From NCBI GenBank assembly GCA_020073495.1, contig JAIQFD010000001.1:434001-498000 (forward strand): DNA of 64,000 bases, given 5' to 3'. Each line of letters opens with the position of its first letter. Position 1 is the first letter of the stretch. Shown here piece by piece: positions 1 through 64,000 of this stretch. Made by a program: the position numbers and the translations under genes. The notes under the pieces are model-generated. The model was not told the origin of the DNA. It was given only the letters and a program-made list of their open reading frames with translations, and made no database searches. Source of the DNA: Terriglobia bacterium (GTDB lineage: Bacteria > Acidobacteriota > Terriglobia > Terriglobales > Acidobacteriaceae).

Positions 1-716
1 TCGAACTTCCCTTCCGGACATTGGTCGGCTTTGTGCAGCGAGACACACTCTTCGGCGATGCGGCGCGCGTTCTCCACCAGCTTGAGCTCGTCGATCAGCT
101 CGTATCCCTTGTTCTGGTACTGGCCGCCGAAGGAATTGGGAAACGAGCGCTTCTGGATCTCGGTCCCCTGGAAGCTGTAGGCCGTGAATCCGGCGCCGGT
201 GGTGGTGCGGGTCTGGTGGATGTCGGAACCTTCGGACGAATAGAACCACTGCTCGCAGCGGCGGAAGTGCAGGTTGGTCTCGGCGAGGGTCACGCCTTCG
301 ACGGCGCGGAGTTCCTTGTCTACGCGCAGCAGCAGGTCGATGTTCTGCGCGATGGAGGTGGAGAAGGGATCGATGCGGCAGGGCGAACTCCATTCGACCA
401 CAGCCGCTTTCTCCGGGGCGAGGCGCACATCGTGCTCCTTGACCCCGGCCGAGGCGCGCGCGATCTCGACCGCCTGGGCGGCAGCAGCTTCCACTCCGTC
501 CCTGGTGAGTTCCTCCGTGGCAGCGAAGCCCCAGGAGCCATTGACGATGACGCGGATGCCGACGCCCAGGGACTCGCTCTCCGAGGCGTGGCCGACCGCG
601 CCGTTCTTGGTGGCCAGCAGGCGGTGGCGCTCGTCCACGACGCGCAGGTCGCAGTAGGTGGCGCCGCGCTGCGTTGCCGTGTTCAGGGCCCAATCAGCGA
701 TCTGTTTCATGCTCAT
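1..716 (-). CDS. tldD: TldD-family metalloprotease, N-terminal part (runs off the window)
   Basis: The minus-strand frame is open from ATG 716 to the window edge, giving about 238 residues. The N-terminus (MSMKQIADWALNTATQRGA) and the following segment with a conserved GVGIRV and a GSWGFAAT motif are typical of the TldD/PmbA fold, which together with its partner TldE cleaves unfolded or modified peptides. The HExxxH zinc motif expected later in the protein lies outside the window, so catalytic competence cannot be judged, and TldE/PmbA cannot be fully excluded. A second ATG at 710 is also possible. The gene diverges from the Smr-like gene at 783; a 7-bp-phased repeat lies between them. Confidence 0.8.
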   Translation of the reverse strand, partial: MSMKQIADWALNTATQRGATYCDLRVVDERHRLLATKNGAVGHASESESLGVGIRVIVNGSWGFAATEELTRDGVEAAAAQAVEIARASAGVKEHDVRLAPEKAAVVEWSSPCRIDPFSTSIAQNIDLLLRVDKELRAVEGVTLAETNLHFRRCEQWFYSSEGSDIHQTRTTTGAGFTAYSFQGTEIQKRSFPNSFGGQYQNKGYELIDELKLVENARRIAEECVSLHKADQCPEGKF

Positions 717-735
717 GGCGACCGAACATCATAAA

Positions 736-770
736 TCAGCCGTCAGCCCTCAGCCATCAGCCCTCAGGTA
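736..770. repeat. Heptamer-phased intergenic repeat (TCAGCCN x5)
   Basis: Five consecutive 7-bp units (TCAGCCG, TCAGCCC, TCAGCCA, TCAGCCC, TCAGGTA) fill the short gap between the divergent tldD and Smr-like genes. This is one of several 7- or 9-bp phased arrays in the window. Confidence 0.8.
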
Positions 771-782
771 TAGTTGGCGGCG

Positions 783-1139
783 ATGAGCCGCAAACCGGCG
801 GTAATGAAACTGGTGAATCTGGAGGACGGGATGCCGACGGTGGAGCGCGCGCAGCTGCTCCTCGAGCACGAACTCCGCACTTCGCGCGAGCAGGGATACA
901 AGGCGGTCAAGATCATCCACGGCTACGGCTCGAGCGGCGTCGGGGGCGGGTTGCGCACCGGATTGCAGGCGACGTTGCGGTGCGCGGCACAGAACGGCGA
1001 CATCGCGGCCGTGATCTACGGCGAGGACTGGCGCGTATCCGACGAAACAACCTGGGAAATGCTCAAGCGCTATCCCGAGTGGAAGAAGGACCCCGACCTG
1101 GGGCGCGGCAACAAGGGGATCTCAATCGTCTTTCTATAG
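783..1139 (+). CDS. Smr/MutS2 C-terminal-like domain protein
   Basis: A 118-residue protein whose central segment carries KIIHGYGSSGVGG, resembling the IHGxG motif of Smr domains (nicking nuclease or RNA-cleaving modules at the C-terminus of MutS2). The leading residues through ERAQLLLEHELRTSRE resemble the helix that precedes this motif. No other domain is visible. ATG 783 is preferred; an in-frame TTG at 774 adds only three residues. The gene ends 44 bp before the permease at 1184, so the two may be co-transcribed. The function in this organism is unknown. Confidence 0.65.
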   Translation: MSRKPAVMKLVNLEDGMPTVERAQLLLEHELRTSREQGYKAVKIIHGYGSSGVGGGLRTGLQATLRCAAQNGDIAAVIYGEDWRVSDETTWEMLKRYPEWKKDPDLGRGNKGISIVFL

Positions 1140-1183
1140 AGTTCGTCGGCCGCGCAGGGCGGCGTGTATTCTGGTTCTCATCC

Positions 1184-2251
1184 ATGCCGAACGTCTTCGA
1201 CAAGACGACAGCGCGGGTGCTGGCGACGGTGCTGCTGTTCGCCGCAGCGCTTGCGGTCCTCTACCTGGCGCGGAAGACATTCATCGTTTTCCTGTTCGCG
1301 ATGTTCTTCGCGTACGTGCTGGAGCCGGTCGTGGCGCGGGTGGAGTTGTGGGTGAAAGGGTCGCGGGTGCGGGCGATCGCGGTCACCTATGTCGTACTGC
1401 TGGTCATTGTGGCGGTCTTCCTGCTGACGGTGGGGCCGAAGATCGCGCTCGAGGGACAGAAGCTGGCACAGTCGGTGCCTGGGCTGATCGAGAATTTCAG
1501 CAGCGGCAAATTCATCGTCACCATCGGCGAAAAGCGCGGATGGAGCTACGAGACCGAGATGCGGATCCAGCAACTGATCACGACGCACCAGGGAGAGATC
1601 GTGGCCGCGGCGCAGAGCTTCGCCAAGCGGGCCGCTGAAGTGGCGACGAATGCGCCGTGGGTGGTGCTGATCCCCATCCTGGCCATTTTCTTCCTCAAGG
1701 ACAAGGGTTCCTTCGTCAGCAGCCTGGTGGAGACGGCGAAGCCGGGCGGCGGCCAGACCTTTCTGCGGCGCATGCTGAACGACGTGGACGTGATGCTGGC
1801 CAAGTACATCCGTGCGCAATTGGTGCTGGCCGCGATCTCGCTGGTCGTGTACACGGCATTCCTGGCGATCATGCGTGTGCCCTACGGGTTCGCGCTGGGC
1901 CCGGTGGCGGGCGTGCTGGAGTTCATCCCTGTCGTGGGTCCGGCGATCGCGGCGGTGCTGATCGTGGGGGTGAGCTTTCTCAGCGGATATCAGCACGTGT
2001 TCGCGCTGCTGATCTTCGTCGGCTTGTGGCGCTTGGTGCAGGACTACGTGAATGCGCCGTGGCTGCTAGGAGAGGGCCTGGAGCTTCATCCGCTGGCGGC
2101 GATCTTCGCCGTGCTGGTCGGCGGCGAAGTGGCGGGCGTGGTGGGGATGTTCCTGTCTGTGCCGGTGATGGCGGCGCTGCGCATCGTGTGGCGGAACTGG
2201 AGGATCCACCAGGCGGCGGAAGAGGTCGTGCGGCCGAGAGCGGTCGTGTAG
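1184..2251 (+). CDS. AI-2E family (PerM-type) membrane transporter
   Basis: A 355-residue integral membrane protein with about eight hydrophobic segments: two at residues 10-50, one near 65-85, and a cluster over 160-340. It has the typical central soluble loop and the family's conserved GxxxGxLEFIPVVGP-like segment (seen as VAGVLEFIPVVGPAIAA). AI-2E/PerM proteins are putative exporters of small molecules or ions; the substrate is not predictable. ATG 1184 gives a standard family N-terminus. A longer in-frame extension upstream to 674 overlaps the Smr-like gene and has no family signal. A bidirectional terminator follows at 2273-2292. Confidence 0.85.
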   Translation: MPNVFDKTTARVLATVLLFAAALAVLYLARKTFIVFLFAMFFAYVLEPVVARVELWVKGSRVRAIAVTYVVLLVIVAVFLLTVGPKIALEGQKLAQSVPGLIENFSSGKFIVTIGEKRGWSYETEMRIQQLITTHQGEIVAAAQSFAKRAAEVATNAPWVVLIPILAIFFLKDKGSFVSSLVETAKPGGGQTFLRRMLNDVDVMLAKYIRAQLVLAAISLVVYTAFLAIMRVPYGFALGPVAGVLEFIPVVGPAIAAVLIVGVSFLSGYQHVFALLIFVGLWRLVQDYVNAPWLLGEGLELHPLAAIFAVLVGGEVAGVVGMFLSVPVMAALRIVWRNWRIHQAAEEVVRPRAVV

Positions 2252-2272
2252 ATCACGAATCAAAAGAACAAA

Positions 2273-2292
2273 GCCTCCGCGGATGCGGAGGC
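2273..2292. terminator. Bidirectional hairpin terminator between permease and ahcY
   Basis: GCCTCCGC-GGAT-GCGGAGGC is a perfect 8-bp stem with a 4-nt loop between convergent genes. T-rich sequence follows on both strands (TTCTTGC on plus, TTTGTTCTTTT on minus). Confidence 0.85.
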
Positions 2293-2330
2293 TTCTTGCT
2301 GGGCGGCAGAGATCGGCCGCCCGACGGTGT

Positions 2331-3686
<1,356 letters not shown>

Positions 3687-3713
3687 CTAAGATACCAAGA
3701 AGGGGAGGATTTT

Positions 3714-3737
3714 GGGGCGCGATCTTCGCCGCGCCCC
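3714..3737 (-). other. Hairpin between metK and ahcY
   Basis: Perfect 8-bp stem GGGGCGCG/CGCGCCCC with an 8-nt loop, directly after the metK stop. In the metK reading direction it is followed by AAAA rather than a T-tract, so it is not a canonical terminator. It could be a processing or attenuation structure, or part of the ahcY leader. Confidence 0.6.
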
Positions 3738-3744
3738 GAGGTCC

Positions 3745-4935
3745 TTACTTGGTGGCCGCGTGCGCGGCGGGATGCGATCTCTCGCCCGCCTGCTCGCGCA
3801 GCGCCTTGGCCTTATCCGTCGCCTCCCAGGTGAAGTCCGGGTCCTTGCGGCCGAAGTGGCCGTAAGCAGCGGTCTTGCGGAAGATGGGACGGCGCAGGTT
3901 GAGCGACTCCATGATGCCCTTGGGGGTGAGTTTGAAGTTGCCCCGCACCAGGTCAGTGAGCTTCTCGGGAGCCATCTTACCCGTCCCGAAGGTGTCCACC
4001 AGGACGCTGACCGGCTCGGCCACGCCGATGGCGTAGGCGAGCTGCACTTCGCAGCGGTCGGCCAAACCTGCGGCCACGATGTTCTTGGCGATGTAGCGCG
4101 CGATGTAGGCGGCGGAACGATCCACCTTGGTCGGGTCCTTGCCGCTGAAGCAGCCGCCGCCGTGACGGCCCATGCCGCCGTAGGTGTCCACGATGATCTT
4201 GCGGCCGGTGAGGCCGGTGTCGCCCATCGGACCGCCCACGACGAAGCGCCCGGTCGGGTTGATGTGGTACTTGGTATCGGCGTCCAGCATGTTGCTGGGG
4301 ATCACGGCCTGGATGATGTGCTGGAGGACTTCGGCGCGGAGCCTCTTGTTGTCCACGGTCTCGGAGTGCTGGGTGGAGATGACGACGGCGTCCACGCGGA
4401 CCGGCTTGTGGATCCTGGCGTCGTACTCCACTGTGACCTGCGACTTGCCGTCGGGGCGTAGGAAATCGAGCTGCCCGCTCTTGCGCGCCTCCGCCAGGCG
4501 CAGGGTGAGTTTGTGCGCCAGCATGATGGGCATGGGCATGAATTCCTGGGTCTCGTTGCTGGCGTAGCCGAACATCATGCCCTGGTCGCCGGCCCCGCCC
4601 GGATCCACGCCCATGGCGATGTCCGGGGACTGCTCATGGATGGAGGAGATCACGGAACAGGTCTGGGAATCGAAGCCATAGGAGGCGTCCGTATAACCGA
4701 CCGACTGCACGGTGCCGCGCACGATGGAGGGGAAGTCCACATAGGCCTTGGTGGTGATCTCGCCGGCGATGAAGGCGAGCCCGGTGGTCAGCAGGGTCTC
4801 GCAGGCGACACGGCTGTGGGGGTCTTCGGCGATACAGGCATCGACGATCGAATCCGAAATCTGGTCGGCGATCTTGTCCGGATGCCCTTCGGTCACGGAC
4901 TCAGATGTGAAAAGAAAACGCTCTCTGGAAGACAA
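3745..4935 (-). CDS. metK: S-adenosylmethionine synthetase
   Basis: A 396-residue methionine adenosyltransferase: ATP + methionine to SAM, PPi and Pi. Family signatures are present: [20 protein letters not shown] at the N-terminus (ATP/Mg site), [31 protein letters not shown], and [19 protein letters not shown]. The start is placed at TTG 4935, preceded by AAGAAGGAG at 7-nt spacing, giving the usual MetK length; an upstream GTG at 4983 would add 16 residues the family lacks. A TTG start is unusual for so highly expressed a gene. A promoter at 5028-5056 implies an ~86-nt structured leader. ahcY follows, so the pair makes and recycles the methyl donor. Confidence 0.96.
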
Positions 4936-5027
4936 CTTGGACTCCTTCTTCTTGATGTCGTGAGGCGGCACTCGCCTCGCCACCCGGGGCCGAGGGGTGC
5001 GCCGGGAAGGTCACGTTGGGAGACTCT

Positions 5028-5056
5028 AAAATACCAGAGAACCCGCACCGCATCAA
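5028..5056 (-). promoter_or_regulatory. metK promoter (sigma70-like)
   Basis: On the minus strand TTGATG (-35, 5051-5056) and an extended -10 TGG-TATTTT (5028-5033) are separated by exactly 17 bp. Transcription would start near 5021, leaving an ~86-nt leader that can form a GAGGCG-AGTGC-CGCCTC hairpin just before the ribosome site. Confidence 0.6.
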
Positions 5057-5101
5057 TCGTTTACAGCGAATGGAGAGAAACCGGGGTCGAGCGGGTGGCG
5101 A

Positions 5102-5728
5102 TCACGGTTCGTGGAGGACGCCGACTTTGCGGTGCAGGGCGCGGACCACGCGTTCGAGCTCGTCCACCAGCGGGTTGACGCGCGGGTCGGAGGGGGCGCT
5201 GCGGAGGGCTTTCACCATCTCGCGGTAGTACCAAAGGGTGCCGTCCCGCCCTTTCTTGAACTTGTCCCAGACGGCATCGCCGATCTCGCGGTAGTCGGCG
5301 AGGATAGCGCGGGAGTTGTGCAGTTTGTCGGCGGCCGAGACCAGGCGAATGCTCGCGTCGGCCGTCGGCACGTGCGCGATGTAAGCTTTCTTGCGCTCCT
5401 CCCACGGAGGCTTGGGGGAAGTGTCGGTGTCGGTACAGCCCTGAACGATGTGGGCCACCCGCTCGCCGAACTCGCGCCGGATCTCCTCCAGGACGGGCTT
5501 GCCGCCCTGGTCCTCGACCACGTCGTGCAACAGTGCGGCGATGGCTTCTTCCTGTCCGCCGCCGTAATGCAGCACGAGGGAACAGACGCCCATCAGGTGC
5601 TCTATGTAGGGGACACGCTTGCCCTTGCGGCGTTGCGTCCGGTGCTTGCGCAGCGCGTACCCCACAGCGCGCAGAAACTCCGCGTCGAGGAGTGGCTCGG
5701 GAAGGTCGGCTTTGCGGCTGTGTTCCAC
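5102..5728 (-). CDS. HD-domain phosphohydrolase (SpoT-like HD fold)
   Basis: About 208 residues with HD-domain metal ligands: the first His in VPYIEHLMGV, then LLHDVVEDQGG (the HD pair), and SAADKLHN near residue 130, a late Asp seen in RelA/SpoT-type HD hydrolases. No synthetase, TGS or ACT domain follows, so it resembles a small alarmone- or nucleotide-hydrolase HD protein, not a full Rel. Substrate unknown. GTG 5728 is the preferred start. Earlier in-frame TTG/GTG codons reach 5788 but would be translated through a 9-bp-phased repeat. It ends about 165 bp upstream of the metK start, on the same strand. Confidence 0.75.
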   Translation of the reverse strand: MEHSRKADLPEPLLDAEFLRAVGYALRKHRTQRRKGKRVPYIEHLMGVCSLVLHYGGGQEEAIAALLHDVVEDQGGKPVLEEIRREFGERVAHIVQGCTDTDTSPKPPWEERKKAYIAHVPTADASIRLVSAADKLHNSRAILADYREIGDAVWDKFKKGRDGTLWYYREMVKALRSAPSDPRVNPLVDELERVVRALHRKVGVLHEP

Positions 5729-5751
5729 GTCACCCAAGAATTGAAGACTCA

Positions 5752-5787
5752 CCACAGAGGACACAAAGGTACACGAAGAAAAACACA
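5752..5787. repeat. 9-bp-phased intergenic repeat (A-rich)
   Basis: Units CCACAGAGG, ACACAAAGG, TACACGAAG follow one another at 9-bp spacing and decay into AAAAACACA. It lies between the CDF-type transporter and the HD gene. A related copy in reverse orientation occurs at 40371-40414. Confidence 0.65.
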
Positions 5788-5794
5788 AAGGAAA

Positions 5795-6436
5795 TCAGGA
5801 GCGGGAGCACGCGCAGCCCTCACCGCGGAGTGCTTCCCTGCCTTCGTTGATGATGATCGGCGTCATGACCAGCCCGGCGACAGGGTCGGCCCACCACCAG
5901 CCGAGGGCCGCATTCAGCACCAGGCCACCGAGAAGGATGGCCGACAGATAGGCACAGAGATCGGTCTGGCGGGAGTCGGCGTGCAGGGCGCGGCTGGAGA
6001 TGGAGGAGGCGACGCGTCGCTTGGCGCGGGCCAGCAGTGGCATCACGACCAAAGAGACCGCGGCGAGCGCGATGCCGATTGGGCTGCGCTCCGGCGCGTC
6101 CTTGAACCACAGCGTCTTCACCGCCTCGCCGGCAACGTAGGCGGCGAGGAGCAGAAAGCTGACGCCTACGAGCTTTAGAGCGCGGCGCTCGGTGGATTCA
6201 CGGCGCGCCTCGTCTCGGTCGGAGCGCAGGCGCCAGAGCAGGATCCCGCCGGAGGAAACTTCGATCACAGAGTCCAGACCGAACCCGACGAGGGCGATGC
6301 TACCCGCCACTACGCCTGCGCCGATGGCGATGAGGCCTTCGAGAGAGTTCCAGATGACGGTTACGTATTCCAGGCGCAGGCCGCGTCGGACAAGTTGTAT
6401 CCTGCTGATGTCAAGCGCACTGGTGCTGTCGTTCAT
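5795..6436 (-). CDS. Cation-diffusion-facilitator-like membrane transporter
   Basis: A 213-residue protein with six hydrophobic segments. Features resembling CDF transporters include GFGLDSVIEVSSG in TM2 (where CDF proteins have HxxxD or DxxxD metal ligands) and LHADSRQTDLCAYLSAILL followed by WWADPVAGL in TM5. It lacks the cytoplasmic C-terminal domain of classical CDF proteins, ending soon after TM6 with a Cys-containing tail. Likely a short CDF-type divalent-cation exporter in the inner membrane; the metal is not predictable. Its ATG abuts the prfB stop (TAGATG), so it is very probably co-translated with prfB. Confidence 0.75.
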   Translation of the reverse strand: MNDSTSALDISRIQLVRRGLRLEYVTVIWNSLEGLIAIGAGVVAGSIALVGFGLDSVIEVSSGGILLWRLRSDRDEARRESTERRALKLVGVSFLLLAAYVAGEAVKTLWFKDAPERSPIGIALAAVSLVVMPLLARAKRRVASSISSRALHADSRQTDLCAYLSAILLGGLVLNAALGWWWADPVAGLVMTPIIINEGREALRGEGCACSRS

Positions 6437-7547
<1,111 letters not shown>

Positions 7548-7553
7548 ATAAGA

Positions 7554-7588
7554 AGTACCCAGTACCCGGTACTCAGTACCAAGTTGGA
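7554..7588. repeat. Heptamer-phased repeat (AGTACCC-type)
   Basis: Units AGTACCC, AGTACCC, GGTACTC, AGTACCA, AGTTGGA at 7-bp spacing fill the gap between lnt and prfB. The closely similar array at 11892-11919 uses the same AGTACTC core. Confidence 0.75.
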
Positions 7589-7592
7589 GTGG

Positions 7593-9197
7593 CTAAGAAG
7601 TGCGAATCGTCCCTGCACGGAAGCGGATACGGACGAACAGAGCCACCATGACGATTATCGCACACAGGTAGGCGAACAGGTCGCCGTGGCGGGTGTAGAA
7701 GGTGGTATCCGAGCGGTAGGCGTAGGGCACGTCGATGGCGATGCGCTCGTGGCGGGGGGCGCGCGTCACCATGCGTCCGTAGGGATCGATGGCGCCGGTG
7801 ATGCCGCTGTTAGTACCGCGCAGCAGCCAGCGCCGGTTCTCGATGGCGCGCATCCGGGCCATGTTCAGATGCTGATAGGGGGCGCCGGTGTCGCCGAACC
7901 AGCCGTCGTTGGAAATGTTGAGGAAGACCTCCGCGCCGCGGGCGGCAAAGATGCGGATCTCGTCCGGAAAGACCGACTCGTAACAGATGAAGACCCCGAG
8001 CTTGTGGCCGTTGAGCGTGAACACGGTGCGCTCGGTGCCGGGGGAAAAATCACCCGTCTCCTTCATGAGCGACTGGGCGAAGCGCAGCAGCGATTTGAAC
8101 GGGACGTACTCGCCGAAGGGCACCAGGTGCACCTTGTCATATCGCCCCACCCATTGGCCGGCGGGGGACATCAGCGCCGCGGAGTTCAGCAATTCCGACG
8201 GCCTCTGCCTCCCGGGGCTGCTGCGCACTCCGATGCTCCCGACCAACACATAGGAACCGGTCTCCGAGGCTACGGCCATGATCGCGTGCTGGAACATCGG
8301 ATCGTTCAGGAAGAACGGGGTTGGCGACTCCGGCCAGACGATGAGGCGCGGCTGCGGAGGTTGGGGCGAAGGCGCCGGCTGCTCGCTCACCGCGCTGAGC
8401 TCGCTGACCGTTTTCTGGAAGTATTGGAGGGACCAGGCGCCGCCTTCCAGGATGGGCACGTTCGCCTGCACCAGGCGGGCGGTGTGAGTCGTCGGTTCAG
8501 CCGGCGGAAGGGCGAGCACGCCTGCCTGGAGCGACACCGCGGCGGCCACGCTGGCCACCAACATCAGGCGGCGCCGGACCGGGGGCAGCAGGAATGCGGC
8601 AGCGAAGGCGGAGTTGACCAGCGCAATGCCGAACGAGAGCCCGTACACCCCGGTGACGGTGGCAATGCCGGTGAGCGGGATGTTGTCCACCTGCGCGGTG
8701 CCGAGCACGTCCCAGGAAAAGCCGCTGATGCGCGTCCGGGCCAGTTCCACCGCCACCCACAAGCAAGGCACGAGCGCCAGCACGCGCCCCAGGTTGTCGC
8801 CGGACCGGCGGAGAAGGATGGCCAGCACGAGCCCGAAGGCGGCGTGGTAGAGAGCAAGATAGAGGCAGTACAGGATTAGAATGCCGAGGGCGACCGGCAC
8901 CGAGAGCCCGCCATAGATGTGCATGACGTCGAAAACCCAGGAGCAGCTTCCCGCGTACCAGATGATGCCGCTGAGGTATCCGAGCAGGAAGCCCTGGCCA
9001 GGAGTGGTGGCGCCGAGGTCGCGCCCGCCGGGATCCATGATTCGCAGTCTCTTCTGCTGGCCGGCGAGAATGGCGACCAGCAGCGGCGTCAGTGAGATCC
9101 AGCACAGGAAAGAGAGGTCGGGCCGGGGGAAGACGAGCACCTGCAGGACGCCCGAGAGGGCGGCCAGCAGCCAGGCCCGATTGCGGATCCCACGCAT
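7593..9197 (-). CDS. lnt: Apolipoprotein N-acyltransferase
   Basis: A 534-residue inner-membrane enzyme that adds the third acyl chain to lipoproteins. About six to seven hydrophobic segments occupy residues 5-225. The nitrilase domain follows with its triad in expected contexts: Glu in RLIVWPESPTPFF, Lys in YDKVHLVPFGEYVP, and Cys in GVFICYESVFPDEI. WFGDTGAPYQH near the end is also typical. A last hydrophobic segment lies at the C-terminus. This fits the lipoproteins elsewhere in the window. ATG 9197 starts a normal Lnt N-terminus. It precedes prfB on the same strand. Confidence 0.95.
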   Translation of the reverse strand: MRGIRNRAWLLAALSGVLQVLVFPRPDLSFLCWISLTPLLVAILAGQQKRLRIMDPGGRDLGATTPGQGFLLGYLSGIIWYAGSCSWVFDVMHIYGGLSVPVALGILILYCLYLALYHAAFGLVLAILLRRSGDNLGRVLALVPCLWVAVELARTRISGFSWDVLGTAQVDNIPLTGIATVTGVYGLSFGIALVNSAFAAAFLLPPVRRRLMLVASVAAAVSLQAGVLALPPAEPTTHTARLVQANVPILEGGAWSLQYFQKTVSELSAVSEQPAPSPQPPQPRLIVWPESPTPFFLNDPMFQHAIMAVASETGSYVLVGSIGVRSSPGRQRPSELLNSAALMSPAGQWVGRYDKVHLVPFGEYVPFKSLLRFAQSLMKETGDFSPGTERTVFTLNGHKLGVFICYESVFPDEIRIFAARGAEVFLNISNDGWFGDTGAPYQHLNMARMRAIENRRWLLRGTNSGITGAIDPYGRMVTRAPRHERIAIDVPYAYRSDTTFYTRHGDLFAYLCAIIVMVALFVRIRFRAGTIRTS

Positions 9198-9300
9198 CTG
9201 CGGGTCAGTGTAGCAAAGCGCCCCCTGCCGCTCCGGATAACTCTTCGAGCCGTGGCGGCGAAGTATTAGAATTCTGGGTTCTCATCCGATCTGGTGGCAC

Positions 9301-9468
9301 ATGAACGTCGTTCTTGTAGGCTTGATCCAGGCACTGGAGTTCCTGTTCATCGTGGGCATCTTCGGCTCCCTGGTGGTGATCCTGCTCGCCGGCATTGAAG
9401 ATGTGGAAACCATCTTCAACCGCAAGGAGGAGCCGGAGTCGCAGCCCACGCAGCCGACCAGGTCTTAG
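9301..9468 (+). CDS. Single-pass 55-residue membrane protein, unknown
   Basis: ATG 9301 to TAG 9468 encodes 55 residues: a short polar start, one long hydrophobic helix (about residues 4-31, GLIQALEFLFIVGIFGSL...), then an acidic and proline-rich cytoplasmic-type tail ending QPTQPTRS. Codon third positions are GC-rich as in neighbouring genes. It sits 40 bp upstream of the APC permease on the same strand, suggesting co-expression and perhaps an accessory role for that transporter. No family recognised. The ribosome site is weak (GGTGG). Confidence 0.6.
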   Translation: MNVVLVGLIQALEFLFIVGIFGSLVVILLAGIEDVETIFNRKEEPESQPTQPTRS

Positions 9469-9508
9469 CTGAGCAACGGCCGGCCGAGGCACGCGGCGGC
9501 CGAAGTCA

Positions 9509-11887
9509 ATGTCCTCAAACCTCCAGCCATTAGCGCCGGGCTCCAACCGGGTTCGCATCGTGGTCGCGACCTCGGTGATGCTCACCTTCATCTCCTACTG
9601 GCGTGCCGCCGCCATCATCCTGAACGACCTGGGCTCCTCCGCGTTCTACGCCGCCGGCATCGCGGAGAAGGCGGTGGGCAAGACCGCTCCCTGGTTCGTG
9701 CTGGCGGTCATGCTGTTCTCGTTCGCGGTGCGCGCGGTGTACGTCGAGAGCTGCTCCATGTTCGTGCGCGGCGGCGTGTACCGCGTGGTGAAGGAAGCGC
9801 TGGGCGGCACTCTGGCAAAGGTCAGCGTCTCGGCGCTGATGTTCGACTACGTGCTGACGGGACCGACGTCGGGGGTATCGGCGGGCCAGTACATTGCGGG
9901 CCTGGTCAACGCCACCCTGGCGGCGATGGAGGCGCACGGCTGGGTGCCGCGCGCTCTGCACAACCTCTTTGGCGGCACCCCGCACGTGAACGTGAACGCC
10001 ATGGCGGTGCTGCTCGCCGCCGGCGTCACCCTCTACTACTGGTGGCAGAACATCAAGGGCATCGAGGAATCCAGCGAGAAGGCCATGCGGGTGATGGAGA
10101 TCACCACGGTGATGGTGGTCTTGCTGCTGGGCTGGTCGGCCTACACGCTCCTGAGCACGCATGGCTGGTCCCTGCCGCCGCTGCCCCGGCCGGAAAACCT
10201 GCACTTCACCCCTGAATCGCTGGGTTTCCTGAAGCACCATGGCGACCTGGCAAAATACTTCGGCGTCTTCGGAATCATGATGGCCTTCGGGCACTCAATC
10301 CTGGCCATGAGCGGCGAGGAAACGCTTGCCCAGGTGTACCGCGAGATCGCCCACCCCAAGCTGAAGAACCTGAAGCGCACGGCGCTCATCATCGCGATTT
10401 ATAGCTTCGTCTTCACCGGACTCTGCTCCCTGCTCGCGGTGATGCTCATTCCCGACGGGCCGCGGATCCAGACCTACAACGACAACCTGATCGCCGGGCT
10501 GGCCATGTATCAGGCGGGCCCGCAGGTCCTGAAGCTGATCTTTCGCGCCTTCGTGGTGGTGGTCGGGTTCCTGATGCTGTCGGGAGCGATCAACACCTCC
10601 ATCGTCGGCTCCAACGGCGTGCTGAATCGGGTGTCGGAAGACGGCGTGCTCACCGACTGGTTCCGCAAGCCGCACAAAAAGTACGGCACCAGCTACCGCA
10701 TCATCAATATCGTGGTCGCCTTCCAGCTGGTCACCATCTTCGCCAGCCGCGGCGACGTGTACGTGCTGGGCGAGGCGTACGCCTTCGGCTTGATCTGGAG
10801 CTTCGTCTTCAACAGCCTGTCGATGCTGGTGCTGCGCTACAAGTACGCCGGGGTGCGGGGCTGGAAAGTGCCGCCGAACTTCACGGTCGGCGGCGTCGAG
10901 ATCCCGGTGGGGCTGGCGTCAGTACACCTGGTGCTGTTGACGACGGCGATCGTCAACCTCTTCACCAAGTCGATCGCCACGGTGGCCGGCCTGGTGTTCG
11001 CGACGGCATTCTTCCTGGTTTTCAGCGTGTCAGAGCGAATCAATCGCAAGCGGTTCGCCGATGCCGCGGCGCAGATGAAGGAGCAGTTCCAACTTCTGCG
11101 CCGCGAGAACCTCCTGGAAGAGGCGGCGTTCGTGCGGCCGGGAAACATTCTGGTCACGGTCCGCGACTACAACACCCTCCTGCATTTGAAATGGATGTTG
11201 CAGCGCACGGATACCAGTGAACAGGACGTGGTGGTGATGGAGGCGCGCCTGGTCGGCCCCGGGGCCGCCGAGTACGACCTCTCCATGGAGCAGATCTTCA
11301 GCGAGTATGAACAGACGTTGTTCACGCGCGCCGTGTCCGTCGCGGAGAGCGTCGGCAGGAAGATCTCGCTGCTGGTGGTGCCGGCGCGCGACGTGTGGTC
11401 GGCCGTCGCGCAGACTGCCACGCAACTACAGTCCTCCATCGTTGTGGCCGGGCTATCCTCGAAGATGACGCCGCAAGAGCAAGCCTTCAATCTGGGCCGC
11501 GCGTGGGAGGCGATGCCCGAGCCCAAGCGTCAATTCATTTTCCAGGTGGTACGCCCCGAGGGCAAGGCCGAAACCTACACCATCGGACCGCACACTCCTT
11601 CGCTGAAGCCGGAGGACATCCAGCTCACGCATCGCCTCTGGCTGAGCGTTACGCGCATGCCTGGGCTGGAGAAGCTCCACCACGCCGACATCATTTCCCT
11701 GGCGCTAACGCGCCTGGCGCGCGACTACGGCCGCGACCGCGAGGAGATCCTTCAGGACCTGAGCTCCGTCGGACGCGAGAAGCGGTTCGGGCAGCCGTTG
11801 CCGGAACGGCGCGAGCTCGAGGTGCCGCGCCCGCCGGCGGAGCGTGAAGACAAGAAGCCGCCCATCCCGCCGATCATTTCGCCGTAA
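9509..11887 (+). CDS. APC-superfamily permease with C-terminal USP-like domain
   Basis: A 792-residue protein. Residues about 20-535 contain roughly a dozen hydrophobic segments of an amino-acid/polyamine (APC) permease, including a TM1 unwinding-type region and the MAFGHSILAMSGEETLAQVYRE segment typical of TM6 substrate sites. From about 545 the chain is soluble. It begins RPGNILVTVRDYNTLLHLKW and resembles a universal-stress-protein fold, ending in a proline/charge-rich tail. Permease-USP fusions are known among APC transporters and suggest nucleotide or stress regulation of transport. The substrate is not deducible. The small membrane protein at 9301 precedes it. Confidence 0.85.
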   Translation: MSSNLQPLAPGSNRVRIVVATSVMLTFISYWRAAAIILNDLGSSAFYAAGIAEKAVGKTAPWFVLAVMLFSFAVRAVYVESCSMFVRGGVYRVVKEALGGTLAKVSVSALMFDYVLTGPTSGVSAGQYIAGLVNATLAAMEAHGWVPRALHNLFGGTPHVNVNAMAVLLAAGVTLYYWWQNIKGIEESSEKAMRVMEITTVMVVLLLGWSAYTLLSTHGWSLPPLPRPENLHFTPESLGFLKHHGDLAKYFGVFGIMMAFGHSILAMSGEETLAQVYREIAHPKLKNLKRTALIIAIYSFVFTGLCSLLAVMLIPDGPRIQTYNDNLIAGLAMYQAGPQVLKLIFRAFVVVVGFLMLSGAINTSIVGSNGVLNRVSEDGVLTDWFRKPHKKYGTSYRIINIVVAFQLVTIFASRGDVYVLGEAYAFGLIWSFVFNSLSMLVLRYKYAGVRGWKVPPNFTVGGVEIPVGLASVHLVLLTTAIVNLFTKSIATVAGLVFATAFFLVFSVSERINRKRFADAAAQMKEQFQLLRRENLLEEAAFVRPGNILVTVRDYNTLLHLKWMLQRTDTSEQDVVVMEARLVGPGAAEYDLSMEQIFSEYEQTLFTRAVSVAESVGRKISLLVVPARDVWSAVAQTATQLQSSIVVAGLSSKMTPQEQAFNLGRAWEAMPEPKRQFIFQVVRPEGKAETYTIGPHTPSLKPEDIQLTHRLWLSVTRMPGLEKLHHADIISLALTRLARDYGRDREEILQDLSSVGREKRFGQPLPERRELEVPRPPAEREDKKPPIPPIISP

Positions 11888-11891
11888 CGCA

Positions 11892-11919
11892 GTACTCGGT
11901 ACTCAGTATCCAGTACTCA
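11892..11919. repeat. Heptamer-phased repeat (AGTACTC-type)
   Basis: AGTACTC, GGTACTC, AGTATCC, AGTACTC at exact 7-bp spacing, starting a few bases after the APC permease stop. It is near-identical in unit sequence to the array at 7554-7588. Confidence 0.8.
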
Positions 11920-11960
11920 GAGAAAAGGGCACCTCGAATGTGCGGCTTCCTGATCCGGGG

Positions 11961-11998
11961 CACGCACCTGGGCGGGAAGCCATCCCGCCCCGTGCGTG
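11961..11998. repeat. Long imperfect palindrome / hairpin
   Basis: Nested stems CACGCAC/GTGCGTG (7 bp) and GGGCGGGA/TCCCGCCC (8 bp), separated by 2-nt and 1-nt offsets around a 5-nt loop. It lies between the APC permease and the cupin gene. It may terminate the former, although no T-tract follows. Confidence 0.6.
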
Positions 11999-12038
11999 GC
12001 CTTGTCACCGCCCGAGGTCAGGGCTATGCTCTTCCGAC

Positions 12039-12695
12039 ATGTCCCACCCGTTGCGCACCACAGTCCAGGATCTGGTCGAAGGACTGAAGAAGTTCGAGGA
12101 GCACCTCATCACCAAGGAAGCGGTGCGCGAATACCTGGAGGCCACGCGGCTCAGCCCCGAAGCGCTCCGGCCGTTTACCTTCTACCGGGACGATTTCTAC
12201 ACGCGTAACCTGATCTACCGCGACCGGCTTTTCGAGGTGATGACCATATGCTGGAAGCCGGGACAGAAGACAGCCGTGCACACCCACAACGGGCAGCTTG
12301 GCTGGATGGCGATCGCCCAGGGCGAAGTCGCCGTGCACAACTATAAGTACGTGAATTGCAACGCGCCGGAAAACCAGAACGTGATCGGGATCGACTGTCT
12401 GGGCGGGGCCACGCACATCGAATTGGACCGCTGCGTCACGGAGCGATGTCACGCCGAGGGCCATATCTCCACGGTAGACAAGCTCCAGACCATCCACCAG
12501 ATCGAGAACACAGACCCGGCCAGGGCAGGTTGCATCAGCCTCCACATCTATTCCCTTCCCATCGAGTCGTGCATCGCCTTCGACCTGGAAAATCAGCGCT
12601 GCTACCGGCGCACCTTGAGCTACTACAGCCAGTACGGGAAGGTGGAGCTGGAGGTCGAGGTCAAGCCCGGCGAACGCCTGTACCAGGTCGGCTAG
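12039..12695 (+). CDS. Cysteine dioxygenase-family cupin
   Basis: A 218-residue protein resembling type I cysteine dioxygenase, a non-haem Fe(II) enzyme oxidising cysteine (or a related thiol) to its sulfinate. Visible elements: the FYRDDFYTRNLIYRD substrate region, the cupin metal-binding KTAVHTHNGQLGW (HxH ligands), and a third His in CISLHIYS. Several cysteines (VNCN, GIDCLGG, DRCVTERCH) are notable. Thiol dioxygenases of related type act on other small thiols, so the substrate is inferred. ATG 12039 gives a family-like start. It converges on and overlaps by 4 bp with the P-loop gene. Confidence 0.8.
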   Translation: MSHPLRTTVQDLVEGLKKFEEHLITKEAVREYLEATRLSPEALRPFTFYRDDFYTRNLIYRDRLFEVMTICWKPGQKTAVHTHNGQLGWMAIAQGEVAVHNYKYVNCNAPENQNVIGIDCLGGATHIELDRCVTERCHAEGHISTVDKLQTIHQIENTDPARAGCISLHIYSLPIESCIAFDLENQRCYRRTLSYYSQYGKVELEVEVKPGERLYQVG

Positions 12696-13312
12696 TCCGG
12701 CGCCGCGGCCAGCAATCCCATTCTCTCGCGCACGAATCCCACGATCTGTGGCGTGACGTATTCCGGCGGGTGGATGCGGAAGACCGGCTTGCCGCGGATC
12801 AACTTGAGGGAGACGTTGTCCCAGTCAGGAGTGTGGCCCGCGGTTTCGTTCAGGATCACCGCCGAGGCGAGGTCGAGATACCGCCGGGCGGTGTCCTTGA
12901 AGTCCTTCGTACCGAAATCGAGCACGGTGAGATAGAGGTCAGGGCGGAGGAACTTCATCACGCTGTTGGATTCGATGATGACGTGGGCGGCGTGCGCCAG
13001 GCGCGCGCGCAGGTCGGGCATGGCTTCGGCCAGCATGCCCTGTTTCGTTCGCACCCACAGCGACCGCTCCGCCCCCGCTACCAGGAAGCGCGAACTGTCG
13101 CTCTCTCCCGAACGGTCACGCTCCTCTGCGATGAGATGGGTATGGACGTCACTGGCGCAGTCGCAATCCGAGCCGTTGGCGCAGATCCCATGTCCGAACT
13201 GCGTGATCTTGACCGCCGTCCAGTGGAGTTCGGGAAGAGCGGCGATCAGACCCGCCACCACGCTGGTCTTGCCCACGCTGCGGGAGTGTCCGCCGACGAC
13301 CACGATGGCCAT
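12692..13312 (-). CDS. P-loop NTPase of unknown function
   Basis: A 206-residue protein starting MAIVVVGGHSRSVGKTSVV, a Walker A motif at the very N-terminus. A Walker-B-like hydrophobic strand AHVIIESNS lies near residue 110. A cysteine/histidine-rich stretch (GICANGSDCDCASDVH, residues about 42-57) could bind a metal. The layout recalls small MobB/CobQ-type SIMIBI NTPases, but no specific family is certain. The start at 13312 overlaps the lpxD stop (TGATG), indicating translational coupling with the lipid A gene. A longer reading frame upstream lies inside lpxD and is not used. Confidence 0.7.
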   Translation of the reverse strand: MAIVVVGGHSRSVGKTSVVAGLIAALPELHWTAVKITQFGHGICANGSDCDCASDVHTHLIAEERDRSGESDSSRFLVAGAERSLWVRTKQGMLAEAMPDLRARLAHAAHVIIESNSVMKFLRPDLYLTVLDFGTKDFKDTARRYLDLASAVILNETAGHTPDWDNVSLKLIRGKPVFRIHPPEYVTPQIVGFVRERMGLLAAAPD

Positions 13313-14310
13313 CAGGGTTCCTTCTTCGCCAGACGGGCCAGCGCCGCCAGTTCCTTCAGGTAACCGCGGATGGGCCGCGCCGGAGTCCCCCAGAACGCCT
13401 CGCCCTTGCCGCGGATCACCTTCTTCGATGGGATGCCGCACTGTGCACCCAGGACGGCTCCTTCCTCGATGCGCACGTGGTCGGCGATGCCCACCTGCCC
13501 CGCGATGACCACGTCCTTCTCGATGGTGGAGCTGCCGGAGATGCCGGTCTGGGCGGCGATGACGACGTTCTCACCGATGATCACATTGTGCGCCACGTGC
13601 ACCAGGTTGTCGATCTTCACGCCGTTGCCGATCACGGTGGAGTCGAGCGCGCCGCGGTCGATGGTGGCGTTGGCGCCGATCTCCACGTCGTCGCCGATGA
13701 TGAGCGTGCCCACCTGTGGAAACTTCTCGTAGCGGCCGGTCTCCTGGTTGCGCACGTATCCGAAGCCGTCGCTACCCAGCACCGCCCCGGCGTGGATGAC
13801 GCAGCGCACGCCGATGGTCGTGCCAGAGTAGACCGTCACGTTGGCTCCGAGGTGGGTGTCGGCGCCGATCTTCACGTTGGCGCCGATGTAGGTCCCGGCG
13901 GCGATGCTGGTGCGCTCGCCCACCGTGCTGTTCTCGTTGATCACCACGTGCGGCCCGACGCGCACCAGTTTGCCGATGGCGTGCAGGTCGTGGACGATGG
14001 CCGTCGAGTGGATGCCAGGCTCGGGGCGCCGACGCGGCTGGATGACCGCGGCCACGCGCGAGAACACGATGCGCGGCTGGCGTCCGATCAGCAAGGGCTT
14101 CTCGCTGCGCGCGGCCGCGGCGAATTCGCCTGCGATAACCGCTCCCGCCTTCGACGCCAGGGCCCGCTGGAAGCGGTCCTGGTCGTCCGCGAACACGATA
14201 TCGCCGGACGTCGCCGATTCGATGCTCGCGATGCCCTGGATCTCAAGTTTGGGGTCGCCGACGACGCGCGCCCCGACAGCTTCCGCTAGGGTTCTCAAGG
14301 AGTGCTTCAT
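13312..14310 (-). CDS. lpxD: UDP-3-O-acylglucosamine N-acyltransferase
   Basis: The third step of lipid A synthesis: acyl transfer from acyl-ACP to the 2-amino group of UDP-3-O-acyl-glucosamine. 332 residues. The N-terminal uridine-binding domain covers about 1-100. A long left-handed beta-helix of hexapeptide repeats follows, including GANVKIGADTHLGANVTV and the catalytic-His region NLVHVAHNVIIGENVVIAA. It ends in a helical ACP-binding tail. It is preceded 48 bp upstream by an LpxL-type acyltransferase and followed in overlap by the P-loop gene, forming a lipid A-related cluster. Confidence 0.96.
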   Translation of the reverse strand: MKHSLRTLAEAVGARVVGDPKLEIQGIASIESATSGDIVFADDQDRFQRALASKAGAVIAGEFAAAARSEKPLLIGRQPRIVFSRVAAVIQPRRRPEPGIHSTAIVHDLHAIGKLVRVGPHVVINENSTVGERTSIAAGTYIGANVKIGADTHLGANVTVYSGTTIGVRCVIHAGAVLGSDGFGYVRNQETGRYEKFPQVGTLIIGDDVEIGANATIDRGALDSTVIGNGVKIDNLVHVAHNVIIGENVVIAAQTGISGSSTIEKDVVIAGQVGIADHVRIEEGAVLGAQCGIPSKKVIRGKGEAFWGTPARPIRGYLKELAALARLAKKEP

Positions 14311-14358
14311 AGCGTGCCGATGGTATCAAGTTCCGCGTGCGGAGTACCTAGTGGCGAC

Positions 14359-15258
14359 TTAGTAGACGGGCGGTCCGCCTTCCGGGCGCGTCTTCCAGCG
14401 GCGGTGCACCCACAGCCATTGCTCGGGGTACTTGCGCGCGTAGTCCTCGATGACCTTGGTGAACATGGCAGTGTTGGCGATGGCGTCAGCTTCGTCGTCG
14501 CCGGTGCGAACCAGATTGAGCGCGGGGTCGAAGCGCAAGCGGTAGCGGCCGATCTGCGCGTCCCAGACAGTAAAGCCTGGCACCACGGCGGCGTCGGTGC
14601 GCAGGGCTACGCGGGCCGGCCCTGCGGCCGTGCACGCGAGTTTGCCGAAATAGTCCACGAACACGCCGGCGTCGGGCATCACGTTCTGGTCCATCAGGAT
14701 GCCCACCGACTCGCCGGCTCGCATGGCGGCGATCAGGCCGCGGGCGAAATCCTGCTTGCCGAAGCTCATCGCTCCGTGCAGCGTACGGTAGCGATCGACG
14801 AGCGCATTGAGGTACGGGTTGTCGAGCGGGCGGACCACGATGTACAGCGGATGGCCGCAGAGCGAGTGGAAGAAAGAGCCCAGTTCCCATCCGCCGAAGT
14901 GCGCAGTCAGGAAGATGACTCCCTTGCCGCGGCGATGCGGCGCCTCGAAATTCTCGAAACCGTCGTAAAGAATGACCTGTGACGCGTTGTCTCTCGTGTA
15001 GCGCGGAAACAGGCAGAATTCGGCGAGTTGCCGGCCGAGGGTGGTGAAGGTGCCTCGCAGGATACGCCGGCGCTCGGCCAGTGTTTTCTCCGGGAAAGCG
15101 ATCTCCAGATTGCGCATGCCGACGCGGCGCAGGCGCGAGTGCACCCAATACACGAGATGGGCGAGAACGATGCCGGCGGCGCGGGATAGGGGACGAGGCA
15201 GCACGCCCAGCATCTTCACCAGCAGCCACACGGGCGCGTACTCGAGCTTGTGTCGCAT
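14359..15258 (-). CDS. LpxL/HtrB-type lysophospholipid acyltransferase
   Basis: A 299-residue protein of the late lipid A acyltransferase superfamily. It has an N-terminal membrane segment (residues about 20-37) and an acyltransferase core with the conserved FLTAHFGGWELG (HxxxxD/E-type motif, here H-FGGWE), followed by YIVVRPLDNPYLN and GILMDQNV. The C-terminal KYPEQWLWVHRRWKTRPEG matches the family's W-x-H-R-R-W-K signature. Probably transfers a secondary acyl chain to lipid A; an ornithine- or phospholipid-directed role is possible. It lies upstream of lpxD on the same strand. Confidence 0.9.
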   Translation of the reverse strand: MRHKLEYAPVWLLVKMLGVLPRPLSRAAGIVLAHLVYWVHSRLRRVGMRNLEIAFPEKTLAERRRILRGTFTTLGRQLAEFCLFPRYTRDNASQVILYDGFENFEAPHRRGKGVIFLTAHFGGWELGSFFHSLCGHPLYIVVRPLDNPYLNALVDRYRTLHGAMSFGKQDFARGLIAAMRAGESVGILMDQNVMPDAGVFVDYFGKLACTAAGPARVALRTDAAVVPGFTVWDAQIGRYRLRFDPALNLVRTGDDEADAIANTAMFTKVIEDYARKYPEQWLWVHRRWKTRPEGGPPVY

Positions 15259-15374
15259 TTTGAGGGAAAGGGCGACGGTAGCACCGGCGAAAAATCCTTG
15301 TCAAACCGATGCAACTTCCCGCTGCGGATCGACTCCATTTAGAATGTGCGGCACTTCGCGGATGGAGAGCGTGG

Positions 15375-15938
15375 ATGAAGCGATTCCTGGCAGCGATTTC
15401 CCTGGCGGTAATGACCTCGATCGCCGGCTGCAAGGCGAGCGGCCCGGGCAACTTCGAGAGCGCCGTCGCCAAACAGGTGAAGCAAAACATCACCATCGGC
15501 GGCAAGGATTGGAAGAACCCGACGCCCGACACGCCTGACAGCGTCAAGGAAGGCGGAGAGCACTTCCAGCACCACTGCATGATCTGCCACGGTCTGGATG
15601 GGCACGCCACCGGCGTCCCTTTTGCGATGAAGATGGACCCGCCCATCCCGGATCTCTCCTCCAAGGACGTGCAGGACTACAGTGACGGGCAGTTGAAGTG
15701 GATCATCCAGAACGGCATCGGACCGTCCGGCATGCCGGCGTGGAATGGCATCCTCGACGACCAGGAGATGTGGCTGGCGGTGCGCTACATCCGCCACCTG
15801 CCTGCGCCGGGGAGCCTGGGCATTCCCGGGGTCTACAAGGAAGCCAACGAGGAGCACGAGCACGCCGAGCACGGTGCTGCGCCCTCCGGCAAACAGGAAT
15901 CGCAGCCGCAGGAACATAAACACGAGCACACGCACTGA
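15375..15938 (+). CDS. Mono-haem c-type cytochrome lipoprotein
   Basis: 187 residues starting MKRFLAAISLAVMTSIAGCK: a signal peptide with lipobox IAGC. The mature domain has one CMICH haem site near residue 74 and a Met ligand candidate in IGPSGMPAW, as in class I cytochromes c with a C-terminal Met. The C-terminal ~35 residues are strikingly His/Glu-rich (EEHEHAEHG, EHKHEHTH) and could bind metal. Likely a membrane-anchored periplasmic electron carrier. It diverges from the acyltransferase at 15258. Confidence 0.88.
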   Translation: MKRFLAAISLAVMTSIAGCKASGPGNFESAVAKQVKQNITIGGKDWKNPTPDTPDSVKEGGEHFQHHCMICHGLDGHATGVPFAMKMDPPIPDLSSKDVQDYSDGQLKWIIQNGIGPSGMPAWNGILDDQEMWLAVRYIRHLPAPGSLGIPGVYKEANEEHEHAEHGAAPSGKQESQPQEHKHEHTH

Positions 15939-15983
15939 GTCAGTAGAAGGCTCGGGTCTCGGCCCTGAAGCGGATACAAACTA

Positions 15984-15997
15984 CGGGCTGAAGCCCG
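15984..15997. repeat. CGGGCTGAAGCCCG palindrome, REP-like
   Basis: A 6-bp stem CGGGCT/AGCCCG flanked by ACAAA...TTTGT, in the gap between the convergent cytochrome and SYLF genes. The same GGCT-(GA/AA/TT)-AGCC core recurs in the element at 63834-63963. It may serve as a bidirectional terminator. Confidence 0.65.
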
Positions 15998-16019
15998 TTT
16001 GTCTGGCGGCCCAGGGGCG

Positions 16020-16781
16020 CTAGTTCGGCTTTGCCTCGACCGGAGGCTGGGTGGCCGGTTGTGTGTTCTGCGGTTTTGGCGCGGGCTGAGCCGGTCCCTT
16101 ACCCGAAGCGCGCAGCGCGTATTTCGCCACCGCCGCCAGGAATGTGTGCGCGTCCGCGGGGGCGGCGATCTGGCCCGCCAGGCTGGTGCGGAAAGGCACC
16201 ATGCGTCCGTAGAAGGCGCGCGTATCATCCTTGTCCTGACGCAGGGTGTTGCCCTTGAGCGAGATGCCGGCGAACAGGCCGCGCGAGCGCGAATAGGTGA
16301 GCACTTCCGCGCGCAGTTTCCAGTCAGTCGAGCCTTCGGCATGGCGTCCCACCGGTCCGGCGGCGGCAGCGGCGTCGGCCCCCAACTGGAATTTGCTGGA
16401 CATCAGGCTACGCATCCCATGCTCGTTCATGATGAGCATTACCAGGTCCACGGCCTCGCCGCCAATCTGCAGTCCGAAGCTGCCGCCCTCCATTCGGAAG
16501 AAGGCCGGCGCGCTCCAGCCGTCCGGCGTGCGGCAAGTCGCAACCCCCTTGCCGTAGGCGCCTCCGACGACAAACCCGCCCTTCAGGAATGAAGGCACGA
16601 TGGCCACACACTCGGCCGAGCCTAGAATCTCCTCCGGGATGCCCTTGTCGGGGGCAGCCATGATCTCGTCCATGATGGTGGCCGCAGCATCAAGCCGCTC
16701 GACGACCTTCTCCCGGTTGCCGGCAGCGAATGCGGTGCTGGTGATTAGAAACAGCAACAACACACTTAAGAATTTCTTCAT
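16020..16781 (-). CDS. Secreted SYLF (Ysc84-type) lipid-binding protein
   Basis: 253 residues with a clear signal peptide (MKKFLSVLLLFLITSTAFAA). The SYLF domain follows, with the typical order: a helix with DAAATIMDEIM, then IPEEILGSAECVAIVPSFLKGG, GGAYGKGVATCR, the FGLQIGGEAVDLVMLIMN core, and AGPVGRHAEGSTD. SYLF domains bind membrane lipids; bacterial secreted versions are of uncertain role. The tail after residue 225 is proline/glutamine-rich and low-complexity. It converges on the cytochrome gene. Confidence 0.85.
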   Translation of the reverse strand: MKKFLSVLLLFLITSTAFAAGNREKVVERLDAAATIMDEIMAAPDKGIPEEILGSAECVAIVPSFLKGGFVVGGAYGKGVATCRTPDGWSAPAFFRMEGGSFGLQIGGEAVDLVMLIMNEHGMRSLMSSKFQLGADAAAAAGPVGRHAEGSTDWKLRAEVLTYSRSRGLFAGISLKGNTLRQDKDDTRAFYGRMVPFRTSLAGQIAAPADAHTFLAAVAKYALRASGKGPAQPAPKPQNTQPATQPPVEAKPN

Positions 16782-17083
16782 TTCGACCCCTTTCGGATTA
16801 GATCACCCTATCAGGATTCCCATCCACATTGGAGGCAGACAAGCGGCAGCTGGTTACCTGGCCTAGTGGCGGAATTGGTACCCAGGAAGGATTTCGGGAA
16901 AAGATTAAGGGTTGGAGCCGACGACCCTCATTGGCGACCCCAACCCTTGTCTCCCAGGTTCTGTGGTAGGTGGAACGAGTATCTGCCCGCTGGCCGGGGC
17001 AGGCAATGTCACCGAAGTCGCGGCCCGGCAGGGCAATCCGGACATGTACCTGCGGAGGTTACCCGCCTGATCGGCCAGTATGA
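16782..17083. other. Intergenic region with tRNA-Leu-like fragment
   Basis: About 300 bp between the SYLF and LuxR-regulator genes, with no convincing ORF. It holds a stretch at 16861-16880 (core GTGGCGGAATTGGTA) matching the D-arm of bacterial tRNA-Leu without a 3' half, plus the 9-bp inverted repeat listed separately and a CTGCCC/GGGCAG hairpin near 16983-17002. Confidence 0.5.
16907..16948 (-). terminator. Candidate terminator for the LuxR-type regulator
   Basis: A perfect 9-bp inverted repeat AAGGGTTGG/CCAACCCTT with a 24-nt loop. In the minus direction it is followed by TTAATCTTTTCC. It sits about 135 bp past the regulator's stop. Confidence 0.5.
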
Positions 17084-17740
17084 CTATTTCGCCGTTACCA
17101 TCGAGTGGGTGATGGCGTGGACCGACAAGGCGATGCGGTTCTGCACCCCGACCTTACGCATGAGCTTGGCCACGTGCGCCTTGACTGTCCGCTCTTCGAT
17201 GCCGAGGGCGGCCCCGATCTCCTTGTTGGAGCGGCCGGCGACCAGCAGTTCCAGAACCTCTTTCTCACGGTCGGTGAAGGTGACGCGGCCCGCCGGAAAA
17301 ATGCGCCCCGGCGATGAGGTGACGCGCTCGATGAAGATGGACAGCACGCGGCGCGGCGCCCAGACCGACCCCTGGTTCACGATGCGGATGGCCTGCACGA
17401 ATTCCTGCGGGGTGGCGGCTTCGTCCACGTAGCCCTTGGCGCCCGCGGCCAGCGCCTTGAGAATGGTTTCGTCGTCGGCACCCGCGCCGGTCACGATGAT
17501 GCGCAGGTCGGGGCGGATGGCTTTGAGGCTGGCCATCGTGTCGAACAGGTTATGCCCGGCACGGCTTCCCAGCAGGACCAGGTCGATGTTCTCGCGTCCG
17601 GTCAGCTCAGCGATGGACGCCGACACTAGCTCGAATTCCGGCTCGGAATCGAACAGGGCGCGGAAGCCGACGAAGCGCAACGGATCACTTTCCACGACGG
17701 CGATGCGGATGGCGGGTTTTCTTGTTGCAGCCGGTTTCAT
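17084..17740 (-). CDS. LuxR-family response regulator with degenerate receiver
   Basis: A 218-residue NarL/FixJ-type regulator. The C-terminal helix-turn-helix is intact (LTDREKEVLELLVAGRSNKEI, then ERTVKAHVAKLMRKVGV). The N-terminal receiver fold is recognisable: VVESDP acidic pair, GYVDEAATP, VTGAGADD. However the phosphoacceptor Asp at the end of beta-3 is replaced by Gly (DLVLLGSRAG) and the conserved Lys of beta-5 is absent. It is therefore probably not controlled by classical phosphorylation. ATG 17740 has AGGA upstream; the frame continues to 17995 without family similarity. No histidine kinase is adjacent. Confidence 0.85.
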   Translation of the reverse strand: MKPAATRKPAIRIAVVESDPLRFVGFRALFDSEPEFELVSASIAELTGRENIDLVLLGSRAGHNLFDTMASLKAIRPDLRIIVTGAGADDETILKALAAGAKGYVDEAATPQEFVQAIRIVNQGSVWAPRRVLSIFIERVTSSPGRIFPAGRVTFTDREKEVLELLVAGRSNKEIGAALGIEERTVKAHVAKLMRKVGVQNRIALSVHAITHSMVTAK

Positions 17741-17850
17741 GGGCACGTCCTGAAATTTGCGCGTAGCATATCGTTCTTTCGACTCGGCGCAAAGTGGCCA
17801 AGGGTCTAAAGGACATTGTCCTAAGGTACTAGCACCATCGGGGGGCAGAA

Positions 17851-18258
17851 ATGAGACGGCTGATCTTGATGGTACTCCTGGCGGCGTGGGCAGCCACGGC
17901 GCAAACGACATATACGCCCAAGTTTCCCGGCGATCCCGCACATTCCAACGCGGAAGCGGCAGCGCTCGGCTACATGCGCACGGTGCTGGGCGCACAGCGC
18001 GAGTACAAGAAAAAGCACGGCGGGTACGCCTCCTCGCTCGCGTCCCTGGTGCATTCCGGCTCCTTCACCCGGCGCATGACCGGCACCGACCGCGGGGAAT
18101 ATACCGTCCACTTCAAAGGCACGACGGAGGGGTTCACCCTGGGGCTCGCCCCCAAGCAGTTCGACGCCGAGCACCGCGCCTTTTTCGCGGATGAGACGGG
18201 CAAGATCCGCGGCGAAGCAGACAAGCCCGCGACCGCCCAGTCCGCGCCGGTGAAGTGA
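17851..18258 (+). CDS. Secreted pilin-like/pseudopilin-type small protein
   Basis: 135 residues with a short signal peptide (MRRLILMVLLAAWAATAQ). A domain follows that resembles the globular part of type IV pilin-like proteins: ALGYMRTVLGAQREYKKKHG, a YASSLASL segment, a GEYTVHF strand and a closing RAFFADETGKIR, reminiscent of pilins with a DESGxIR ending. The usual prepilin methylation motif and long N-terminal helix are missing, so this is likely a soluble derivative. Function unknown. It diverges from the LuxR-type gene. Confidence 0.6.
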   Translation: MRRLILMVLLAAWAATAQTTYTPKFPGDPAHSNAEAAALGYMRTVLGAQREYKKKHGGYASSLASLVHSGSFTRRMTGTDRGEYTVHFKGTTEGFTLGLAPKQFDAEHRAFFADETGKIRGEADKPATAQSAPVK

Positions 18259-18309
18259 CTCCTGGCCTGCCGGCCGCCCCTGCGCGCGGGGGCGCGGCTG
18301 CAACCACGG

Positions 18310-18678
18310 GTGATTTCCCTCATCTACAGCTTCGGGAGACGGAGGCAAGGCCTGCCGATCACGCAAGAATCCGTGATGGAAGCGCTGCGCGAATGTTACG
18401 ACCCCGAGATCCCGGTCAACATCGTAGACCTGGGGCTGATCTACGCGGTGCGCATCGACCCCGTGCCCCCCGAGGCCGGCACCGGCGACACGGTGGAAGT
18501 GGACATGACGCTCACCGCCCCCGGCTGTCCCTCTTCCGGCTATATCAGCCAGCAGGTCAAGCAGCGACTCGAGCAGTTGCCGGGCGTGCGCGCCGCTACC
18601 GTAAACGTCGTGTGGAGTCCGCCCTGGGGACCGGAACGGATCAGCCCGGAAGCCCGGAAGAAGCTGGGCGTCGAATGA
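18310..18678 (+). CDS. DUF59/MIP18-family Fe-S cluster assembly factor
   Basis: 122 residues containing the DUF59 (SufT/PaaD/MIP18) fold: EALRECYDPEIPVNIVDLGL at the start of the domain, then VEVDMTLTAPGCPSSGYI with the conserved Cys, and the C-terminal VVWSPPWGPERISPEARKKL seen in SufT-like proteins. Such proteins help deliver Fe-S clusters to apoproteins. GTG 18310 is the first start, but codons near 18376 (GTGATG) would fit closer to domain onset. It follows the pilin-like gene by about 50 bp, with a GC hairpin between them. Confidence 0.8.
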   Translation: MISLIYSFGRRRQGLPITQESVMEALRECYDPEIPVNIVDLGLIYAVRIDPVPPEAGTGDTVEVDMTLTAPGCPSSGYISQQVKQRLEQLPGVRAATVNVVWSPPWGPERISPEARKKLGVE

Positions 18679-18725
18679 TAGAAGGGGCGGGGAGCCGAGC
18701 GTTCGCCGTCGCGTGAGTCTCGGGT

Positions 18726-18995
18726 TCATACCACGTAGGAAGAATCGATCCGCCGCTGCTGATACTCCGAGAGCCGCTCCAGGAACCCGGACACCAGGTT
18801 CAGGACCTGGGTGGTCTTGTGCACGTACTCGGGCGCGCGCTCCCACACTTGTTCCAGTTTCTCAGCATGCTCCGAAGCCAGCACCGCCAATCCCACCCCG
18901 GCCAGGACGGCGCCGGCCGCGCGCCGCCCGGTCACCGCCATTACCGCTCCCGCGCCCAGCGATCCCAGAACCACTGCCCGCTTCCAATTGCACAT
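18726..18995 (-). CDS. Small membrane-associated hypothetical protein
   Basis: 89 residues. The N-terminal half is Gly/Ala/Val-rich and hydrophobic (residues 8-40, two short glycine-zipper-like segments); the rest is an amphipathic helix ending QQRRIDSSYVV. ATG 18995 is chosen because GGGAGGT lies 7 nt upstream; an ATG at 19010 would place that sequence inside the gene. It converges on the DUF59 gene. No family recognised. Confidence 0.6.
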   Translation of the reverse strand: MCNWKRAVVLGSLGAGAVMAVTGRRAAGAVLAGVGLAVLASEHAEKLEQVWERAPEYVHKTTQVLNLVSGFLERLSEYQQRRIDSSYVV

Positions 18996-19095
18996 CCCTA
19001 GACCTCCCATTGTCCCAACCGGAGCCTCAGGCCACTGATCCCGTTACTTCGCAGCTCACGACCTTGCTTTACATTCTACCGCCGGACAAAAAATG

Positions 19096-19119
19096 AGCGC
19101 AGGGTTTACACCCTGCGCT
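19096..19119 (-). terminator. Rho-independent terminator of the 110-aa secreted protein gene
   Basis: Perfect 10-bp stem AGCGCAGGGT/ACCCTGCGCT with a 4-nt loop, followed on the minus strand by CATTTTTTG. A 16-bp palindrome CGGCCGCTAGCGGCCG (19131-19146) lies just before it. Confidence 0.85.
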
Positions 19120-19148
19120 GGAGGATCGCACGGCCGCTAGCGGCCGCG

Positions 19149-19481
19149 TCATTTCATCGTCTGATCTTTTTCCATGGTGACGCCGGAAACGGTCAGTGTG
19201 TTGTTGTCCATGCTGCCCTTCACCGTGACATGGTGGCCGGCATGGCCCTTGACCGAATCCTGGTTCGCGATGGGATACACCGTCTTGTCTTTGTCGCTGA
19301 CGAAGACGGCCTTCTCCCCGGCGTCGATGCACTTCTGTGTGCAACCGGCTATGAGCTTGGCGCCGCATTTCGAGTCACTGATCCAGCCGGTCCAGCTTCC
19401 GCTCGTCGCCTTGCCGCTGTAGGCGAACGAAAGCATAGAAACCGCGAGGACAAGCGCCAGAACCACAAGCAACTTCTTCAT
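19149..19481 (-). CDS. Secreted DUF5818-like small protein
   Basis: 110 residues starting MKKLLVVLALVLAVSMLSFAYSG (signal peptide; GGAG upstream at good spacing). The mature part has SGSWTGWISDSKCGAK, CTQKCID and a VTVKGSMDNNTLTVSG beta-rich ending with four cysteines in all. This matches a family of small secreted proteins of unknown function that I associate with acidobacteria (DUF5818-like). It could be an envelope stress or metal-binding protein; nothing in the sequence decides this. Strong terminator downstream. Confidence 0.7.
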   Translation of the reverse strand: MKKLLVVLALVLAVSMLSFAYSGKATSGSWTGWISDSKCGAKLIAGCTQKCIDAGEKAVFVSDKDKTVYPIANQDSVKGHAGHHVTVKGSMDNNTLTVSGVTMEKDQTMK

Positions 19482-19802
19482 TTGTACTCTCCTGTTGAGG
19501 ATCTTGGCCATCGCCTCGGGCCCGACGGTTGGGCTGCTGGAACTGGGCTCTGCCGGCGATCCCGGCAACGGCTATCCGATGTACGCGCCGCACCGGCTAC
19601 CGGATTGCCCCCACAGCCGGTCGGTGGCGAGAGAGCCTATCACGACCTGGGGCCAATCCGAAGCCGAAACGGAACCCCCCCTGCAATACAGAGCGGCACA
19701 CCGGCTCCAGAGTTACACCTGTATTGCACCTTCGAGGTTGAGCTAGCTCGGCACAGCCGCCTCCGGCTATGCTTTGCTAGAATAGGGCTGCTTCCTCGGA
19801 GC
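19482..19802. other. Intergenic region upstream of tRNA-Arg
   Basis: About 320 bp without a supported gene. It contains a 10-bp inverted repeat at 19682-19728, several CCGGCTNNCCGG-like repeats, and a TAGAAT that could be the -10 of the tRNA promoter roughly 20 bp before the tRNA. Confidence 0.5.
19682..19728. repeat. 10-bp inverted repeat TGCAATACAG / CTGTATTGCA
   Basis: Perfect arms at 19682-19691 and 19719-19728 separated by 27 bp, in AT-richer sequence than the surroundings, upstream of tRNA-Arg. Could be a hairpin stem or a paired regulator site. Confidence 0.6.
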
Positions 19803-19879
19803 GCGCCCGTAGCTCAGCTGGATAGAGCGATTGCCTCCGGAGCAATAGGTCGGGAGTTCGAATCTCTCCGGGCGCGCCA
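19803..19879 (+). tRNA. tRNA-Arg (anticodon CCG)
   Basis: A 77-nt cloverleaf: acceptor GCGCCCG/CGGGCGC, D-arm GCTCAGCTGGATAGAGC, anticodon stem ATTGC/GCAAT around loop CTCCGGA (anticodon CCG, decoding CGG), T-arm GGAGTTCGAATCTCT-type with TTCGAAT, and an encoded CCA end. A small CCGGC/GCCGG hairpin follows at about 19924. Confidence 0.96.
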
Positions 19880-20073
19880 TTTTTCCTTTAGCGGCTTATT
19901 CACTTGCAGAGATTCCGTGCGCTCCGGCAACGCCGGTGTTTCTGCGCTGTGCCCGATCTTTCGCCCACTTAGCCGCGAAAGCGCACACAGTACTGCCTCC
20001 TCGGAAGGGTGGGCGTCCAGACATCGCCCTAGATTACTCTGCCTTCCTTCCCGATCCTCCAGGCGGCCGAAAC

Positions 20074-21798
20074 TCAGCGACCGTTCGCGGCATCGCTCTT
20101 CGGGTTTGGTTCCGTATTGCGCCAGCAGTCGTAAAGGTACTCCCAGCGCTGTTCGCGACCGTCCTTGCTGCGGACGACCGCGGAGCGTTTCAACGGATCG
20201 GTGTAGTGGATGGTGAATTCGCCGGCGGACGCCCCACCGCGAGCCAGCCAGCGGCGCGCTTCTTCGTCCGAGTGGAGCTCCGCGGTGGACGGCTCGACGC
20301 GATCCAATTGCTCCCGCAGGCAAGCCTCGGTGGCCTGGCAGCACGCCGCGGCCCGCGATGGGTGGGACCGCATCCGACCCTGGAAAAACTTGACCCGCCC
20401 CTTGAGCATGTCAGCCTGGTCCTGCGGCGCCGGCAAGCTGCTCCAATACTCCAGCAGCGGCAGCGCGTCCGGGTCATGCAGGCTGGCGATGATCCACCAG
20501 TTCTTGTTGCGCTGGGGATGAGCGTTGAAGATCCTGAGCAGGCGCCGCGTGTCGTCGCCGGAGACCAGCCCGGCCAGGTTGTACAGCATGTGGTTCGAGA
20601 CCCACGCGTCCCTGGGCCGCGCGCCGGACTCGAGCCAGCTCAACAGATCGTTGACGTCTTCCCGGCTCATGCCGGGCTTGGACGGATGTCCGCCGCTTTC
20701 CGGGAATTCCATCAGCACCAGCACGTTCACCGGCAGCCAGATGTCCCAGAGGTCGCGGTACACATGGTCCTGCCGCGTCTGCAGGTTGCCGTTGAGCAGC
20801 TCCCATTGCACGTACTGGGCCGGCTCGCTCTTGAGAAGCTCGAGAGCGGCGGGCGCAAACTTCCGGCCCCAGCGTCCCCAGGCGTTGATCATCACCTGGT
20901 GGCGCTCCCAGGCGTTTTTGGTCTGCCGCGCAAGGTGCGTCCAGTAGCTCACGGTCGCCCGCGTCCGCAGGCCGATCGCTTTCAGCGCGATCACGTGTTC
21001 CATCATCTCGCACGTGGGCGAGATCTTGCGCAGGATCGCCTGGAGCGCATCCAGTTCCGCCTCTTCCTTATTAGGGTCCGGATTGCGGCTGAAGAATCCG
21101 AGCCAGTAGGAGGCCATCGCGGTGCGCTGGTCGCACCCGCTCTCCACGATCTGGCGCAGGTGCTCGCGCGTCCGCTGCGGCGGAGGCACCATGCTCCACC
21201 GGTCGTGAAGCTCGAAGAGCACGGGATAGTCTTCGTCGGCCAGCGCGGTCTGGGCCAGGTTGCTCTCCTGCCCGCGTTCTGCGTACCTCTGGATCAGCCC
21301 GATGGCGCGCGGCGTGCCGATATTGCGCAGCGCCGACAGTACGACGGCTTGCTTGTACTTGCTTCCCGTCAGCAGGTGCTTTTCCAGCAGGTCGGTAACG
21401 CGCTCCTGGTTCCCGCTCATGACCATGGCGTAGACCATGGTGAGCACCGTCTCCTTGCCGCGGAAATCGGGCAGTCCGGGAGGCGGCGGGAACGCGTTGC
21501 TGTCGGGGGCCAGGTTGTTCAGCGCGCTGTCGAACAGTTCCTCGTACGGGACCAGCCGCGCTTCGTCCTGCTGGAGCACCAGCAGAGCGGAGCGGGCCAG
21601 GATCGCAGTGCTGTACTGGGCGTTGGAGTCTTCCGCAAGCCTCTTGATCTCAGGAACCCCGATCCCTTGCGGAGCGCCGATTTGCACAGTGCGCAGCAGG
21701 CGTTGCTGCACCGTCTGGCGCTGCGGAACTGCGTAAAGCGCGCACGAGAGGGACGGAATGACGGTGAGAAGGAACCATACATGGCGGGAGCGCACCAT
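20074..21798 (-). CDS. Secreted/periplasmic protein of unknown function, helical-repeat-like
   Basis: 574 residues with a hydrophobic signal-like N-terminus (MVRSRHVWFLLTVIPSLSCALYA). The body is rich in paired amphipathic helices such as RLLRTVQIGAPQGIGVPEIK and KQAVVLSALRNIGTPRAIGL, reminiscent of HEAT-like repeats. It has many Trp residues and no recognised catalytic motif. ATG 21798 is chosen because the upstream TTG at 21813 overlaps the previous gene's stop. It follows the 282-residue secreted protein by 11 bp, so the two form a pair of unknown function. It converges on tRNA-Arg. Confidence 0.65.
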   Translation of the reverse strand: MVRSRHVWFLLTVIPSLSCALYAVPQRQTVQQRLLRTVQIGAPQGIGVPEIKRLAEDSNAQYSTAILARSALLVLQQDEARLVPYEELFDSALNNLAPDSNAFPPPPGLPDFRGKETVLTMVYAMVMSGNQERVTDLLEKHLLTGSKYKQAVVLSALRNIGTPRAIGLIQRYAERGQESNLAQTALADEDYPVLFELHDRWSMVPPPQRTREHLRQIVESGCDQRTAMASYWLGFFSRNPDPNKEEAELDALQAILRKISPTCEMMEHVIALKAIGLRTRATVSYWTHLARQTKNAWERHQVMINAWGRWGRKFAPAALELLKSEPAQYVQWELLNGNLQTRQDHVYRDLWDIWLPVNVLVLMEFPESGGHPSKPGMSREDVNDLLSWLESGARPRDAWVSNHMLYNLAGLVSGDDTRRLLRIFNAHPQRNKNWWIIASLHDPDALPLLEYWSSLPAPQDQADMLKGRVKFFQGRMRSHPSRAAACCQATEACLREQLDRVEPSTAELHSDEEARRWLARGGASAGEFTIHYTDPLKRSAVVRSKDGREQRWEYLYDCWRNTEPNPKSDAANGR

Positions 21799-21809
21799 AC
21801 CGCCTGCCG

Positions 21810-22658
21810 TCAAGGCTTCTCTTCCGCTGCGCGGGAGTAAGTCAGGACGATGCCGCCGTCGAGGTGCATCGGGAGATTCCCTAGCAGGTCCGGCGGCTCG
21901 ACGAAATGCGGGTTGCGCCCGTAATCGATCCGCCAGCGGTTGGCGCCGTCATTCGGTATCAGCACGGTCTCGGCCGAGCGCACGTTGAAGGTCTGCAATT
22001 GCAGTTCCGGCGGGGGCTGGTCCGTGGTGCAGAGCTCTTTCCCGGGCGACACTGCGCACCACTGCTTCCAGGCGTTCACGGTGCAAGCGTGCTGCAAGTC
22101 CCGGACTTTCGTTTCCAAATCCGCTACGCGGAATCGGACTACGACCTCGCGGCGCGAGTTGTTGGCGTTCAACACGTTGTCGCCAAATCGGTCCAGCCCG
22201 AGTTCGATCATCCGTTGCAGATGGGTGTCCATCGGGGCATCGGCGGGGAATTCTGCCTGCAACCGCTGTATCACCTCATAGGGTTGTTCGCTTATGGTTC
22301 TGTTCGGCGGGGGACTCTTCAATGTTCGGATGCGCTCGAATAACAGCAAATGGCCGTGGTTCGATTCCACGTAGTTGCGGATCAGGTCGAGCTGTTTGTC
22401 GAGTTGCTGCGCGACCTCGACGGGCTTCAGTCCTTCCGCTGCGACCCCTCCCACGACGACCGCCGTCGTGGGCTGCACCCCGGACGAGCACGTCCCGGTG
22501 AGTTCGAAGTACATCGGCCCGCCGTAGACGCGCGGGCGGGGCGACGTGGGCGAGGGTAACCCTATGACCCCGCCACTCGGCACGCGCACCTCTTGCGCCT
22601 GTGCGCCCATGGCCGCGCAAACCGCTATCAACGTGGCTATTCTTAACAGAGATCTCAA
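21810..22658 (-). CDS. Secreted protein of unknown function (weak SIMPL-like pattern)
   Basis: 282 residues with a signal peptide (MRSLLRIATLIAVCAAMGAQAQ). The segment TTAVVVGGVAAEGLKPVEVAQQ, followed by a later REVVVRFRVADLETKVRDL, gives an alternating strand/helix pattern faintly like SIMPL (DUF541) proteins, but the match is not diagnostic. Four cysteines occur in residues 190-215. Together with the 574-residue gene downstream it forms a two-gene unit divergent from the TPR-CHAT gene, so all may share the 290-bp control region 22659-22950. Confidence 0.6.
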   Translation of the reverse strand: MRSLLRIATLIAVCAAMGAQAQEVRVPSGGVIGLPSPTSPRPRVYGGPMYFELTGTCSSGVQPTTAVVVGGVAAEGLKPVEVAQQLDKQLDLIRNYVESNHGHLLLFERIRTLKSPPPNRTISEQPYEVIQRLQAEFPADAPMDTHLQRMIELGLDRFGDNVLNANNSRREVVVRFRVADLETKVRDLQHACTVNAWKQWCAVSPGKELCTTDQPPPELQLQTFNVRSAETVLIPNDGANRWRIDYGRNPHFVEPPDLLGNLPMHLDGGIVLTYSRAAEEKP

Positions 22659-22950
22659 GCTGTCAGTCTCTTACGTCTGTGGGGCGGCTGTGTCAACCGA
22701 TCGGCGGCTCCAGGCTCGACAGCTTTCGCGGGTCAAGTGGTGAGACGGGCTGATTCCGACATCCAGCGATTGCTGTGTGCTGCGCATTGCTTCCAGCTAG
22801 GAGGCGAGCACGGGGCAACGGACCAGCGACGCGCAGTGGTATCCTAAGGGTCTGCACGGCCCTCGGCGAAGCGCGTTCTTCACCGCAATCGTCCTGGCGC
22901 ACGGAGTCAGGCGCATGCTGCCGCCATACTGATCTGGAGGGGAGCTGGCA

Positions 22951-25900
22951 ATGTTTCGGCGCCTGGTGTTGACCGCCGCCCTTGCAGTGATCCTCAACGC
23001 TGCGCAACCCGCGCTTGCCGGCCAGAGCAGTACAGCGCCAGCCCCAGGACAGGACCGCCGCGCCACTGCAGACCAGGCTTACGCGGAAGCGATGCGGTTG
23101 TACGCGCAGAAGACCCCGGAATCGATCCGCCAAGCCGTCGCGAAGGGTGAGGAAGCGCTCGCGCTGTACCGGGAGCTGGGAGACCGCGTTAAGGAAGCTG
23201 AATTGCATGTGGGCCTCGGTTCCACCTATCTCACCCTCGGAGACAAAGCGAGCGCAGCCGAACACCTGCGCCAGGCATTGGCCTTGGTCCGCAGCATCGG
23301 CAATCGTACCGATGAAGCCAGCGTCCTCCTGATGCTGGGCAGCGCCTACGAATCCTCACTGGAATCGAAGCCGGCGGTGGACACCTACCAGCAGGCGTTG
23401 GCGCTCTGTCGCACCTTGGCCAACATCCAGTGCGAAGCTTCGACGCTGATGGGGCTCGGCCGTGTCTCGGTCGCCGGCGGCGACAAGCAGAAGGCATCGG
23501 AGTACTTCGGGCAGGCGCTTCCCCTGTGGCGCGCACTCGGCGACCGCGCGAAACAAGCGTCCACCCTCTACCTGCTGGGGATCCTGAACGATCTGCTGAA
23601 TCAGAAGCAGGCTGCCATCGGTCACTATCTGCAGGCGCTGCCTTTGTACCGCGGTCTCGGCGATCAACCATGGGAGGCCCGCACGCTATTCAACCTGGCG
23701 GAAGCGTATGCGGCACTGGGGGACGACACGAAGGCCCGCGAATACTACGGACAGGCCATCCCCGCCCTTCACGCCGCCGGAGATCAGCCCAAGGAGGCCA
23801 CGGCCCTGGTCGGCCGGGGCATACTTTACGAAGCTGGGGGCGAGTATGCGCAATCACTCGCCGACCTGAAGGCCGCGCTGGCTGTGTTTCGCGCGCTCGG
23901 TGACCGCCTCATGGAGGCGACGGTGCTGCTTCGTCTTGGCATCGTCCATTTCGAGGCAGGAGAGCAGGAGAAGTCGTTGGACTTCGATCAGCAGGCGCTG
24001 GCGCTGGCTCGGACGTTGCACGAACCCGGGCTCGAAACTGCCGCGCTGGTCGGGATCAGCAGCGTCTATGGTGCTTTGGGTGACGACCGCCGGGCCTTGA
24101 GCTATTCCGACCAGGCGTTCAAGCTGATGCCGTCCGCCGACAGCGGGCAGGCGGATCCCGAGGCTCTCTATCGTCTCGGGGTCACTTACCAGTCTCTGGG
24201 GCGGAACGACAGGGCGCTCGAGTGTTTCACCCGTGAGGTTCCACTCCATCGCGCCAAAGGCGATCGCATGGGAGAGGCTCGCGCACTCTACGCACTGGCG
24301 GGAGTTTACGACGTGCAGGGACAGACCCAGCAGGCGCTCAGTCTCTACCAGCAAGTCCTGGAGATCCGGCAAGCGGTCGGCGACCGCCGCTCGAACGCAC
24401 AGGCGCTGAACGCCGTGGGCAATGCCTATGCTGGACTGCAGCAGCCCGAGACCGCCCTTGGCTACTATCGGCAGGCCCTGGAGCTTCGCCGTGCAGTGCA
24501 CGATCCTGTCGGAGAGTCGCAAACGCTGTTCTGGATGGCGAAGGCCGAACGAGACCTGGCCGAGCTGGCGCCGGCTCGCGATCACATCGAGGCTTCGCTG
24601 GCGATCGTCGAGTCGCAGCGGGCGCGGATTGCCAGCCGCGAACTGCGCACTTCGTACTTCGCGACCGCACAGCAAGCCTACGAGCTGTACATCGATCTGC
24701 TGATGCAGTTGCACCGGCAGCATCCAGAAAAGGGATATGACGCCCAGGCGCTGGAAGCGCATGAGCGGGCAAAAGCGCGGGGCCTGCTGGACCTTCTCAG
24801 CGAGGCTGGAGTCGACCTTCGCCAGGGAGTTGCGCCCGAGTTGCTGCAGCGCGGGCGTCAACTCAGTCAGCTCCTGGAGGAAAAGCAGAGCGCGGAGATC
24901 CGGCTGCTGAGCAGCGGCGACGCTGGCGAGCAGGCGCAGCAACTTCAGCAGGAGCTGGAAGCGCTCCGCACCGAGTACCAGCAGGTGGAAGCAAAGATCC
25001 GCGCGAACAGCCCTCGTTACGCTGCACTCACCCAGTCCCGGCCGGTGGATCTCGCGACCATCCAGAAAGAAGTGCTGGATGCCGACACGTTGCTCCTGGA
25101 GTATGCGCTGGGCAGCCAACGCAGCTACTTGTGGGCCGTGACGCCGTCGGGGTTGGCCAGCTTTGAGCTACCCGCGCGCGGCGAGATCGAAACCCTGTCG
25201 GTGCGTCTGTATCGAACCATCGTCGGCCGGCGCCCATCCGCTGCCGACGACCATCAGAGGATCGCCTCCTCGCTGAGCCGGATGGTCCTGGGGCCGGTGC
25301 AAAGCCAGCTTGGGACCAAGCGCCTCCTGATCGCGAGCGACGGCGCTTTGCAGGTTGTGCCGTTTGCAGCGCTGCCGCCGCCGGGCTGGGACCCCGGCGC
25401 GTCAGCACCGTATGAACCATTGATCGTCGCGCACGAGATCGTCAATGTTCCCTCTGCCTCGACTCTGGCTTTCCTGCGAAGAGGCGTGGGCGGCCGCCAT
25501 CCGGCCCCCAAGAAACTCGCGGTGCTGGCCGATCCAGTGTTCGAGCGCGAGGATGACCGCATCGCAGCGAACTCCTCGAGCGGGGAAACCGTGAGGCAAG
25601 CCGCACCGCTCCGTTCGCCGGAGGACCGTGTCCCCCCGGCCGCCGCCACGCGAGACGTGGCGACCGGGATTTCGCGAGGAATCGGCCTGGAACGGCTTCC
25701 CTTCACCCGCAAAGAGGCGGAGGCCATCCTCCGCCTGGCGCCACCGCAATCGCGGTTCGCTGCGCTCGATTTCGCTGCCAACAGATCGGCTGCGACCTCT
25801 CCTGAACTGGGGCAGTACCAGATCATTCACTTCGCGACGCACGGCGTCGTGAATGACGCGCATCCGGAGTTATCAGGTGTGGTTTTGTCGCTCTTCGACA

Positions 25901-26268
25901 AGAATGGCAACCCGGAGGACGGATTCCTCCGGCTGAACGATCTCTTCAATCTGAAGCTGAACGCCGGTCTGGTTGTGCTCAGTGCCTGCGAAACCGGCTT
26001 GGGCAAGGAAGTGCGAGGCGAAGGGTTGATCGGCCTGGCGCGAGGTTTCATGTACGCCGGAGCGCCACGCGTGGTGGTGAGCTTCTGGAGCATCAATGAC
26101 CAGGCTGCCGCGGAGGAGATGCGGCGTTTCTACGAGGGAATGCTGGGCAGCCGGCGCTTGCGGCCGGCGGCCGCCTTACGGCAGGCCCAGATCGAGATGT
26201 GGAAGCAGGAAACGTGGCGTGATCCATTCTTCTGGGCTGCGTTCGTTCTGCAAGGCGAGTGGAGGTAA
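22951..26268 (+). CDS. Secreted TPR-CHAT caspase-like protein (CHAT-1)
   Basis: 1105 residues. A signal peptide (MFRRLVLTAALAVILNAAQPALAG) is followed by a long array of ~40-residue TPRs (about 60-560) with recurrent LGDxxxA and ALALxRxLGD units. A coiled-coil-rich linker lies at 560-700. A C-terminal CHAT (HET-F-associated/caspase-HetF) domain spans about 700-1105. The peptidase dyad is intact: His964 in HFATHG and Cys1013 in LSACETG. It continues to the usual RGFMYAGAPRVVVSFWSIND and DPFFWAAFVLQGEW ending. GGAGG precedes ATG 22951. A signal peptide predicts action in the periplasm. A fragment of a DUF928-like gene lies 40 bp downstream on the opposite strand. Confidence 0.92.
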   Translation: MFRRLVLTAALAVILNAAQPALAGQSSTAPAPGQDRRATADQAYAEAMRLYAQKTPESIRQAVAKGEEALALYRELGDRVKEAELHVGLGSTYLTLGDKASAAEHLRQALALVRSIGNRTDEASVLLMLGSAYESSLESKPAVDTYQQALALCRTLANIQCEASTLMGLGRVSVAGGDKQKASEYFGQALPLWRALGDRAKQASTLYLLGILNDLLNQKQAAIGHYLQALPLYRGLGDQPWEARTLFNLAEAYAALGDDTKAREYYGQAIPALHAAGDQPKEATALVGRGILYEAGGEYAQSLADLKAALAVFRALGDRLMEATVLLRLGIVHFEAGEQEKSLDFDQQALALARTLHEPGLETAALVGISSVYGALGDDRRALSYSDQAFKLMPSADSGQADPEALYRLGVTYQSLGRNDRALECFTREVPLHRAKGDRMGEARALYALAGVYDVQGQTQQALSLYQQVLEIRQAVGDRRSNAQALNAVGNAYAGLQQPETALGYYRQALELRRAVHDPVGESQTLFWMAKAERDLAELAPARDHIEASLAIVESQRARIASRELRTSYFATAQQAYELYIDLLMQLHRQHPEKGYDAQALEAHERAKARGLLDLLSEAGVDLRQGVAPELLQRGRQLSQLLEEKQSAEIRLLSSGDAGEQAQQLQQELEALRTEYQQVEAKIRANSPRYAALTQSRPVDLATIQKEVLDADTLLLEYALGSQRSYLWAVTPSGLASFELPARGEIETLSVRLYRTIVGRRPSAADDHQRIASSLSRMVLGPVQSQLGTKRLLIASDGALQVVPFAALPPPGWDPGASAPYEPLIVAHEIVNVPSASTLAFLRRGVGGRHPAPKKLAVLADPVFEREDDRIAANSSSGETVRQAAPLRSPEDRVPPAAATRDVATGISRGIGLERLPFTRKEAEAILRLAPPQSRFAALDFAANRSAATSPELGQYQIIHFATHGVVNDAHPELSGVVLSLFDKNGNPEDGFLRLNDLFNLKLNAGLVVLSACETGLGKEVRGEGLIGLARGFMYAGAPRVVVSFWSINDQAAAEEMRRFYEGMLGSRRLRPAAALRQAQIEMWKQETWRDPFFWAAFVLQGEWR

Positions 26269-26578
26269 GTTTGGAGAATCTTGCTGCGTCCTCCGCTCGG
26301 CCACCGCTCACCGGTTGGAAATCGCGGCCTGCAGTTCGTCGGCACGAACGAAGTCCTGATCGGCCAGCGCCTGCGTGACTTCTAACTGCACGTAGATGGC
26401 GCCTCACTCATACGGTTTGGCGGCGGCCTCACGTCTACTGGCTCGTTCTGGCGACCGTCATAGGCTGCGGCTCGGCTTGCGCGCAGAAATGTATTTGCCC
26501 CGGCATTGGGCATGTAGCAAAATGCGCCAGCAGAGCCGGCCGTTACGTGTCGATCGTTCCTCGCTGCGAGCATGAGTC
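26269..26578. other. Gap between the two CHAT genes
   Basis: About 310 bp. The first half contains the DUF928-like gene remnant on the minus strand. From 26425 to 26578 there is no supported gene and no obvious promoter. A frame with a lipoprotein-like stretch (VIGCGSACAQKCIC) lacks a start codon. Confidence 0.5.
26308..26421 (-). pseudogene. Truncated copy of the DUF928-like/TPR gene (C-terminal remnant)
   Basis: The minus strand encodes a peptide (GAIYVQLEVTQALADQDFV, then RADELQ and a TGA at 26308) that matches the C-terminus of the intact gene at 31679 (GMIYAQFEVTQAPADQDFA, then RAEELR). Upstream of this the frame reads KPYE then hits an internal TGA where the intact gene has KLYEQRG. 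No start or upstream domain remains, so this is a decayed duplicate. Confidence 0.8.
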
Positions 26579-29500
26579 ATGGATCGAAGTGCTCCGTCCA
26601 AGTACACCCGCCTAAGGCCGAAGAGATTCAGAGCAGCAAGACGCCTGTTCTGTTTTGTTCTGTTCCTCGTTGCACTCGCCGCTGGGGAAGATACACGCAA
26701 GCCGCGCTACATCCCTCCAGAGCTCAAGGCTAGTGACCCCGAGGTCCGCAGATTGTTGGAACAAGCCCAGGTAGACGCCAACAAAGGCGACTTCCAACAG
26801 GCAATTCTGGCTGTAGAGGAAGCGACCCGGGTGGCATCTGCGAAGAAACTTGTTGCCGATATGGCGATCGCCGAAGAGGCGATGGTCAGTACGAGTCTTG
26901 TTGCTGGCGATCTTGAGAAGGCACGCGCTGTCGCACAAAAAGCGTTGGAGGATGCACGCTCAAGCAACAATCTTGTCGTCGAAGCCAGCGTCTTGGATTC
27001 ACTCGCTCAGCAATCCAACATGCAAGGCCGCCTCGCAGAAGCCATTCAACTCGAGCAACAAGCGCTTGATACTGCTGTCCGAAGCAAGAATTTGTACATG
27101 AAAGCTAGGATATTGGGGGCGCTCGCTAGTCTTCAGGTGAATACAGGCAAGCTGGCAGAAGCTCAATCCGCAATAGACGAAGCCGTCTCAATCGACAGGC
27201 AGAGCGATTTCGATTTTCTACCTCTGCATCTCGTCTATGCAGCCCAGATACACGCGGGCAAGAGCACCAATGCCGAAGTAATTGCGGAGCTAGAGTTCGC
27301 TAGGGATGAGGCAATCCGGCGGGAGAACTATATGGTTCTGGTCGTCGCTGTTTACGGCCTCGGTAATGCCTACACGGCAGACAAGCATCTCGACAAGGCT
27401 ACAGAATTGCTCCAACGCACGATGAGCGGTGATGTCGAGCGCAATGGCACCGTAGTGAACTTGCCCGTGCTCAAGAAGTTTGCCGAGTTGCCTCTTTGTC
27501 GCTCCCTTCTCCTGGCTGGACTAGGAGAAGCTTACAAGGCGGCAGGACAGAACCAGCAAGCACTCACGACCTTTTCGACGTTGCTCTCCTTTGCCCGCAA
27601 TCTGCACATGGACGCTGTGGCAGCTGCAGCTGCCGAGGAGGTTGCACGAGCAGATCAGGTGTTAAACAGGGAAGACGAAGCCATTCGCTACTTTCAAGAT
27701 GCGGCCGAACTCTGGAGTAAGCTCCATTACGGCCAACGGCTAAACACGGTCCTTTTGCCTCTCGGCGTCCTCCTCAACAAGAACGCAAGACATGAAGAAG
27801 CGTTGGCGGCGTGGAGGCAACTCGAAGCATCGTCCGAAAAGGAGAAGTCAGCCGTTTTTTTGTTTACTGCCCATGGCGGAGCGGGTCGTAGCCTTTTTCA
27901 GCTTCATCGATACAAAGACGCAGAGCGGGCTTTCGTCGGTGCCGAATCGTTAGTGTCGCTGCTGTACGCTGACAAAACCATAAATGCAAACGCTTTGCAG
28001 AAGGATCTCGTATCTCTTTATTTCGCTGAGGCACTCCTGTACCAAGAACTCAAGCAACCTGTGAACGAGCTGCTGGTGATCGAAAAAGCGATGTTGCAAG
28101 TCGATCCAGCCGACGATAAGAGCCGCGACGTCCTTTACTCGCGCGCGAAACTGATTATCGATGTAATGCAGATTCGCGGCGAGGCCGAACGACTGCTTAA
28201 AGACAACAAACTCGCAAGCGCGTTGCTGCTGTGTGAACTTATTAACACATTCGACAATTTGGAAAGGGCCTGGGGCAAATCGACTGACAAATCTGTTGGC
28301 AGCTCGCTCGCTCTGCAACGGCTGGGCGAGATTCCATTCAAGCTAATTGCTGACCAAACCGGGGCTGACGCATTAGAGGCAAGTCTGAACGACACGGGTC
28401 CTGCCGCCGGGATTGCATTGCGGATTGGGTTTGACGCTCTGATGCGTTACTACCTTCAGCGCAAGAACATCAACCGGGCCTTGGCGTTTGGACAAGGAAT
28501 GGCAGGCCTTATCTCGTTTACTCCGGATAGGGCGCCATTTGTAGCGGACGTCTTGGCTGTCTGTACTTACGCAAGCGTTGCCGCAATGGCAAACAAGCCG
28601 GATCTTGCCTCAGCTAAGGCGCGTGATTGCCTCGCCCAAGCAAAACGCGTGAAGGACGAACAGTCAGGCGTTCTCAAGTATGCCGAGCAGATGACTGCGA
28701 CAATTTTGGCATCCGAGAGTCCCGGGGAGGCACAGGAGAGTGCGCAGAAGTTGATCGAGCTCGAACCCGACGTAGCGCTGCACAGGATTTTGCTGGCAAC
28801 GATCTATGTGAATGAGGGCGAGATCGGTAAGGCAATCGAGCAGTGGGATAATGCATTGGCCTTACTTCAAAAGGCGCACGAAAACGCCTCAGCAGCCGAG
28901 CTTCACTACAACATCGGCCGACAGCTACTTGCGAAGTCTTTCCAACAGCATTCGGATTTGGCTCTTTCCCATCTTCAGCAATGCCGTGCTCTCTACAACT
29001 CCCTCTCCGATACTAGCCACGAAATCGAATGCGATTTGGCACAAGCTGACTTTTGTGTGCGAAAGCGAGATCAGAAGGAGGCGTACGATTCGATTGAACG
29101 TGCGGCTAAGCTGGCAAAGCAACTCCGAAATGACCAAATAACCGCGACTGTTTTGTCGAAGCGGGGAGAAATAGAAACTGCCTTCGATCAGCTTGACAAC
29201 GCTCTGGTCGCCCACAAACAAGCGCTCGAAATCTACAAACATCTCGTCAACAAGGCTGGCGAGGCTAATGAACAGCGTCAGATCGGAATGGTGTTGCAAA
29301 GGAAGGGAGATCTCGAAGGTGCAATTTCGAGTTACGTCCACGCGAAACAAATTGCCGACGAACTACCAGATGTGTGGCAGCGTGCATGGAGCAGAACCGT
29401 ACTGGCTTGGGCCTACAACGAAAGGGGCGACTACGAGTCTGGCATCAAACTGCTGAAACAAGCAAGAAAACTCTACAGCGACAGTAACGCGAATCCCGTA

Positions 29501-31630
29501 AGCCTCGCCTGGGCAAGCTATAACTTGGTCGCTCCCCTTTCCGTGGTCGGCGAATGGGAAGAAGCGCTAGGGCAAGCACAGGAGGCATTACGAGAGGCAC
29601 AGACAAGCAAAGACACCGCGCTTCAGTTTCAAGTCTTATCAACGTTGATGTCAGTTTACGGCGAACGGAACTCGGCGGTTAAGAACTTAAACAAGGCAAT
29701 GGAGGTCTACACTCAAGCGAGCGCCCTGGCCAAGTCCAACCCAGCCGTCGATATCTCATCGCTGGCCGACAGTGTGGTAGAAGTCCTGGTACAACTTCGG
29801 AAATATGACGAGGCCCTCGCTCGAGCACAAGAGGCGCTTGTGTACTACCGGAAATCGAAGAACGAGGTGAGCGAAGCACACGGGTTGATGTCCCTCGCAG
29901 AGGTGTACCGACGAGAACACGATTATGCCAGCGCAGCTAGGGCCTTGAGCGAGGCTGATCCATTAGTTCGAGGAAGTCACGATTTGTATACGACCGGACG
30001 CTACTGGTACGGTCAAGCCGGATTAGCCCGAGACACAGGGGATTTCACGCGGGCAGTGGAACTGTACAAACGTGTGATCGATCGAATTGATTTGATGAAG
30101 GCCGCTGGTGATAAAGAGCGACAAACCAGGCTGGCAGAATCTTACGGATTCATTTACGACGAGCTCATCGACTGTTTGTTCTCGCTTTACTCGACTGCGG
30201 CACCGGCTGATCGGAACCGCTTGGCAGCTGAAGCATTAGAATACTCAGAAGCCAACAAGGCCCGCGAGTTTCTTGCCTCTTACGGGGCGACATTTCTTCG
30301 AGAATTGCGTTCCCGGATGCCAGCCGATGTGCAGGAGCGCGAGCGAGCGATACTCGCGAAACGGACACAGACGACCGCGTCCTTCGATAAAGACTTCTCG
30401 CCCAGCGACCCAGAGCAACAACTGTTTGTGGATGAATTACGCAAAGAATATCCGGCCTATGCGTCTGTTCGATATCCGAGAGCCCTTGAGCTGTCTAAGG
30501 TGCCTCTACATTCAGGTGAGACTCTAGTCGAATTCCGGCTCTCCGACTCGGCTGCATTCGTATGGACCGCGACAGCAGCGAAAGGAGCTGTCTCTCTCGT
30601 TGACTTTTACAAAGTGCCCGAGCCGAGGAGCTGGTTTGAACAGCGGGTGGCAAAGGTCCGAGACGACTTGAACAACGGACGCCTGGATGAAACCGACACT
30701 GCTGCTCTTGAGGATCTGTACGTCGCGTTATTTCCAAAGCCAGTGCTTTTGGACACGAAGTCTCTTGTCATAGTCCCTGACGGCGTTCTTTTCCTCCTTC
30801 CAATCGAATTGCTGTCCCCAAGAGCAAGCAGTAGCGCCTATCCCCTAGCATCCATACCAACTCGGTACTACCCCTCGTTATCGAGTTTGGTCCTGGCCCG
30901 ATCCGCATCATCGCACCAGCATCAATGGTCCCGCATGTTGTTCGCTATCGGAGACCCGGTAACATCGCTCGATGATTTGAACTCGAGCTCCTCTGAAAAC
31001 GCACGCGGAACATCTCCAATGTCCGACAATAAGCCCTGGACTGCATACCTCACTCGCGGCTTTGTCCTTCCGCGCCTTCCGGCAACTGCGACAGAAGTGA
31101 AAAATATAGCTGCTCTTTTCCCGAACACTTCCACCGAGGTCCGCCTCGGCACAGTCGCGACCAAACACAGCTTTTTACAGACGGATGTGAGCACCACCCG
31201 GTTTCTTCACTTCGCCACGCATGGAATAGCTCCAAGCTTTTCCAGCGCACTGGAACCCGCTCTCGTATTTTCTTTTGACAAACAACATCCCGACGACTTG
31301 CTCCTGAAAACTTCTGAGATTTTGCGTTTAAACCTCAACGCTGAGATGGTCGTACTGTCGGCATGCAACACCGGTTCTGGCCGCGTTACTCGTGTTGAGG
31401 GAGTCTCCAACCTCGGACGAGCATTTCTGATGGCAGGCGCCTCGAGCACCACTGTTTCACTTTGGCAAGTAGACGACAAATCAACTGCTCTACTGATGGA
31501 TCACTTTTATCGGCACATCCTAGAGGGAAAAGACAAGTCCGAAGCATTGGCACTCGCCAAGTCAGAATTGCGAGCCAGCGGGTACGACAACCCATTCTTC
31601 TGGGCACCGTTCATTGTCATGGGCGAGTGA
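26579..31630 (+). CDS. Secreted giant TPR-CHAT caspase-like protein (CHAT-2)
   Basis: 1683 residues. An Arg-rich n-region and hydrophobic core (RRLFCFVLFLVALAAG) predict export or N-terminal anchoring. Degenerate TPRs cover about 55-1230, with units such as GDYESGIKLLKQARKLYSDS. The CHAT domain occupies about 1300-1683, with dyad His1548 (HFATHG) and Cys1596 (LSACNTG) and the ending NPFFWAPFIVMGE. Codon use is visibly more A/T-rich at third positions than in both neighbours, suggesting acquisition from another source or recent replacement. It converges on the DUF928-like gene with 48 bp between stops, as CHAT-1 does with that gene's remnant. Confidence 0.9.
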   Translation: MDRSAPSKYTRLRPKRFRAARRLFCFVLFLVALAAGEDTRKPRYIPPELKASDPEVRRLLEQAQVDANKGDFQQAILAVEEATRVASAKKLVADMAIAEEAMVSTSLVAGDLEKARAVAQKALEDARSSNNLVVEASVLDSLAQQSNMQGRLAEAIQLEQQALDTAVRSKNLYMKARILGALASLQVNTGKLAEAQSAIDEAVSIDRQSDFDFLPLHLVYAAQIHAGKSTNAEVIAELEFARDEAIRRENYMVLVVAVYGLGNAYTADKHLDKATELLQRTMSGDVERNGTVVNLPVLKKFAELPLCRSLLLAGLGEAYKAAGQNQQALTTFSTLLSFARNLHMDAVAAAAAEEVARADQVLNREDEAIRYFQDAAELWSKLHYGQRLNTVLLPLGVLLNKNARHEEALAAWRQLEASSEKEKSAVFLFTAHGGAGRSLFQLHRYKDAERAFVGAESLVSLLYADKTINANALQKDLVSLYFAEALLYQELKQPVNELLVIEKAMLQVDPADDKSRDVLYSRAKLIIDVMQIRGEAERLLKDNKLASALLLCELINTFDNLERAWGKSTDKSVGSSLALQRLGEIPFKLIADQTGADALEASLNDTGPAAGIALRIGFDALMRYYLQRKNINRALAFGQGMAGLISFTPDRAPFVADVLAVCTYASVAAMANKPDLASAKARDCLAQAKRVKDEQSGVLKYAEQMTATILASESPGEAQESAQKLIELEPDVALHRILLATIYVNEGEIGKAIEQWDNALALLQKAHENASAAELHYNIGRQLLAKSFQQHSDLALSHLQQCRALYNSLSDTSHEIECDLAQADFCVRKRDQKEAYDSIERAAKLAKQLRNDQITATVLSKRGEIETAFDQLDNALVAHKQALEIYKHLVNKAGEANEQRQIGMVLQRKGDLEGAISSYVHAKQIADELPDVWQRAWSRTVLAWAYNERGDYESGIKLLKQARKLYSDSNANPVSLAWASYNLVAPLSVVGEWEEALGQAQEALREAQTSKDTALQFQVLSTLMSVYGERNSAVKNLNKAMEVYTQASALAKSNPAVDISSLADSVVEVLVQLRKYDEALARAQEALVYYRKSKNEVSEAHGLMSLAEVYRREHDYASAARALSEADPLVRGSHDLYTTGRYWYGQAGLARDTGDFTRAVELYKRVIDRIDLMKAAGDKERQTRLAESYGFIYDELIDCLFSLYSTAAPADRNRLAAEALEYSEANKAREFLASYGATFLRELRSRMPADVQERERAILAKRTQTTASFDKDFSPSDPEQQLFVDELRKEYPAYASVRYPRALELSKVPLHSGETLVEFRLSDSAAFVWTATAAKGAVSLVDFYKVPEPRSWFEQRVAKVRDDLNNGRLDETDTAALEDLYVALFPKPVLLDTKSLVIVPDGVLFLLPIELLSPRASSSAYPLASIPTRYYPSLSSLVLARSASSHQHQWSRMLFAIGDPVTSLDDLNSSSSENARGTSPMSDNKPWTAYLTRGFVLPRLPATATEVKNIAALFPNTSTEVRLGTVATKHSFLQTDVSTTRFLHFATHGIAPSFSSALEPALVFSFDKQHPDDLLLKTSEILRLNLNAEMVVLSACNTGSGRVTRVEGVSNLGRAFLMAGASSTTVSLWQVDDKSTALLMDHFYRHILEGKDKSEALALAKSELRASGYDNPFFWAPFIVMGE

Positions 31631-31678
31631 TTCGTCGAAGGCCGGCACATATCTACTGCTGCCAGAACGGATAGCATC

Positions 31679-32467
31679 TTACGGTTTTGCCCTCAGCTCC
31701 TCGGCGCGGGCGAAGTCCTGGTCGGCAGGCGCCTGCGTCACCTCGAACTGCGCGTAGATCATCCCCCGCTGCTCGTAGAGCTTAGGGCGATCGGGAAATT
31801 TTGCGATGAGATCGGTGTAGGCGCCGATGGCGTCATACCAGAGCCGCTGATCGGTGAGAATTTGCGCCCGCTCGTAGGCCGCGGCATACCCGTCACGATT
31901 CTTGACCTTCGCGAACCGCTCATCAATCTCCTGCCGCTGCTCTGCGGGCACGACGACGAATCCGACCGGCGCGGACGGCTCCGCCAGCATCATCACGGCC
32001 GGTTCCACTGTCCAGAAGTATGTCCTACCGGGAGCAAGCTGCGGCGCGGTCGCGGGATAGCGGAACTCCGTCCCCACCACCTCCGTACGCAGGAGTTCCG
32101 AGTCCGAGTCGTCCCTGAGCACGAAGTTGAATTTCTTCGTCTTCCCGGGATAACTCCACTGGAACACCGGCGACGAACCATAGAACTTCGCCAACCGCGG
32201 AGCCAGCGCCGTGGCGCGGGGCCCGCCTCGCGTGGCGCCGGCAATCATGGTCTGCTTCTTGGCTTTGCCGGGATCGAGCAGGTCGAAGCCGGAGAGGTCG
32301 GTCACAACGCGGGGACGCGCCGCCTTCTTGGCTTCAGGCGGCTTGGCCGTCTCCACCGCCGGCTTCGCGGGAGGCTTGCTGGTTTGAGGTTGCGTCTGGG
32401 CCCAGGATGAAAACTGCAGCAAGAAGATCAGTGCGACGATGAGCCAGGACGAAGTGTGCACCTTCAT
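31679..32467 (-). CDS. Secreted DUF928-like protein with C-terminal TPR-like helices
   Basis: 262 residues. AGGAGG sits 7 nt before ATG 32467; a signal peptide follows (SSWLIVALIFLLQFSSWAQ), then a Pro/Lys-rich linker. Residues about 85-175 resemble the cyanobacterial DUF928 domain: AGATRGGPRATALAPRL, SPVFQWSYPGKTKKFNFVLR and APGRTYFWTVEP. The final 70 residues are TPR-like (YERAQILTDQRLWYDAIGAY). Known context: I recall DUF928 genes near CHAT and CHASE2 genes in cyanobacteria, and the same trio is seen here. The role is unknown; it may be a periplasmic partner or substrate of the CHAT protein. Confidence 0.7.
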   Translation of the reverse strand: MKVHTSSWLIVALIFLLQFSSWAQTQPQTSKPPAKPAVETAKPPEAKKAARPRVVTDLSGFDLLDPGKAKKQTMIAGATRGGPRATALAPRLAKFYGSSPVFQWSYPGKTKKFNFVLRDDSDSELLRTEVVGTEFRYPATAPQLAPGRTYFWTVEPAVMMLAEPSAPVGFVVVPAEQRQEIDERFAKVKNRDGYAAAYERAQILTDQRLWYDAIGAYTDLIAKFPDRPKLYEQRGMIYAQFEVTQAPADQDFARAEELRAKP

Positions 32468-32530
32468 GGCGGAACCTCCTGCCACACGATGGGTCGGCGA
32501 CGATGACGAGCGCCCAAGTGAAAAAGGACA

Positions 32531-34432
32531 TCAGGCGCGGGCGCCAGTCTGCGCGCTTGCCACGCCGTACACTCTCATGTTCTGCATTGTATCTTCGAAG
32601 CCACGCACGGTGGTCTCCCCCAACAGCCGCGTAGGGAAGCAGTCCTGCACCAGCTCGTGCGTCTGCGGGCTAAGCACGATCTCGCTCTTAAATTCCTTGG
32701 TCAGGGACTCCAGGCGCGAGGCCAGGTTCACGGTCTCGCCGATCACCGAGTACTCCAGGCGGTCGCTGGAGCCGACGTTGCCGGCCGTCAACATCCCGGT
32801 GTGAATCCCCACGCCGATCTTGAGCGGTGGCCGGCGAGCGTCTGCCGCATGGAGCTGATTCATCCGTTCGACCTCCTGCACCATGCGCAAGGCCGTGCGG
32901 ACGGAGCGACAAGCGTCCTCTTTCTCTCCGTGGCTCACGGGCACGCCAAAGACCGCCATAAGACCGTCGCCGATGAATTTGTTGAGAAAGCCGCCCTCGT
33001 CCCGAACGATCGCAGCCATCGCGGTGAAGTAGTCGTTCAACCACTCCAGCACTTCTGCGGAAGGTTTGCCGGCTGTGATCTTGGTGAAGCTGCGGATATC
33101 GGAGAACAGCACGGTCGCGACCCGCTCCTGCCCGGCAAGGACGATTTCGCCCCGTCGCCGCCAGATCTCGTCCGCCACCTCGGGAGAGACGTAGCGTGAA
33201 AAGATTCCCATGAGCTGCGCCCGCTCTGCTTCGGCCTTCGACTTCAGCAGCCGTTCGGTGACAAATCGGTGACCCAGGCCCGCGGGGAGCACGAGCAGCA
33301 CGACGGCCTCGCCAGCGACAAAGCGAAGCCACGCATGCTCCCATGTCAGCAAAGCCTGGGCGAATCCGTACAGCGCCAGGTTGGCGGCAATCACCGCGAG
33401 CACGCCAAATCCCGGCCCCGATATGAGCACCAAGGTAGCCACAAGCCAGCCTAATAAGAAAATCATTCCCCACAACACCGGTCTGCTCATCACTCGGATC
33501 GCGCTGCCGTCGAGCAGCGTTCCCAGCGCCGCAGCATGGATCTCCGTGCCGGAAAACATCTTGCGGGTGCCGTCCGCCTGCGCGAAGCGGAAGACCGGTG
33601 TAAAGTGCCGATCCTTGCCGGCGGCACTGCTTTGGCCGATCAGAACGATCTTTCCCTTGAATGTCCCGGCATCACCTTTGCCTTGGAGGAACTCGAGGGC
33701 TGATACGCGGATGGCAGGCCGACTGCTCCAAGCGCCGATGCGGACCGTGTTCAATCCGCTCTCGTCCAGCGGGAGTGAGGTGGTACCTAGCCGGTAGGTG
33801 CCCGCGTCGCTGCGTTGCAGCGGCTGTCGCCGGAACAGGCTGGCCAGGGCCAGCGGAAAGGGCAGCGCCGCAACATTCCTCGGCGGCAACAGGAACGTCC
33901 GGCGGATGAAGCCGTCGTCGTCCACCGGCATGTTGACGAAGCCCCTGGCCATCGCGGCGCCGGACTTGCAGTACGGGATCGCCGCAGGATCAGGTTCGCA
34001 GTATTCGGGCAGCGGGTTCTCATCCGGAATCTGTTCTGAGCCGAACTGGCTGGCAACGATTACGTTCCCGGCTTCAGTAATGGCTTGGGCCAGATCGAGG
34101 TCGCCCTCTGGCGTGCGTTTATCGACGAGCAGGAGATCCAACCCGATGATTGCCGGACCACCAGCCGAGATACGTCGCACGACCTGCGCGACCGCCTTCC
34201 GCGGCACGGGAAAACTGCGCAATGCGCCGACGGCCGCATCGTCGAAATCAACGATCACGACCTCGGAGTGCGGCGGGGAATCCAGGGCGGGATGGACGAG
34301 AAGGTCGTAGCCCCAGCTCTCCAAGTCGCTCATCAGAGGCGAGCCAGCCACCGAAAACACCGATACACAAGCCAGTGCGCTGATCACGGCCCCGATCACG
34401 ATGTGCTTGAACAGCTCGGCCCCTTTTTGCAT
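32531..34432 (-). CDS. CHASE2-domain class III adenylate cyclase
   Basis: 633 residues. TM1 (residues 10-28), then an extracytoplasmic CHASE2 sensor to about 310 (VVIVDFDDAAVGALRSFPVP, GLDLLLVDKRTPEGD and ARGFVNMPVDDDGFIRR are typical), then three TMs to about 395, then a cyclase catalytic domain. Metal Asp residues are visible in VLFSDIRSFTKI (about 444) and NKFIGDGLMAVFG (about 488). The Lys of NKFIGDG favours ATP over GTP, and VNLASRLE supplies the transition-state Asn/Arg. Expected product is cAMP. It lies 63 bp upstream of, and co-directional with, the DUF928-like gene. The N-terminus starts at ATG 34432. Confidence 0.93.
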   Translation of the reverse strand: MQKGAELFKHIVIGAVISALACVSVFSVAGSPLMSDLESWGYDLLVHPALDSPPHSEVVIVDFDDAAVGALRSFPVPRKAVAQVVRRISAGGPAIIGLDLLLVDKRTPEGDLDLAQAITEAGNVIVASQFGSEQIPDENPLPEYCEPDPAAIPYCKSGAAMARGFVNMPVDDDGFIRRTFLLPPRNVAALPFPLALASLFRRQPLQRSDAGTYRLGTTSLPLDESGLNTVRIGAWSSRPAIRVSALEFLQGKGDAGTFKGKIVLIGQSSAAGKDRHFTPVFRFAQADGTRKMFSGTEIHAAALGTLLDGSAIRVMSRPVLWGMIFLLGWLVATLVLISGPGFGVLAVIAANLALYGFAQALLTWEHAWLRFVAGEAVVLLVLPAGLGHRFVTERLLKSKAEAERAQLMGIFSRYVSPEVADEIWRRRGEIVLAGQERVATVLFSDIRSFTKITAGKPSAEVLEWLNDYFTAMAAIVRDEGGFLNKFIGDGLMAVFGVPVSHGEKEDACRSVRTALRMVQEVERMNQLHAADARRPPLKIGVGIHTGMLTAGNVGSSDRLEYSVIGETVNLASRLESLTKEFKSEIVLSPQTHELVQDCFPTRLLGETTVRGFEDTMQNMRVYGVASAQTGARA

Positions 34433-34898
34433 AGCCGGTGAAGCTTACTTCTGTACCGGCAACAGCAGCAACCCGAGAGACTCCCCGATGGGCTGCTGCG
34501 GCCGGATAGAGAGCGTGCCCAAAATCACTTGATAGTGGGCAGCGAAGATTGGCGGGGTTTCGGCCTTACGGGTCAAGTTATAGCAAGACCGGTCCGGGCA
34601 TCTTCTTGTGCATCGCTGCCGGCTTGATTTGCGAAAAGTGACGCAGTCCCAGTGGCCGGGTGTGTCCCAGCTACGATACGTTCGGGGGTGCTGGGCGCGA
34701 TTCCTAGTGAGAAGGAGATTCCTCAACAGCAAGGGAATTCCGCCCGTTGACGTTGGTCCGCCAGCCCTATTGTTCCAGCAGCGATTCTTGCCGCGGCCCG
34801 CGCAGCCGCCGAAGGCATCGCCGCTCTCCGGCGCGGTGAGATCACCGTGCGCGCGCTCCAGCAGCTCCCCGCCGAAGGTGGCGCCGCCACTCACTGAT
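34433..34898. other. Intergenic region with possible decayed gene end
   Basis: About 465 bp. No complete gene is supported. The plus strand from about 34753 to 34896 reads as a GC3-rich peptide (PIVPAAILAAARAAAEGIAA, then LRRGEITVRALQQLP) ending at TGA, but it has no start and follows an in-frame stop. It may be the 3' end of an eroded gene. Confidence 0.4.
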
Positions 34899-35792
34899 TC
34901 AGCGTTGGGTAGTAGCGGCGGGGTCTGTCTTTTTCTGTTCGATGAGGCGCAGGAAGTCCTGCCGGGAGAGAGTCTCGTGCGTGCTGAACCACTTGATGAT
35001 TGCTTCGAGCGCCGCTGCGGCCGCCGGACTGGGCGGGCGTGTGCCCGCCGGTGGCGCAACCACATTTGGTTTCCGCGCCGGTGCGCCACCCGCTAGCACG
35101 GCGACGATCTGCTCTAGGGTCTCTATCTGCTCCGGCGCAGTCTCGACGAAGGCAATCCCCATTCCGAAGCCGGGGTGGTGCGAGCGCACCAGCCCTCGCG
35201 TGCGCGCTTGTTCGCCGCACACGTTGACTACCATCTCAACAGGAGTGTCGATGGGGAGTGGCGACGTCACTTCCACGTAGCAGCCGCCCAGACAGATGTC
35301 CGACACCTTTCCCCATCCAGCAAGGTCGGTGCCCTGCTTGCGGAATTCGGCGGAGCCGGCACACTTGTAGCGCGGATGCCGGCGCCGCTCCTGTTCCTGC
35401 CGCCGTTCCACCACGCGGCGATCGATGATCCCCGTCGTGGTACCCGGCGGAGCGCCGTGCGGAAGGGTGGGATCGAAGCTGTCGAGGCTGGGCGAAGACA
35501 GTTCGATGCCGAACATGGCCTTCTGCGGCGCCAAGGTCTGGAGCCCGGCGCATCCGGCCATGCGCGTGCCCGACTCGCCGATCCACACCACGCGGAATTG
35601 CACCCGGTGTCCGTTGTGTTCCAGTGAAATGATCTCGTTTACCCGGGTGATGCACCCGACGCCTTCAACGCGAGCACCGTTCTGGCTCACTTCGGTGACG
35701 CATGCCATCTCCGACAACGGCTCTCCCCGGGCGTTGCTGCTGAATACCTTGACCGGCAGCACGATCCGTTCGCGTTGCTCTCGGCGTACCAT
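34899..35792 (-). CDS. Protein with two PilZ-type domains
   Basis: About 297 residues. The first PilZ-like domain (residues about 3-100) begins RREQRERIVLPVKVFSSN. After a hinge, the second starts RRRHPRYKCAGSAEFRKQG and continues WGKVSDICLGGCYVEV, matching the RxxxR ... D/NxSxxG c-di-GMP-binding signature (here R-HPR and DICLGG, with Cys for Ser). The C-terminal tail carries a Pro-rich stretch and a final helix. Probably a c-di-GMP effector; the first domain looks less canonical. ATG 35792 is preferred (GAGG upstream), but an in-frame start at 35942 would add 50 residues. Confidence 0.8.
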   Translation of the reverse strand: MVRREQRERIVLPVKVFSSNARGEPLSEMACVTEVSQNGARVEGVGCITRVNEIISLEHNGHRVQFRVVWIGESGTRMAGCAGLQTLAPQKAMFGIELSSPSLDSFDPTLPHGAPPGTTTGIIDRRVVERRQEQERRRHPRYKCAGSAEFRKQGTDLAGWGKVSDICLGGCYVEVTSPLPIDTPVEMVVNVCGEQARTRGLVRSHHPGFGMGIAFVETAPEQIETLEQIVAVLAGGAPARKPNVVAPPAGTRPPSPAAAAALEAIIKWFSTHETLSRQDFLRLIEQKKTDPAATTQR

Positions 35793-36082
35793 ATTGCCTC
35801 GCGCCGCCGGACTGCGGTTCCGGGCGTCCGGCGTGCTGGTCCGTTCAACGTAGTATGCGCCGCCCTCGATCATCCACCAGATGACGGCGGTACCCGCGGC
35901 ATACCTTTGGTAACTCGTATCTGCCAAGGTTCCGAGTGGCATGCCGATGGCGGCTCCGAACCGTCGGCCGCACTGTAGCCGTCGTCACGTAAAGGTGTGA
36001 CTCAGGGCACTGAGCGCGTCTGGGTCAAATGGTCAGAATGTCGCCCTCCGAGTAGTTCCCGGCACCTGGCCAGGGGTGAACA

Positions 36083-36571
36083 GTGCGCCGCCGCAGGTCG
36101 AAGAATCGGTCGATCGTCAGCCACATCCTATTTGTCGTGGCGCCGCCCCTTGCCGTATGTCTGATGGCTGCCGCACACGCCTCTCTGGGAGACTATCTCA
36201 ACCTGCTTTGGCTCCTGGGGACCGCCGGCGTATTCGCCCATTGGATCCTGTACAGCCGGCCCGGCCCTTGCTCGCGGTGGACGGAGCTGCTCGGCCTGAC
36301 CCTCGCCCTGGCGCTGCTGTTCCCCGTCATCTCGGCCGACGACGACCGGCTGCAGTTCGAGCTTCCCAACGACGTGCAGTCCCTTTTTTCGACCCCAGAA
36401 AAACAGAAGCATTTCCCGGCTTCGGCAAAACTGCACTCGCCGGAGATGATCACCGTCCGGTTCATTCCGTCTCTGCTGCACTTCCTCGACCTCGTACCAA
36501 GATCGGGCAACGTGGCGACAGTTGTTCTCCCCTCTCACACGACCGGCAATCACTCTCCTCCCCTCTGCTGA
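36083..36571 (+). CDS. Hypothetical three-TM membrane protein
   Basis: 162 residues from GTG 36083. A basic N-terminus (RRRRSKNRS) is followed by three hydrophobic segments at about 13-32, 38-56 and 66-84, then a soluble C-terminal half beginning SADDDRLQFELPNDVQSL. Two nearby residues, Asp and His, have no recognisable motif context. It diverges from the PilZ gene. No family recognised; confidence in the coding call rests on GC3 pattern and membrane topology. Confidence 0.55.
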   Translation: MRRRRSKNRSIVSHILFVVAPPLAVCLMAAAHASLGDYLNLLWLLGTAGVFAHWILYSRPGPCSRWTELLGLTLALALLFPVISADDDRLQFELPNDVQSLFSTPEKQKHFPASAKLHSPEMITVRFIPSLLHFLDLVPRSGNVATVVLPSHTTGNHSPPLC

Positions 36572-36733
36572 GCGAGGCCCCGCAGAGTCGCAGCACGCGG
36601 CTCATCGAGACACGATGATGCCAGCTGCGTTGAGATCCGGGGCCATGCGCCGGCGCACCAGTGATCAAACAACTGTTTAACCAGCGCCACGGGAGATGGG
36701 ACAGGGCGCGGAAATCGTTCCACAGGAGAAGAC

Positions 36734-36964
36734 ATGGCTGCAGGTAGTGCGTTCCTCACCCAGGTGTCGACCCACGCCTGGAAGTGTTCCGAGTGTCCTT
36801 TGATTTTCACGGTAGCGGATGCTCTGGCTGTCAATGGCATGTTGGACCGCTTCATGCACCACGTGAAACATGCGCATCAGGATGCCGAACGAAACGGCGA
36901 GGCCGGGAGTGCATCGCGAAGATGGAAGCCACGCCGGCGCGCGCGTCAGCCGGGGCCGTGCTGA
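36734..36964 (+). CDS. Small CxxC/HxxxH zinc-finger-like protein
   Basis: 76 residues. AGGAGA sits 6 nt before ATG 36734. Residues about 16-45 read HAWKCSECPLIFTVADALAV, then a helix MLDRFMHHVKHAH: a CxxC knuckle followed about 20 residues later by His pairs, as in a treble-clef or C2H2-like finger. The tail is Arg/Pro-rich. The protein at 40134 has the same plan (GWKCSHCLWRY ... FSLHICQEH), so these are paralogues of an uncharacterised small family. Possible nucleic-acid or protein adaptor. Confidence 0.65.
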   Translation: MAAGSAFLTQVSTHAWKCSECPLIFTVADALAVNGMLDRFMHHVKHAHQDAERNGEAGSASRRWKPRRRARQPGPC

Positions 36965-37118
36965 CTTGCGTCGAACGGCGGAATGAGACCAAGCGAACTT
37001 GAAGAACGGGGACTGTTGCGCGGCAGCGCAGTAACGAATGGGGCCAGAACCTCCAGGCGCCAGACAGGAAGCGCGCTCCCTGCTGGGCGTCTGAACGGTG
37101 GCCCCTGTCCCGATGCGG

Positions 37119-38321
37119 CTACTTCCTCACCGTCTTCCAATCGGTGAACACGACGGGTTTCCCGCCTTTAACCACGGTTGAGTAAACCGTGTCGAAGCCC
37201 TTGTGGTCTTCCGGCCCGTAGTCCAGCACCAGCTTGCCCAGGCCAACGTCCATCTTGTGGATGGATTCGATGGACGAAATGAGCTTGGCCCGGGTCGGTT
37301 CCTTTCCAGCCCGTTTCAGGCCTTCGACCAGCACCATGGCGTCAACGAATCCTTCCAGGCTGGCGAAGCTAGGCTCCGACCCTCCATAGAACTTGTTGAT
37401 CGCTTCGCGGTACATGGCGATGGTGGGGAAGTCGGTGCGGTCGTACGGGGGCACCACTTGGGTGATGATTGTCCCCTCGGCGTCCTTCCCCGCGTCTTTG
37501 ATGAACGCCTCAGTGCCGACGAACGACACCGTCAGGAAGATGGGATGCCATCCTTGCGCGTGGCTGCGCTTCACGATCTCCGCTACCGGGGCGTAGGGGC
37601 CGACCAGCACCACGGCTTCGGGATTAGTCGCTCGCGCCGTGCGGATGCCTCCGTCCACGTCCAGCGAGGCCCTCTGGAACGTGCCCAGTCCTGTCGGCGC
37701 CAGGTGATGTTTTTCCAGCGCGATCCTCACGCCGTCCAGGACTGCTTTTCCGAAGGCGTCATCCTGATAGATCACGCCGACCTTCTTGATGTTGAGATCG
37801 TTCACCAGGCCATTCACCATGTCTCGGGTCTCGTCGTAATACGAGGCGCGGACGTTGATGACCCAGTGCTTCAACGGCGAATACAGGAGCTGCGCGCCGG
37901 TGAACAACCCGACCACAGGCAGCTTGTGCTCTTCCGCCATCGGCACGTACTTGGCAGCCGTAGGCGTGCCCACGAAAAATCCTGCAGCAAAAACCCCTTC
38001 TTTCAGCAGGCGGTTGAAGCAGGCGGTGGTCTTCTCCGGATCGTAGCTGTCGTCGAAGGCCAGCAACTCCACCTTGCGGCCGTATACACCGCCTTTCTCA
38101 TCGACAAGATGAAGATAGGCAGTCGCGCCCTTGACGGTTTCAAGGCCCAGGAGCCTCGCCGGCCCTTCCAATGCCGAACAGGAACCGATGAGCACCTTTT
38201 TGTCTGTCACGCCGGGCTCTTCCGCCGATGCGAGCGCGGCACAGCACAGCAGTACGGCGCCCACAAGGGCTACCAGCCGCATGCTGCGAACGATGGAATC
38301 GCGATCGAAACCTCTGTTCAC
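37119..38321 (-). CDS. ABC transporter periplasmic binding protein, branched-chain amino-acid type
   Basis: 400 residues from GTG 38321, which has AAGGAGG 6 nt upstream. An N-terminal signal anchor (RLVALVGAVLLCCAALASA) precedes a Leu/Ile/Val-binding (type 1 periplasmic) fold: KVLIGSCSALEGPARLLGLE, GGVYGRKVELLAFDDSYDP, VGVIYQDDAFGKAVLDGV and VVLVGPYAPVAEIVKRSHA. Ligand may be a branched-chain or other amino acid, urea or aromatic acid; not decidable. No permease or ATPase genes lie nearby, so it is an orphan binding protein, possibly a sensor partner. Confidence 0.87.
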   Translation of the reverse strand: MNRGFDRDSIVRSMRLVALVGAVLLCCAALASAEEPGVTDKKVLIGSCSALEGPARLLGLETVKGATAYLHLVDEKGGVYGRKVELLAFDDSYDPEKTTACFNRLLKEGVFAAGFFVGTPTAAKYVPMAEEHKLPVVGLFTGAQLLYSPLKHWVINVRASYYDETRDMVNGLVNDLNIKKVGVIYQDDAFGKAVLDGVRIALEKHHLAPTGLGTFQRASLDVDGGIRTARATNPEAVVLVGPYAPVAEIVKRSHAQGWHPIFLTVSFVGTEAFIKDAGKDAEGTIITQVVPPYDRTDFPTIAMYREAINKFYGGSEPSFASLEGFVDAMVLVEGLKRAGKEPTRAKLISSIESIHKMDVGLGKLVLDYGPEDHKGFDTVYSTVVKGGKPVVFTDWKTVRK

Positions 38322-39023
38322 GGAAATCCTCCTTCCACCGTGTTGGTCGGATCTCTTCTCCGGGTACTCTTCGGGTTGCGCCAATTGTAGCCGCGGATCG
38401 TCCCTGGGCTCCACTCAAGGAACGAGGTAAACGATACACTTGGATCACGTCCCAGAAAAGCTACGGGCGGCCCCTATGTTCTGTCGCATCCTGATTGTGC
38501 CGGGGCGCTTGCGGGTGGGGAAAATTAAAAGGGCCGTGACATTGGTTATGGTCTAGCCGCCAGCTCCTGCGAGGGAGCCAACAGCGTGGACACATGCACC
38601 ATCACAGCCCCTGATGTAACCACTGCTTTCGCAGTTCCGAACCCCGACTGCCCCTCGCAGGGCCTGTCGGATTTTTCGGGTCCGGGGATCCCGCGGGTCG
38701 CCCCGCTGGACCGGTCACTCGGCCTACTTCGGACTGGCGACTAGTGTGGAAGCCAACCCTTTCGACCGTCGACGCACGAAATCCTAACCGCAAATTCCTG
38801 TTTGTCAATGCCCGAGATTGGTGCAAATCAACAAAGATTCTCGTCCGGTCCAGGGTGGCGAATCCCCAGTGAAAATGCGTACTTCATACATGCTTGCATC
38901 AATTCATCCTTGTTTTTCACACCTTTTTCCACAGAATAGCGGGGAAACCAGCGTTTTCCCGTATCAAACAAGCATCTTGACCAACGCGCGAGCTTGGCGC
39001 ATTGTGTCCCAAGCAGGAGCGAA
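38322..39023. other. 700-bp divergent intergenic region
   Basis: Between the divergent binding-protein and RNase HI genes. No gene is convincingly supported. It contains a GCTCC/GGAGC hairpin near 38570, a short plus-strand frame from GTG near 38586 with GC3-rich codons but no ribosome site, two tandem DnaA-box matches at 38913-38933, and a GGGAAA/TTTCCC hairpin at 38942-38960. Room exists for a small RNA, but I cannot identify one. Confidence 0.5.
38913..38933 (+). promoter_or_regulatory. Two tandem DnaA-box-like sequences
   Basis: TTTTTCACA (38913-38921) and TTTTCCACA (38925-38933) both fit the TTWTNCACA consensus, in the same orientation with 12-bp spacing, in locally AT-rich DNA. No dnaA/dnaN genes are in view. 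Confidence 0.45.
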
Positions 39024-39428
39024 ATGTCCGATCTCGTAGCTTATGTGGACGGCGGCTCTCACGGGAATCCGGGGCCGTCGGGCATTGGCGTCGTCATCGA
39101 GGATTCCGGCGGAGAGACCATCCGCATCGCCAAGTGGATCGGGCACCAGGACAACAACGTGGCCGAGTATGTTGCCCTGATGGAGGCGCTGCAGAATGCC
39201 CTCACCCTGAAGGCAAGGGCGCTTCACGTCTTTTCCGATTCCCAGGTCGTGGTCCGGCAGATGACCGGCGAATACGCCTGCCGCAGCCCGCGCCTTTACT
39301 CCTTGCACTGGACCTGCCGCAAGCTGGCCCGCTCCCTCCGCTTCTCCATCGCTCACATCCCGCGGGAGCACAACGAGGAGGCCAACCATCTGGCCAACCA
39401 TGCGGTCCGCGAGCGGATTCAATTCTGA
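39024..39428 (+). CDS. RNase HI-family protein
   Basis: 134 residues; AGGAGCGAA before ATG 39024. RNase H fold with catalytic acidic residues in order: Asp in YVDGGSHGNPGPSGIG, Glu in NNVAEYVALMEAL, Asp in HVFSDSQVVVRQM, and a final carboxylate candidate in REHNEEANHLAN. It resembles the short RNase HI-like branch (as in the N-terminal domain of mycobacterial Rv2228c) rather than E. coli RnhA. Probable role is cleavage of RNA in RNA/DNA hybrids. The PilZ gene follows after 54 bp. Confidence 0.87.
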   Translation: MSDLVAYVDGGSHGNPGPSGIGVVIEDSGGETIRIAKWIGHQDNNVAEYVALMEALQNALTLKARALHVFSDSQVVVRQMTGEYACRSPRLYSLHWTCRKLARSLRFSIAHIPREHNEEANHLANHAVRERIQF

Positions 39429-39482
39429 ATCGATTCTCTCCCAGTGGCCTTGTCCGGCAGGCATGTAGGCCACGCGGTCCCT

Positions 39483-39842
39483 ATGAAGGATCAAGGTAAA
39501 GACAGGCGGCGCTTCTCGCGATTACCCGTGGACGTTCGCGTCCGGGTTTTGGCCGACACCAAAGGACGGCCTATCCACAGCTTCGGCCGCGGCCACGATC
39601 TGAGCGAAGGCGGCATGGCGCTCTACGTTCCCCTGGACCTGAAGACCGGGCAGCAGATCAAGCTGGAATTCGAACTGCCGCACGCGCGCATGAAATTCGG
39701 CATCCGCTGCGTGGTCCGCAACACCGACGGCTACCGCTACGGCATCGAGTTCGTCGCCCTCAGCCCGGCAGAAAAAGAAGCCTTGCACCGCGCCGTGACT
39801 GTGCTGGCGCTCACCGCTGAGAGAGCGCGCGCCTCGGATTAG
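39483..39842 (+). CDS. Single PilZ-domain protein
   Basis: 119 residues. The PilZ signature is present: DRRRFSRLPVDVRVRVLAD (RxxxR) and HDLSEGGMALYVP (DxSxxG), followed by MKFGIRCVVRNTDGYRYGIE. A likely c-di-GMP receptor with no output domain, so it acts by protein contact. ATG 39483 begins just before the RxxxR motif; an earlier ATG at 39444 gives 13 more residues and neither has a strong ribosome site. Confidence 0.85.
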   Translation: MKDQGKDRRRFSRLPVDVRVRVLADTKGRPIHSFGRGHDLSEGGMALYVPLDLKTGQQIKLEFELPHARMKFGIRCVVRNTDGYRYGIEFVALSPAEKEALHRAVTVLALTAERARASD

Positions 39843-39949
39843 CTTTTCCCATCGCTGTCCCTCCTCCTCACACCTCTCACATTACCTTCGTAAATTGACG
39901 CCGGGCGCGATCTATCGCACCATGCAAGCGGAACCAGCGGAGGTGCTCG

Positions 39950-40132
39950 ATGGCCACTCCTGGCAGCGCACAGATACTTCCTCTGCGGATCTTCACCGTT
40001 CCATCTTCCGGCGAACAGTATTGGAATACCGACGATGCTGTCCCGGCGGGCCGCCCCCGGACCGAGACTGAAGACCGGCCGCGCAAGAGAGCGCGAGTGC
40101 GGCCGCGGCTCAACGGGCGGAGGAGAATATGA
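39950..40132 (+). CDS. 60-residue basic protein, unknown, coupled to the zinc-finger gene
   Basis: ATG 39950 has GGAGG 6 nt upstream and the frame ends at TGA 40130-40132, one base before the ATG of the zinc-finger-like gene, suggesting translational coupling. The N-terminal half is mixed (MATPGSAQILPLRIFTVPSS); the C-terminal half is Arg-rich (RPRKRARVRPRLNGRRR), as in nucleic-acid-binding tails. No family recognised. Confidence 0.5.
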   Translation: MATPGSAQILPLRIFTVPSSGEQYWNTDDAVPAGRPRTETEDRPRKRARVRPRLNGRRRI

Positions 40133-40133
40133 C

Positions 40134-40361
40134 ATGCTCCCGTCTGATCCGGAACCGCGCAAGCTGGTCTGCTCTGCATTCCTGAACCAGCTCCCAGTCG
40201 GCTGGAAGTGCAGCCACTGTCTCTGGAGATATTCTCTTCCCCTGACACAGAGCCGGCCCCGTTTTCAGTCGGCTCCACCCCGCGCCGTGATCACAGCTTT
40301 CAGCCTTCACATCTGCCAGGAGCATTCCCCGGCGCCAGACTCCGGACTCTGCGCCGCCTGA
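40134..40361 (+). CDS. Small CxxC/HxxxxH zinc-finger-like protein
   Basis: 75 residues with a strong GGAGGAG 8 nt before ATG 40134. GWKCSHCLWRYSLP carries the CxxC knuckle; after a ~20-residue spacer comes VITAFSLHICQEH with the His ligands. It matches the protein at 36734 in spacing and in the WKCSxC core. Likely a one-zinc adaptor of a family with no known function. It overlaps the short basic ORF's end context and precedes the rhodanese gene. Confidence 0.65.
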   Translation: MLPSDPEPRKLVCSAFLNQLPVGWKCSHCLWRYSLPLTQSRPRFQSAPPRAVITAFSLHICQEHSPAPDSGLCAA

Positions 40362-40370
40362 TCCCTTTTC

Positions 40371-40414
40371 CTTCGTGTCCTCCTTCTTGTACCTTGGTGT
40401 CCTTTATAGTGAGG
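40371..40414. repeat. 9-bp-phased repeat, reverse orientation of the 5752 type
   Basis: The complement reads GACACCAAG, GTACAAGAA, GGAGGACAC, GAAGGAAAA at 9-bp steps. It resembles the ACACAAAGG/TACACGAAG units at 5752-5787. It occupies the gap before the rhodanese gene. Confidence 0.55.
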
Positions 40415-40430
40415 CTTCAGAAAGGATGGC

Positions 40431-40910
40431 ATGAGGAATCCATTTATCTGTTTTGCGGCGATGGCCCTGGCGCTGATCTGCGCGTGGGAACTGCACGCGC
40501 AGCAGGCCAGAACATCTTCGGACGCGCACGCAATCGACAGCGCGCGCCTCATTAACCCGGAGGACCTGGTCAAATTGCTTCAGTCATCCAAGGGCGAAAA
40601 GCCCCTGGTCCTCATGGTGGGATTCCACGTTCTGTACGCGCAGGCACATATTCCTAGCGCCGAGTACGCCGGTGCGGGCTCCGAGGAGCGCGGGATCCAA
40701 CAGTTGCGCAAGCGCGCGGAGGCCCTTTCACGCAAAAAGCTCATCGTGATCTACTGCGGCTGCTGTCCCTGGGCGCACTGTCCGAACGTGGGGCCAGCTT
40801 ACAAGGAACTCCAGAGCATGGGGTTCACCAACGTCAAGGTGCTCTACATCGCCGATAACTTCGGCGCAGACTGGATCTCGAAAGGCTATCCGGTCGAAAA
40901 AGGACAATAG
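40431..40910 (+). CDS. Exported rhodanese-like protein
   Basis: 159 residues with a signal peptide (NPFICFAAMALALICAWELHAQ). The rhodanese fold is seen in the LINPEDLVKLLQ start, HIPSAEYAGAG, and an active-site loop in IVIYCGCCPWAHCPNVGPAY, where the catalytic Cys is embedded in an unusual four-Cys segment (CGCCPWAHC) that may bind metal or carry a persulfide. Its periplasmic location with cytochromes nearby suggests redox or sulfur chemistry. The GNAT gene follows after 10 bp. Confidence 0.8.
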   Translation: MRNPFICFAAMALALICAWELHAQQARTSSDAHAIDSARLINPEDLVKLLQSSKGEKPLVLMVGFHVLYAQAHIPSAEYAGAGSEERGIQQLRKRAEALSRKKLIVIYCGCCPWAHCPNVGPAYKELQSMGFTNVKVLYIADNFGADWISKGYPVEKGQ

Positions 40911-40920
40911 AGCCACCGCT

Positions 40921-41463
40921 GTGATCGCCACTCCCGAGCTGCGCACAGAGCGCCTTCTGCTGCGTGCATTCCGCCGGCAGGACATCCCAGACATCGTGCG
41001 TCTGGCCGGCGCGCGCGAAGTGGCTGCGACGACCCTGCGCATTCCGCATCCGTACACCGAGGCAGACGCGCACAGGTTCCTCGACACTCTGCAGACTGGT
41101 CCGGCCAACGAACTTGGTGCGGTCTTCGCCATCACGCTGCTTGATACCGGCGAGCTCTGTGGCGCCGTCGGCTTGCATCCCGACCCGGTACATCCGCGAG
41201 CCGAGCTGGGATACTGGATTGGCGTGCCCTACTGGGGACGCGGCTATGCCACCGAGGCCGCCCGTGCCGTCCTCGCCTACGGCTTCGACGTGTTGAAGCT
41301 GCACCGCATCTGGGCCAACCACTTCAAGGACAACGCCCCCTCCGGACTCGTCTTGCGGAAGCTCGGTATGCGCTACGAAGGCTGTTCCCGCGAGCACATA
41401 GAAAAATGGGGCCGCTTCATCGACCTGGAGAATTACGCCATCCTCGCCTCGGAGTGGCGCTAG
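40921..41463 (+). CDS. GNAT acetyltransferase, RimJ/RimL-like
   Basis: 180 residues from GTG 40921. Family pattern: LRTERLLLRAFRRQDIPDI at the start, AELGYWIGVPYWGRGYATEA (the acetyl-CoA loop region) and HRIWANHFKDNAPSGLVLRK, LGMRYEG at the end. RimJ/RimL-type GNATs N-acetylate protein N-termini or small amines; the substrate is unknown. It starts 10 bp after the rhodanese stop. Confidence 0.88.
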   Translation: MIATPELRTERLLLRAFRRQDIPDIVRLAGAREVAATTLRIPHPYTEADAHRFLDTLQTGPANELGAVFAITLLDTGELCGAVGLHPDPVHPRAELGYWIGVPYWGRGYATEAARAVLAYGFDVLKLHRIWANHFKDNAPSGLVLRKLGMRYEGCSREHIEKWGRFIDLENYAILASEWR

Positions 41464-41546
41464 GACTTGGAGCGGAACCAAGCGGATCTTTCTTGTGGAA
41501 AAAATCAGGGGCGCTGGCGCGCCCCTGCGGGATCACTTCCCATTTG

Positions 41547-41966
41547 CTAGACGTTATCTTTCTTGTGGCACTCCATGCACTTGCCTGCCGCCGGCGCCTT
41601 CTTGCCCGCCGCGTTTTCTTTCACGTGGCAGTCAATGCAGGTGCCCTTCTTGGCGGTCGCATCGTGGAAGGCCGCCTGGAGTTTGGTCTTCATGGGTGCG
41701 GTTGCCGTCGAGGTGTGGCAGTCGCCGCAGGCTTCCTGCGCCGCCTTCGACGCTTTTTCGGGTTTGGACGCATGGTGACAGGTGTCGCACTTGATGTTGC
41801 GATCCGTCGCGTGCGCCTTGTGCTGGAACTTTACTCCGCCCATGGGCGCCTTCAGGACGTAGGTGTCCTTGGGGGCCTTTTTCTCCTCCGCGACCAGTGT
41901 GGAGCAAGCCACGAAGACGAACGTCAGGCCGAGCAGAACAGCGAACAGTCGTTGATGATTTCTCAC
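41547..41966 (-). CDS. Secreted tetraheme c-type cytochrome (class III-like)
   Basis: 139 residues from GTG 41966 (GGAGGAG upstream). The signal segment is LFAVLLGLTFVFVACSTLVAEE; the VACS may be a weak lipobox. Four haem motifs follow: CDTCH, CGDCH, CIDCH and CMECH. Extra His residues (KFQHKAHATD, AAFHDA) could be sixth ligands, as in cytochromes c3/c7. It suits low-potential periplasmic electron transfer. The CcmABCDE genes for haem export lie 2-5 kb away. Confidence 0.9.
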   Translation of the reverse strand: MRNHQRLFAVLLGLTFVFVACSTLVAEEKKAPKDTYVLKAPMGGVKFQHKAHATDRNIKCDTCHHASKPEKASKAAQEACGDCHTSTATAPMKTKLQAAFHDATAKKGTCIDCHVKENAAGKKAPAAGKCMECHKKDNV

Positions 41967-42195
41967 GTCTCCTCCAGATGACAGGTACAGCAGCATTGAT
42001 CAGGACTTCCCAGTGTTCCACGCCGCGCTCTTGATCGGCGGGGAGTTGCCGGGGGACTTTACGGCGGCGCCCATGGCGGAAGTCCTGCAGCGCACATTCT
42101 AGGCCAGGAGATGGGTAGGCTCCCGTGAGTGCCGTCACGCAACGTTGTGACGTTCGTCGCAGCCATCCTCCGCCCTGGTGGGCGGACGGATTGCC

Positions 42196-42224
42196 TTGAC
42201 GCGTTCGGCCCGCCGTCCTAAAGT
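42196..42224 (+). promoter_or_regulatory. Sigma70-type promoter for the papain-like candidate
   Basis: TTGACG (-35) and TAAAGT (-10) separated by 17 bp, about 66 bp upstream of the ATG at 42290. A near-perfect inverted repeat around CAACGTTG (42133-42152) lies ~45 bp upstream and could be a regulator site. Confidence 0.6.
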
Positions 42225-42289
42225 TCAGGCAGCCCTAGGATTTCCGCCGCCGTCGGAACGGCTACGACGGTGGCGATCAGGAGCGACAC

Positions 42290-43018
42290 ATGAAAGCCGC
42301 GCTTGCCTCGATATTGTTCTGCGCCTTGCTGGCTCCGGGCGCGATCGCACAGCAGCAGCAACAGCAACAGGCGAATCCCCAGAAAAAGCCCGCGAAGGTG
42401 TACACCAACGACGACCTGGAAGGCCTCAGCGGCGGCATCAGCACGGTCGGCGAAGCGTCGAAGCCGGAGAAGCCGGACACAGGCACCGCTGAGGGCGAAA
42501 CCAAGTCCCCGGCCCCGACCGCCCCCAAGAGCAAGAAGCCGCCCCAGAAAGACCAATGCGCGGATTGGGGCTGGGGTGAGGTCGTCGCAGCCACTCTCGG
42601 CTCCCAAGGCGTGCCCTTCGACGCTGCATACTGGGTGGACAAGACTTGGGGAACGGGGCGGTGTTTGAGTTCGCTTCCTTCCGCATCCGGGCTTGCCAGC
42701 TCGATCGATGGCGATTACGCACTGGACGACGGGTCGAAGATCCGGGTCCAGTCCATCGTGGGCGCGCCGAGCGGCGCGGGTGTGGTTGAAAGCATCCAGA
42801 AAAACCGCCCCTTCATTGTGCTATGGCGCGGGATCCCGTACTTAGCCAGCGGCGTGCGCGGGGTCAAGATGGACAACGGCGACGGCAGTTACACCTACTA
42901 CATACGAGAGATGACGCTCAATAACCCCTACCTCGGGAAAAGCGTGACCTTCAATTCGGAAAAGGACAAGGAAAGCGAGTTGGAGGCGGTTATCTTCAAG
43001 GTTACCAACCGCCAGTAA
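42290..43018 (+). CDS. Secreted protein, papain-like cysteine-protease candidate
   Basis: 242 residues: signal peptide (MKAALASILFCALLAPGAIA), a Gln-rich and Pro/Lys-rich linker to about 82, then a domain with DQCADWGWGEVVAATLGSQG (a Cys followed by Trp/Gly helix as in papain-like/C39-type folds) and SIQKNRPFIVLWRGIPYLAS, YYIREMTLNNPYLGKSVTF. The strand where the catalytic His should lie reads GIPYLASG, with Tyr rather than His, so catalysis may be lost. The family match is tentative. Confidence 0.5.
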   Translation: MKAALASILFCALLAPGAIAQQQQQQQANPQKKPAKVYTNDDLEGLSGGISTVGEASKPEKPDTGTAEGETKSPAPTAPKSKKPPQKDQCADWGWGEVVAATLGSQGVPFDAAYWVDKTWGTGRCLSSLPSASGLASSIDGDYALDDGSKIRVQSIVGAPSGAGVVESIQKNRPFIVLWRGIPYLASGVRGVKMDNGDGSYTYYIREMTLNNPYLGKSVTFNSEKDKESELEAVIFKVTNRQ

Positions 43019-43052
43019 TCGGCGCCTGGGCATGGCTTTTCCCTGTTTCTCC

Positions 43053-43081
43053 TTGACGGCGGCGCGCCCGGGGCGTAACTT
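43053..43081 (+). promoter_or_regulatory. Sigma70-type promoter for the Lys/Thr/Gly-repeat protein
   Basis: TTGACG (-35) and TAACTT (-10) with a 17-bp GC-rich spacer, about 100 bp before ATG 43185. The -35 is identical to that of the promoter at 42196. Confidence 0.55.
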
Positions 43082-43184
43082 GCTGCCCGCTCCCGGACAA
43101 TCAGGTTCTGTCGCTGTCCCCGCCCGCGGGCTGAACTGTCTGGGCATTTCTGGGGAGCTAGCTCTCAAGGAGGATTGCACACGT

Positions 43185-43565
43185 ATGAGGAAGTTCTTAA
43201 CTATGTTGTTCACACTGGCTTTGGCCATCACTCTCTCCGCTCCGGCGTTCGCCGACGAGCCCAAGAAGGATGAGAAGAAGGACGCAAAGACTGCGGCCAA
43301 GACTGACGCCAAGGCTGACACGACAGGCGCCAAGACTGGAACGAAGACAGGCGCCAAGACAGGCACCAAGACTGGCACCAAGACAGGCGCCAAGACTGGC
43401 GCCAAGACTGGCACCAAGACTGTCGCCAAGGCTGACACGACGGGCGCCAAGACTGGAACGAAGACCGGCGCCAAGACCGGTACCAAGACCGGCACCAAGA
43501 CCGGCACCAAGACAGACGCAAAGGCGGACGCAAAGACCGAGAAGAAGGACGACACCAAGAAATAG
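43185..43565 (+). CDS. Secreted Lys/Thr/Gly/Ala-repeat protein
   Basis: 126 residues: AAGGAGG upstream, signal peptide (MRKFLTMLFTLALAITLSAPAFA), then a low-complexity region made of TGTK, TGAK and DAK tetrads. A block starting ADTTGAKTGTKTGAK occurs twice, indicating an internal duplication. There are no aromatic, Cys or His residues in the repeat. It is strongly basic and probably unstructured; it may bind envelope polyanions or act as a cell-surface stalk. The DNA is a 12-bp-based minisatellite, so length may vary between strains. A terminator follows. Confidence 0.75.
   Translation: MRKFLTMLFTLALAITLSAPAFADEPKKDEKKDAKTAAKTDAKADTTGAKTGTKTGAKTGTKTGTKTGAKTGAKTGTKTVAKADTTGAKTGTKTGAKTGTKTGTKTGTKTDAKADAKTEKKDDTKK
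43303..43520 (+). repeat. 12-bp minisatellite inside the Lys/Thr-repeat gene
   Basis: Repeated GCCAAGACTGGC and ACCAAGACTGGC units in frame, with a second-order duplication starting at GCTGACACGACNGGC near 43314 and 43431. Confidence 0.85.
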
Positions 43566-43585
43566 TCTGCATCTTTGCCTGTTTG

Positions 43586-43615
43586 ATCCCCCGGTGGCTC
43601 GGGGGATTTTTGTTT
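43586..43615 (+). terminator. Rho-independent terminator
   Basis: ATCCCCCG-GTGGCT-CGGGGGAT followed by TTTTGTTTG: an 8-bp stem with a 6-nt loop, 20 bp after the repeat-protein stop. Confidence 0.9.
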
Positions 43616-43739
43616 GCGCCCGCGGCGGAAGGGCGGAACCTGTCGCGGCGAGAAAGCATCTCACGAGTAGGTATGGCGTCCCGGATCTCCCGTCCGCTTC
43701 AGCAACACGATAGCGGAGCGTCCAGTCTGTTTCTGGCAG

Positions 43740-44219
43740 CTAGCGGTTTCGGGAAGAAAAAAGCCAGATCACCAGACTGATCACAACAAAGATCGCACCC
43801 ACTCCGCTGACGAAGATGGGGACGGCGAAGAAGTGCATGTTGTAGCCCACCTGCGCCCGGATATCGCGCGGGTCGGCGGGGTTGTAGCGGATGGAGTGGC
43901 GGCTGCCGACGGGAAACTGCGCTGCCTGTTTCTCCTTGCGCGCGTGGCTGGTGCTCAGGTGGTTGGAGTGGATGACGCCAATCTGCGGCCGCCCGCTCAC
44001 TGCGTACGCGAACTGCACTTCGATGTCGTTGAGCGGCCCACTCGGGGTCCCCCGTGTCAGCACACGGCTGCCGACGACCTCGCCCTCCGCCGCCGGCCAG
44101 GTGCGCAGGATCCTATACTGCCCCCAATACAGAGGAACTGACAGCCCGAGGAAGCCAAGGAAGAAGATAAAGAGAGCGATGGCAATGATGCGCAGGACCG
44201 CGCGCGTCCCGGAGGTCAT
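43740..44219 (-). CDS. DUF3592 membrane protein
   Basis: 159 residues with N- and C-terminal TM segments (residues about 8-32 and 127-152) flanking a beta-rich extracytoplasmic domain: TWPAAEGEVVGSRVLTRG near the start and GSRHSIRYNPADPRDIRAQV, the typical DUF3592 ending (YNPxxP). Function unknown. It starts 2 bp after the ccmD stop, so it is likely the last gene of the ccm operon. Confidence 0.82.
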   Translation of the reverse strand: MTSGTRAVLRIIAIALFIFFLGFLGLSVPLYWGQYRILRTWPAAEGEVVGSRVLTRGTPSGPLNDIEVQFAYAVSGRPQIGVIHSNHLSTSHARKEKQAAQFPVGSRHSIRYNPADPRDIRAQVGYNMHFFAVPIFVSGVGAIFVVISLVIWLFSSRNR

Positions 44220-44221
44220 GC

Positions 44222-44347
44222 CTAGCGCTTCAGGTCTTCGATCTCCCGCCGCAAGCGTGCAGCCTTGCGTCCCAGGATCAGGAGATAGGAGATGTGCACC
44301 ACCCAGGTGACGACGTAGGCGGCATAAAGGAAGTACAGCTTGTTCAT
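44222..44347 (-). CDS. ccmD: CcmD-type small haem-exporter subunit
   Basis: 41 residues, one TM helix (KLYFLYAAYVVTWVVHISYL) followed by a basic helix LGRKAARLRREIEDLKR: the usual CcmD plan. CcmD releases holo-CcmE from the CcmABC complex. Its ATG overlaps the ccmC stop by 4 bp. Short length and position identify it. Confidence 0.85.
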   Translation of the reverse strand: MNKLYFLYAAYVVTWVVHISYLLILGRKAARLRREIEDLKR

Positions 44348-45033
44348 CGCGCGCCTCCCGCGATGGCCTGCGCCACGTGCGCCGCTTCCACCATATGGCG
44401 GGTGCGTTCCAGCTTGTAGCGCAGCCACAAGAGCATGGCCGCGTAGGCGGCGAAGGCCAGGAAATTCATCAGCAGGGCGTGGAGCATGCTGGGATCGATC
44501 CCCGATCCCTGGCTGCCGCCCACCACCGGCTGCGGATGCTGGGTGCGGAACCAGCGGATCGCCATGTATACGAAGAGCACGTCCAGGAAGCCGAATACGG
44601 CCAGCGCCGCCGCCAGTACCCCGGTCTGGCTCCCGGTGGCGTAGCGGCGCAGCATCAGGTAGCTGACGTAGATCAGCCACAGGACCAGGGTGGAGGTCAG
44701 GCGCGCGTCCCAGGTCCACCAGATGCCCCACACCGGCCGCGCCCAGATGGGCCCGGTCAGAAGCACCACGGTGCAGAAGACCACGCCCACTTCCGCTGCC
44801 GAGAGGGCGAAGGCGTCGAGCTTCTCGTTGCGGTTTGCCAGGTAGACGATCGAGGCGATGAAGTTAGCGATGAAGCACAGAAACGCCGTCCAGGCCGAAG
44901 GCACGTGGTAGTAGAAGATGCGCTGGACGTCGCCCATCGTGGCTTCGGTCGGGGCGGCAACCAGGGCCTGCTGAAGTCCGTAGGAAAGCAGAGCGAATAC
45001 GATCAGCGAACAAACAATGAATACGGTTCTCAT
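44344..45033 (-). CDS. ccmC: Haem exporter/cytochrome c biogenesis protein CcmC
   Basis: 229 residues, six TM segments. The haem-binding WWTWD motif is visible in PVWGIWWTWDARLTSTLVLW (about residues 104-123), with candidate axial His residues in FYYHVPSAW and SMLHALLMNF. CcmC loads haem onto CcmE. It overlaps ccmB upstream and ccmD downstream by 4 bp each, indicating tight translational coupling. Confidence 0.95.
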   Translation of the reverse strand: MRTVFIVCSLIVFALLSYGLQQALVAAPTEATMGDVQRIFYYHVPSAWTAFLCFIANFIASIVYLANRNEKLDAFALSAAEVGVVFCTVVLLTGPIWARPVWGIWWTWDARLTSTLVLWLIYVSYLMLRRYATGSQTGVLAAALAVFGFLDVLFVYMAIRWFRTQHPQPVVGGSQGSGIDPSMLHALLMNFLAFAAYAAMLLWLRYKLERTRHMVEAAHVAQAIAGGAR

Positions 45034-45704
45034 TCGGCGTGCAACACCGTATCGAACAGTAGCAGGCAGATGATGGTGAAAACAAGGTCATAGACCGCCA
45101 GGAACTCGAGCGCGAGAATGGGCGAGGATTCTCCGGTGAGGGTGGCCGTGGTGGCGCTGACCATGGCCAGCAGCGCAGGGATCGAGATGGGAAAGAGGAG
45201 TAGCGGCAGCATGATCTCGCGCGCCCGGGTGCGCAGCGACATGGCGGCGAAGAATGTCCCGTTCACAACCAGGGCCCAGGTCCCCAGTGCGGCGTCGAGT
45301 GCCAGCAGATATTCCGGACCGACGCTGCGCAGGTTGTAGAAAACGACGAACAGCGGCGCCATCAGGCACTCCAGCACCATCACGAAGATAAAGTTGCCGA
45401 GGGTCTTGGCGAGGAACAAGGACGCGCCGGGCGCGGGCGAGACGCGGTAGGCGTCCAGCACCTGGTTGCGCAGTTCGCGCGCCCAGGTCTGGTTGAGCGC
45501 CACCACCGCCGCGAACAAAAAGGCCACCCACATCAGACCGCCGGCGATGCGTCGCGCCTCTTCCGAGGTCGGCTCAAAAGAAAAGCTGAAGATCACCACC
45601 ACCAGCAGGGCGAAGAACAACATGGAGTTGATGGCGTCCTTGGAGCGCCACTCCAGGCGGAGATCCTTGGCCAGCGTGGTGCGCAAAACGGCGACGGTGC
45701 TCAT
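45030..45704 (-). CDS. ccmB: Haem exporter permease CcmB
   Basis: 224 residues, six TM segments. Family-like N-terminus (LAKDLRLEWRSKDAINSMLF), WVAFLFAAVVALNQTWARE and a central SPAPGASLFLAKTLGNFIF. It forms the ABC permease with CcmA. It overlaps ccmA by 4 bp at its start (45701-45704). Confidence 0.93.
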   Translation of the reverse strand: MSTVAVLRTTLAKDLRLEWRSKDAINSMLFFALLVVVIFSFSFEPTSEEARRIAGGLMWVAFLFAAVVALNQTWARELRNQVLDAYRVSPAPGASLFLAKTLGNFIFVMVLECLMAPLFVVFYNLRSVGPEYLLALDAALGTWALVVNGTFFAAMSLRTRAREIMLPLLLFPISIPALLAMVSATTATLTGESSPILALEFLAVYDLVFTIICLLLFDTVLHAE

Positions 45705-46384
45705 GATTGCGCCACCGCTTCCGCCGCGCGGATGCCGGGCTCGCGTGCCGCGATCTTGCCGGCCGACATCCACACCGATTCGTCGGCGATGTCGGCGACG
45801 TGCACCGCCTGGTGGGTGACGACCAGGACGGTCTTGCCGCTGTCGCGCATCTGCCCCAGCAGGCGGGCCATGGCCTTGGACGATTGCGGATCGAGATTGG
45901 AGAACGGCTCGTCCAGCAACAGGACCTTGGGATCGTTCAACGTGGCGCGCGCCAGCGACAGCCGCTGGCGCATGCCCTGCGAGTACTGGCCGACGTAGCG
46001 GTCGAGGTCGGGGTCGAGGCCGACGGTGCGGATGGCCTCACGCAGCTTCACTTCGTCCGCCGGCCCATACAGGCCGGCGAAGTAGCGCAGGTTCTCGAGG
46101 CCGCTCATCTCGTCGTAGAGCAACGGCGCGTGCGCCATGTATCCGACATCGGCCAGTACCGATCGCAGATCTGAAGAGCCGAGCATGGTGACCGTCCCGC
46201 TGGTCGGGCGCGCCAGCCCGCTGATGACGCGCAGCAGGGTGCTCTTCCCCGCCCCGTTGTCGCCGAAGATGGCGTACAGGCGGCTGGCATCGAAGGTGGC
46301 GCTCACCTCGCGCAGCGCCGCAAATCGTTCAAATACCTTGGTGACTTTATCGAGAACGATGCGCGGAATGGCGCCGGTGACCAG
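45701..46384 (-). CDS. ccmA: Haem exporter ATPase CcmA, non-canonical start
   Basis: ABC ATPase: Walker A FGDNGAGKSTLL, signature YSQGMRQRLSLAR, Walker B KVLLLDEPFSNLD, and switch His in VVTHQ. The first canonical start in this frame is GTG 46306 (SATFDASRLY), but the 26 codons before it, after the ccmE stop, encode IPRIVLDKVTKVFERFAALR, which is clearly the family's first strands. A start at CTG 46384 (after GAGG) or ATT would include them, giving 227 residues. Either a non-standard start or a sequence error is likely. Operon order here is ccmE-A-B-C-D. Confidence 0.9.
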   Translation of the reverse strand: MVTGAIPRIVLDKVTKVFERFAALREVSATFDASRLYAIFGDNGAGKSTLLRVISGLARPTSGTVTMLGSSDLRSVLADVGYMAHAPLLYDEMSGLENLRYFAGLYGPADEVKLREAIRTVGLDPDLDRYVGQYSQGMRQRLSLARATLNDPKVLLLDEPFSNLDPQSSKAMARLLGQMRDSGKTVLVVTHQAVHVADIADESVWMSAGKIAAREPGIRAAEAVAQS

Positions 46385-46399
46385 CTCGTGCCTCGGAGC

Positions 46400-46888
46400 T
46401 TAAGGTGTGGCCCGGTTGCCCTCGGCCGGGCGGGTGTCCTGGGTGGTGTTGATGGGCGCGGTGTTGCCCGCGGGGGCCGTCTGGCCGTCCTTCTTGGGCG
46501 TGTATTTCGAGGCGCATTTGGCCTGGAGCATCTTGGCGTGGAAAACGCCGTCGTGGCCGAAGGTGCCCTCAGCCAGCGCCTGGGAATTGTCCACGAACGT
46601 GTCGGGCGGGGCTTCGGTGCCGGTGTACTCGACCGCCAGAAGTTTCCCCTCTTCCTCGAGGCTGAACTCGACGTGCGTGCCGCGGCGCTTGATGGAGCCG
46701 GGCGCGACGTTGCCGGCAACACGCAGCCGCTTCTTGTAGGCGTCGTCACCCATCTTGTTCAGTTCTTTGATGGTGACGTAGTAGCTCTTGCTCTGCTGCA
46801 CTCCGGTAAAGGCGAGATACGCGAGCGCTACCACGATGACGCCGATCGCTGCGCCGAACTTCACGAATTTGTTGCTGGAACTCCCCAT
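46400..46888 (-). CDS. ccmE: Cytochrome c maturation haem chaperone CcmE, Cys-type
   Basis: 162 residues with an N-terminal TM anchor (KFGAAIGVIVVALAYLAFTG) and the OB-fold CcmE domain: KRLRVAGNVAPGSIKRRGTH, VEYTGTEAPPDTF. Where classical CcmE has a haem-binding HxxxY (AKHDENY), this protein has Cys: LQAKCASKYTPKK, i.e. the CxxxY form known from some archaea and deltaproteobacteria. The C-terminal tail is Thr/Pro-rich. First gene of the ccm operon, divergent from thiC. Confidence 0.92.
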   Translation of the reverse strand: MGSSSNKFVKFGAAIGVIVVALAYLAFTGVQQSKSYYVTIKELNKMGDDAYKKRLRVAGNVAPGSIKRRGTHVEFSLEEEGKLLAVEYTGTEAPPDTFVDNSQALAEGTFGHDGVFHAKMLQAKCASKYTPKKDGQTAPAGNTAPINTTQDTRPAEGNRATP

Positions 46889-47046
46889 ATCCTCGTTCAA
46901 CTGTACGTTTCGCAACCCCGCAGGGTCAAGGCGCACGCCCTGCCACCCGCCCGACGTGGGCACATCCGTCCACTGTGATGCGCGACGCTCCCACTCCCGT
47001 TAGAGCCGGAAAGGGTTCCGTCCGAAGCAGGCTCAATCGTTTGTGA

Positions 47047-48553
<1,507 letters not shown>

Positions 48554-48555
<2 letters not shown>

Positions 48556-48581
48556 CTAGCAGCTGGTAGTTAGTAGCTAGG
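48554..48581. repeat. Heptamer-phased repeat (AGCTAGC-type)
   Basis: AGCTAGC, AGCTGGT, AGTTAGT, AGCTAGG at exact 7-bp spacing, overlapping the last bases of the thiC stop. Confidence 0.75.
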
Positions 48582-48588
48582 AATTGTG

Positions 48589-48620
48589 AAGGCCGCGCGG
48601 GTGCGCGGCCTTTGCTTTTG
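48589..48620 (+). terminator. thiC terminator
   Basis: AAGGCCGCGC-GGGT-GCGCGGCCTT followed by TGCTTTTG: a 10-bp stem with a 4-nt loop. It also lies at the end of the convergent M28 gene. Confidence 0.88.
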
Positions 48621-48629
48621 TGGAAACTG

Positions 48630-50798
48630 TCATCGGGATTTTTCCAGCACGGCGGCAGCCCGGTTCAGGGCCTCGGCCAGGGCCGCAGCCTGGCGCTGAG
48701 CCTGGGCGGCATCGTGCGATTCAAGGGCGTCGCCGACCCCGGGAAGCACCGCCGCAGCGTATCCCGTCAGCCGCCCCGGAGCATAGATTGCGTGACGGAA
48801 CCACGCCCGTTGCGGCAGGCCGCCGGGAAGCAGTAAGGCGCGCTCCGCCTCGCGCAGCGCGCGGTTCAGGTCCCGGACGTTGTTCCCTGGCTTTTGTTGC
48901 AGCGCCGCGATCGCAGCACCCGCCTCGGTGAATCGCCTTGCCGCCGCTGCCGCCGCCGCAAGGGCTGGTGCCCTCGCTCCGAATTCGGCCTCCGCTCGCT
49001 TCCGCATCACCTGGATGTAGGCCTCGATCTCGCGGCCATAACTCTCGTACTCGAAGGGGAGGACGTCGGCATCTGCCAGGTGCACGGCCTCGAGACCGAA
49101 GATGCGGGCCATCTGCTGCTCGTAGCGGAACTCCGGGTCACCGAATTTCCTGAACCACGCCAGGTTGTCGAATACCGAGTGATACACGCCGTACGACCCG
49201 GACGAGGTGATGTCGGTCGCCGGCATCCCCATGTGCTGGAGGAACGGCGTGTAGTCGGAGCCGCTACCCAGGTCGCCCACCGGGACATCGTCCTTCAACT
49301 GCACCACGGGGAGGCGCTGCGTGCCTCCCGACACCTGGGGCTCGGGCATCTTCGCCGGAGTCTGCCGCGTGCGCTGCCAGGCGTCGTAGACCGTGCCTTG
49401 TCCATCCGCCGCGGGCACGATCTTGGCGATGTCGCGCAGGAATTCCTTCAGGGTCGGCACCGCCGATGCCCCGAAACGCGGCCCTGAAACGGCGGTGTCC
49501 ATGTTGAGGTACGCGACCCCGCTCGCCAGTTCCGCCTCGTGCTGCTCCACCCACTCGACGGAACCGATCAGCCCCCACTCCTCTGCGTCCCAACTGCCGA
49601 AGACAATCGTGCGCTTCGGACGCCAGCCGGACTTCAGCAGAGCGCCGATGCCGTGCACCGCCTCCAGCATCGCCGCCGTGCCGCTGCTCGGGTCCACGGC
49701 GCCGTAGGCCCAGGCGTCGCGATGATTTCCCGCGATCACCCACTCATCCGGGAACTCGCTGCCCCGCACCGTTCCGATCACGTTCCAAATGCTGCGGTAC
49801 GCGTCGTCGTGCTTGAGGTGGATGCGCACCCGTGCCGGCCCCGGACCCACGTGATAAGTGAAGGGCAGCCCTCCTTGCCAGGCGCGCGGAGACTCGGACC
49901 CCGCGAGATTTTGCAGGATGGGCGCCGCATCCTCCGCAGACAGCGGCGTGGCGGGGATCTTCGGCATTTCCGCCGACCGCTGCGGCGCGGTCCGTTGGCT
50001 CGCCGCCAGTGACGGCAGCGAAGCGATGCCTGGCGTCGTCGGATCGCCGGGAAACTCGAACATGTATCCGATGGATCCGCGCTGCACGCTTGTCGGCGGC
50101 CGCCACGGCCCCTTGGGGTAGGTGTCGCCACGGAAGTATCCGTCCTGCTGCGGATCGGAATAAATGATGACGCCCGCCGCACCGCGCTGCTGGGCTACGA
50201 AAGGCTTCACGCCGCGGTACGTTTCTCCGTATCGCACCAGCACGATCTTGCCGCGGACGTCCACATTCATCTGGGCCAGAGTGTCGAAGTCCTCGGGACG
50301 TCCGTAGTTCGCGTACACGACGTCGGCCTCGACGTCGCCCGAGGGCGCGTACGCATTGAACGCGGCGATCACGCGCGGATCGGCCTGGTAGGCGTCGTCG
50401 TCGGTGCGTTCCCGCGTGGGGCCGTGCATGACGACGCCCTTCGGCGCGACCACGTCCACCCGCACTTCGGTCGGAAACGGCAGCCAGACCTTGTACTCGA
50501 CGATCTCGGTCTCGAGACCGGCCTCGCGGAATTTCTGCGCCACGTAGTCTGCGGTCTTGCGGTCCTCGGGAGTACCGGCGACGTGCGGCGCGGAGGCCAA
50601 GACCCGCAAGTGCTCTTCCGCTAGTCCCGGGTCCGGCACTGCCAGGAACCGCCGGTCGATCTCCGCCTCGCGCGCGGGATCCAGGAAGCCGAGCATCGCA
50701 GGCCGGGCGCTTTCCTGCGCCTGGGTGGAAGCTTGCTTCGCGGAGGTAGTGGACAGCAGAAGGATGGCGGCCAGGGAAAAGCCTGTGATCCGGTTCAA
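48630..50798 (-). CDS. M28-family carboxypeptidase (glutamate carboxypeptidase II-like)
   Basis: 722 residues with a signal peptide (MNRITGFSLAAILLLSTTSA). Layout as in PSMA-like enzymes: M28 domain with an inserted PA domain (residues about 165-270) and a C-terminal dimerisation domain. Zinc ligands are visible: VIAGNHRDAWAYGAVDPSSG (His and bridging Asp), SWDAEEWGLIGS (catalytic Glu and Glu ligand), LNMDTAVSG (Asp) and SYGVYHSVFDN (His). Predicted periplasmic or outer-surface di-zinc exopeptidase, possibly scavenging glutamate from peptides. Divergent from the MFS gene. Confidence 0.93.
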   Translation of the reverse strand: MNRITGFSLAAILLLSTTSAKQASTQAQESARPAMLGFLDPAREAEIDRRFLAVPDPGLAEEHLRVLASAPHVAGTPEDRKTADYVAQKFREAGLETEIVEYKVWLPFPTEVRVDVVAPKGVVMHGPTRERTDDDAYQADPRVIAAFNAYAPSGDVEADVVYANYGRPEDFDTLAQMNVDVRGKIVLVRYGETYRGVKPFVAQQRGAAGVIIYSDPQQDGYFRGDTYPKGPWRPPTSVQRGSIGYMFEFPGDPTTPGIASLPSLAASQRTAPQRSAEMPKIPATPLSAEDAAPILQNLAGSESPRAWQGGLPFTYHVGPGPARVRIHLKHDDAYRSIWNVIGTVRGSEFPDEWVIAGNHRDAWAYGAVDPSSGTAAMLEAVHGIGALLKSGWRPKRTIVFGSWDAEEWGLIGSVEWVEQHEAELASGVAYLNMDTAVSGPRFGASAVPTLKEFLRDIAKIVPAADGQGTVYDAWQRTRQTPAKMPEPQVSGGTQRLPVVQLKDDVPVGDLGSGSDYTPFLQHMGMPATDITSSGSYGVYHSVFDNLAWFRKFGDPEFRYEQQMARIFGLEAVHLADADVLPFEYESYGREIEAYIQVMRKRAEAEFGARAPALAAAAAAARRFTEAGAAIAALQQKPGNNVRDLNRALREAERALLLPGGLPQRAWFRHAIYAPGRLTGYAAAVLPGVGDALESHDAAQAQRQAAALAEALNRAAAVLEKSR

Positions 50799-50880
50799 CC
50801 GATCCCTCCGTCAGCGCCGCATTCGGTTGGGAGAGTCAAGCCGACAATTTACACTACGAGGAACAGGAGACAAAGCGCGC

Positions 50881-52233
50881 GTGTCCGGCCCCGACATCCG
50901 AGATGGAAAATCCTCCGGCCCGTCCGCGCGCCCCGCCGCCGAGGACCACGGGCAGGCGCTCCAGGCGGTCGCGGTCGAAGAAACGGTCGCGCCGCAGGTC
51001 GCTCCCGCTGCCATCGAGATGCCGCGCGTCCTGCGCGCGTTGCGCAATCCCGACTACCGCTACTTCTGGCTCGGCAACTTCCTCTCGAATATCGGCACCT
51101 GGATGCAGAACGTCGCCCAGGGCTGGCTGGTGCTGGAACTTTCGAACTCGGCGTTCTGGCTGGGCGTGGTGGGATTCGCCGCGTCGGCCCCGATGCTGAT
51201 GTTCTCGCTCATCGGCGGTGTCATCGCCGACCGCGTCGACCGCCGCAGCATGATGATCCGCACCCAGTCCGCCATGATGCTCTTCGCCTTCATCCTGGCC
51301 GCGCTGTCGTACGCGAAGGTCATCAACGTGCCGGAGATTGTACTGCTGGCCTTCGCCACCGGCATCGCCATGTCGCTGAACATGCCCAGCTATCAGGCGC
51401 TGGTGCCGCAGCTCGTGCCCCGCGAAGACCTGACCAATGCCATCGGCCTGAACTCGGCGCAGTTCAACTTGTCGCGCATCATCGGCCCCAGCATCGGCGG
51501 ATTCGTGATGGCGTGGCTGGGGGTGAGCACCAATTTCCTGCTCAACGGGATCAGTTTTCTCGCATTGCTGCTGGTACTGCTGCGCATGCGCATGCCCACG
51601 CCGGAGTTTGACGACTCCAGCGCCACCATGTGGCAGCGCCTCGCCGACGGCTTCCGCTACGTGCTCGACCACCGCCAGATGTCGGCACTCCTCTCCCTCG
51701 TGGCGCTGGCCAGCATCTTCGGCATCCCCTACCTGATGTTCATGCCTTACTTCGCGCGCGACATCCTGCACGTCGGCCCGCGCGGACTGGGGCTGCTGCT
51801 GGCGTTCTCGGGCTTCGGATCGCTGGGCGCCGCCACCACGGTGGCGTACCTGGGGGTGACCGGCGTCCACCGCCGCGGACGCCTGCTCGTCTCCTCCGGT
51901 TCCGCTTTCTTCATCGCCGTGATCCTGTTCACCTTCTCCCGCAACTTCTATCTTTCTTCCGCTCTCCTGGTGGTCGCGGGATATTCCGCCATCCTCATGG
52001 TGGCCATCGTCAACACGCTGCTCCAGCACCTCTCGGCCGAGGAGATGCGCGGCCGCGTGATGAGCATCTACACCATGGCCTTTCTTGGATTTGCGCCGGT
52101 GGGAAGCCTGATCGCCGGTTCGCTCGCCGGCGCTGTGACTGCGTCCTACGCCATCGCCGGCATGTGCAGCGTGGCGCTGATCGGAACGCTTGCGCTTTAC
52201 TTTTTCCGTCCGGAATTGCGCGAGCTGAACTAG
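50881..52233 (+). CDS. MFS exporter (enterobactin-exporter/MFS_3 type)
   Basis: About 450 residues with twelve TM segments. Motifs of the MFS_3 group: ALRNPDYRYFWLGNFLSNIG (family start), GVIADRVDRRSMMIRTQ (motif A) and LSRIIGPSIGGFVMAWLG. The first 45 residues are polar and Pro/Ala-rich. GTG 50881 is used; ATG 51019 would start directly before the domain. Substrate unknown (siderophores or drugs in relatives). A small lipoprotein gene follows within 30 bp. Confidence 0.88.
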   Translation: MSGPDIRDGKSSGPSARPAAEDHGQALQAVAVEETVAPQVAPAAIEMPRVLRALRNPDYRYFWLGNFLSNIGTWMQNVAQGWLVLELSNSAFWLGVVGFAASAPMLMFSLIGGVIADRVDRRSMMIRTQSAMMLFAFILAALSYAKVINVPEIVLLAFATGIAMSLNMPSYQALVPQLVPREDLTNAIGLNSAQFNLSRIIGPSIGGFVMAWLGVSTNFLLNGISFLALLLVLLRMRMPTPEFDDSSATMWQRLADGFRYVLDHRQMSALLSLVALASIFGIPYLMFMPYFARDILHVGPRGLGLLLAFSGFGSLGAATTVAYLGVTGVHRRGRLLVSSGSAFFIAVILFTFSRNFYLSSALLVVAGYSAILMVAIVNTLLQHLSAEEMRGRVMSIYTMAFLGFAPVGSLIAGSLAGAVTASYAIAGMCSVALIGTLALYFFRPELRELN

Positions 52234-52259
52234 GCGGCGAAGCCGCTACAATCCTGAAC

Positions 52260-52790
52260 ATGACTGCCCTGCGCCGCAGCATCCTCGCGCTCGCGTGCTT
52301 CGTATCTCTCGGCACGTGTCTGTCCGCCTGCAACAGGCAGAAGCCGACCACGAGCGCGGGGCACGAACTCGTGCCCAGCGGCGCGCCCGCGCTGCTGATC
52401 GACGTTCCGCCGGAGTACAACATCGAGGCGCGCAAAGGGGCGGACTTTGACGTCTTCTACATCCAGCGCGCGAAAACGGAACATGGGGATCCACCGAAGG
52501 ATGGGATGGGCATTTATGTTGGACACGCGCCCAATTTTTCTCCGCCGCAGGATGCGCGCACCATGTCGGGCACGATCGCCGGCCGGAAAATCGCCTGGTA
52601 CGCCTGGGAAGACGAGCGGTCCGACCGCACGCTGCTGCGCATGGAGACCCTGATCACCGGCCTATTCACGAGTGAAAAAGAAAAGGCTGGCGGGGCCGCC
52701 GTCGACCAAGTCCATATTTTTCTCTGGGCTCCGGGGGACAAGCGTCTCGGCATCCTCAAAGACGCCGCCGAGACCCTGCGGCTCAAGTAG
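52260..52790 (+). CDS. Hypothetical lipoprotein
   Basis: 176 residues with a lipobox (ILALACFVSLGTCLSAC, then NRQ). The mature domain is a short alpha/beta protein containing PPEYNIEARKGADFDVFYIQ and KIAWYAWEDE, and has no catalytic motif I recognise. It starts 26 bp after the MFS stop and may be part of the same transcript. Its stop abuts that of the convergent transketolase subunit. Confidence 0.7.
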   Translation: MTALRRSILALACFVSLGTCLSACNRQKPTTSAGHELVPSGAPALLIDVPPEYNIEARKGADFDVFYIQRAKTEHGDPPKDGMGIYVGHAPNFSPPQDARTMSGTIAGRKIAWYAWEDERSDRTLLRMETLITGLFTSEKEKAGGAAVDQVHIFLWAPGDKRLGILKDAAETLRLK

Positions 52791-53756
52791 CTACTTGCGC
52801 TTCAGCACGCGTTTGACCGCCTCGACGATGTAGGGCGCAGTGAGCCCGTACTTGTTCATGAGCTGATCGGGCGTGCCCGATTCCGCGTACGTGTTCTGGA
52901 TGCCGACGAACTCCATGGGCACCGGGTGCGACTTCGCGGCGGAGCGGGCCACCCGCGACCCGAGCCCGCCGTCGAGCAGGTGCTCTTCCGCGGTCACGAT
53001 GGCTCCGCACTCGCTTGCTGCCTTGGCCACCGCCTCATCGTCGATCGGCTTGATGGTGTGCATGTCCACGACACGCGCAGCGATTCCCTCTTCCTCGAGC
53101 TGCGCTTGGGCCTGCAACGCATAGCCGACCTCGAAACCGCAGGCGATGATGGCCACGTCGCGGCCCGGGCCGTGCACCTTGGCTTTTCCGATCTCGAAGG
53201 TGTCGTTCGGGCCGTAAATGATCGGCGCCTTGGCACGTCCCGTGCGCATGTATGCCGGACCGTTCCACTCGGCCATGCGATGCACCAGCGCCCGCGCCGA
53301 AAACTCATCCGCCGGATGCATGACCACGAAGCCAGGGAGGGCGCACATGAGCGCGAAATCCTCCACCGACTGCTGGCTGGGGCCGTCTTCCCCGATGGAG
53401 ATGCCGCCGTGCGAGCCCACGAATTTCGCATTCACTCTTGGATAGGCGACGCACATGCGGAGCTGGTCATACGCCTTGTCGCACAAAAAGACGGCAAACG
53501 ACGAAGCGAAGGGGATCTTGCCGGCGAGCGCCAGCCCGCTGGCGATGCCCACCATGTTCGCCTCGGCGATGCCGGCAGTATAGAACCTGTCGGGGAACTT
53601 CTCCGCGAACTTGGCGCTGAAGGTGGATTTTGCCAGGTCGGCGTCGAGCGCCACCACGTTCGGGTTGTTTGCGCCCAGCTCGGCCAGCGCCTGCCCGTAA
53701 GCTTCGCGCGTCGCCAGGCCCATCTTCAGCTCGAACTTGTTGGGCGTCGCTTTCAT
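52791..53756 (-). CDS. Transketolase, C-terminal subunit (split enzyme)
   Basis: 321 residues: the pyrimidine-binding and C-terminal domains of transketolase. Visible: ATREAYGQALAELGANNPNV, YTAGIAEANMVGIASGLAL (TPP Glu in GIAEANM), HGGISIGEDGPSQQSVEDFA, HPADEFSA, and AEEHLLDGGLGS. It pairs with the separate N-terminal subunit 55 bp upstream; such split enzymes are common in archaea and several bacterial phyla. Role: pentose-phosphate carbon shuffling. ATG 53756 is preferred over an upstream start at 53801. Confidence 0.93.
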   Translation of the reverse strand: MKATPNKFELKMGLATREAYGQALAELGANNPNVVALDADLAKSTFSAKFAEKFPDRFYTAGIAEANMVGIASGLALAGKIPFASSFAVFLCDKAYDQLRMCVAYPRVNAKFVGSHGGISIGEDGPSQQSVEDFALMCALPGFVVMHPADEFSARALVHRMAEWNGPAYMRTGRAKAPIIYGPNDTFEIGKAKVHGPGRDVAIIACGFEVGYALQAQAQLEEEGIAARVVDMHTIKPIDDEAVAKAASECGAIVTAEEHLLDGGLGSRVARSAAKSHPVPMEFVGIQNTYAESGTPDQLMNKYGLTAPYIVEAVKRVLKRK

Positions 53757-53811
53757 GGTTGTGCGGGATCCCGCGGACACCGCCGCTGCGCTCGCTTCCA
53801 CGTCGCCTCCG

Positions 53812-54669
53812 CTATCCTGCTGCCTGCAATTGCCGTCCGACCGCTTCCAGCTCTTTCACGGCGGCTTCCACTTCCTCCGGCTTGGGTGCCACGCCGTGCC
53901 ACTTGATGTTGTTCTCCATGAAGGAGACGCCCTTGCCCTTGGTCGTGTTGGCGATGATGACCGTAGGCTTGCCGGTGGCGGCGCGCGCTTCCTGCAGCGC
54001 CGGCAGCACCTGGTTGATGTCGTTGCCGTCGATCTCGATGGGGCTCCAGCCGAACGCCAGCCACTTCTCCGCCAGAGGCGACAGGTCCAGGATCTTCGCG
54101 GTGAAGTCGTCGAGCTGCTGCCGGTTGTTATCGATGATGACCGTCAGGTTCGACAGCTTGTGGAAGCCGGCGAACATCGCTCCCTCCCAGATCTGCCCTT
54201 CCTGGCTCTCGCCGTCGCCGATCATCACGAAGGTGTGGAAGTCCTTCTTGTCCAGGCGCGCGGCCAGCGCCATGCCGATGCCGATGGAGACGCCCTGTCC
54301 CAGCGAGCCGGTCGAAGCCTCGAGGATGGGCAGCATGCGCTTGTCGGGGTGTCCTTGCAGCGGCGAGCCCAGTTTGCGCAGTGTGCTCAACAGCGCGGGG
54401 TCGATGTAGCCGGCCTCCGCGTAGGTGGCGTACAGCACCGGACAGCCGTGCCCCTTGGAGAGGATGAAGCGGTCGCGGTCCGGCCACTGCGGGTTCTTCG
54501 GGTCGTGCCGCAGCACGCCGCCAAAATAGAGCGCGGTCAGGACCTCTACGGCCGACAGCGACCCGCCCGGATGCCCGCTTCCGGCGGCGCCGATCATCTT
54601 CACGATGTCGATGCGCATGCGGTTGGCGATGCGCTTCAGCTCATCTACCGACGCAGTTCGATTTGTCAT
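53812..54669 (-). CDS. Transketolase, N-terminal subunit (split enzyme)
   Basis: 285 residues, the TPP diphosphate-binding half: IDIVKMIGAAGSGHPGGSLS, RDRFILSKGHGCPVLYATYA, GSLGQGVSIGIGMALAARL, and the Mg/TPP motif MIGDGESQEGQIWEGAMFA with DNNRQQLDD. Its start overlaps the GAF gene stop (TAATG), giving the operon GAF - tktN - tktC. Confidence 0.94.
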   Translation of the reverse strand: MTNRTASVDELKRIANRMRIDIVKMIGAAGSGHPGGSLSAVEVLTALYFGGVLRHDPKNPQWPDRDRFILSKGHGCPVLYATYAEAGYIDPALLSTLRKLGSPLQGHPDKRMLPILEASTGSLGQGVSIGIGMALAARLDKKDFHTFVMIGDGESQEGQIWEGAMFAGFHKLSNLTVIIDNNRQQLDDFTAKILDLSPLAEKWLAFGWSPIEIDGNDINQVLPALQEARAATGKPTVIIANTTKGKGVSFMENNIKWHGVAPKPEEVEAAVKELEAVGRQLQAAG

Positions 54670-55274
54670 TACCGGGGATTCTCTCCTGCCGCCACTTTGC
54701 GGGAGCGCTCCATGGGCCTTTCCGAACTCGGCTGGTAGCCGCGGACCTCGGCGGGCTGCGCGCTGCCTTCGCGGAACTTGCGCACGATGTACTTGCCTTT
54801 GCCGGTCAGGAACAGCGCCAGCTTTCCGGCCACGTTTTTCAACAGCACGCGGTCTTCGCCGCCGAATGCGTCCATCTGGTCGCTTTCCGCGTCCAGCACG
54901 CCGATCACGCGCCCCGCGATCTTGATGGGCGTCGCGATCTCGGACGTGGTTTCATGGAAGCAGCGGAGGTAAGCCTGGTCGGCGCTCACGTCGGGGACGA
55001 CGCGCACCCTGCCGTCCTGCGCCGCCGAGCCCACGTTGCCGCGTCCCAGCGCGATCGACGCGCACGGCTCCTGCTCCGCCTCCGGCCCACGGAACGCCGC
55101 ACGTACCGCCTGCTTTCCCATGACCAGATAAATGCCGACCCAGAAATAATGGCGATCATCGTGGAGGATGCGGGTGATTTCCTGGAGCGTCTTCGTGTGC
55201 TGTACCGGCTTATCGCCGGCAATGGCTCGCTCAACGGCTGCGAGTACGTCGCGGGCGGAGCGATAGCTTTTCAT
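54669..55274 (-). CDS. GAF-domain protein
   Basis: 201 residues, one GAF domain over about 30-165: DDRHYFWVGIYLVMGKQAVR, GNVGSAAQDGRVRVVPDVSA, SEIATPIKIAGRVIGVLDAE. It resembles small GAF proteins of the free-methionine-sulfoxide-reductase type, but the GAF Cys positions typical of that enzyme are not clearly present. The last 30 residues are charged. It may sense a small ligand and link to the transketolase genes that overlap it. Confidence 0.78.
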   Translation of the reverse strand: MKSYRSARDVLAAVERAIAGDKPVQHTKTLQEITRILHDDRHYFWVGIYLVMGKQAVRAAFRGPEAEQEPCASIALGRGNVGSAAQDGRVRVVPDVSADQAYLRCFHETTSEIATPIKIAGRVIGVLDAESDQMDAFGGEDRVLLKNVAGKLALFLTGKGKYIVRKFREGSAQPAEVRGYQPSSERPMERSRKVAAGENPR

Positions 55275-55380
55275 CCACGGTCCTGAGGAGGGAATCTAAG
55301 GGAACGCACGTAGTTTAACCGGGGTGTATAGCTCGGTCAACGATATGCGACTGCATCTTTTTTGGGTGCCATGACCAAAA

Positions 55381-56295
55381 CTACAGTGCCGCCGGCTGCA
55401 CCCGGCCCGCGGGCATGTGGACCGGCCGAGGCTTGGGAGGAGACCACTGCCGGATCGCGGGCAGCGCCTCGCGCGCCACTTTCTCCCCGATCTTCACCAG
55501 TTCCCGGGAGCGGTCGAAGCAATCGTAGGGGAATCCCGCCACGTCCGGCTCGAGCACGAGGTCGGCGTCTTTTTGCCAGATCTCCGACATGTTCGCCTGC
55601 GCGATCGAGAAGCACTGGCCGATGACGTCGAAGACGTGCCGCGGCCCGTCGGTGCCATCCATGAGGTTGGATCGCAGGAACACCGCGATCACGTGGCTAG
55701 CGCCATTTTTTCGCAGCGGCGCGGTCGGCACCGCGTGCGCCAGCAGCCCATCCACAAGCAGCCGGCCGTCGATCTCGACAGGAAGGAACAGGCCGGGATA
55801 GGCGCAACTCGCGCGCACCGGATCGATCAGCGGCCCGCTGCGGAACACCACCCCCTCCCCGGTACGGAAGTCGGTCGCGGTCACCGCCAGCGGGATGCGC
55901 AGCTCCTCGAAGGTCTTCACTTTCAGCAACCGCTGCAGCAGAGGGGTCATGCGGTCGGTGGAGGCAAATCCGAGGCGCGACACTGTCCAGCGGGCGAAGT
56001 CGCGGAAGCGCACCTGCCCCGCCATCTCTTCCAGTTCCTGGGCGGAGAGGCCGCTGCAATACGCAGCGCCGACCAGCGCCCCTACGCTGGTGCCGGCGAT
56101 GAAATCGATGGGGATCTGTTCTTCTTCCAGGACCTTCAGCACGCCGAGGTGGGCCATCCCGCGGGCGAATCCCCCGCCCAGCGCCAGGCCCAGCGTGGGC
56201 CGCTTCTGCGGATTCGGTGCCGATTCTTCGACAGGGCGGGTCAGCTCGCGATGGAATGCGCGCGCCGATCGCCCCAATCGTACAAGGATGTTCAC
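55381..56295 (-). CDS. Patatin-like phospholipase (RssA-type)
   Basis: 304 residues from GTG 56295 with GAGG upstream. Patatin fold: oxyanion loop LGLALGGGFARGMAHLGVL, nucleophile elbow IDFIAGTSVGALVGAAY (Ser in GTSVG), and catalytic Asp in GRLLVDGLLAHAVP. Acyl-ester hydrolase acting on membrane lipids; no signal peptide is seen. A longer frame upstream reaches into the divergent NUDIX region and lacks family similarity. Confidence 0.9.
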   Translation of the reverse strand: MNILVRLGRSARAFHRELTRPVEESAPNPQKRPTLGLALGGGFARGMAHLGVLKVLEEEQIPIDFIAGTSVGALVGAAYCSGLSAQELEEMAGQVRFRDFARWTVSRLGFASTDRMTPLLQRLLKVKTFEELRIPLAVTATDFRTGEGVVFRSGPLIDPVRASCAYPGLFLPVEIDGRLLVDGLLAHAVPTAPLRKNGASHVIAVFLRSNLMDGTDGPRHVFDVIGQCFSIAQANMSEIWQKDADLVLEPDVAGFPYDCFDRSRELVKIGEKVAREALPAIRQWSPPKPRPVHMPAGRVQPAAL

Positions 56296-56464
56296 TTTGG
56301 CCCTCACCCCCAAACACCCGGAACCCGGGTGTTTTCCATCATCTGGTAGGATGCCGCAGCTTGTCCTTATGGTGCAGCATACCTCATGTCGTCCAGCGAA
56401 AAAGTAACATGCAGGCTGCCGTCGCAATCGAAAGTAACCATGCGGCGGATGTCCGGAGGCAACC

Positions 56465-56953
56465 GTGGCGCGTGAGGTTTCGTCGGGCGGAGTGGTCGTG
56501 CGGCACATGCGCGGGGGTTGGTACATGGCTGCCATCGAACCCGCCGGGAAAGGGCCCCGGCAGCGTCCCGGCAAGAGGCCCACCAAGGGCGTCTTGGCTC
56601 TTCCCAAGGGCTTGGTGGACAAGGATGAAAAGCCCGAGCAGGCGGCCATCCGCGAAGTCCGCGAGGAGACCGGGATTGAAGCCATCCTCATTCGCAAGCT
56701 CGGTGACATCAAGTATGTTTACGTTCGTTCCTGGGGGGATGGCGAAAAAGTGTTCAAGGTAGTCAGCTTCTACTTGTTGAAATACTCAGCGGGGGAGATC
56801 GGTAACATCTCGCCCGCCATGCGCCAAGAGGTCAGCCGCGCCGAGTGGATCCCGCTCGCAGAAGCCAGCAATTTGCTGTCCTATAAAGGTGAACGCGACA
56901 TGGCTGCCGCCGCGCTCGCCCACATCGAAGCGCACCCGGACCTGGCGACATGA
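56465..56953 (+). CDS. NUDIX hydrolase
   Basis: 162 residues from GTG 56465. The Nudix box is complete: GLVDKDEKPEQAAIREVREE followed by TGI (Gx5Ex7REVREETGI). The N-terminus SSGGVVVRHMRGGW and LALPKGLVDKDE are typical of diphosphoinositol/Ap4A-type bacterial members. Substrate unknown. A heptamer-phased repeat fills the gap to the VIT1 gene. Confidence 0.92.
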   Translation: MAREVSSGGVVVRHMRGGWYMAAIEPAGKGPRQRPGKRPTKGVLALPKGLVDKDEKPEQAAIREVREETGIEAILIRKLGDIKYVYVRSWGDGEKVFKVVSFYLLKYSAGEIGNISPAMRQEVSRAEWIPLAEASNLLSYKGERDMAAAALAHIEAHPDLAT

Positions 56954-56966
56954 ATTTGGGAATGGC

Positions 56967-57036
56967 GATTTGTGATTTGTGATTTGCGCCAACCCTCAGA
57001 GCTTCGAAAATCACAAATCAATAATCACCAATCGCA
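56967..57036. repeat. Inverted pair of heptamer-phased repeats
   Basis: GATTTGT, GATTTGT, GATTTGC (56967-56987), then after 21 bp AATCACA, AATCAAT, AATCACC, AATCGCA (57009-57036). The second block is roughly the reverse complement of the first, so the whole can form a hairpin. It overlaps the 5' leader of the VIT1-like gene. Confidence 0.78.
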
Positions 57037-57050
57037 AACCAGGAGCCCCG

Positions 57051-57767
57051 ATGCCCCGCCACAAGAAACACATCCCCCGCCACGAGCACATCGAGCGCCA
57101 CTTCACCGGCGGCGAGACCGTCCGCGACGTCGTCATCGGCATGTCCGATGGCCTGACCGTGCCCTTCGCCCTGGCCGCCGGGCTTTCCGGCGCGGTCACC
57201 GGCACCCGGGTCGTGGTCATCGCTGGGCTGGCCGAGATCGCCGCCGGCTCCATCGCCATGGGGCTGGGCGGATATCTCGCCGCACGCTCCGACGCCGAAC
57301 ATTACGAAAGCGAGCGAACCCGTGAAGAACGCGAGATCGTCGAGCTTCCTGACGAAGAACAGCGGGAGGTGGTGGAGATCCTAAAGACCTACGGCATGAG
57401 CGACGAAGAGGCGCGCCCGGTGGTCTCCGCCATGGCCAAGCGTCCCAAGGCGTGGATCGATTTCATGATGCGCTTCGAGCTCGGTCTGGAAAAACCCGAC
57501 CCCCGCCGCGCTCTGACCAGCGCTTCCACCATCGCCGGCTCCTACATCGCCGGCGGCATCATTCCCCTTGCGCCGTACATGCTCCTCGAGCGCGCGCACT
57601 CTGCGCTCGGCCTTTCGGTGGTCGTGACCTTGATCGCGCTGGGAATCTTCGGTTACATCAAGGGCCGCTACACCGGCGCCCGGCCCTTCCGCGGCGCGGT
57701 CCAGACGGTGGTGATCGGTGGCCTGGCCGCGTCGGCTGCCTTTGGCCTGGCACGTTTATTTTCCTGA
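57051..57767 (+). CDS. VIT1/CCC1-family iron/manganese transporter
   Basis: 238 residues with AGGAG before ATG 57051. Five TM segments. The first TM holds VRDVVIGMSDGLTVPFALAA, the family hallmark, and the cytoplasmic stretch between TM2 and TM3 (EHYESERTREEREIVELPDE) is acidic and helical, as in VIT1 metal-binding domains. It moves Fe(II)/Mn(II) out of the cytosol. A 20-bp palindrome follows at 57796. Confidence 0.9.
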   Translation: MPRHKKHIPRHEHIERHFTGGETVRDVVIGMSDGLTVPFALAAGLSGAVTGTRVVVIAGLAEIAAGSIAMGLGGYLAARSDAEHYESERTREEREIVELPDEEQREVVEILKTYGMSDEEARPVVSAMAKRPKAWIDFMMRFELGLEKPDPRRALTSASTIAGSYIAGGIIPLAPYMLLERAHSALGLSVVVTLIALGIFGYIKGRYTGARPFRGAVQTVVIGGLAASAAFGLARLFS

Positions 57768-57795
57768 ACCTGGCCGCCGGACCACCCGAAAGGCC

Positions 57796-57815
57796 TTGTT
57801 CTGAATTCAGAACAA
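57796..57815. promoter_or_regulatory. 20-bp perfect palindrome
   Basis: TTGTTCTGAATTCAGAACAA, enclosed by AGGCC...AGGCCT. It may be a dimeric regulator site or the terminator of the VIT1-like gene, although no T-tract follows. Confidence 0.65.
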
Positions 57816-58033
57816 ATCCAGGCCTCGTGTCCCGCGGGTGCCAGGCGGCAGTAACTTGCTGCTGCGCTTCGCGGGAATCAATCCGCTCTTTTCCCGCCCA
57901 GTTGCGTTGTGCAAACCGGGACCGGTTCGGCTGCTGGCGGTTCCCGGCGTTAGCAGACTCGGGGGCCTGCGCGCCGACTCGTCCGGCGGCCCGAACCGGG
58001 CCCGGACGTCGCGTGACGACGGACACATATTCG

Positions 58034-58049
58034 TGTGATTTATGTCACA
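58034..58049. promoter_or_regulatory. CRP/cAMP-receptor-type binding site
   Basis: TGTGA-TTTATG-TCACA is a perfect match to the CRP core consensus, centred about 95 bp upstream of the expected transcription start of the fad operon. That position is close to those used by class I activators. Confidence 0.6.
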
Positions 58050-58100
58050 TGCACAATTCCTGCAACACTCTGCAAGCAAAAGATTTATTTCATTTTCCAC

Positions 58101-58130
58101 TTGACTGAATGAATCGCCATTCAGTATCCT
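58101..58130 (+). promoter_or_regulatory. fad-operon promoter
   Basis: TTGACT (-35, 58101-58106), 18-bp spacer, TATCCT (-10, 58125-58130). The spacer is almost entirely the operator-like inverted repeat. Expected start about 58137. Confidence 0.6.
58104..58125. promoter_or_regulatory. FadR-like (TetR-family) operator
   Basis: ACTGAATG-AATCGC-CATTCAGT: 8-bp perfect arms with a 6-bp centre, lying between -35 and -10. It resembles the TGAATGA-N4-TCATTCA sites I recall for Bacillus FadR, a TetR-family repressor released by acyl-CoA. No TetR gene is in the window. Confidence 0.6.
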
Positions 58131-58146
58131 TTTTTCAACTTAATAC

Positions 58147-58197
58147 GGGCGCGCGTCGTTGCCATCCTCACCCCCACATCCACTTCGACGCGCGCCC
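58147..58197 (+). promoter_or_regulatory. Strong leader hairpin of the fad operon
   Basis: Arms GGGCGCGCGTCG (58147-58158) and CGACGCGCGCCC (58186-58197): 12 perfect pairs around a 27-nt C-rich loop, followed by TTCTCGTTTG. It could be an attenuator or RNA stabiliser, ~150 nt before the start codon. Confidence 0.65.
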
Positions 58198-58353
58198 TTC
58201 TCGTTTGCGGCGTTTTGCGTCTCGTAGTGGTACTACCGGCCCCGCAGTCGGGCAGTTAGGTCATTTGTACGAACACAGGCATGATCCTCGGCAAACCCCC
58301 TCGGCAGAAGAAATCCCTCAACCCTCGTGTCTGCTCCCGGAATCGAATCTCCT

Positions 58354-60765
58354 ATGCTGAAACGCATTCATAAAGCGGCCGTCCTCGGCGCCGGCACCAT
58401 GGGCGCGCGCATCGCCGCCCACCTGGCCAACGCCGGCGTTCCCTGCACTCTGCTCGACATCGTTCCCCCGGATGCCGACGGCCCGGCGCGCAACAAGATC
58501 GTGCGTGCCGGCCTGGATGCCGCCATCAAGTCCAAGCCCGCGGCCTTCTTCGAGCCCGCGCTGGCCAAGCTGATCACCATCGGCAACTTCGACGACGATA
58601 TGAAGAAGCTCGCCGACGCCGACTGGATCATCGAGGCGGTGGCCGAGAACCTCGACATCAAGCGCGCGTTGCTGAAAAAAGTGGAGGCGGTGCGCAAGCC
58701 CGGCACCATCACCACCACCAACACCAGCGGCCTGCCGGTGTCGAAGATCGCCGAGGGTTTCTCCGACGACCTCCGCCGCCACTGGTTCGGCACGCACTTC
58801 TTCAATCCGCCGCGCTATATGCGGCTGCTGGAGATCATCCCCACGCCCGAGGCCGACCGTGCCGCCATCGAAGCCATCGCGCACTTCTGCGACCTCCGCC
58901 TGGGCAAAGGGATCGTGGTCGCCAAGGACACGCCCAACTTCATCGCCAACCGCATCGGCACCTTCTCCGTGCTCAACGTCATTCGTGTGATGCAGGAGAT
59001 GGATTTCTCCATCGAGGATGTGGACGCGCTCACGGGCAGCGTCGTGGGCTGGCCGAAATCCGCGACCTTCCGCACCATCGACCTTGTGGGCCTCGACATC
59101 CTGGGAAGCGTCGTCGGCAACATGACGAAGAACGTGCGCGACGAGCGCAGCGAACTCAAGCTCCCCGATTTTTTCCAGCACATGCTGGAGCGCAAGTGGC
59201 TGGGCGACAAGACCCGCCAGGGCTTCTACAAGAAGCAAAAGAGCGCCTCCGGCGAGGAACGCCTCGGACTCGATTGGAAGACGCTGGAGTATCGACCGCG
59301 GCAGAAGGCCAGGTTCCCTGCCCTCGACATGGCCAAAAACGTCGAGGACACCGCCGAGCGTCTCCGCATGCTGCTGGGCGGCGATCCGAAGAAGGACAAG
59401 GCCGCCGCGTTCTATTGGCGCACTCTTTCGGACCTGTGGACCTATGCGGCGAACCGCATCCCGGAGATCAGCGACCGCGTGGTCGAGATCGACCGCGCCA
59501 TGAAGATGGGTTTCAACTGGGAAATGGGCCCGTTCGAGCTGTGGGACGCCGCCGGCGTCGCCGCCACGGTCGAGCGCATGAAGAAGGAAGGCCACCCGGT
59601 CGCGGCCAACGTCGAGAAGTTGCTCGCCTCCGGCGCAACCTCCTGGTACAAGGACGAGCCCTCGACGCGTTCCGGCCGCGCCTATTTCGACCTCGCCAGC
59701 GTTTCGTTCAAGCCGGTAGAAGTGCCCGAGGGCGTCAGCACCGTAACGGTGGTCAAGAAATCGAATGGCGTGGTGAAGAAGAACGCGGGCGCTTCCCTGG
59801 TGGACGTCGGCGACGGCGTCGGCTGCCTCGAGTTCCACTCCAAAATGAACGCGCTCGGCGGCGACATCATCCAGATGGTCACCCAGGCACTCAAGCCCGG
59901 CTCCGAGCTGAATGCGAACTTCGACGCTTTTGTCATCACCAACGACGGGCAGCACTTTTCCGTCGGCGCGAACATCATGCTCTTGCTGATGGCGGTGCAG
60001 GAAGAAGAATGGGACGACATCGACCTGATGGTCCGCTCCTTCCAGGGGATGACCCAGGCCATCAAGTTCTCGCCCAAGCCGGTGGTGGTGGCGCCTTTCG
60101 GGATGGCGCTGGGCGGCGGCTGCGAGATCTCGCTGCACGCGCCCGTGCGTATGCCGCACGCCGAGCTTTACATGGGCCTGGTCGAGGTTGGCGTCGGCCT
60201 GCTGCCCGGCGGCGGCGGCTGCAAGGAGATGACCCTGCGCGCGGTGAACAGCGCGCAGTCAATCCGCCCCGACGCGCGCGGTGAGTCGGTCGAGATGATG
60301 GAGGCCATGAAGCGCGCCTTCGAGACCATCGCCATGGCAAAGGTCTCGACCTCGGCCAATGAGGCCCGCAACCTCGGCTTCCTCTCGAACGGCGACGAGA
60401 TCGTGATGAACCGCGACCGCGTGCTCTCCGACGCCAAGGCCCGCGCGCTGGAGATGGCCCGCGCCGGATACAAGCCGCCGGTCATGCGGACCGACATTCC
60501 CGCTCCCGGCGAGAGCATTCTGGCGACGCTCAAGCTCGGCGTACATCTAATGCGGCAGGGCGAGTTCATCACCGAGTACGAAGTGAAGATCGGCAGCAAG
60601 GTGGCCGAGGTGCTCTGCGGCGGCGCTGTGACCCCCGGCACCCCGGTGAGCGAGCAGTACCTGCTGGACCTGGAGCGCGAGACGTTCAAATCGCTGTGCG
60701 GCGAGCGCAACACGCAACAGCGCATCCAGCACACGCTGAAGACCGGCAAGCCGCTGAGAAATTGA
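58354..60765 (+). CDS. 3-hydroxyacyl-CoA dehydrogenase/enoyl-CoA hydratase (FadN-type)
   Basis: 803 residues: beta-oxidation multienzyme in the FadN layout, dehydrogenase first. NAD fold AAVLGAGTMGARIAAHLANA, NTSGLPVSKIAEG, the HCDH signature KDTPNFIANRIGTFSVLNVI; later the hydratase part with DGQHFSVGANIMLLLMA and FGMALGGGCEISLHAPVRMP. In E. coli FadB the order is reversed. ATG 58354 fits the family start; GTG 58327 adds nine residues. First gene of the operon with thiolase and acyl-CoA dehydrogenase. Confidence 0.95.
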   Translation: MLKRIHKAAVLGAGTMGARIAAHLANAGVPCTLLDIVPPDADGPARNKIVRAGLDAAIKSKPAAFFEPALAKLITIGNFDDDMKKLADADWIIEAVAENLDIKRALLKKVEAVRKPGTITTTNTSGLPVSKIAEGFSDDLRRHWFGTHFFNPPRYMRLLEIIPTPEADRAAIEAIAHFCDLRLGKGIVVAKDTPNFIANRIGTFSVLNVIRVMQEMDFSIEDVDALTGSVVGWPKSATFRTIDLVGLDILGSVVGNMTKNVRDERSELKLPDFFQHMLERKWLGDKTRQGFYKKQKSASGEERLGLDWKTLEYRPRQKARFPALDMAKNVEDTAERLRMLLGGDPKKDKAAAFYWRTLSDLWTYAANRIPEISDRVVEIDRAMKMGFNWEMGPFELWDAAGVAATVERMKKEGHPVAANVEKLLASGATSWYKDEPSTRSGRAYFDLASVSFKPVEVPEGVSTVTVVKKSNGVVKKNAGASLVDVGDGVGCLEFHSKMNALGGDIIQMVTQALKPGSELNANFDAFVITNDGQHFSVGANIMLLLMAVQEEEWDDIDLMVRSFQGMTQAIKFSPKPVVVAPFGMALGGGCEISLHAPVRMPHAELYMGLVEVGVGLLPGGGGCKEMTLRAVNSAQSIRPDARGESVEMMEAMKRAFETIAMAKVSTSANEARNLGFLSNGDEIVMNRDRVLSDAKARALEMARAGYKPPVMRTDIPAPGESILATLKLGVHLMRQGEFITEYEVKIGSKVAEVLCGGAVTPGTPVSEQYLLDLERETFKSLCGERNTQQRIQHTLKTGKPLRN

Positions 60766-60770
60766 TTGAA

Positions 60771-60826
60771 CCGCCGAGAACGCCGAGATGAGTTGATTTC
60801 TCGGCGATCTCTGCGATCTCGGCGGT
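60771..60826. repeat. 9-bp-phased inverted repeat inside the fad operon
   Basis: CCGCCGAGA, ACGCCGAGA (60771-60788), then CTCGGCGAT, CTCTGCGAT, CTCGGCGGT (60800-60826). The two blocks are complementary and form a stable hairpin between the FadN-type and thiolase genes. Confidence 0.8.
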
Positions 60827-60840
60827 AGAAAAGGAACTGT

Positions 60841-62019
60841 ATGCGAGAAGTAGTGATTGCAAGTTCGGTGAGGACTCCGATCGGCAAGGCCTACAAAGGC
60901 ACACTTCGCGCCACGCGCCCCGACGACCTGGCCGCGGTGGCCATCAAGGGCGCGCTCGGACGCGTCCCGCAGCTCGACCCCCGCGAGATCGAAGACGTCA
61001 TCCTCGGCTGCGCCATGCCCGAGGCCGAACAGGGCATGAACGTCGCCCGCATCGCGTCCTTGCGCGCCGGCCTGCCGGTCGAGGTCTCGGCCATGACCGT
61101 CAACCGCTTCTGCTCCTCCGGCCTGCAGGCGATCGCCATGGCCGCGGAGCGCATCATGGCGGGCGGCGCTGAGGTAATCGTCGCCGGCGGCGTCGAGTCC
61201 ATGACTATGATCCCCATGGGCGGCCACAAGGTCTCGTGCAATCCCTGGCTGGTCGAGAACTATCCCGACTCGTACCTCTCCATGGGCCTGACCACCGAGC
61301 GGCTGGCCAAGCGCTTCGGCATCACCCGCGAGCAGGCGGACGAGTTCAGCTACCACAGCCACCAGAAGGCGCTCGCTGCCATCGCGGCCGGCAAGTTCGA
61401 CGAGGAGACCGTGCCCGTTCCGGTCAGCTTCACCACGCCAAACGGCTCCAAGCCCAAGCGCCACGACATTATTTTCAAGATTGACGAAGGCCCACGCGCC
61501 GACACCACGCTCGAGGCGCTCGCACACTTGAAGCCTGCGTTCCACGTCAAGGGCATGGTGACCGCCGGCAACTCGTCACAGATGTCCGACGGAGCCGCCG
61601 CCGCTGTGGTCATGTCCGCCGAAAAGGCGAAAGCGCTCGGCATCAAGCCGCTGGCGCGCTACGTCGCCTTCGCCACCGCCGGTTACAAGCCGGAGGAAAT
61701 GGGCATCGGCCCCGTGTTCGCCATCCCCAAGGCTCTGAAGATGGCCGGCCTGAAGCTCTCCGACATCGACGTCATCGAGCTCAACGAAGCCTTCGCCGCG
61801 CAGTCGCTCGCTGTCATCAAGGAAGCAGAGCTGCCGATGGATAAGCTCAACCCCAACGGCGGGGCTGTCGCGCTCGGTCATCCGCTGGGCTGCACCGGCG
61901 CGAAGCTGACCGCCACCATCATCCGCGAACTCAAGCGCCGCAACGGACGGTACGGCATCGTGACCATGTGCGTCGGCGGCGGCATGGGCGCGGCAGGAAT
62001 CTTCGAGAACATTCAGTGA
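60841..62019 (+). CDS. fadA: Acetyl-CoA acyltransferase (thiolase)
   Basis: 392 residues. Catalytic Cys in [20 protein letters not shown] (about residue 91), the substrate-site [12 protein letters not shown], His in [20 protein letters not shown], and second Cys in [11 protein letters not shown] near the end. It releases acetyl-CoA from 3-ketoacyl-CoA. AAAAGGA precedes ATG 60841. It lies between the FadN-type and acyl-CoA dehydrogenase genes. Confidence 0.96.
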
Positions 62020-62037
62020 GGAGTTAAGCGAGGAACC

Positions 62038-63833
<1,796 letters not shown>

Positions 63834-63834
<1 letters not shown>

Positions 63835-63963
63835 GGTGGAGCAGGCCTTTAGGCCTGCATTAATAGAGAGAGAGACAACCGGCTTTAGCCGCTGAGGTAC
63901 CTCGGCGGCTGAAGCCGTCGCTTTTGTTGGCCTGATCCGCAGGGCTAAAGCCCTGCTCCACCC
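63834..63963. repeat. 130-bp palindromic intergenic element (GGCTGAAGCC type)
   Basis: Outer arms GGGTGGAGCAGG (63834-63845) and CCTGCTCCACCC (63952-63963) enclose nested palindromes: AGGCCTTTAGGCCT, GGCTTTAGCC, CGGCTGAAGCCG and GGGCTAAAGCCC. It shares its core with the small palindrome at 15984. Likely a mobile or REP-like intergenic repeat. After it, bases to 64000 include a possible minus-strand gene end (KKK then TAG at 63987) that I cannot identify. Confidence 0.75.
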
Positions 63964-64000
63964 AGCCTCCCGATAAGAATCTGCGGCTATTTCTTCTTCA

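Follow-up and report, generated by a model that had tools for sequence, protein, structure and literature searches.

A FadR-type operator and a candidate RNA family at the promoter of a beta-oxidation operon in a Terriglobia bacterium

How is fatty-acid degradation controlled in the Acidobacteriota, bacteria that are abundant in soil and in which gene control has, to our knowledge, been little studied? This question is raised by a stretch of 64,000 nucleotides (the window) from a Terriglobia bacterium with a genome of 3.70 Mb in 8 contigs (G000), in which a composite control region precedes three beta-oxidation genes:

58354–60762, + strand: fadB-like 3-hydroxyacyl-CoA dehydrogenase / enoyl-CoA hydratase, first gene of the operon
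60841–62016, + strand: thiolase (fadA-like), second gene of the operon
62038–63831, + strand: acyl-CoA dehydrogenase, third gene of the operon

Relatives of this fadB with 66–82% identity are found in records named Korobacter, Angelobacter, Sulfotelmatobacter and other Terriglobia or Acidobacteria. The answer proposed here, which as a whole we consider rather probable, is a sigma-70-type promoter repressed by FadR and subject in this genus to CRP-type modulation, from which both a hairpin-forming short RNA and, by read-through, the fad message would be produced. Elsewhere in the window, a large TPR-CHAT protein is encoded at 22951–26265 (+ strand).

The core of the control region consists of a promoter with a palindrome embedded in it:

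58078–58087, + strand: possible UP element AAAAGATTTA, directly 5' of the -35 hexamer and recurring in several relatives (by eye)
58101–58106, + strand: -35 hexamer TTGACT (promoter scan)
58104–58125, + strand: FadR-type operator ACTGAATGAATCGCCATTCAGT (core 58106–58123), a palindrome conserved at fadB promoters
58125–58130, + strand: -10 hexamer TATCCT (promoter scan), separated from TTGACT by an 18-bp spacer

TTGACT/TATCCT is the sole promoter-like match in 57950–58360 (0.2 in shuffles), and its position makes a transcription start near 58137 likely. A preliminary description of this DNA had noticed an inverted repeat with 8-bp arms, resembling FadR sites, that fills the -35/-10 spacer. The palindrome ACTGAATG-aatcgc-CATTCAGT (58104–58125) is indeed exact and occupies the spacer between TTGACT and TATCCT. 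Within the window, TGAATGANTNNTCATTCA is found with up to three mismatches at one place (two matches when both strands are counted, a number reached by 18 of 100 shuffles), and given these modest statistics the weight of the palindrome lies in its conservation and not in the window alone. In a set of 100 family genomes the exact form TGAATGA-N4-TCATTCA has 23 sites, spread over 20 genomes, versus 2 sites for the reversed control; 21 of the 23 lie upstream of fadB, and every one of the 20 genomes contributes to these 21. From 84 loci in which the start of fadB has at least 56% identity (orientation by tblastn), 68 distinct upstream stretches were obtained, 31 of which carry TGAATGANNNNTCATTCA at up to two mismatches (28 exactly) and 30 of these immediately after TTGAC, while at this threshold the operator is absent from the other 37. 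The operator of the window is one base off the exact form; no other site in its genome comes within one mismatch and four more have two, which disfavours a FadR controlling many genes here. Exact operators away from fadB lie at 2602–2619 of L182 (G075:C21), before a gene judged by eye to encode a large secreted protein with a carboxypeptidase-regulatory-like start, and in L183, just before a minus-strand gene judged by eye to be gluconolactonase-like. In another genome (G002) fadB is present twice (contigs C10 and C11), with an exact operator at each copy.

The genome contains six TetR matches, and one of them is the candidate regulator for this operator:

G000:C3:342003–342635, - strand, outside the window: L023, TetR-family FadR orthologue

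L023 has the Pfam domains TetR_N and TetR_C_4, both above cut-off, and its best PDB match over the whole regulator length is 1vi0 (E 9.4e-39), followed by 3whb (entitled 'Fatty acid metabolism regulator protein'), 5gpa and 5gp9, all of which we take to be FadR proteins of Bacillus (B. subtilis or B. halodurans; 3whb presumably the B. subtilis protein). The recognition stretch VADGTIYLYF of L023 is identical to that of the PDB proteins in three alignments. The NCBIfam FadR model (NF053878) is its best family with 176.4 bits, a score under the equivalog cut-off of 200, versus at most 61 bits for the other five TetR proteins of the genome. An orthologue at E 1e-25 or better occurs in 28 of the 100 family genomes, and its distribution follows that of the operator: 18 of the 20 operator genomes have it, compared with 10 of the other 80 (Fisher p 6e-11, uncorrected for kinship). 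Two genomes (G063 and G099) carry the operator before fadB, yet have no FadR match at E 1e-25, and among the ten FadR genomes without an exact operator G000 and its congener G001 have one with one mismatch and G020 one with two. Repression of the fad operon by FadR, proposed earlier from the palindrome, is thus well supported at the sequence level by operator conservation and by co-occurrence with the orthologue.

This control resembles that of Bacillus in its orthologous regulator with an identical recognition stretch, in its beta-oxidation target and in its palindrome of the TGAATGA...TCATTCA type, which we assume to be the Bacillus FadR consensus; our literature search found no paper giving that consensus. 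It differs from the Bacillus system in that there is usually one exact site per genome where the site is present, that this site lies within the promoter spacer and is often followed by a conserved RNA, and that L023 misses the NCBIfam equivalog cut-off. The kinship with PDB 3ang, presumably the FadR of Thermus thermophilus, is more distant (E 8e-6 only). This TetR-type fatty-acid regulator from outside the Firmicutes recognizes a different site with the consensus TTRNACYNRGTNYAA (PMC5597230). The FadR part of the locus is a new example of an already known kind of control, and it is the RNA described below that constitutes the new candidate.

An additional layer of regulation may reside further upstream, where two CRP-type boxes are found:

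58012–58027, + strand: weaker CRP-type box CGTGACGACGGACACA, two mismatches, 22 bp upstream of the next
58034–58049, + strand: perfect CRP-type box TGTGATTTATGTCACA; the congener G001 has CGTGATTTTCGTCACA at the same place

The perfect TGTGA-N6-TCACA about 95 bp before the start had been reported before and is the sole exact match in the window (distance counted by hand from the box centre to the likely start near 58137); the weaker box had been overlooked, and G001 has a one-mismatch box in its place. Near-matches by themselves are uninformative, since the window holds 20 with up to two mismatches versus 17.6 expected (30 of 100 shuffles reach 20). Across the genome the exact pattern occurs at 29 sites and the reversed pattern at 1; a simple gene-calling rule places 5 of the 29 within called genes. 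Genes beside the boxes outside called genes include those for citrate synthase, an isocitrate/isopropylmalate-type dehydrogenase, a succinate dehydrogenase membrane subunit, acyl-CoA dehydrogenase, an acyl-CoA carboxylase carboxyltransferase, uroporphyrinogen decarboxylase, a PLP-dependent enzyme, SAICAR synthetase and the glycyl-tRNA synthetase beta subunit (of 36 box-adjoining proteins listed, counting duplicates, 20 were scanned, and no family was assigned to 5 of these). With 29 sites versus 1 and with central-carbon and lipid neighbours, TGTGA-N6-TCACA looks like a regulon motif in which lipid genes are some among many others.

Are the boxes at the fad promoter part of this regulon or products of chance? 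A lack of function seems unlikely to us: before fadB a pair of boxes 22 bp apart stands at matching positions in the window genome and the congener, with different letters in the spacers, and the motif recurs before other copies of the RNA element much more often than chance predicts (see below). Nevertheless, chance would account for the narrow distribution, given that a box with at most one mismatch accompanies only 3 of 31 operator promoters (the window genome, the congener and G031) and none of the remaining 28, and also for the position, about -95 from the start being an unusual distance for a CRP-type box. An operator-less fadB leader (L093, G004) has an exact box. Of the CRP-like activation originally suggested, the motif stands as a genuine genome motif, while at fadB boxes with at most one mismatch were seen in the genus, G031 and G004 only; conservation at orthologous promoters likewise reaches the congener and is missing from most of the operator promoters. 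In L181 (G000:C1:187874–190018), two CRP/FNR-type genes, one of them a 165-codon ORF, lie near two exact CRP boxes.

Which protein might read these boxes? The genome has 17 cNMP-binding matches, and the CRP-like regulators sought among them are present: seven proteins have a CRP-like recognition helix, S-R-E-T-V in L034, L036, L037 and L039 and less exact in L038, L042 and L029 (L029 being the loosest), S-R-E-T-V-x-R being what we take to be the CRP-type pattern. The motif GE...R-S/T-A is presumably the cAMP phosphate-binding cassette, with the arginine holding the phosphate, and this arginine is replaced in all seven; in an alignment of L039 to PDB 3d0s the cAMP phosphate-binding residues are replaced. 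Among the proteins that keep R-S/T-A, L035 has a different helix, and L027, L028, L030 and L031 have no domain of this kind. Because the CRP-like candidates miss the phosphate-binding arginine, the involvement of cAMP is unsupported, although sequence cannot rule it out. N-terminal cysteines (CxxC...C) in L036, L038 and L039 make a redox or metal input possible. The system thus resembles the E. coli CRP and M. tuberculosis Crp regulons in its TGTGA-N6-TCACA motif, S-R-E-T-V-x-R helix and central-carbon targets, but not in the residues that bind the cAMP phosphate.

A more specific proposal was that activation occurs with cAMP and that the nucleotide is delivered by a cyclase encoded in the same window as the fad operon:

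32534–34432, - strand: CHASE2 + class III cyclase gene

That cAMP from this cyclase activates the fad operon via a CRP homologue is in our judgement very improbable. The presence of the cyclase gene, of several CRP/FNR-type proteins and of an exact box belonging to a motif enriched in the genome agrees with such a link, but six of the proteins with the CRP helix, and L029 as well, are without the R-S/T pair, and the box is absent from 28 of 31 operator promoters. Neither the cAMP part nor the cAMP-to-fatty-acid link is supported, the basis of the latter being the location of both genes within one window, which is no evidence of a connection.

The leader of the operon contains the third component of the region:

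58132–58210, + strand: RNA element with unpaired AACTTAATA, GC-rich covarying stem, loop with GCCATCCTCACCCCCACAT and T-rich stretch

The hairpin with a 12-bp stem that had been seen in the leader is confirmed, 58147–58158 pairing with 58186–58197. The 79-nt RNA folds with -27.0 kcal/mol (z -3.3), which none of 200 shuffles matches, whereas the complete leader of 231 nt does not stand out (z -1.0; matched by 27 of 200). Leaders following the operator have the same order of parts, i.e., AACTTAATA, a GC-rich stem and the loop GCCATCCTCACCCC(C)ACAT, the loop being nearly invariant across many genera. In an alignment of 26 of 29 elements (L054 and L074, near-identical, and L122, degenerate, were omitted), 99.3% of 285 cells over 11 pairs are paired, six pairs have changed on both sides, and 23 cells are double-changed versus 4.3 in shuffles (0 of 500 reach 23); controls with slid partners give 22–61% paired. 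Since G-U occurs in 14 cells and A-C in 1, the element is apparently a sense RNA of the + strand, and a DNA palindrome or a minus-strand RNA is disfavoured. A small coding ORF is unlikely as well, the differences in loop length not being divisible by three and the stem changes being compensatory. Downstream of the stem, 6.6 of 14 positions are T versus 3.4 expected (43 of 44 elements). The loop of more than 20 nt and the interrupted U tract are both unusual for a terminator (our terminator scan, which allows loops of 3–8 only, cannot judge such a loop), and from the enriched but interrupted T-rich tail termination is predicted as likely.

C-rich-loop bacterial sRNAs and sRNAs derived from 5' UTRs are a known class, which the element resembles in being a short hairpin with an unpaired, conserved C-rich loop and a terminator-like tail and in lying partly within an mRNA 5' UTR. 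It differs from C-rich-loop sRNAs in having no Rfam kinship, scans at gathering and permissive thresholds giving no family and a single chance match, and in its distribution: a 199-genome sample of the phylum gave three genomes of this family and one weak match outside it (E 7e-5). Literature searches, which largely did not extend to subscription journals, found nothing describing the element, whether by its loop sequence, which led to one unrelated paper, or by FadR with Acidobacteria, structured RNAs or C-rich sRNAs. Structured RNAs of Acidobacteria named Acido-1 and Acido-Lenti-1 (RF01686 and RF01687) are described in PMC2864571, and neither matches the RNA region of the window in the Rfam scans. 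The element is, from its sequence, a candidate new RNA family present in many genera.

How the element functions depends on where else it occurs. The hairpin with its loop is found in 23 of the 31 operator promoters (the L135 copy being a variant) and in several operator-less fadB leaders, and it is missing from the other eight operator promoters (L044, L056, L066, L072, L113, L118, L122, L126). With the operator absent at 37 of 68 fadB promoters and the hairpin at 8 of 31, the two are not obligatory partners. A model of the element (R1) matched, at E 0.01, 39 of 100 genomes of the family and, at E 1e-6, gave 72 matches in 60 of 398 family genomes and none in the other 338, these genome searches using stricter filters that lose weak matches. 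In 51 of the 72 copies fadB lies downstream on the same strand at 90–1450 nt (within 350 nt in 40), and one copy lies 118 nt before an acyl-CoA dehydrogenase gene. The remaining 20 precede neither gene, three of them with less than 800 nt of contig left. In all seven genomes of genus g29 that have a match, the element is followed by a called gene of opposite orientation, and the 1–5 kb seen contain no fadB. In L217 the next called gene is also opposite, the copy being situated between genes judged by eye to be uroporphyrinogen-synthase-like and, convergent to it, peptidase-like; in L224 the next called + strand gene is more than 2 kb away; and L219, L220 and L234 are 120–270 nt before other + strand genes. 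The hairpin had been regarded as an accessory of the fad leader, and it does lie there; beyond this, it is a conserved RNA element of which some copies have no fad gene nearby.

Could the hairpin simply protect the fad message at its 5' end or set its translation, with no regulatory role? Its position at the likely 5' end would suit such a task, as would a stem sequence free to change while pairing is maintained, but it is not only the stem that is kept: the loop hardly varies among many genera, and some copies stand without a fad gene, which makes this quite improbable. A cis-acting attenuator, or leader switch, in which a protein or small molecule on the C-rich loop decides between termination and read-through while other copies lead other genes, agrees with the predominance of copies upstream of fadB, the copy before the acyl-CoA dehydrogenase gene, the distances of L219, L220 and L234 from their next genes and the T-rich stretch after the stem. 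It does not agree with the opposite-strand genes in g29 and L217, with the wide variation in the distance to fadB or with the leaders, in which inspection by eye revealed no further conserved part. As a general explanation we rate it as somewhat unlikely, and for the fadB copies it is a live one. The fad-less copies argue that cis control is not the only use of the element.

The upstream sequences of the copies are informative in this respect. Of 81 matches, 44 elements were kept after dropping 34 weak opposite-strand or chance matches and the duplicates L216, L227 and L236. A CRP-type box with at most one mismatch lies within 160 bp upstream of 9 of the 44, versus a mean of 0.16 and a maximum of 2 in 300 shuffles; an exact box precedes four, versus 0.0 in shuffles; and leaving out the genus of the window, a box precedes 7 of 42. 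In L217, L219 and L224 the box centre is near -41 of the start predicted from the -10 (hand count), which is a usual position for CRP-type activators. In the four matching genomes of genus g72, an exact box stands at one position before the second copy, with three different spacers. As 18 of the 44 elements have neither operator nor CRP box, other control must also exist.

Taken with this evidence, the likeliest reading of the sequences is a small-RNA gene with a promoter under FadR, CRP-type or other control, which in many genomes also forms the 5' end of the fad operon. In our model, the sigma-70-type promoter at about 58101–58137 would be repressed by L023, bound as a dimer over the palindrome between -35 and -10, and would be freed when long-chain acyl-CoA releases FadR, as expected by analogy with the Bacillus homologue. 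In this genus, the two upstream boxes would let a CRP/FNR-family protein, whose ligand is probably not bound in the usual cAMP way, modulate the promoter. The transcript would start with the hairpin (AACUUAAUA, GC stem, loop GCCAUCCUCACCCC(C)ACAU and U-rich tail), where part of the transcripts most likely end to give a short RNA of about 75 nt, and read-through would yield the fadB-thiolase-acyl-CoA dehydrogenase mRNA. The operator and its conservation, the regulator orthologue, motif enrichment, RNA covariation and the fad-less copies are established by computation, while repression and its inducer, the strand and start of transcription, termination, and the use of the C-rich loop by the short RNA to act on a protein or on other RNAs are inferred. 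The broader proposal that the hairpin founds a new family of trans-acting sRNAs in this family of Acidobacteriota, made on FadR release at fad and on CRP/FNR-type firing elsewhere and acting by its near-invariant loop on mRNAs or a protein, is tentative, and we hold it to be possible with the balance tilted slightly against it. If true, a fatty-acid repressor and a global regulator would share one RNA output.

Three things are gained for the Acidobacteriota: a specific pairing of repressor and operator for the use of fatty acids, a CRP-type motif spread over the genome whose candidate regulators lack a cAMP pocket of the usual form, and a candidate RNA family. As the family exists both fused to an operon and separately, it permits a direct test of whether mRNA leaders and sRNAs have an origin in common. 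In 21 genomes, the loop complement GGGGTGAGGATGGC with up to one mismatch gives 118 matches versus 22 for the reversed sequence; about 25 are the element itself, and even without these copies the complement is about four times as frequent as the reversed control. The excess may stem from coding or ribosome-binding sequence, and no antisense target was established, three inspected matches lying at a start site in G031 (one) and apparently inside called genes of the window genome (two). One copy (L222, G084:C204) lies near a gene with a CHASE2-like start by eye, and a CHASE2 cyclase is encoded in the window too, which may be a coincidence. Another, separate copy (L225, G029) has upstream of 2524 a palindrome, TTGG-tcttg-CCAA, between -35 and -10, seen by eye, at which a different regulator may act.
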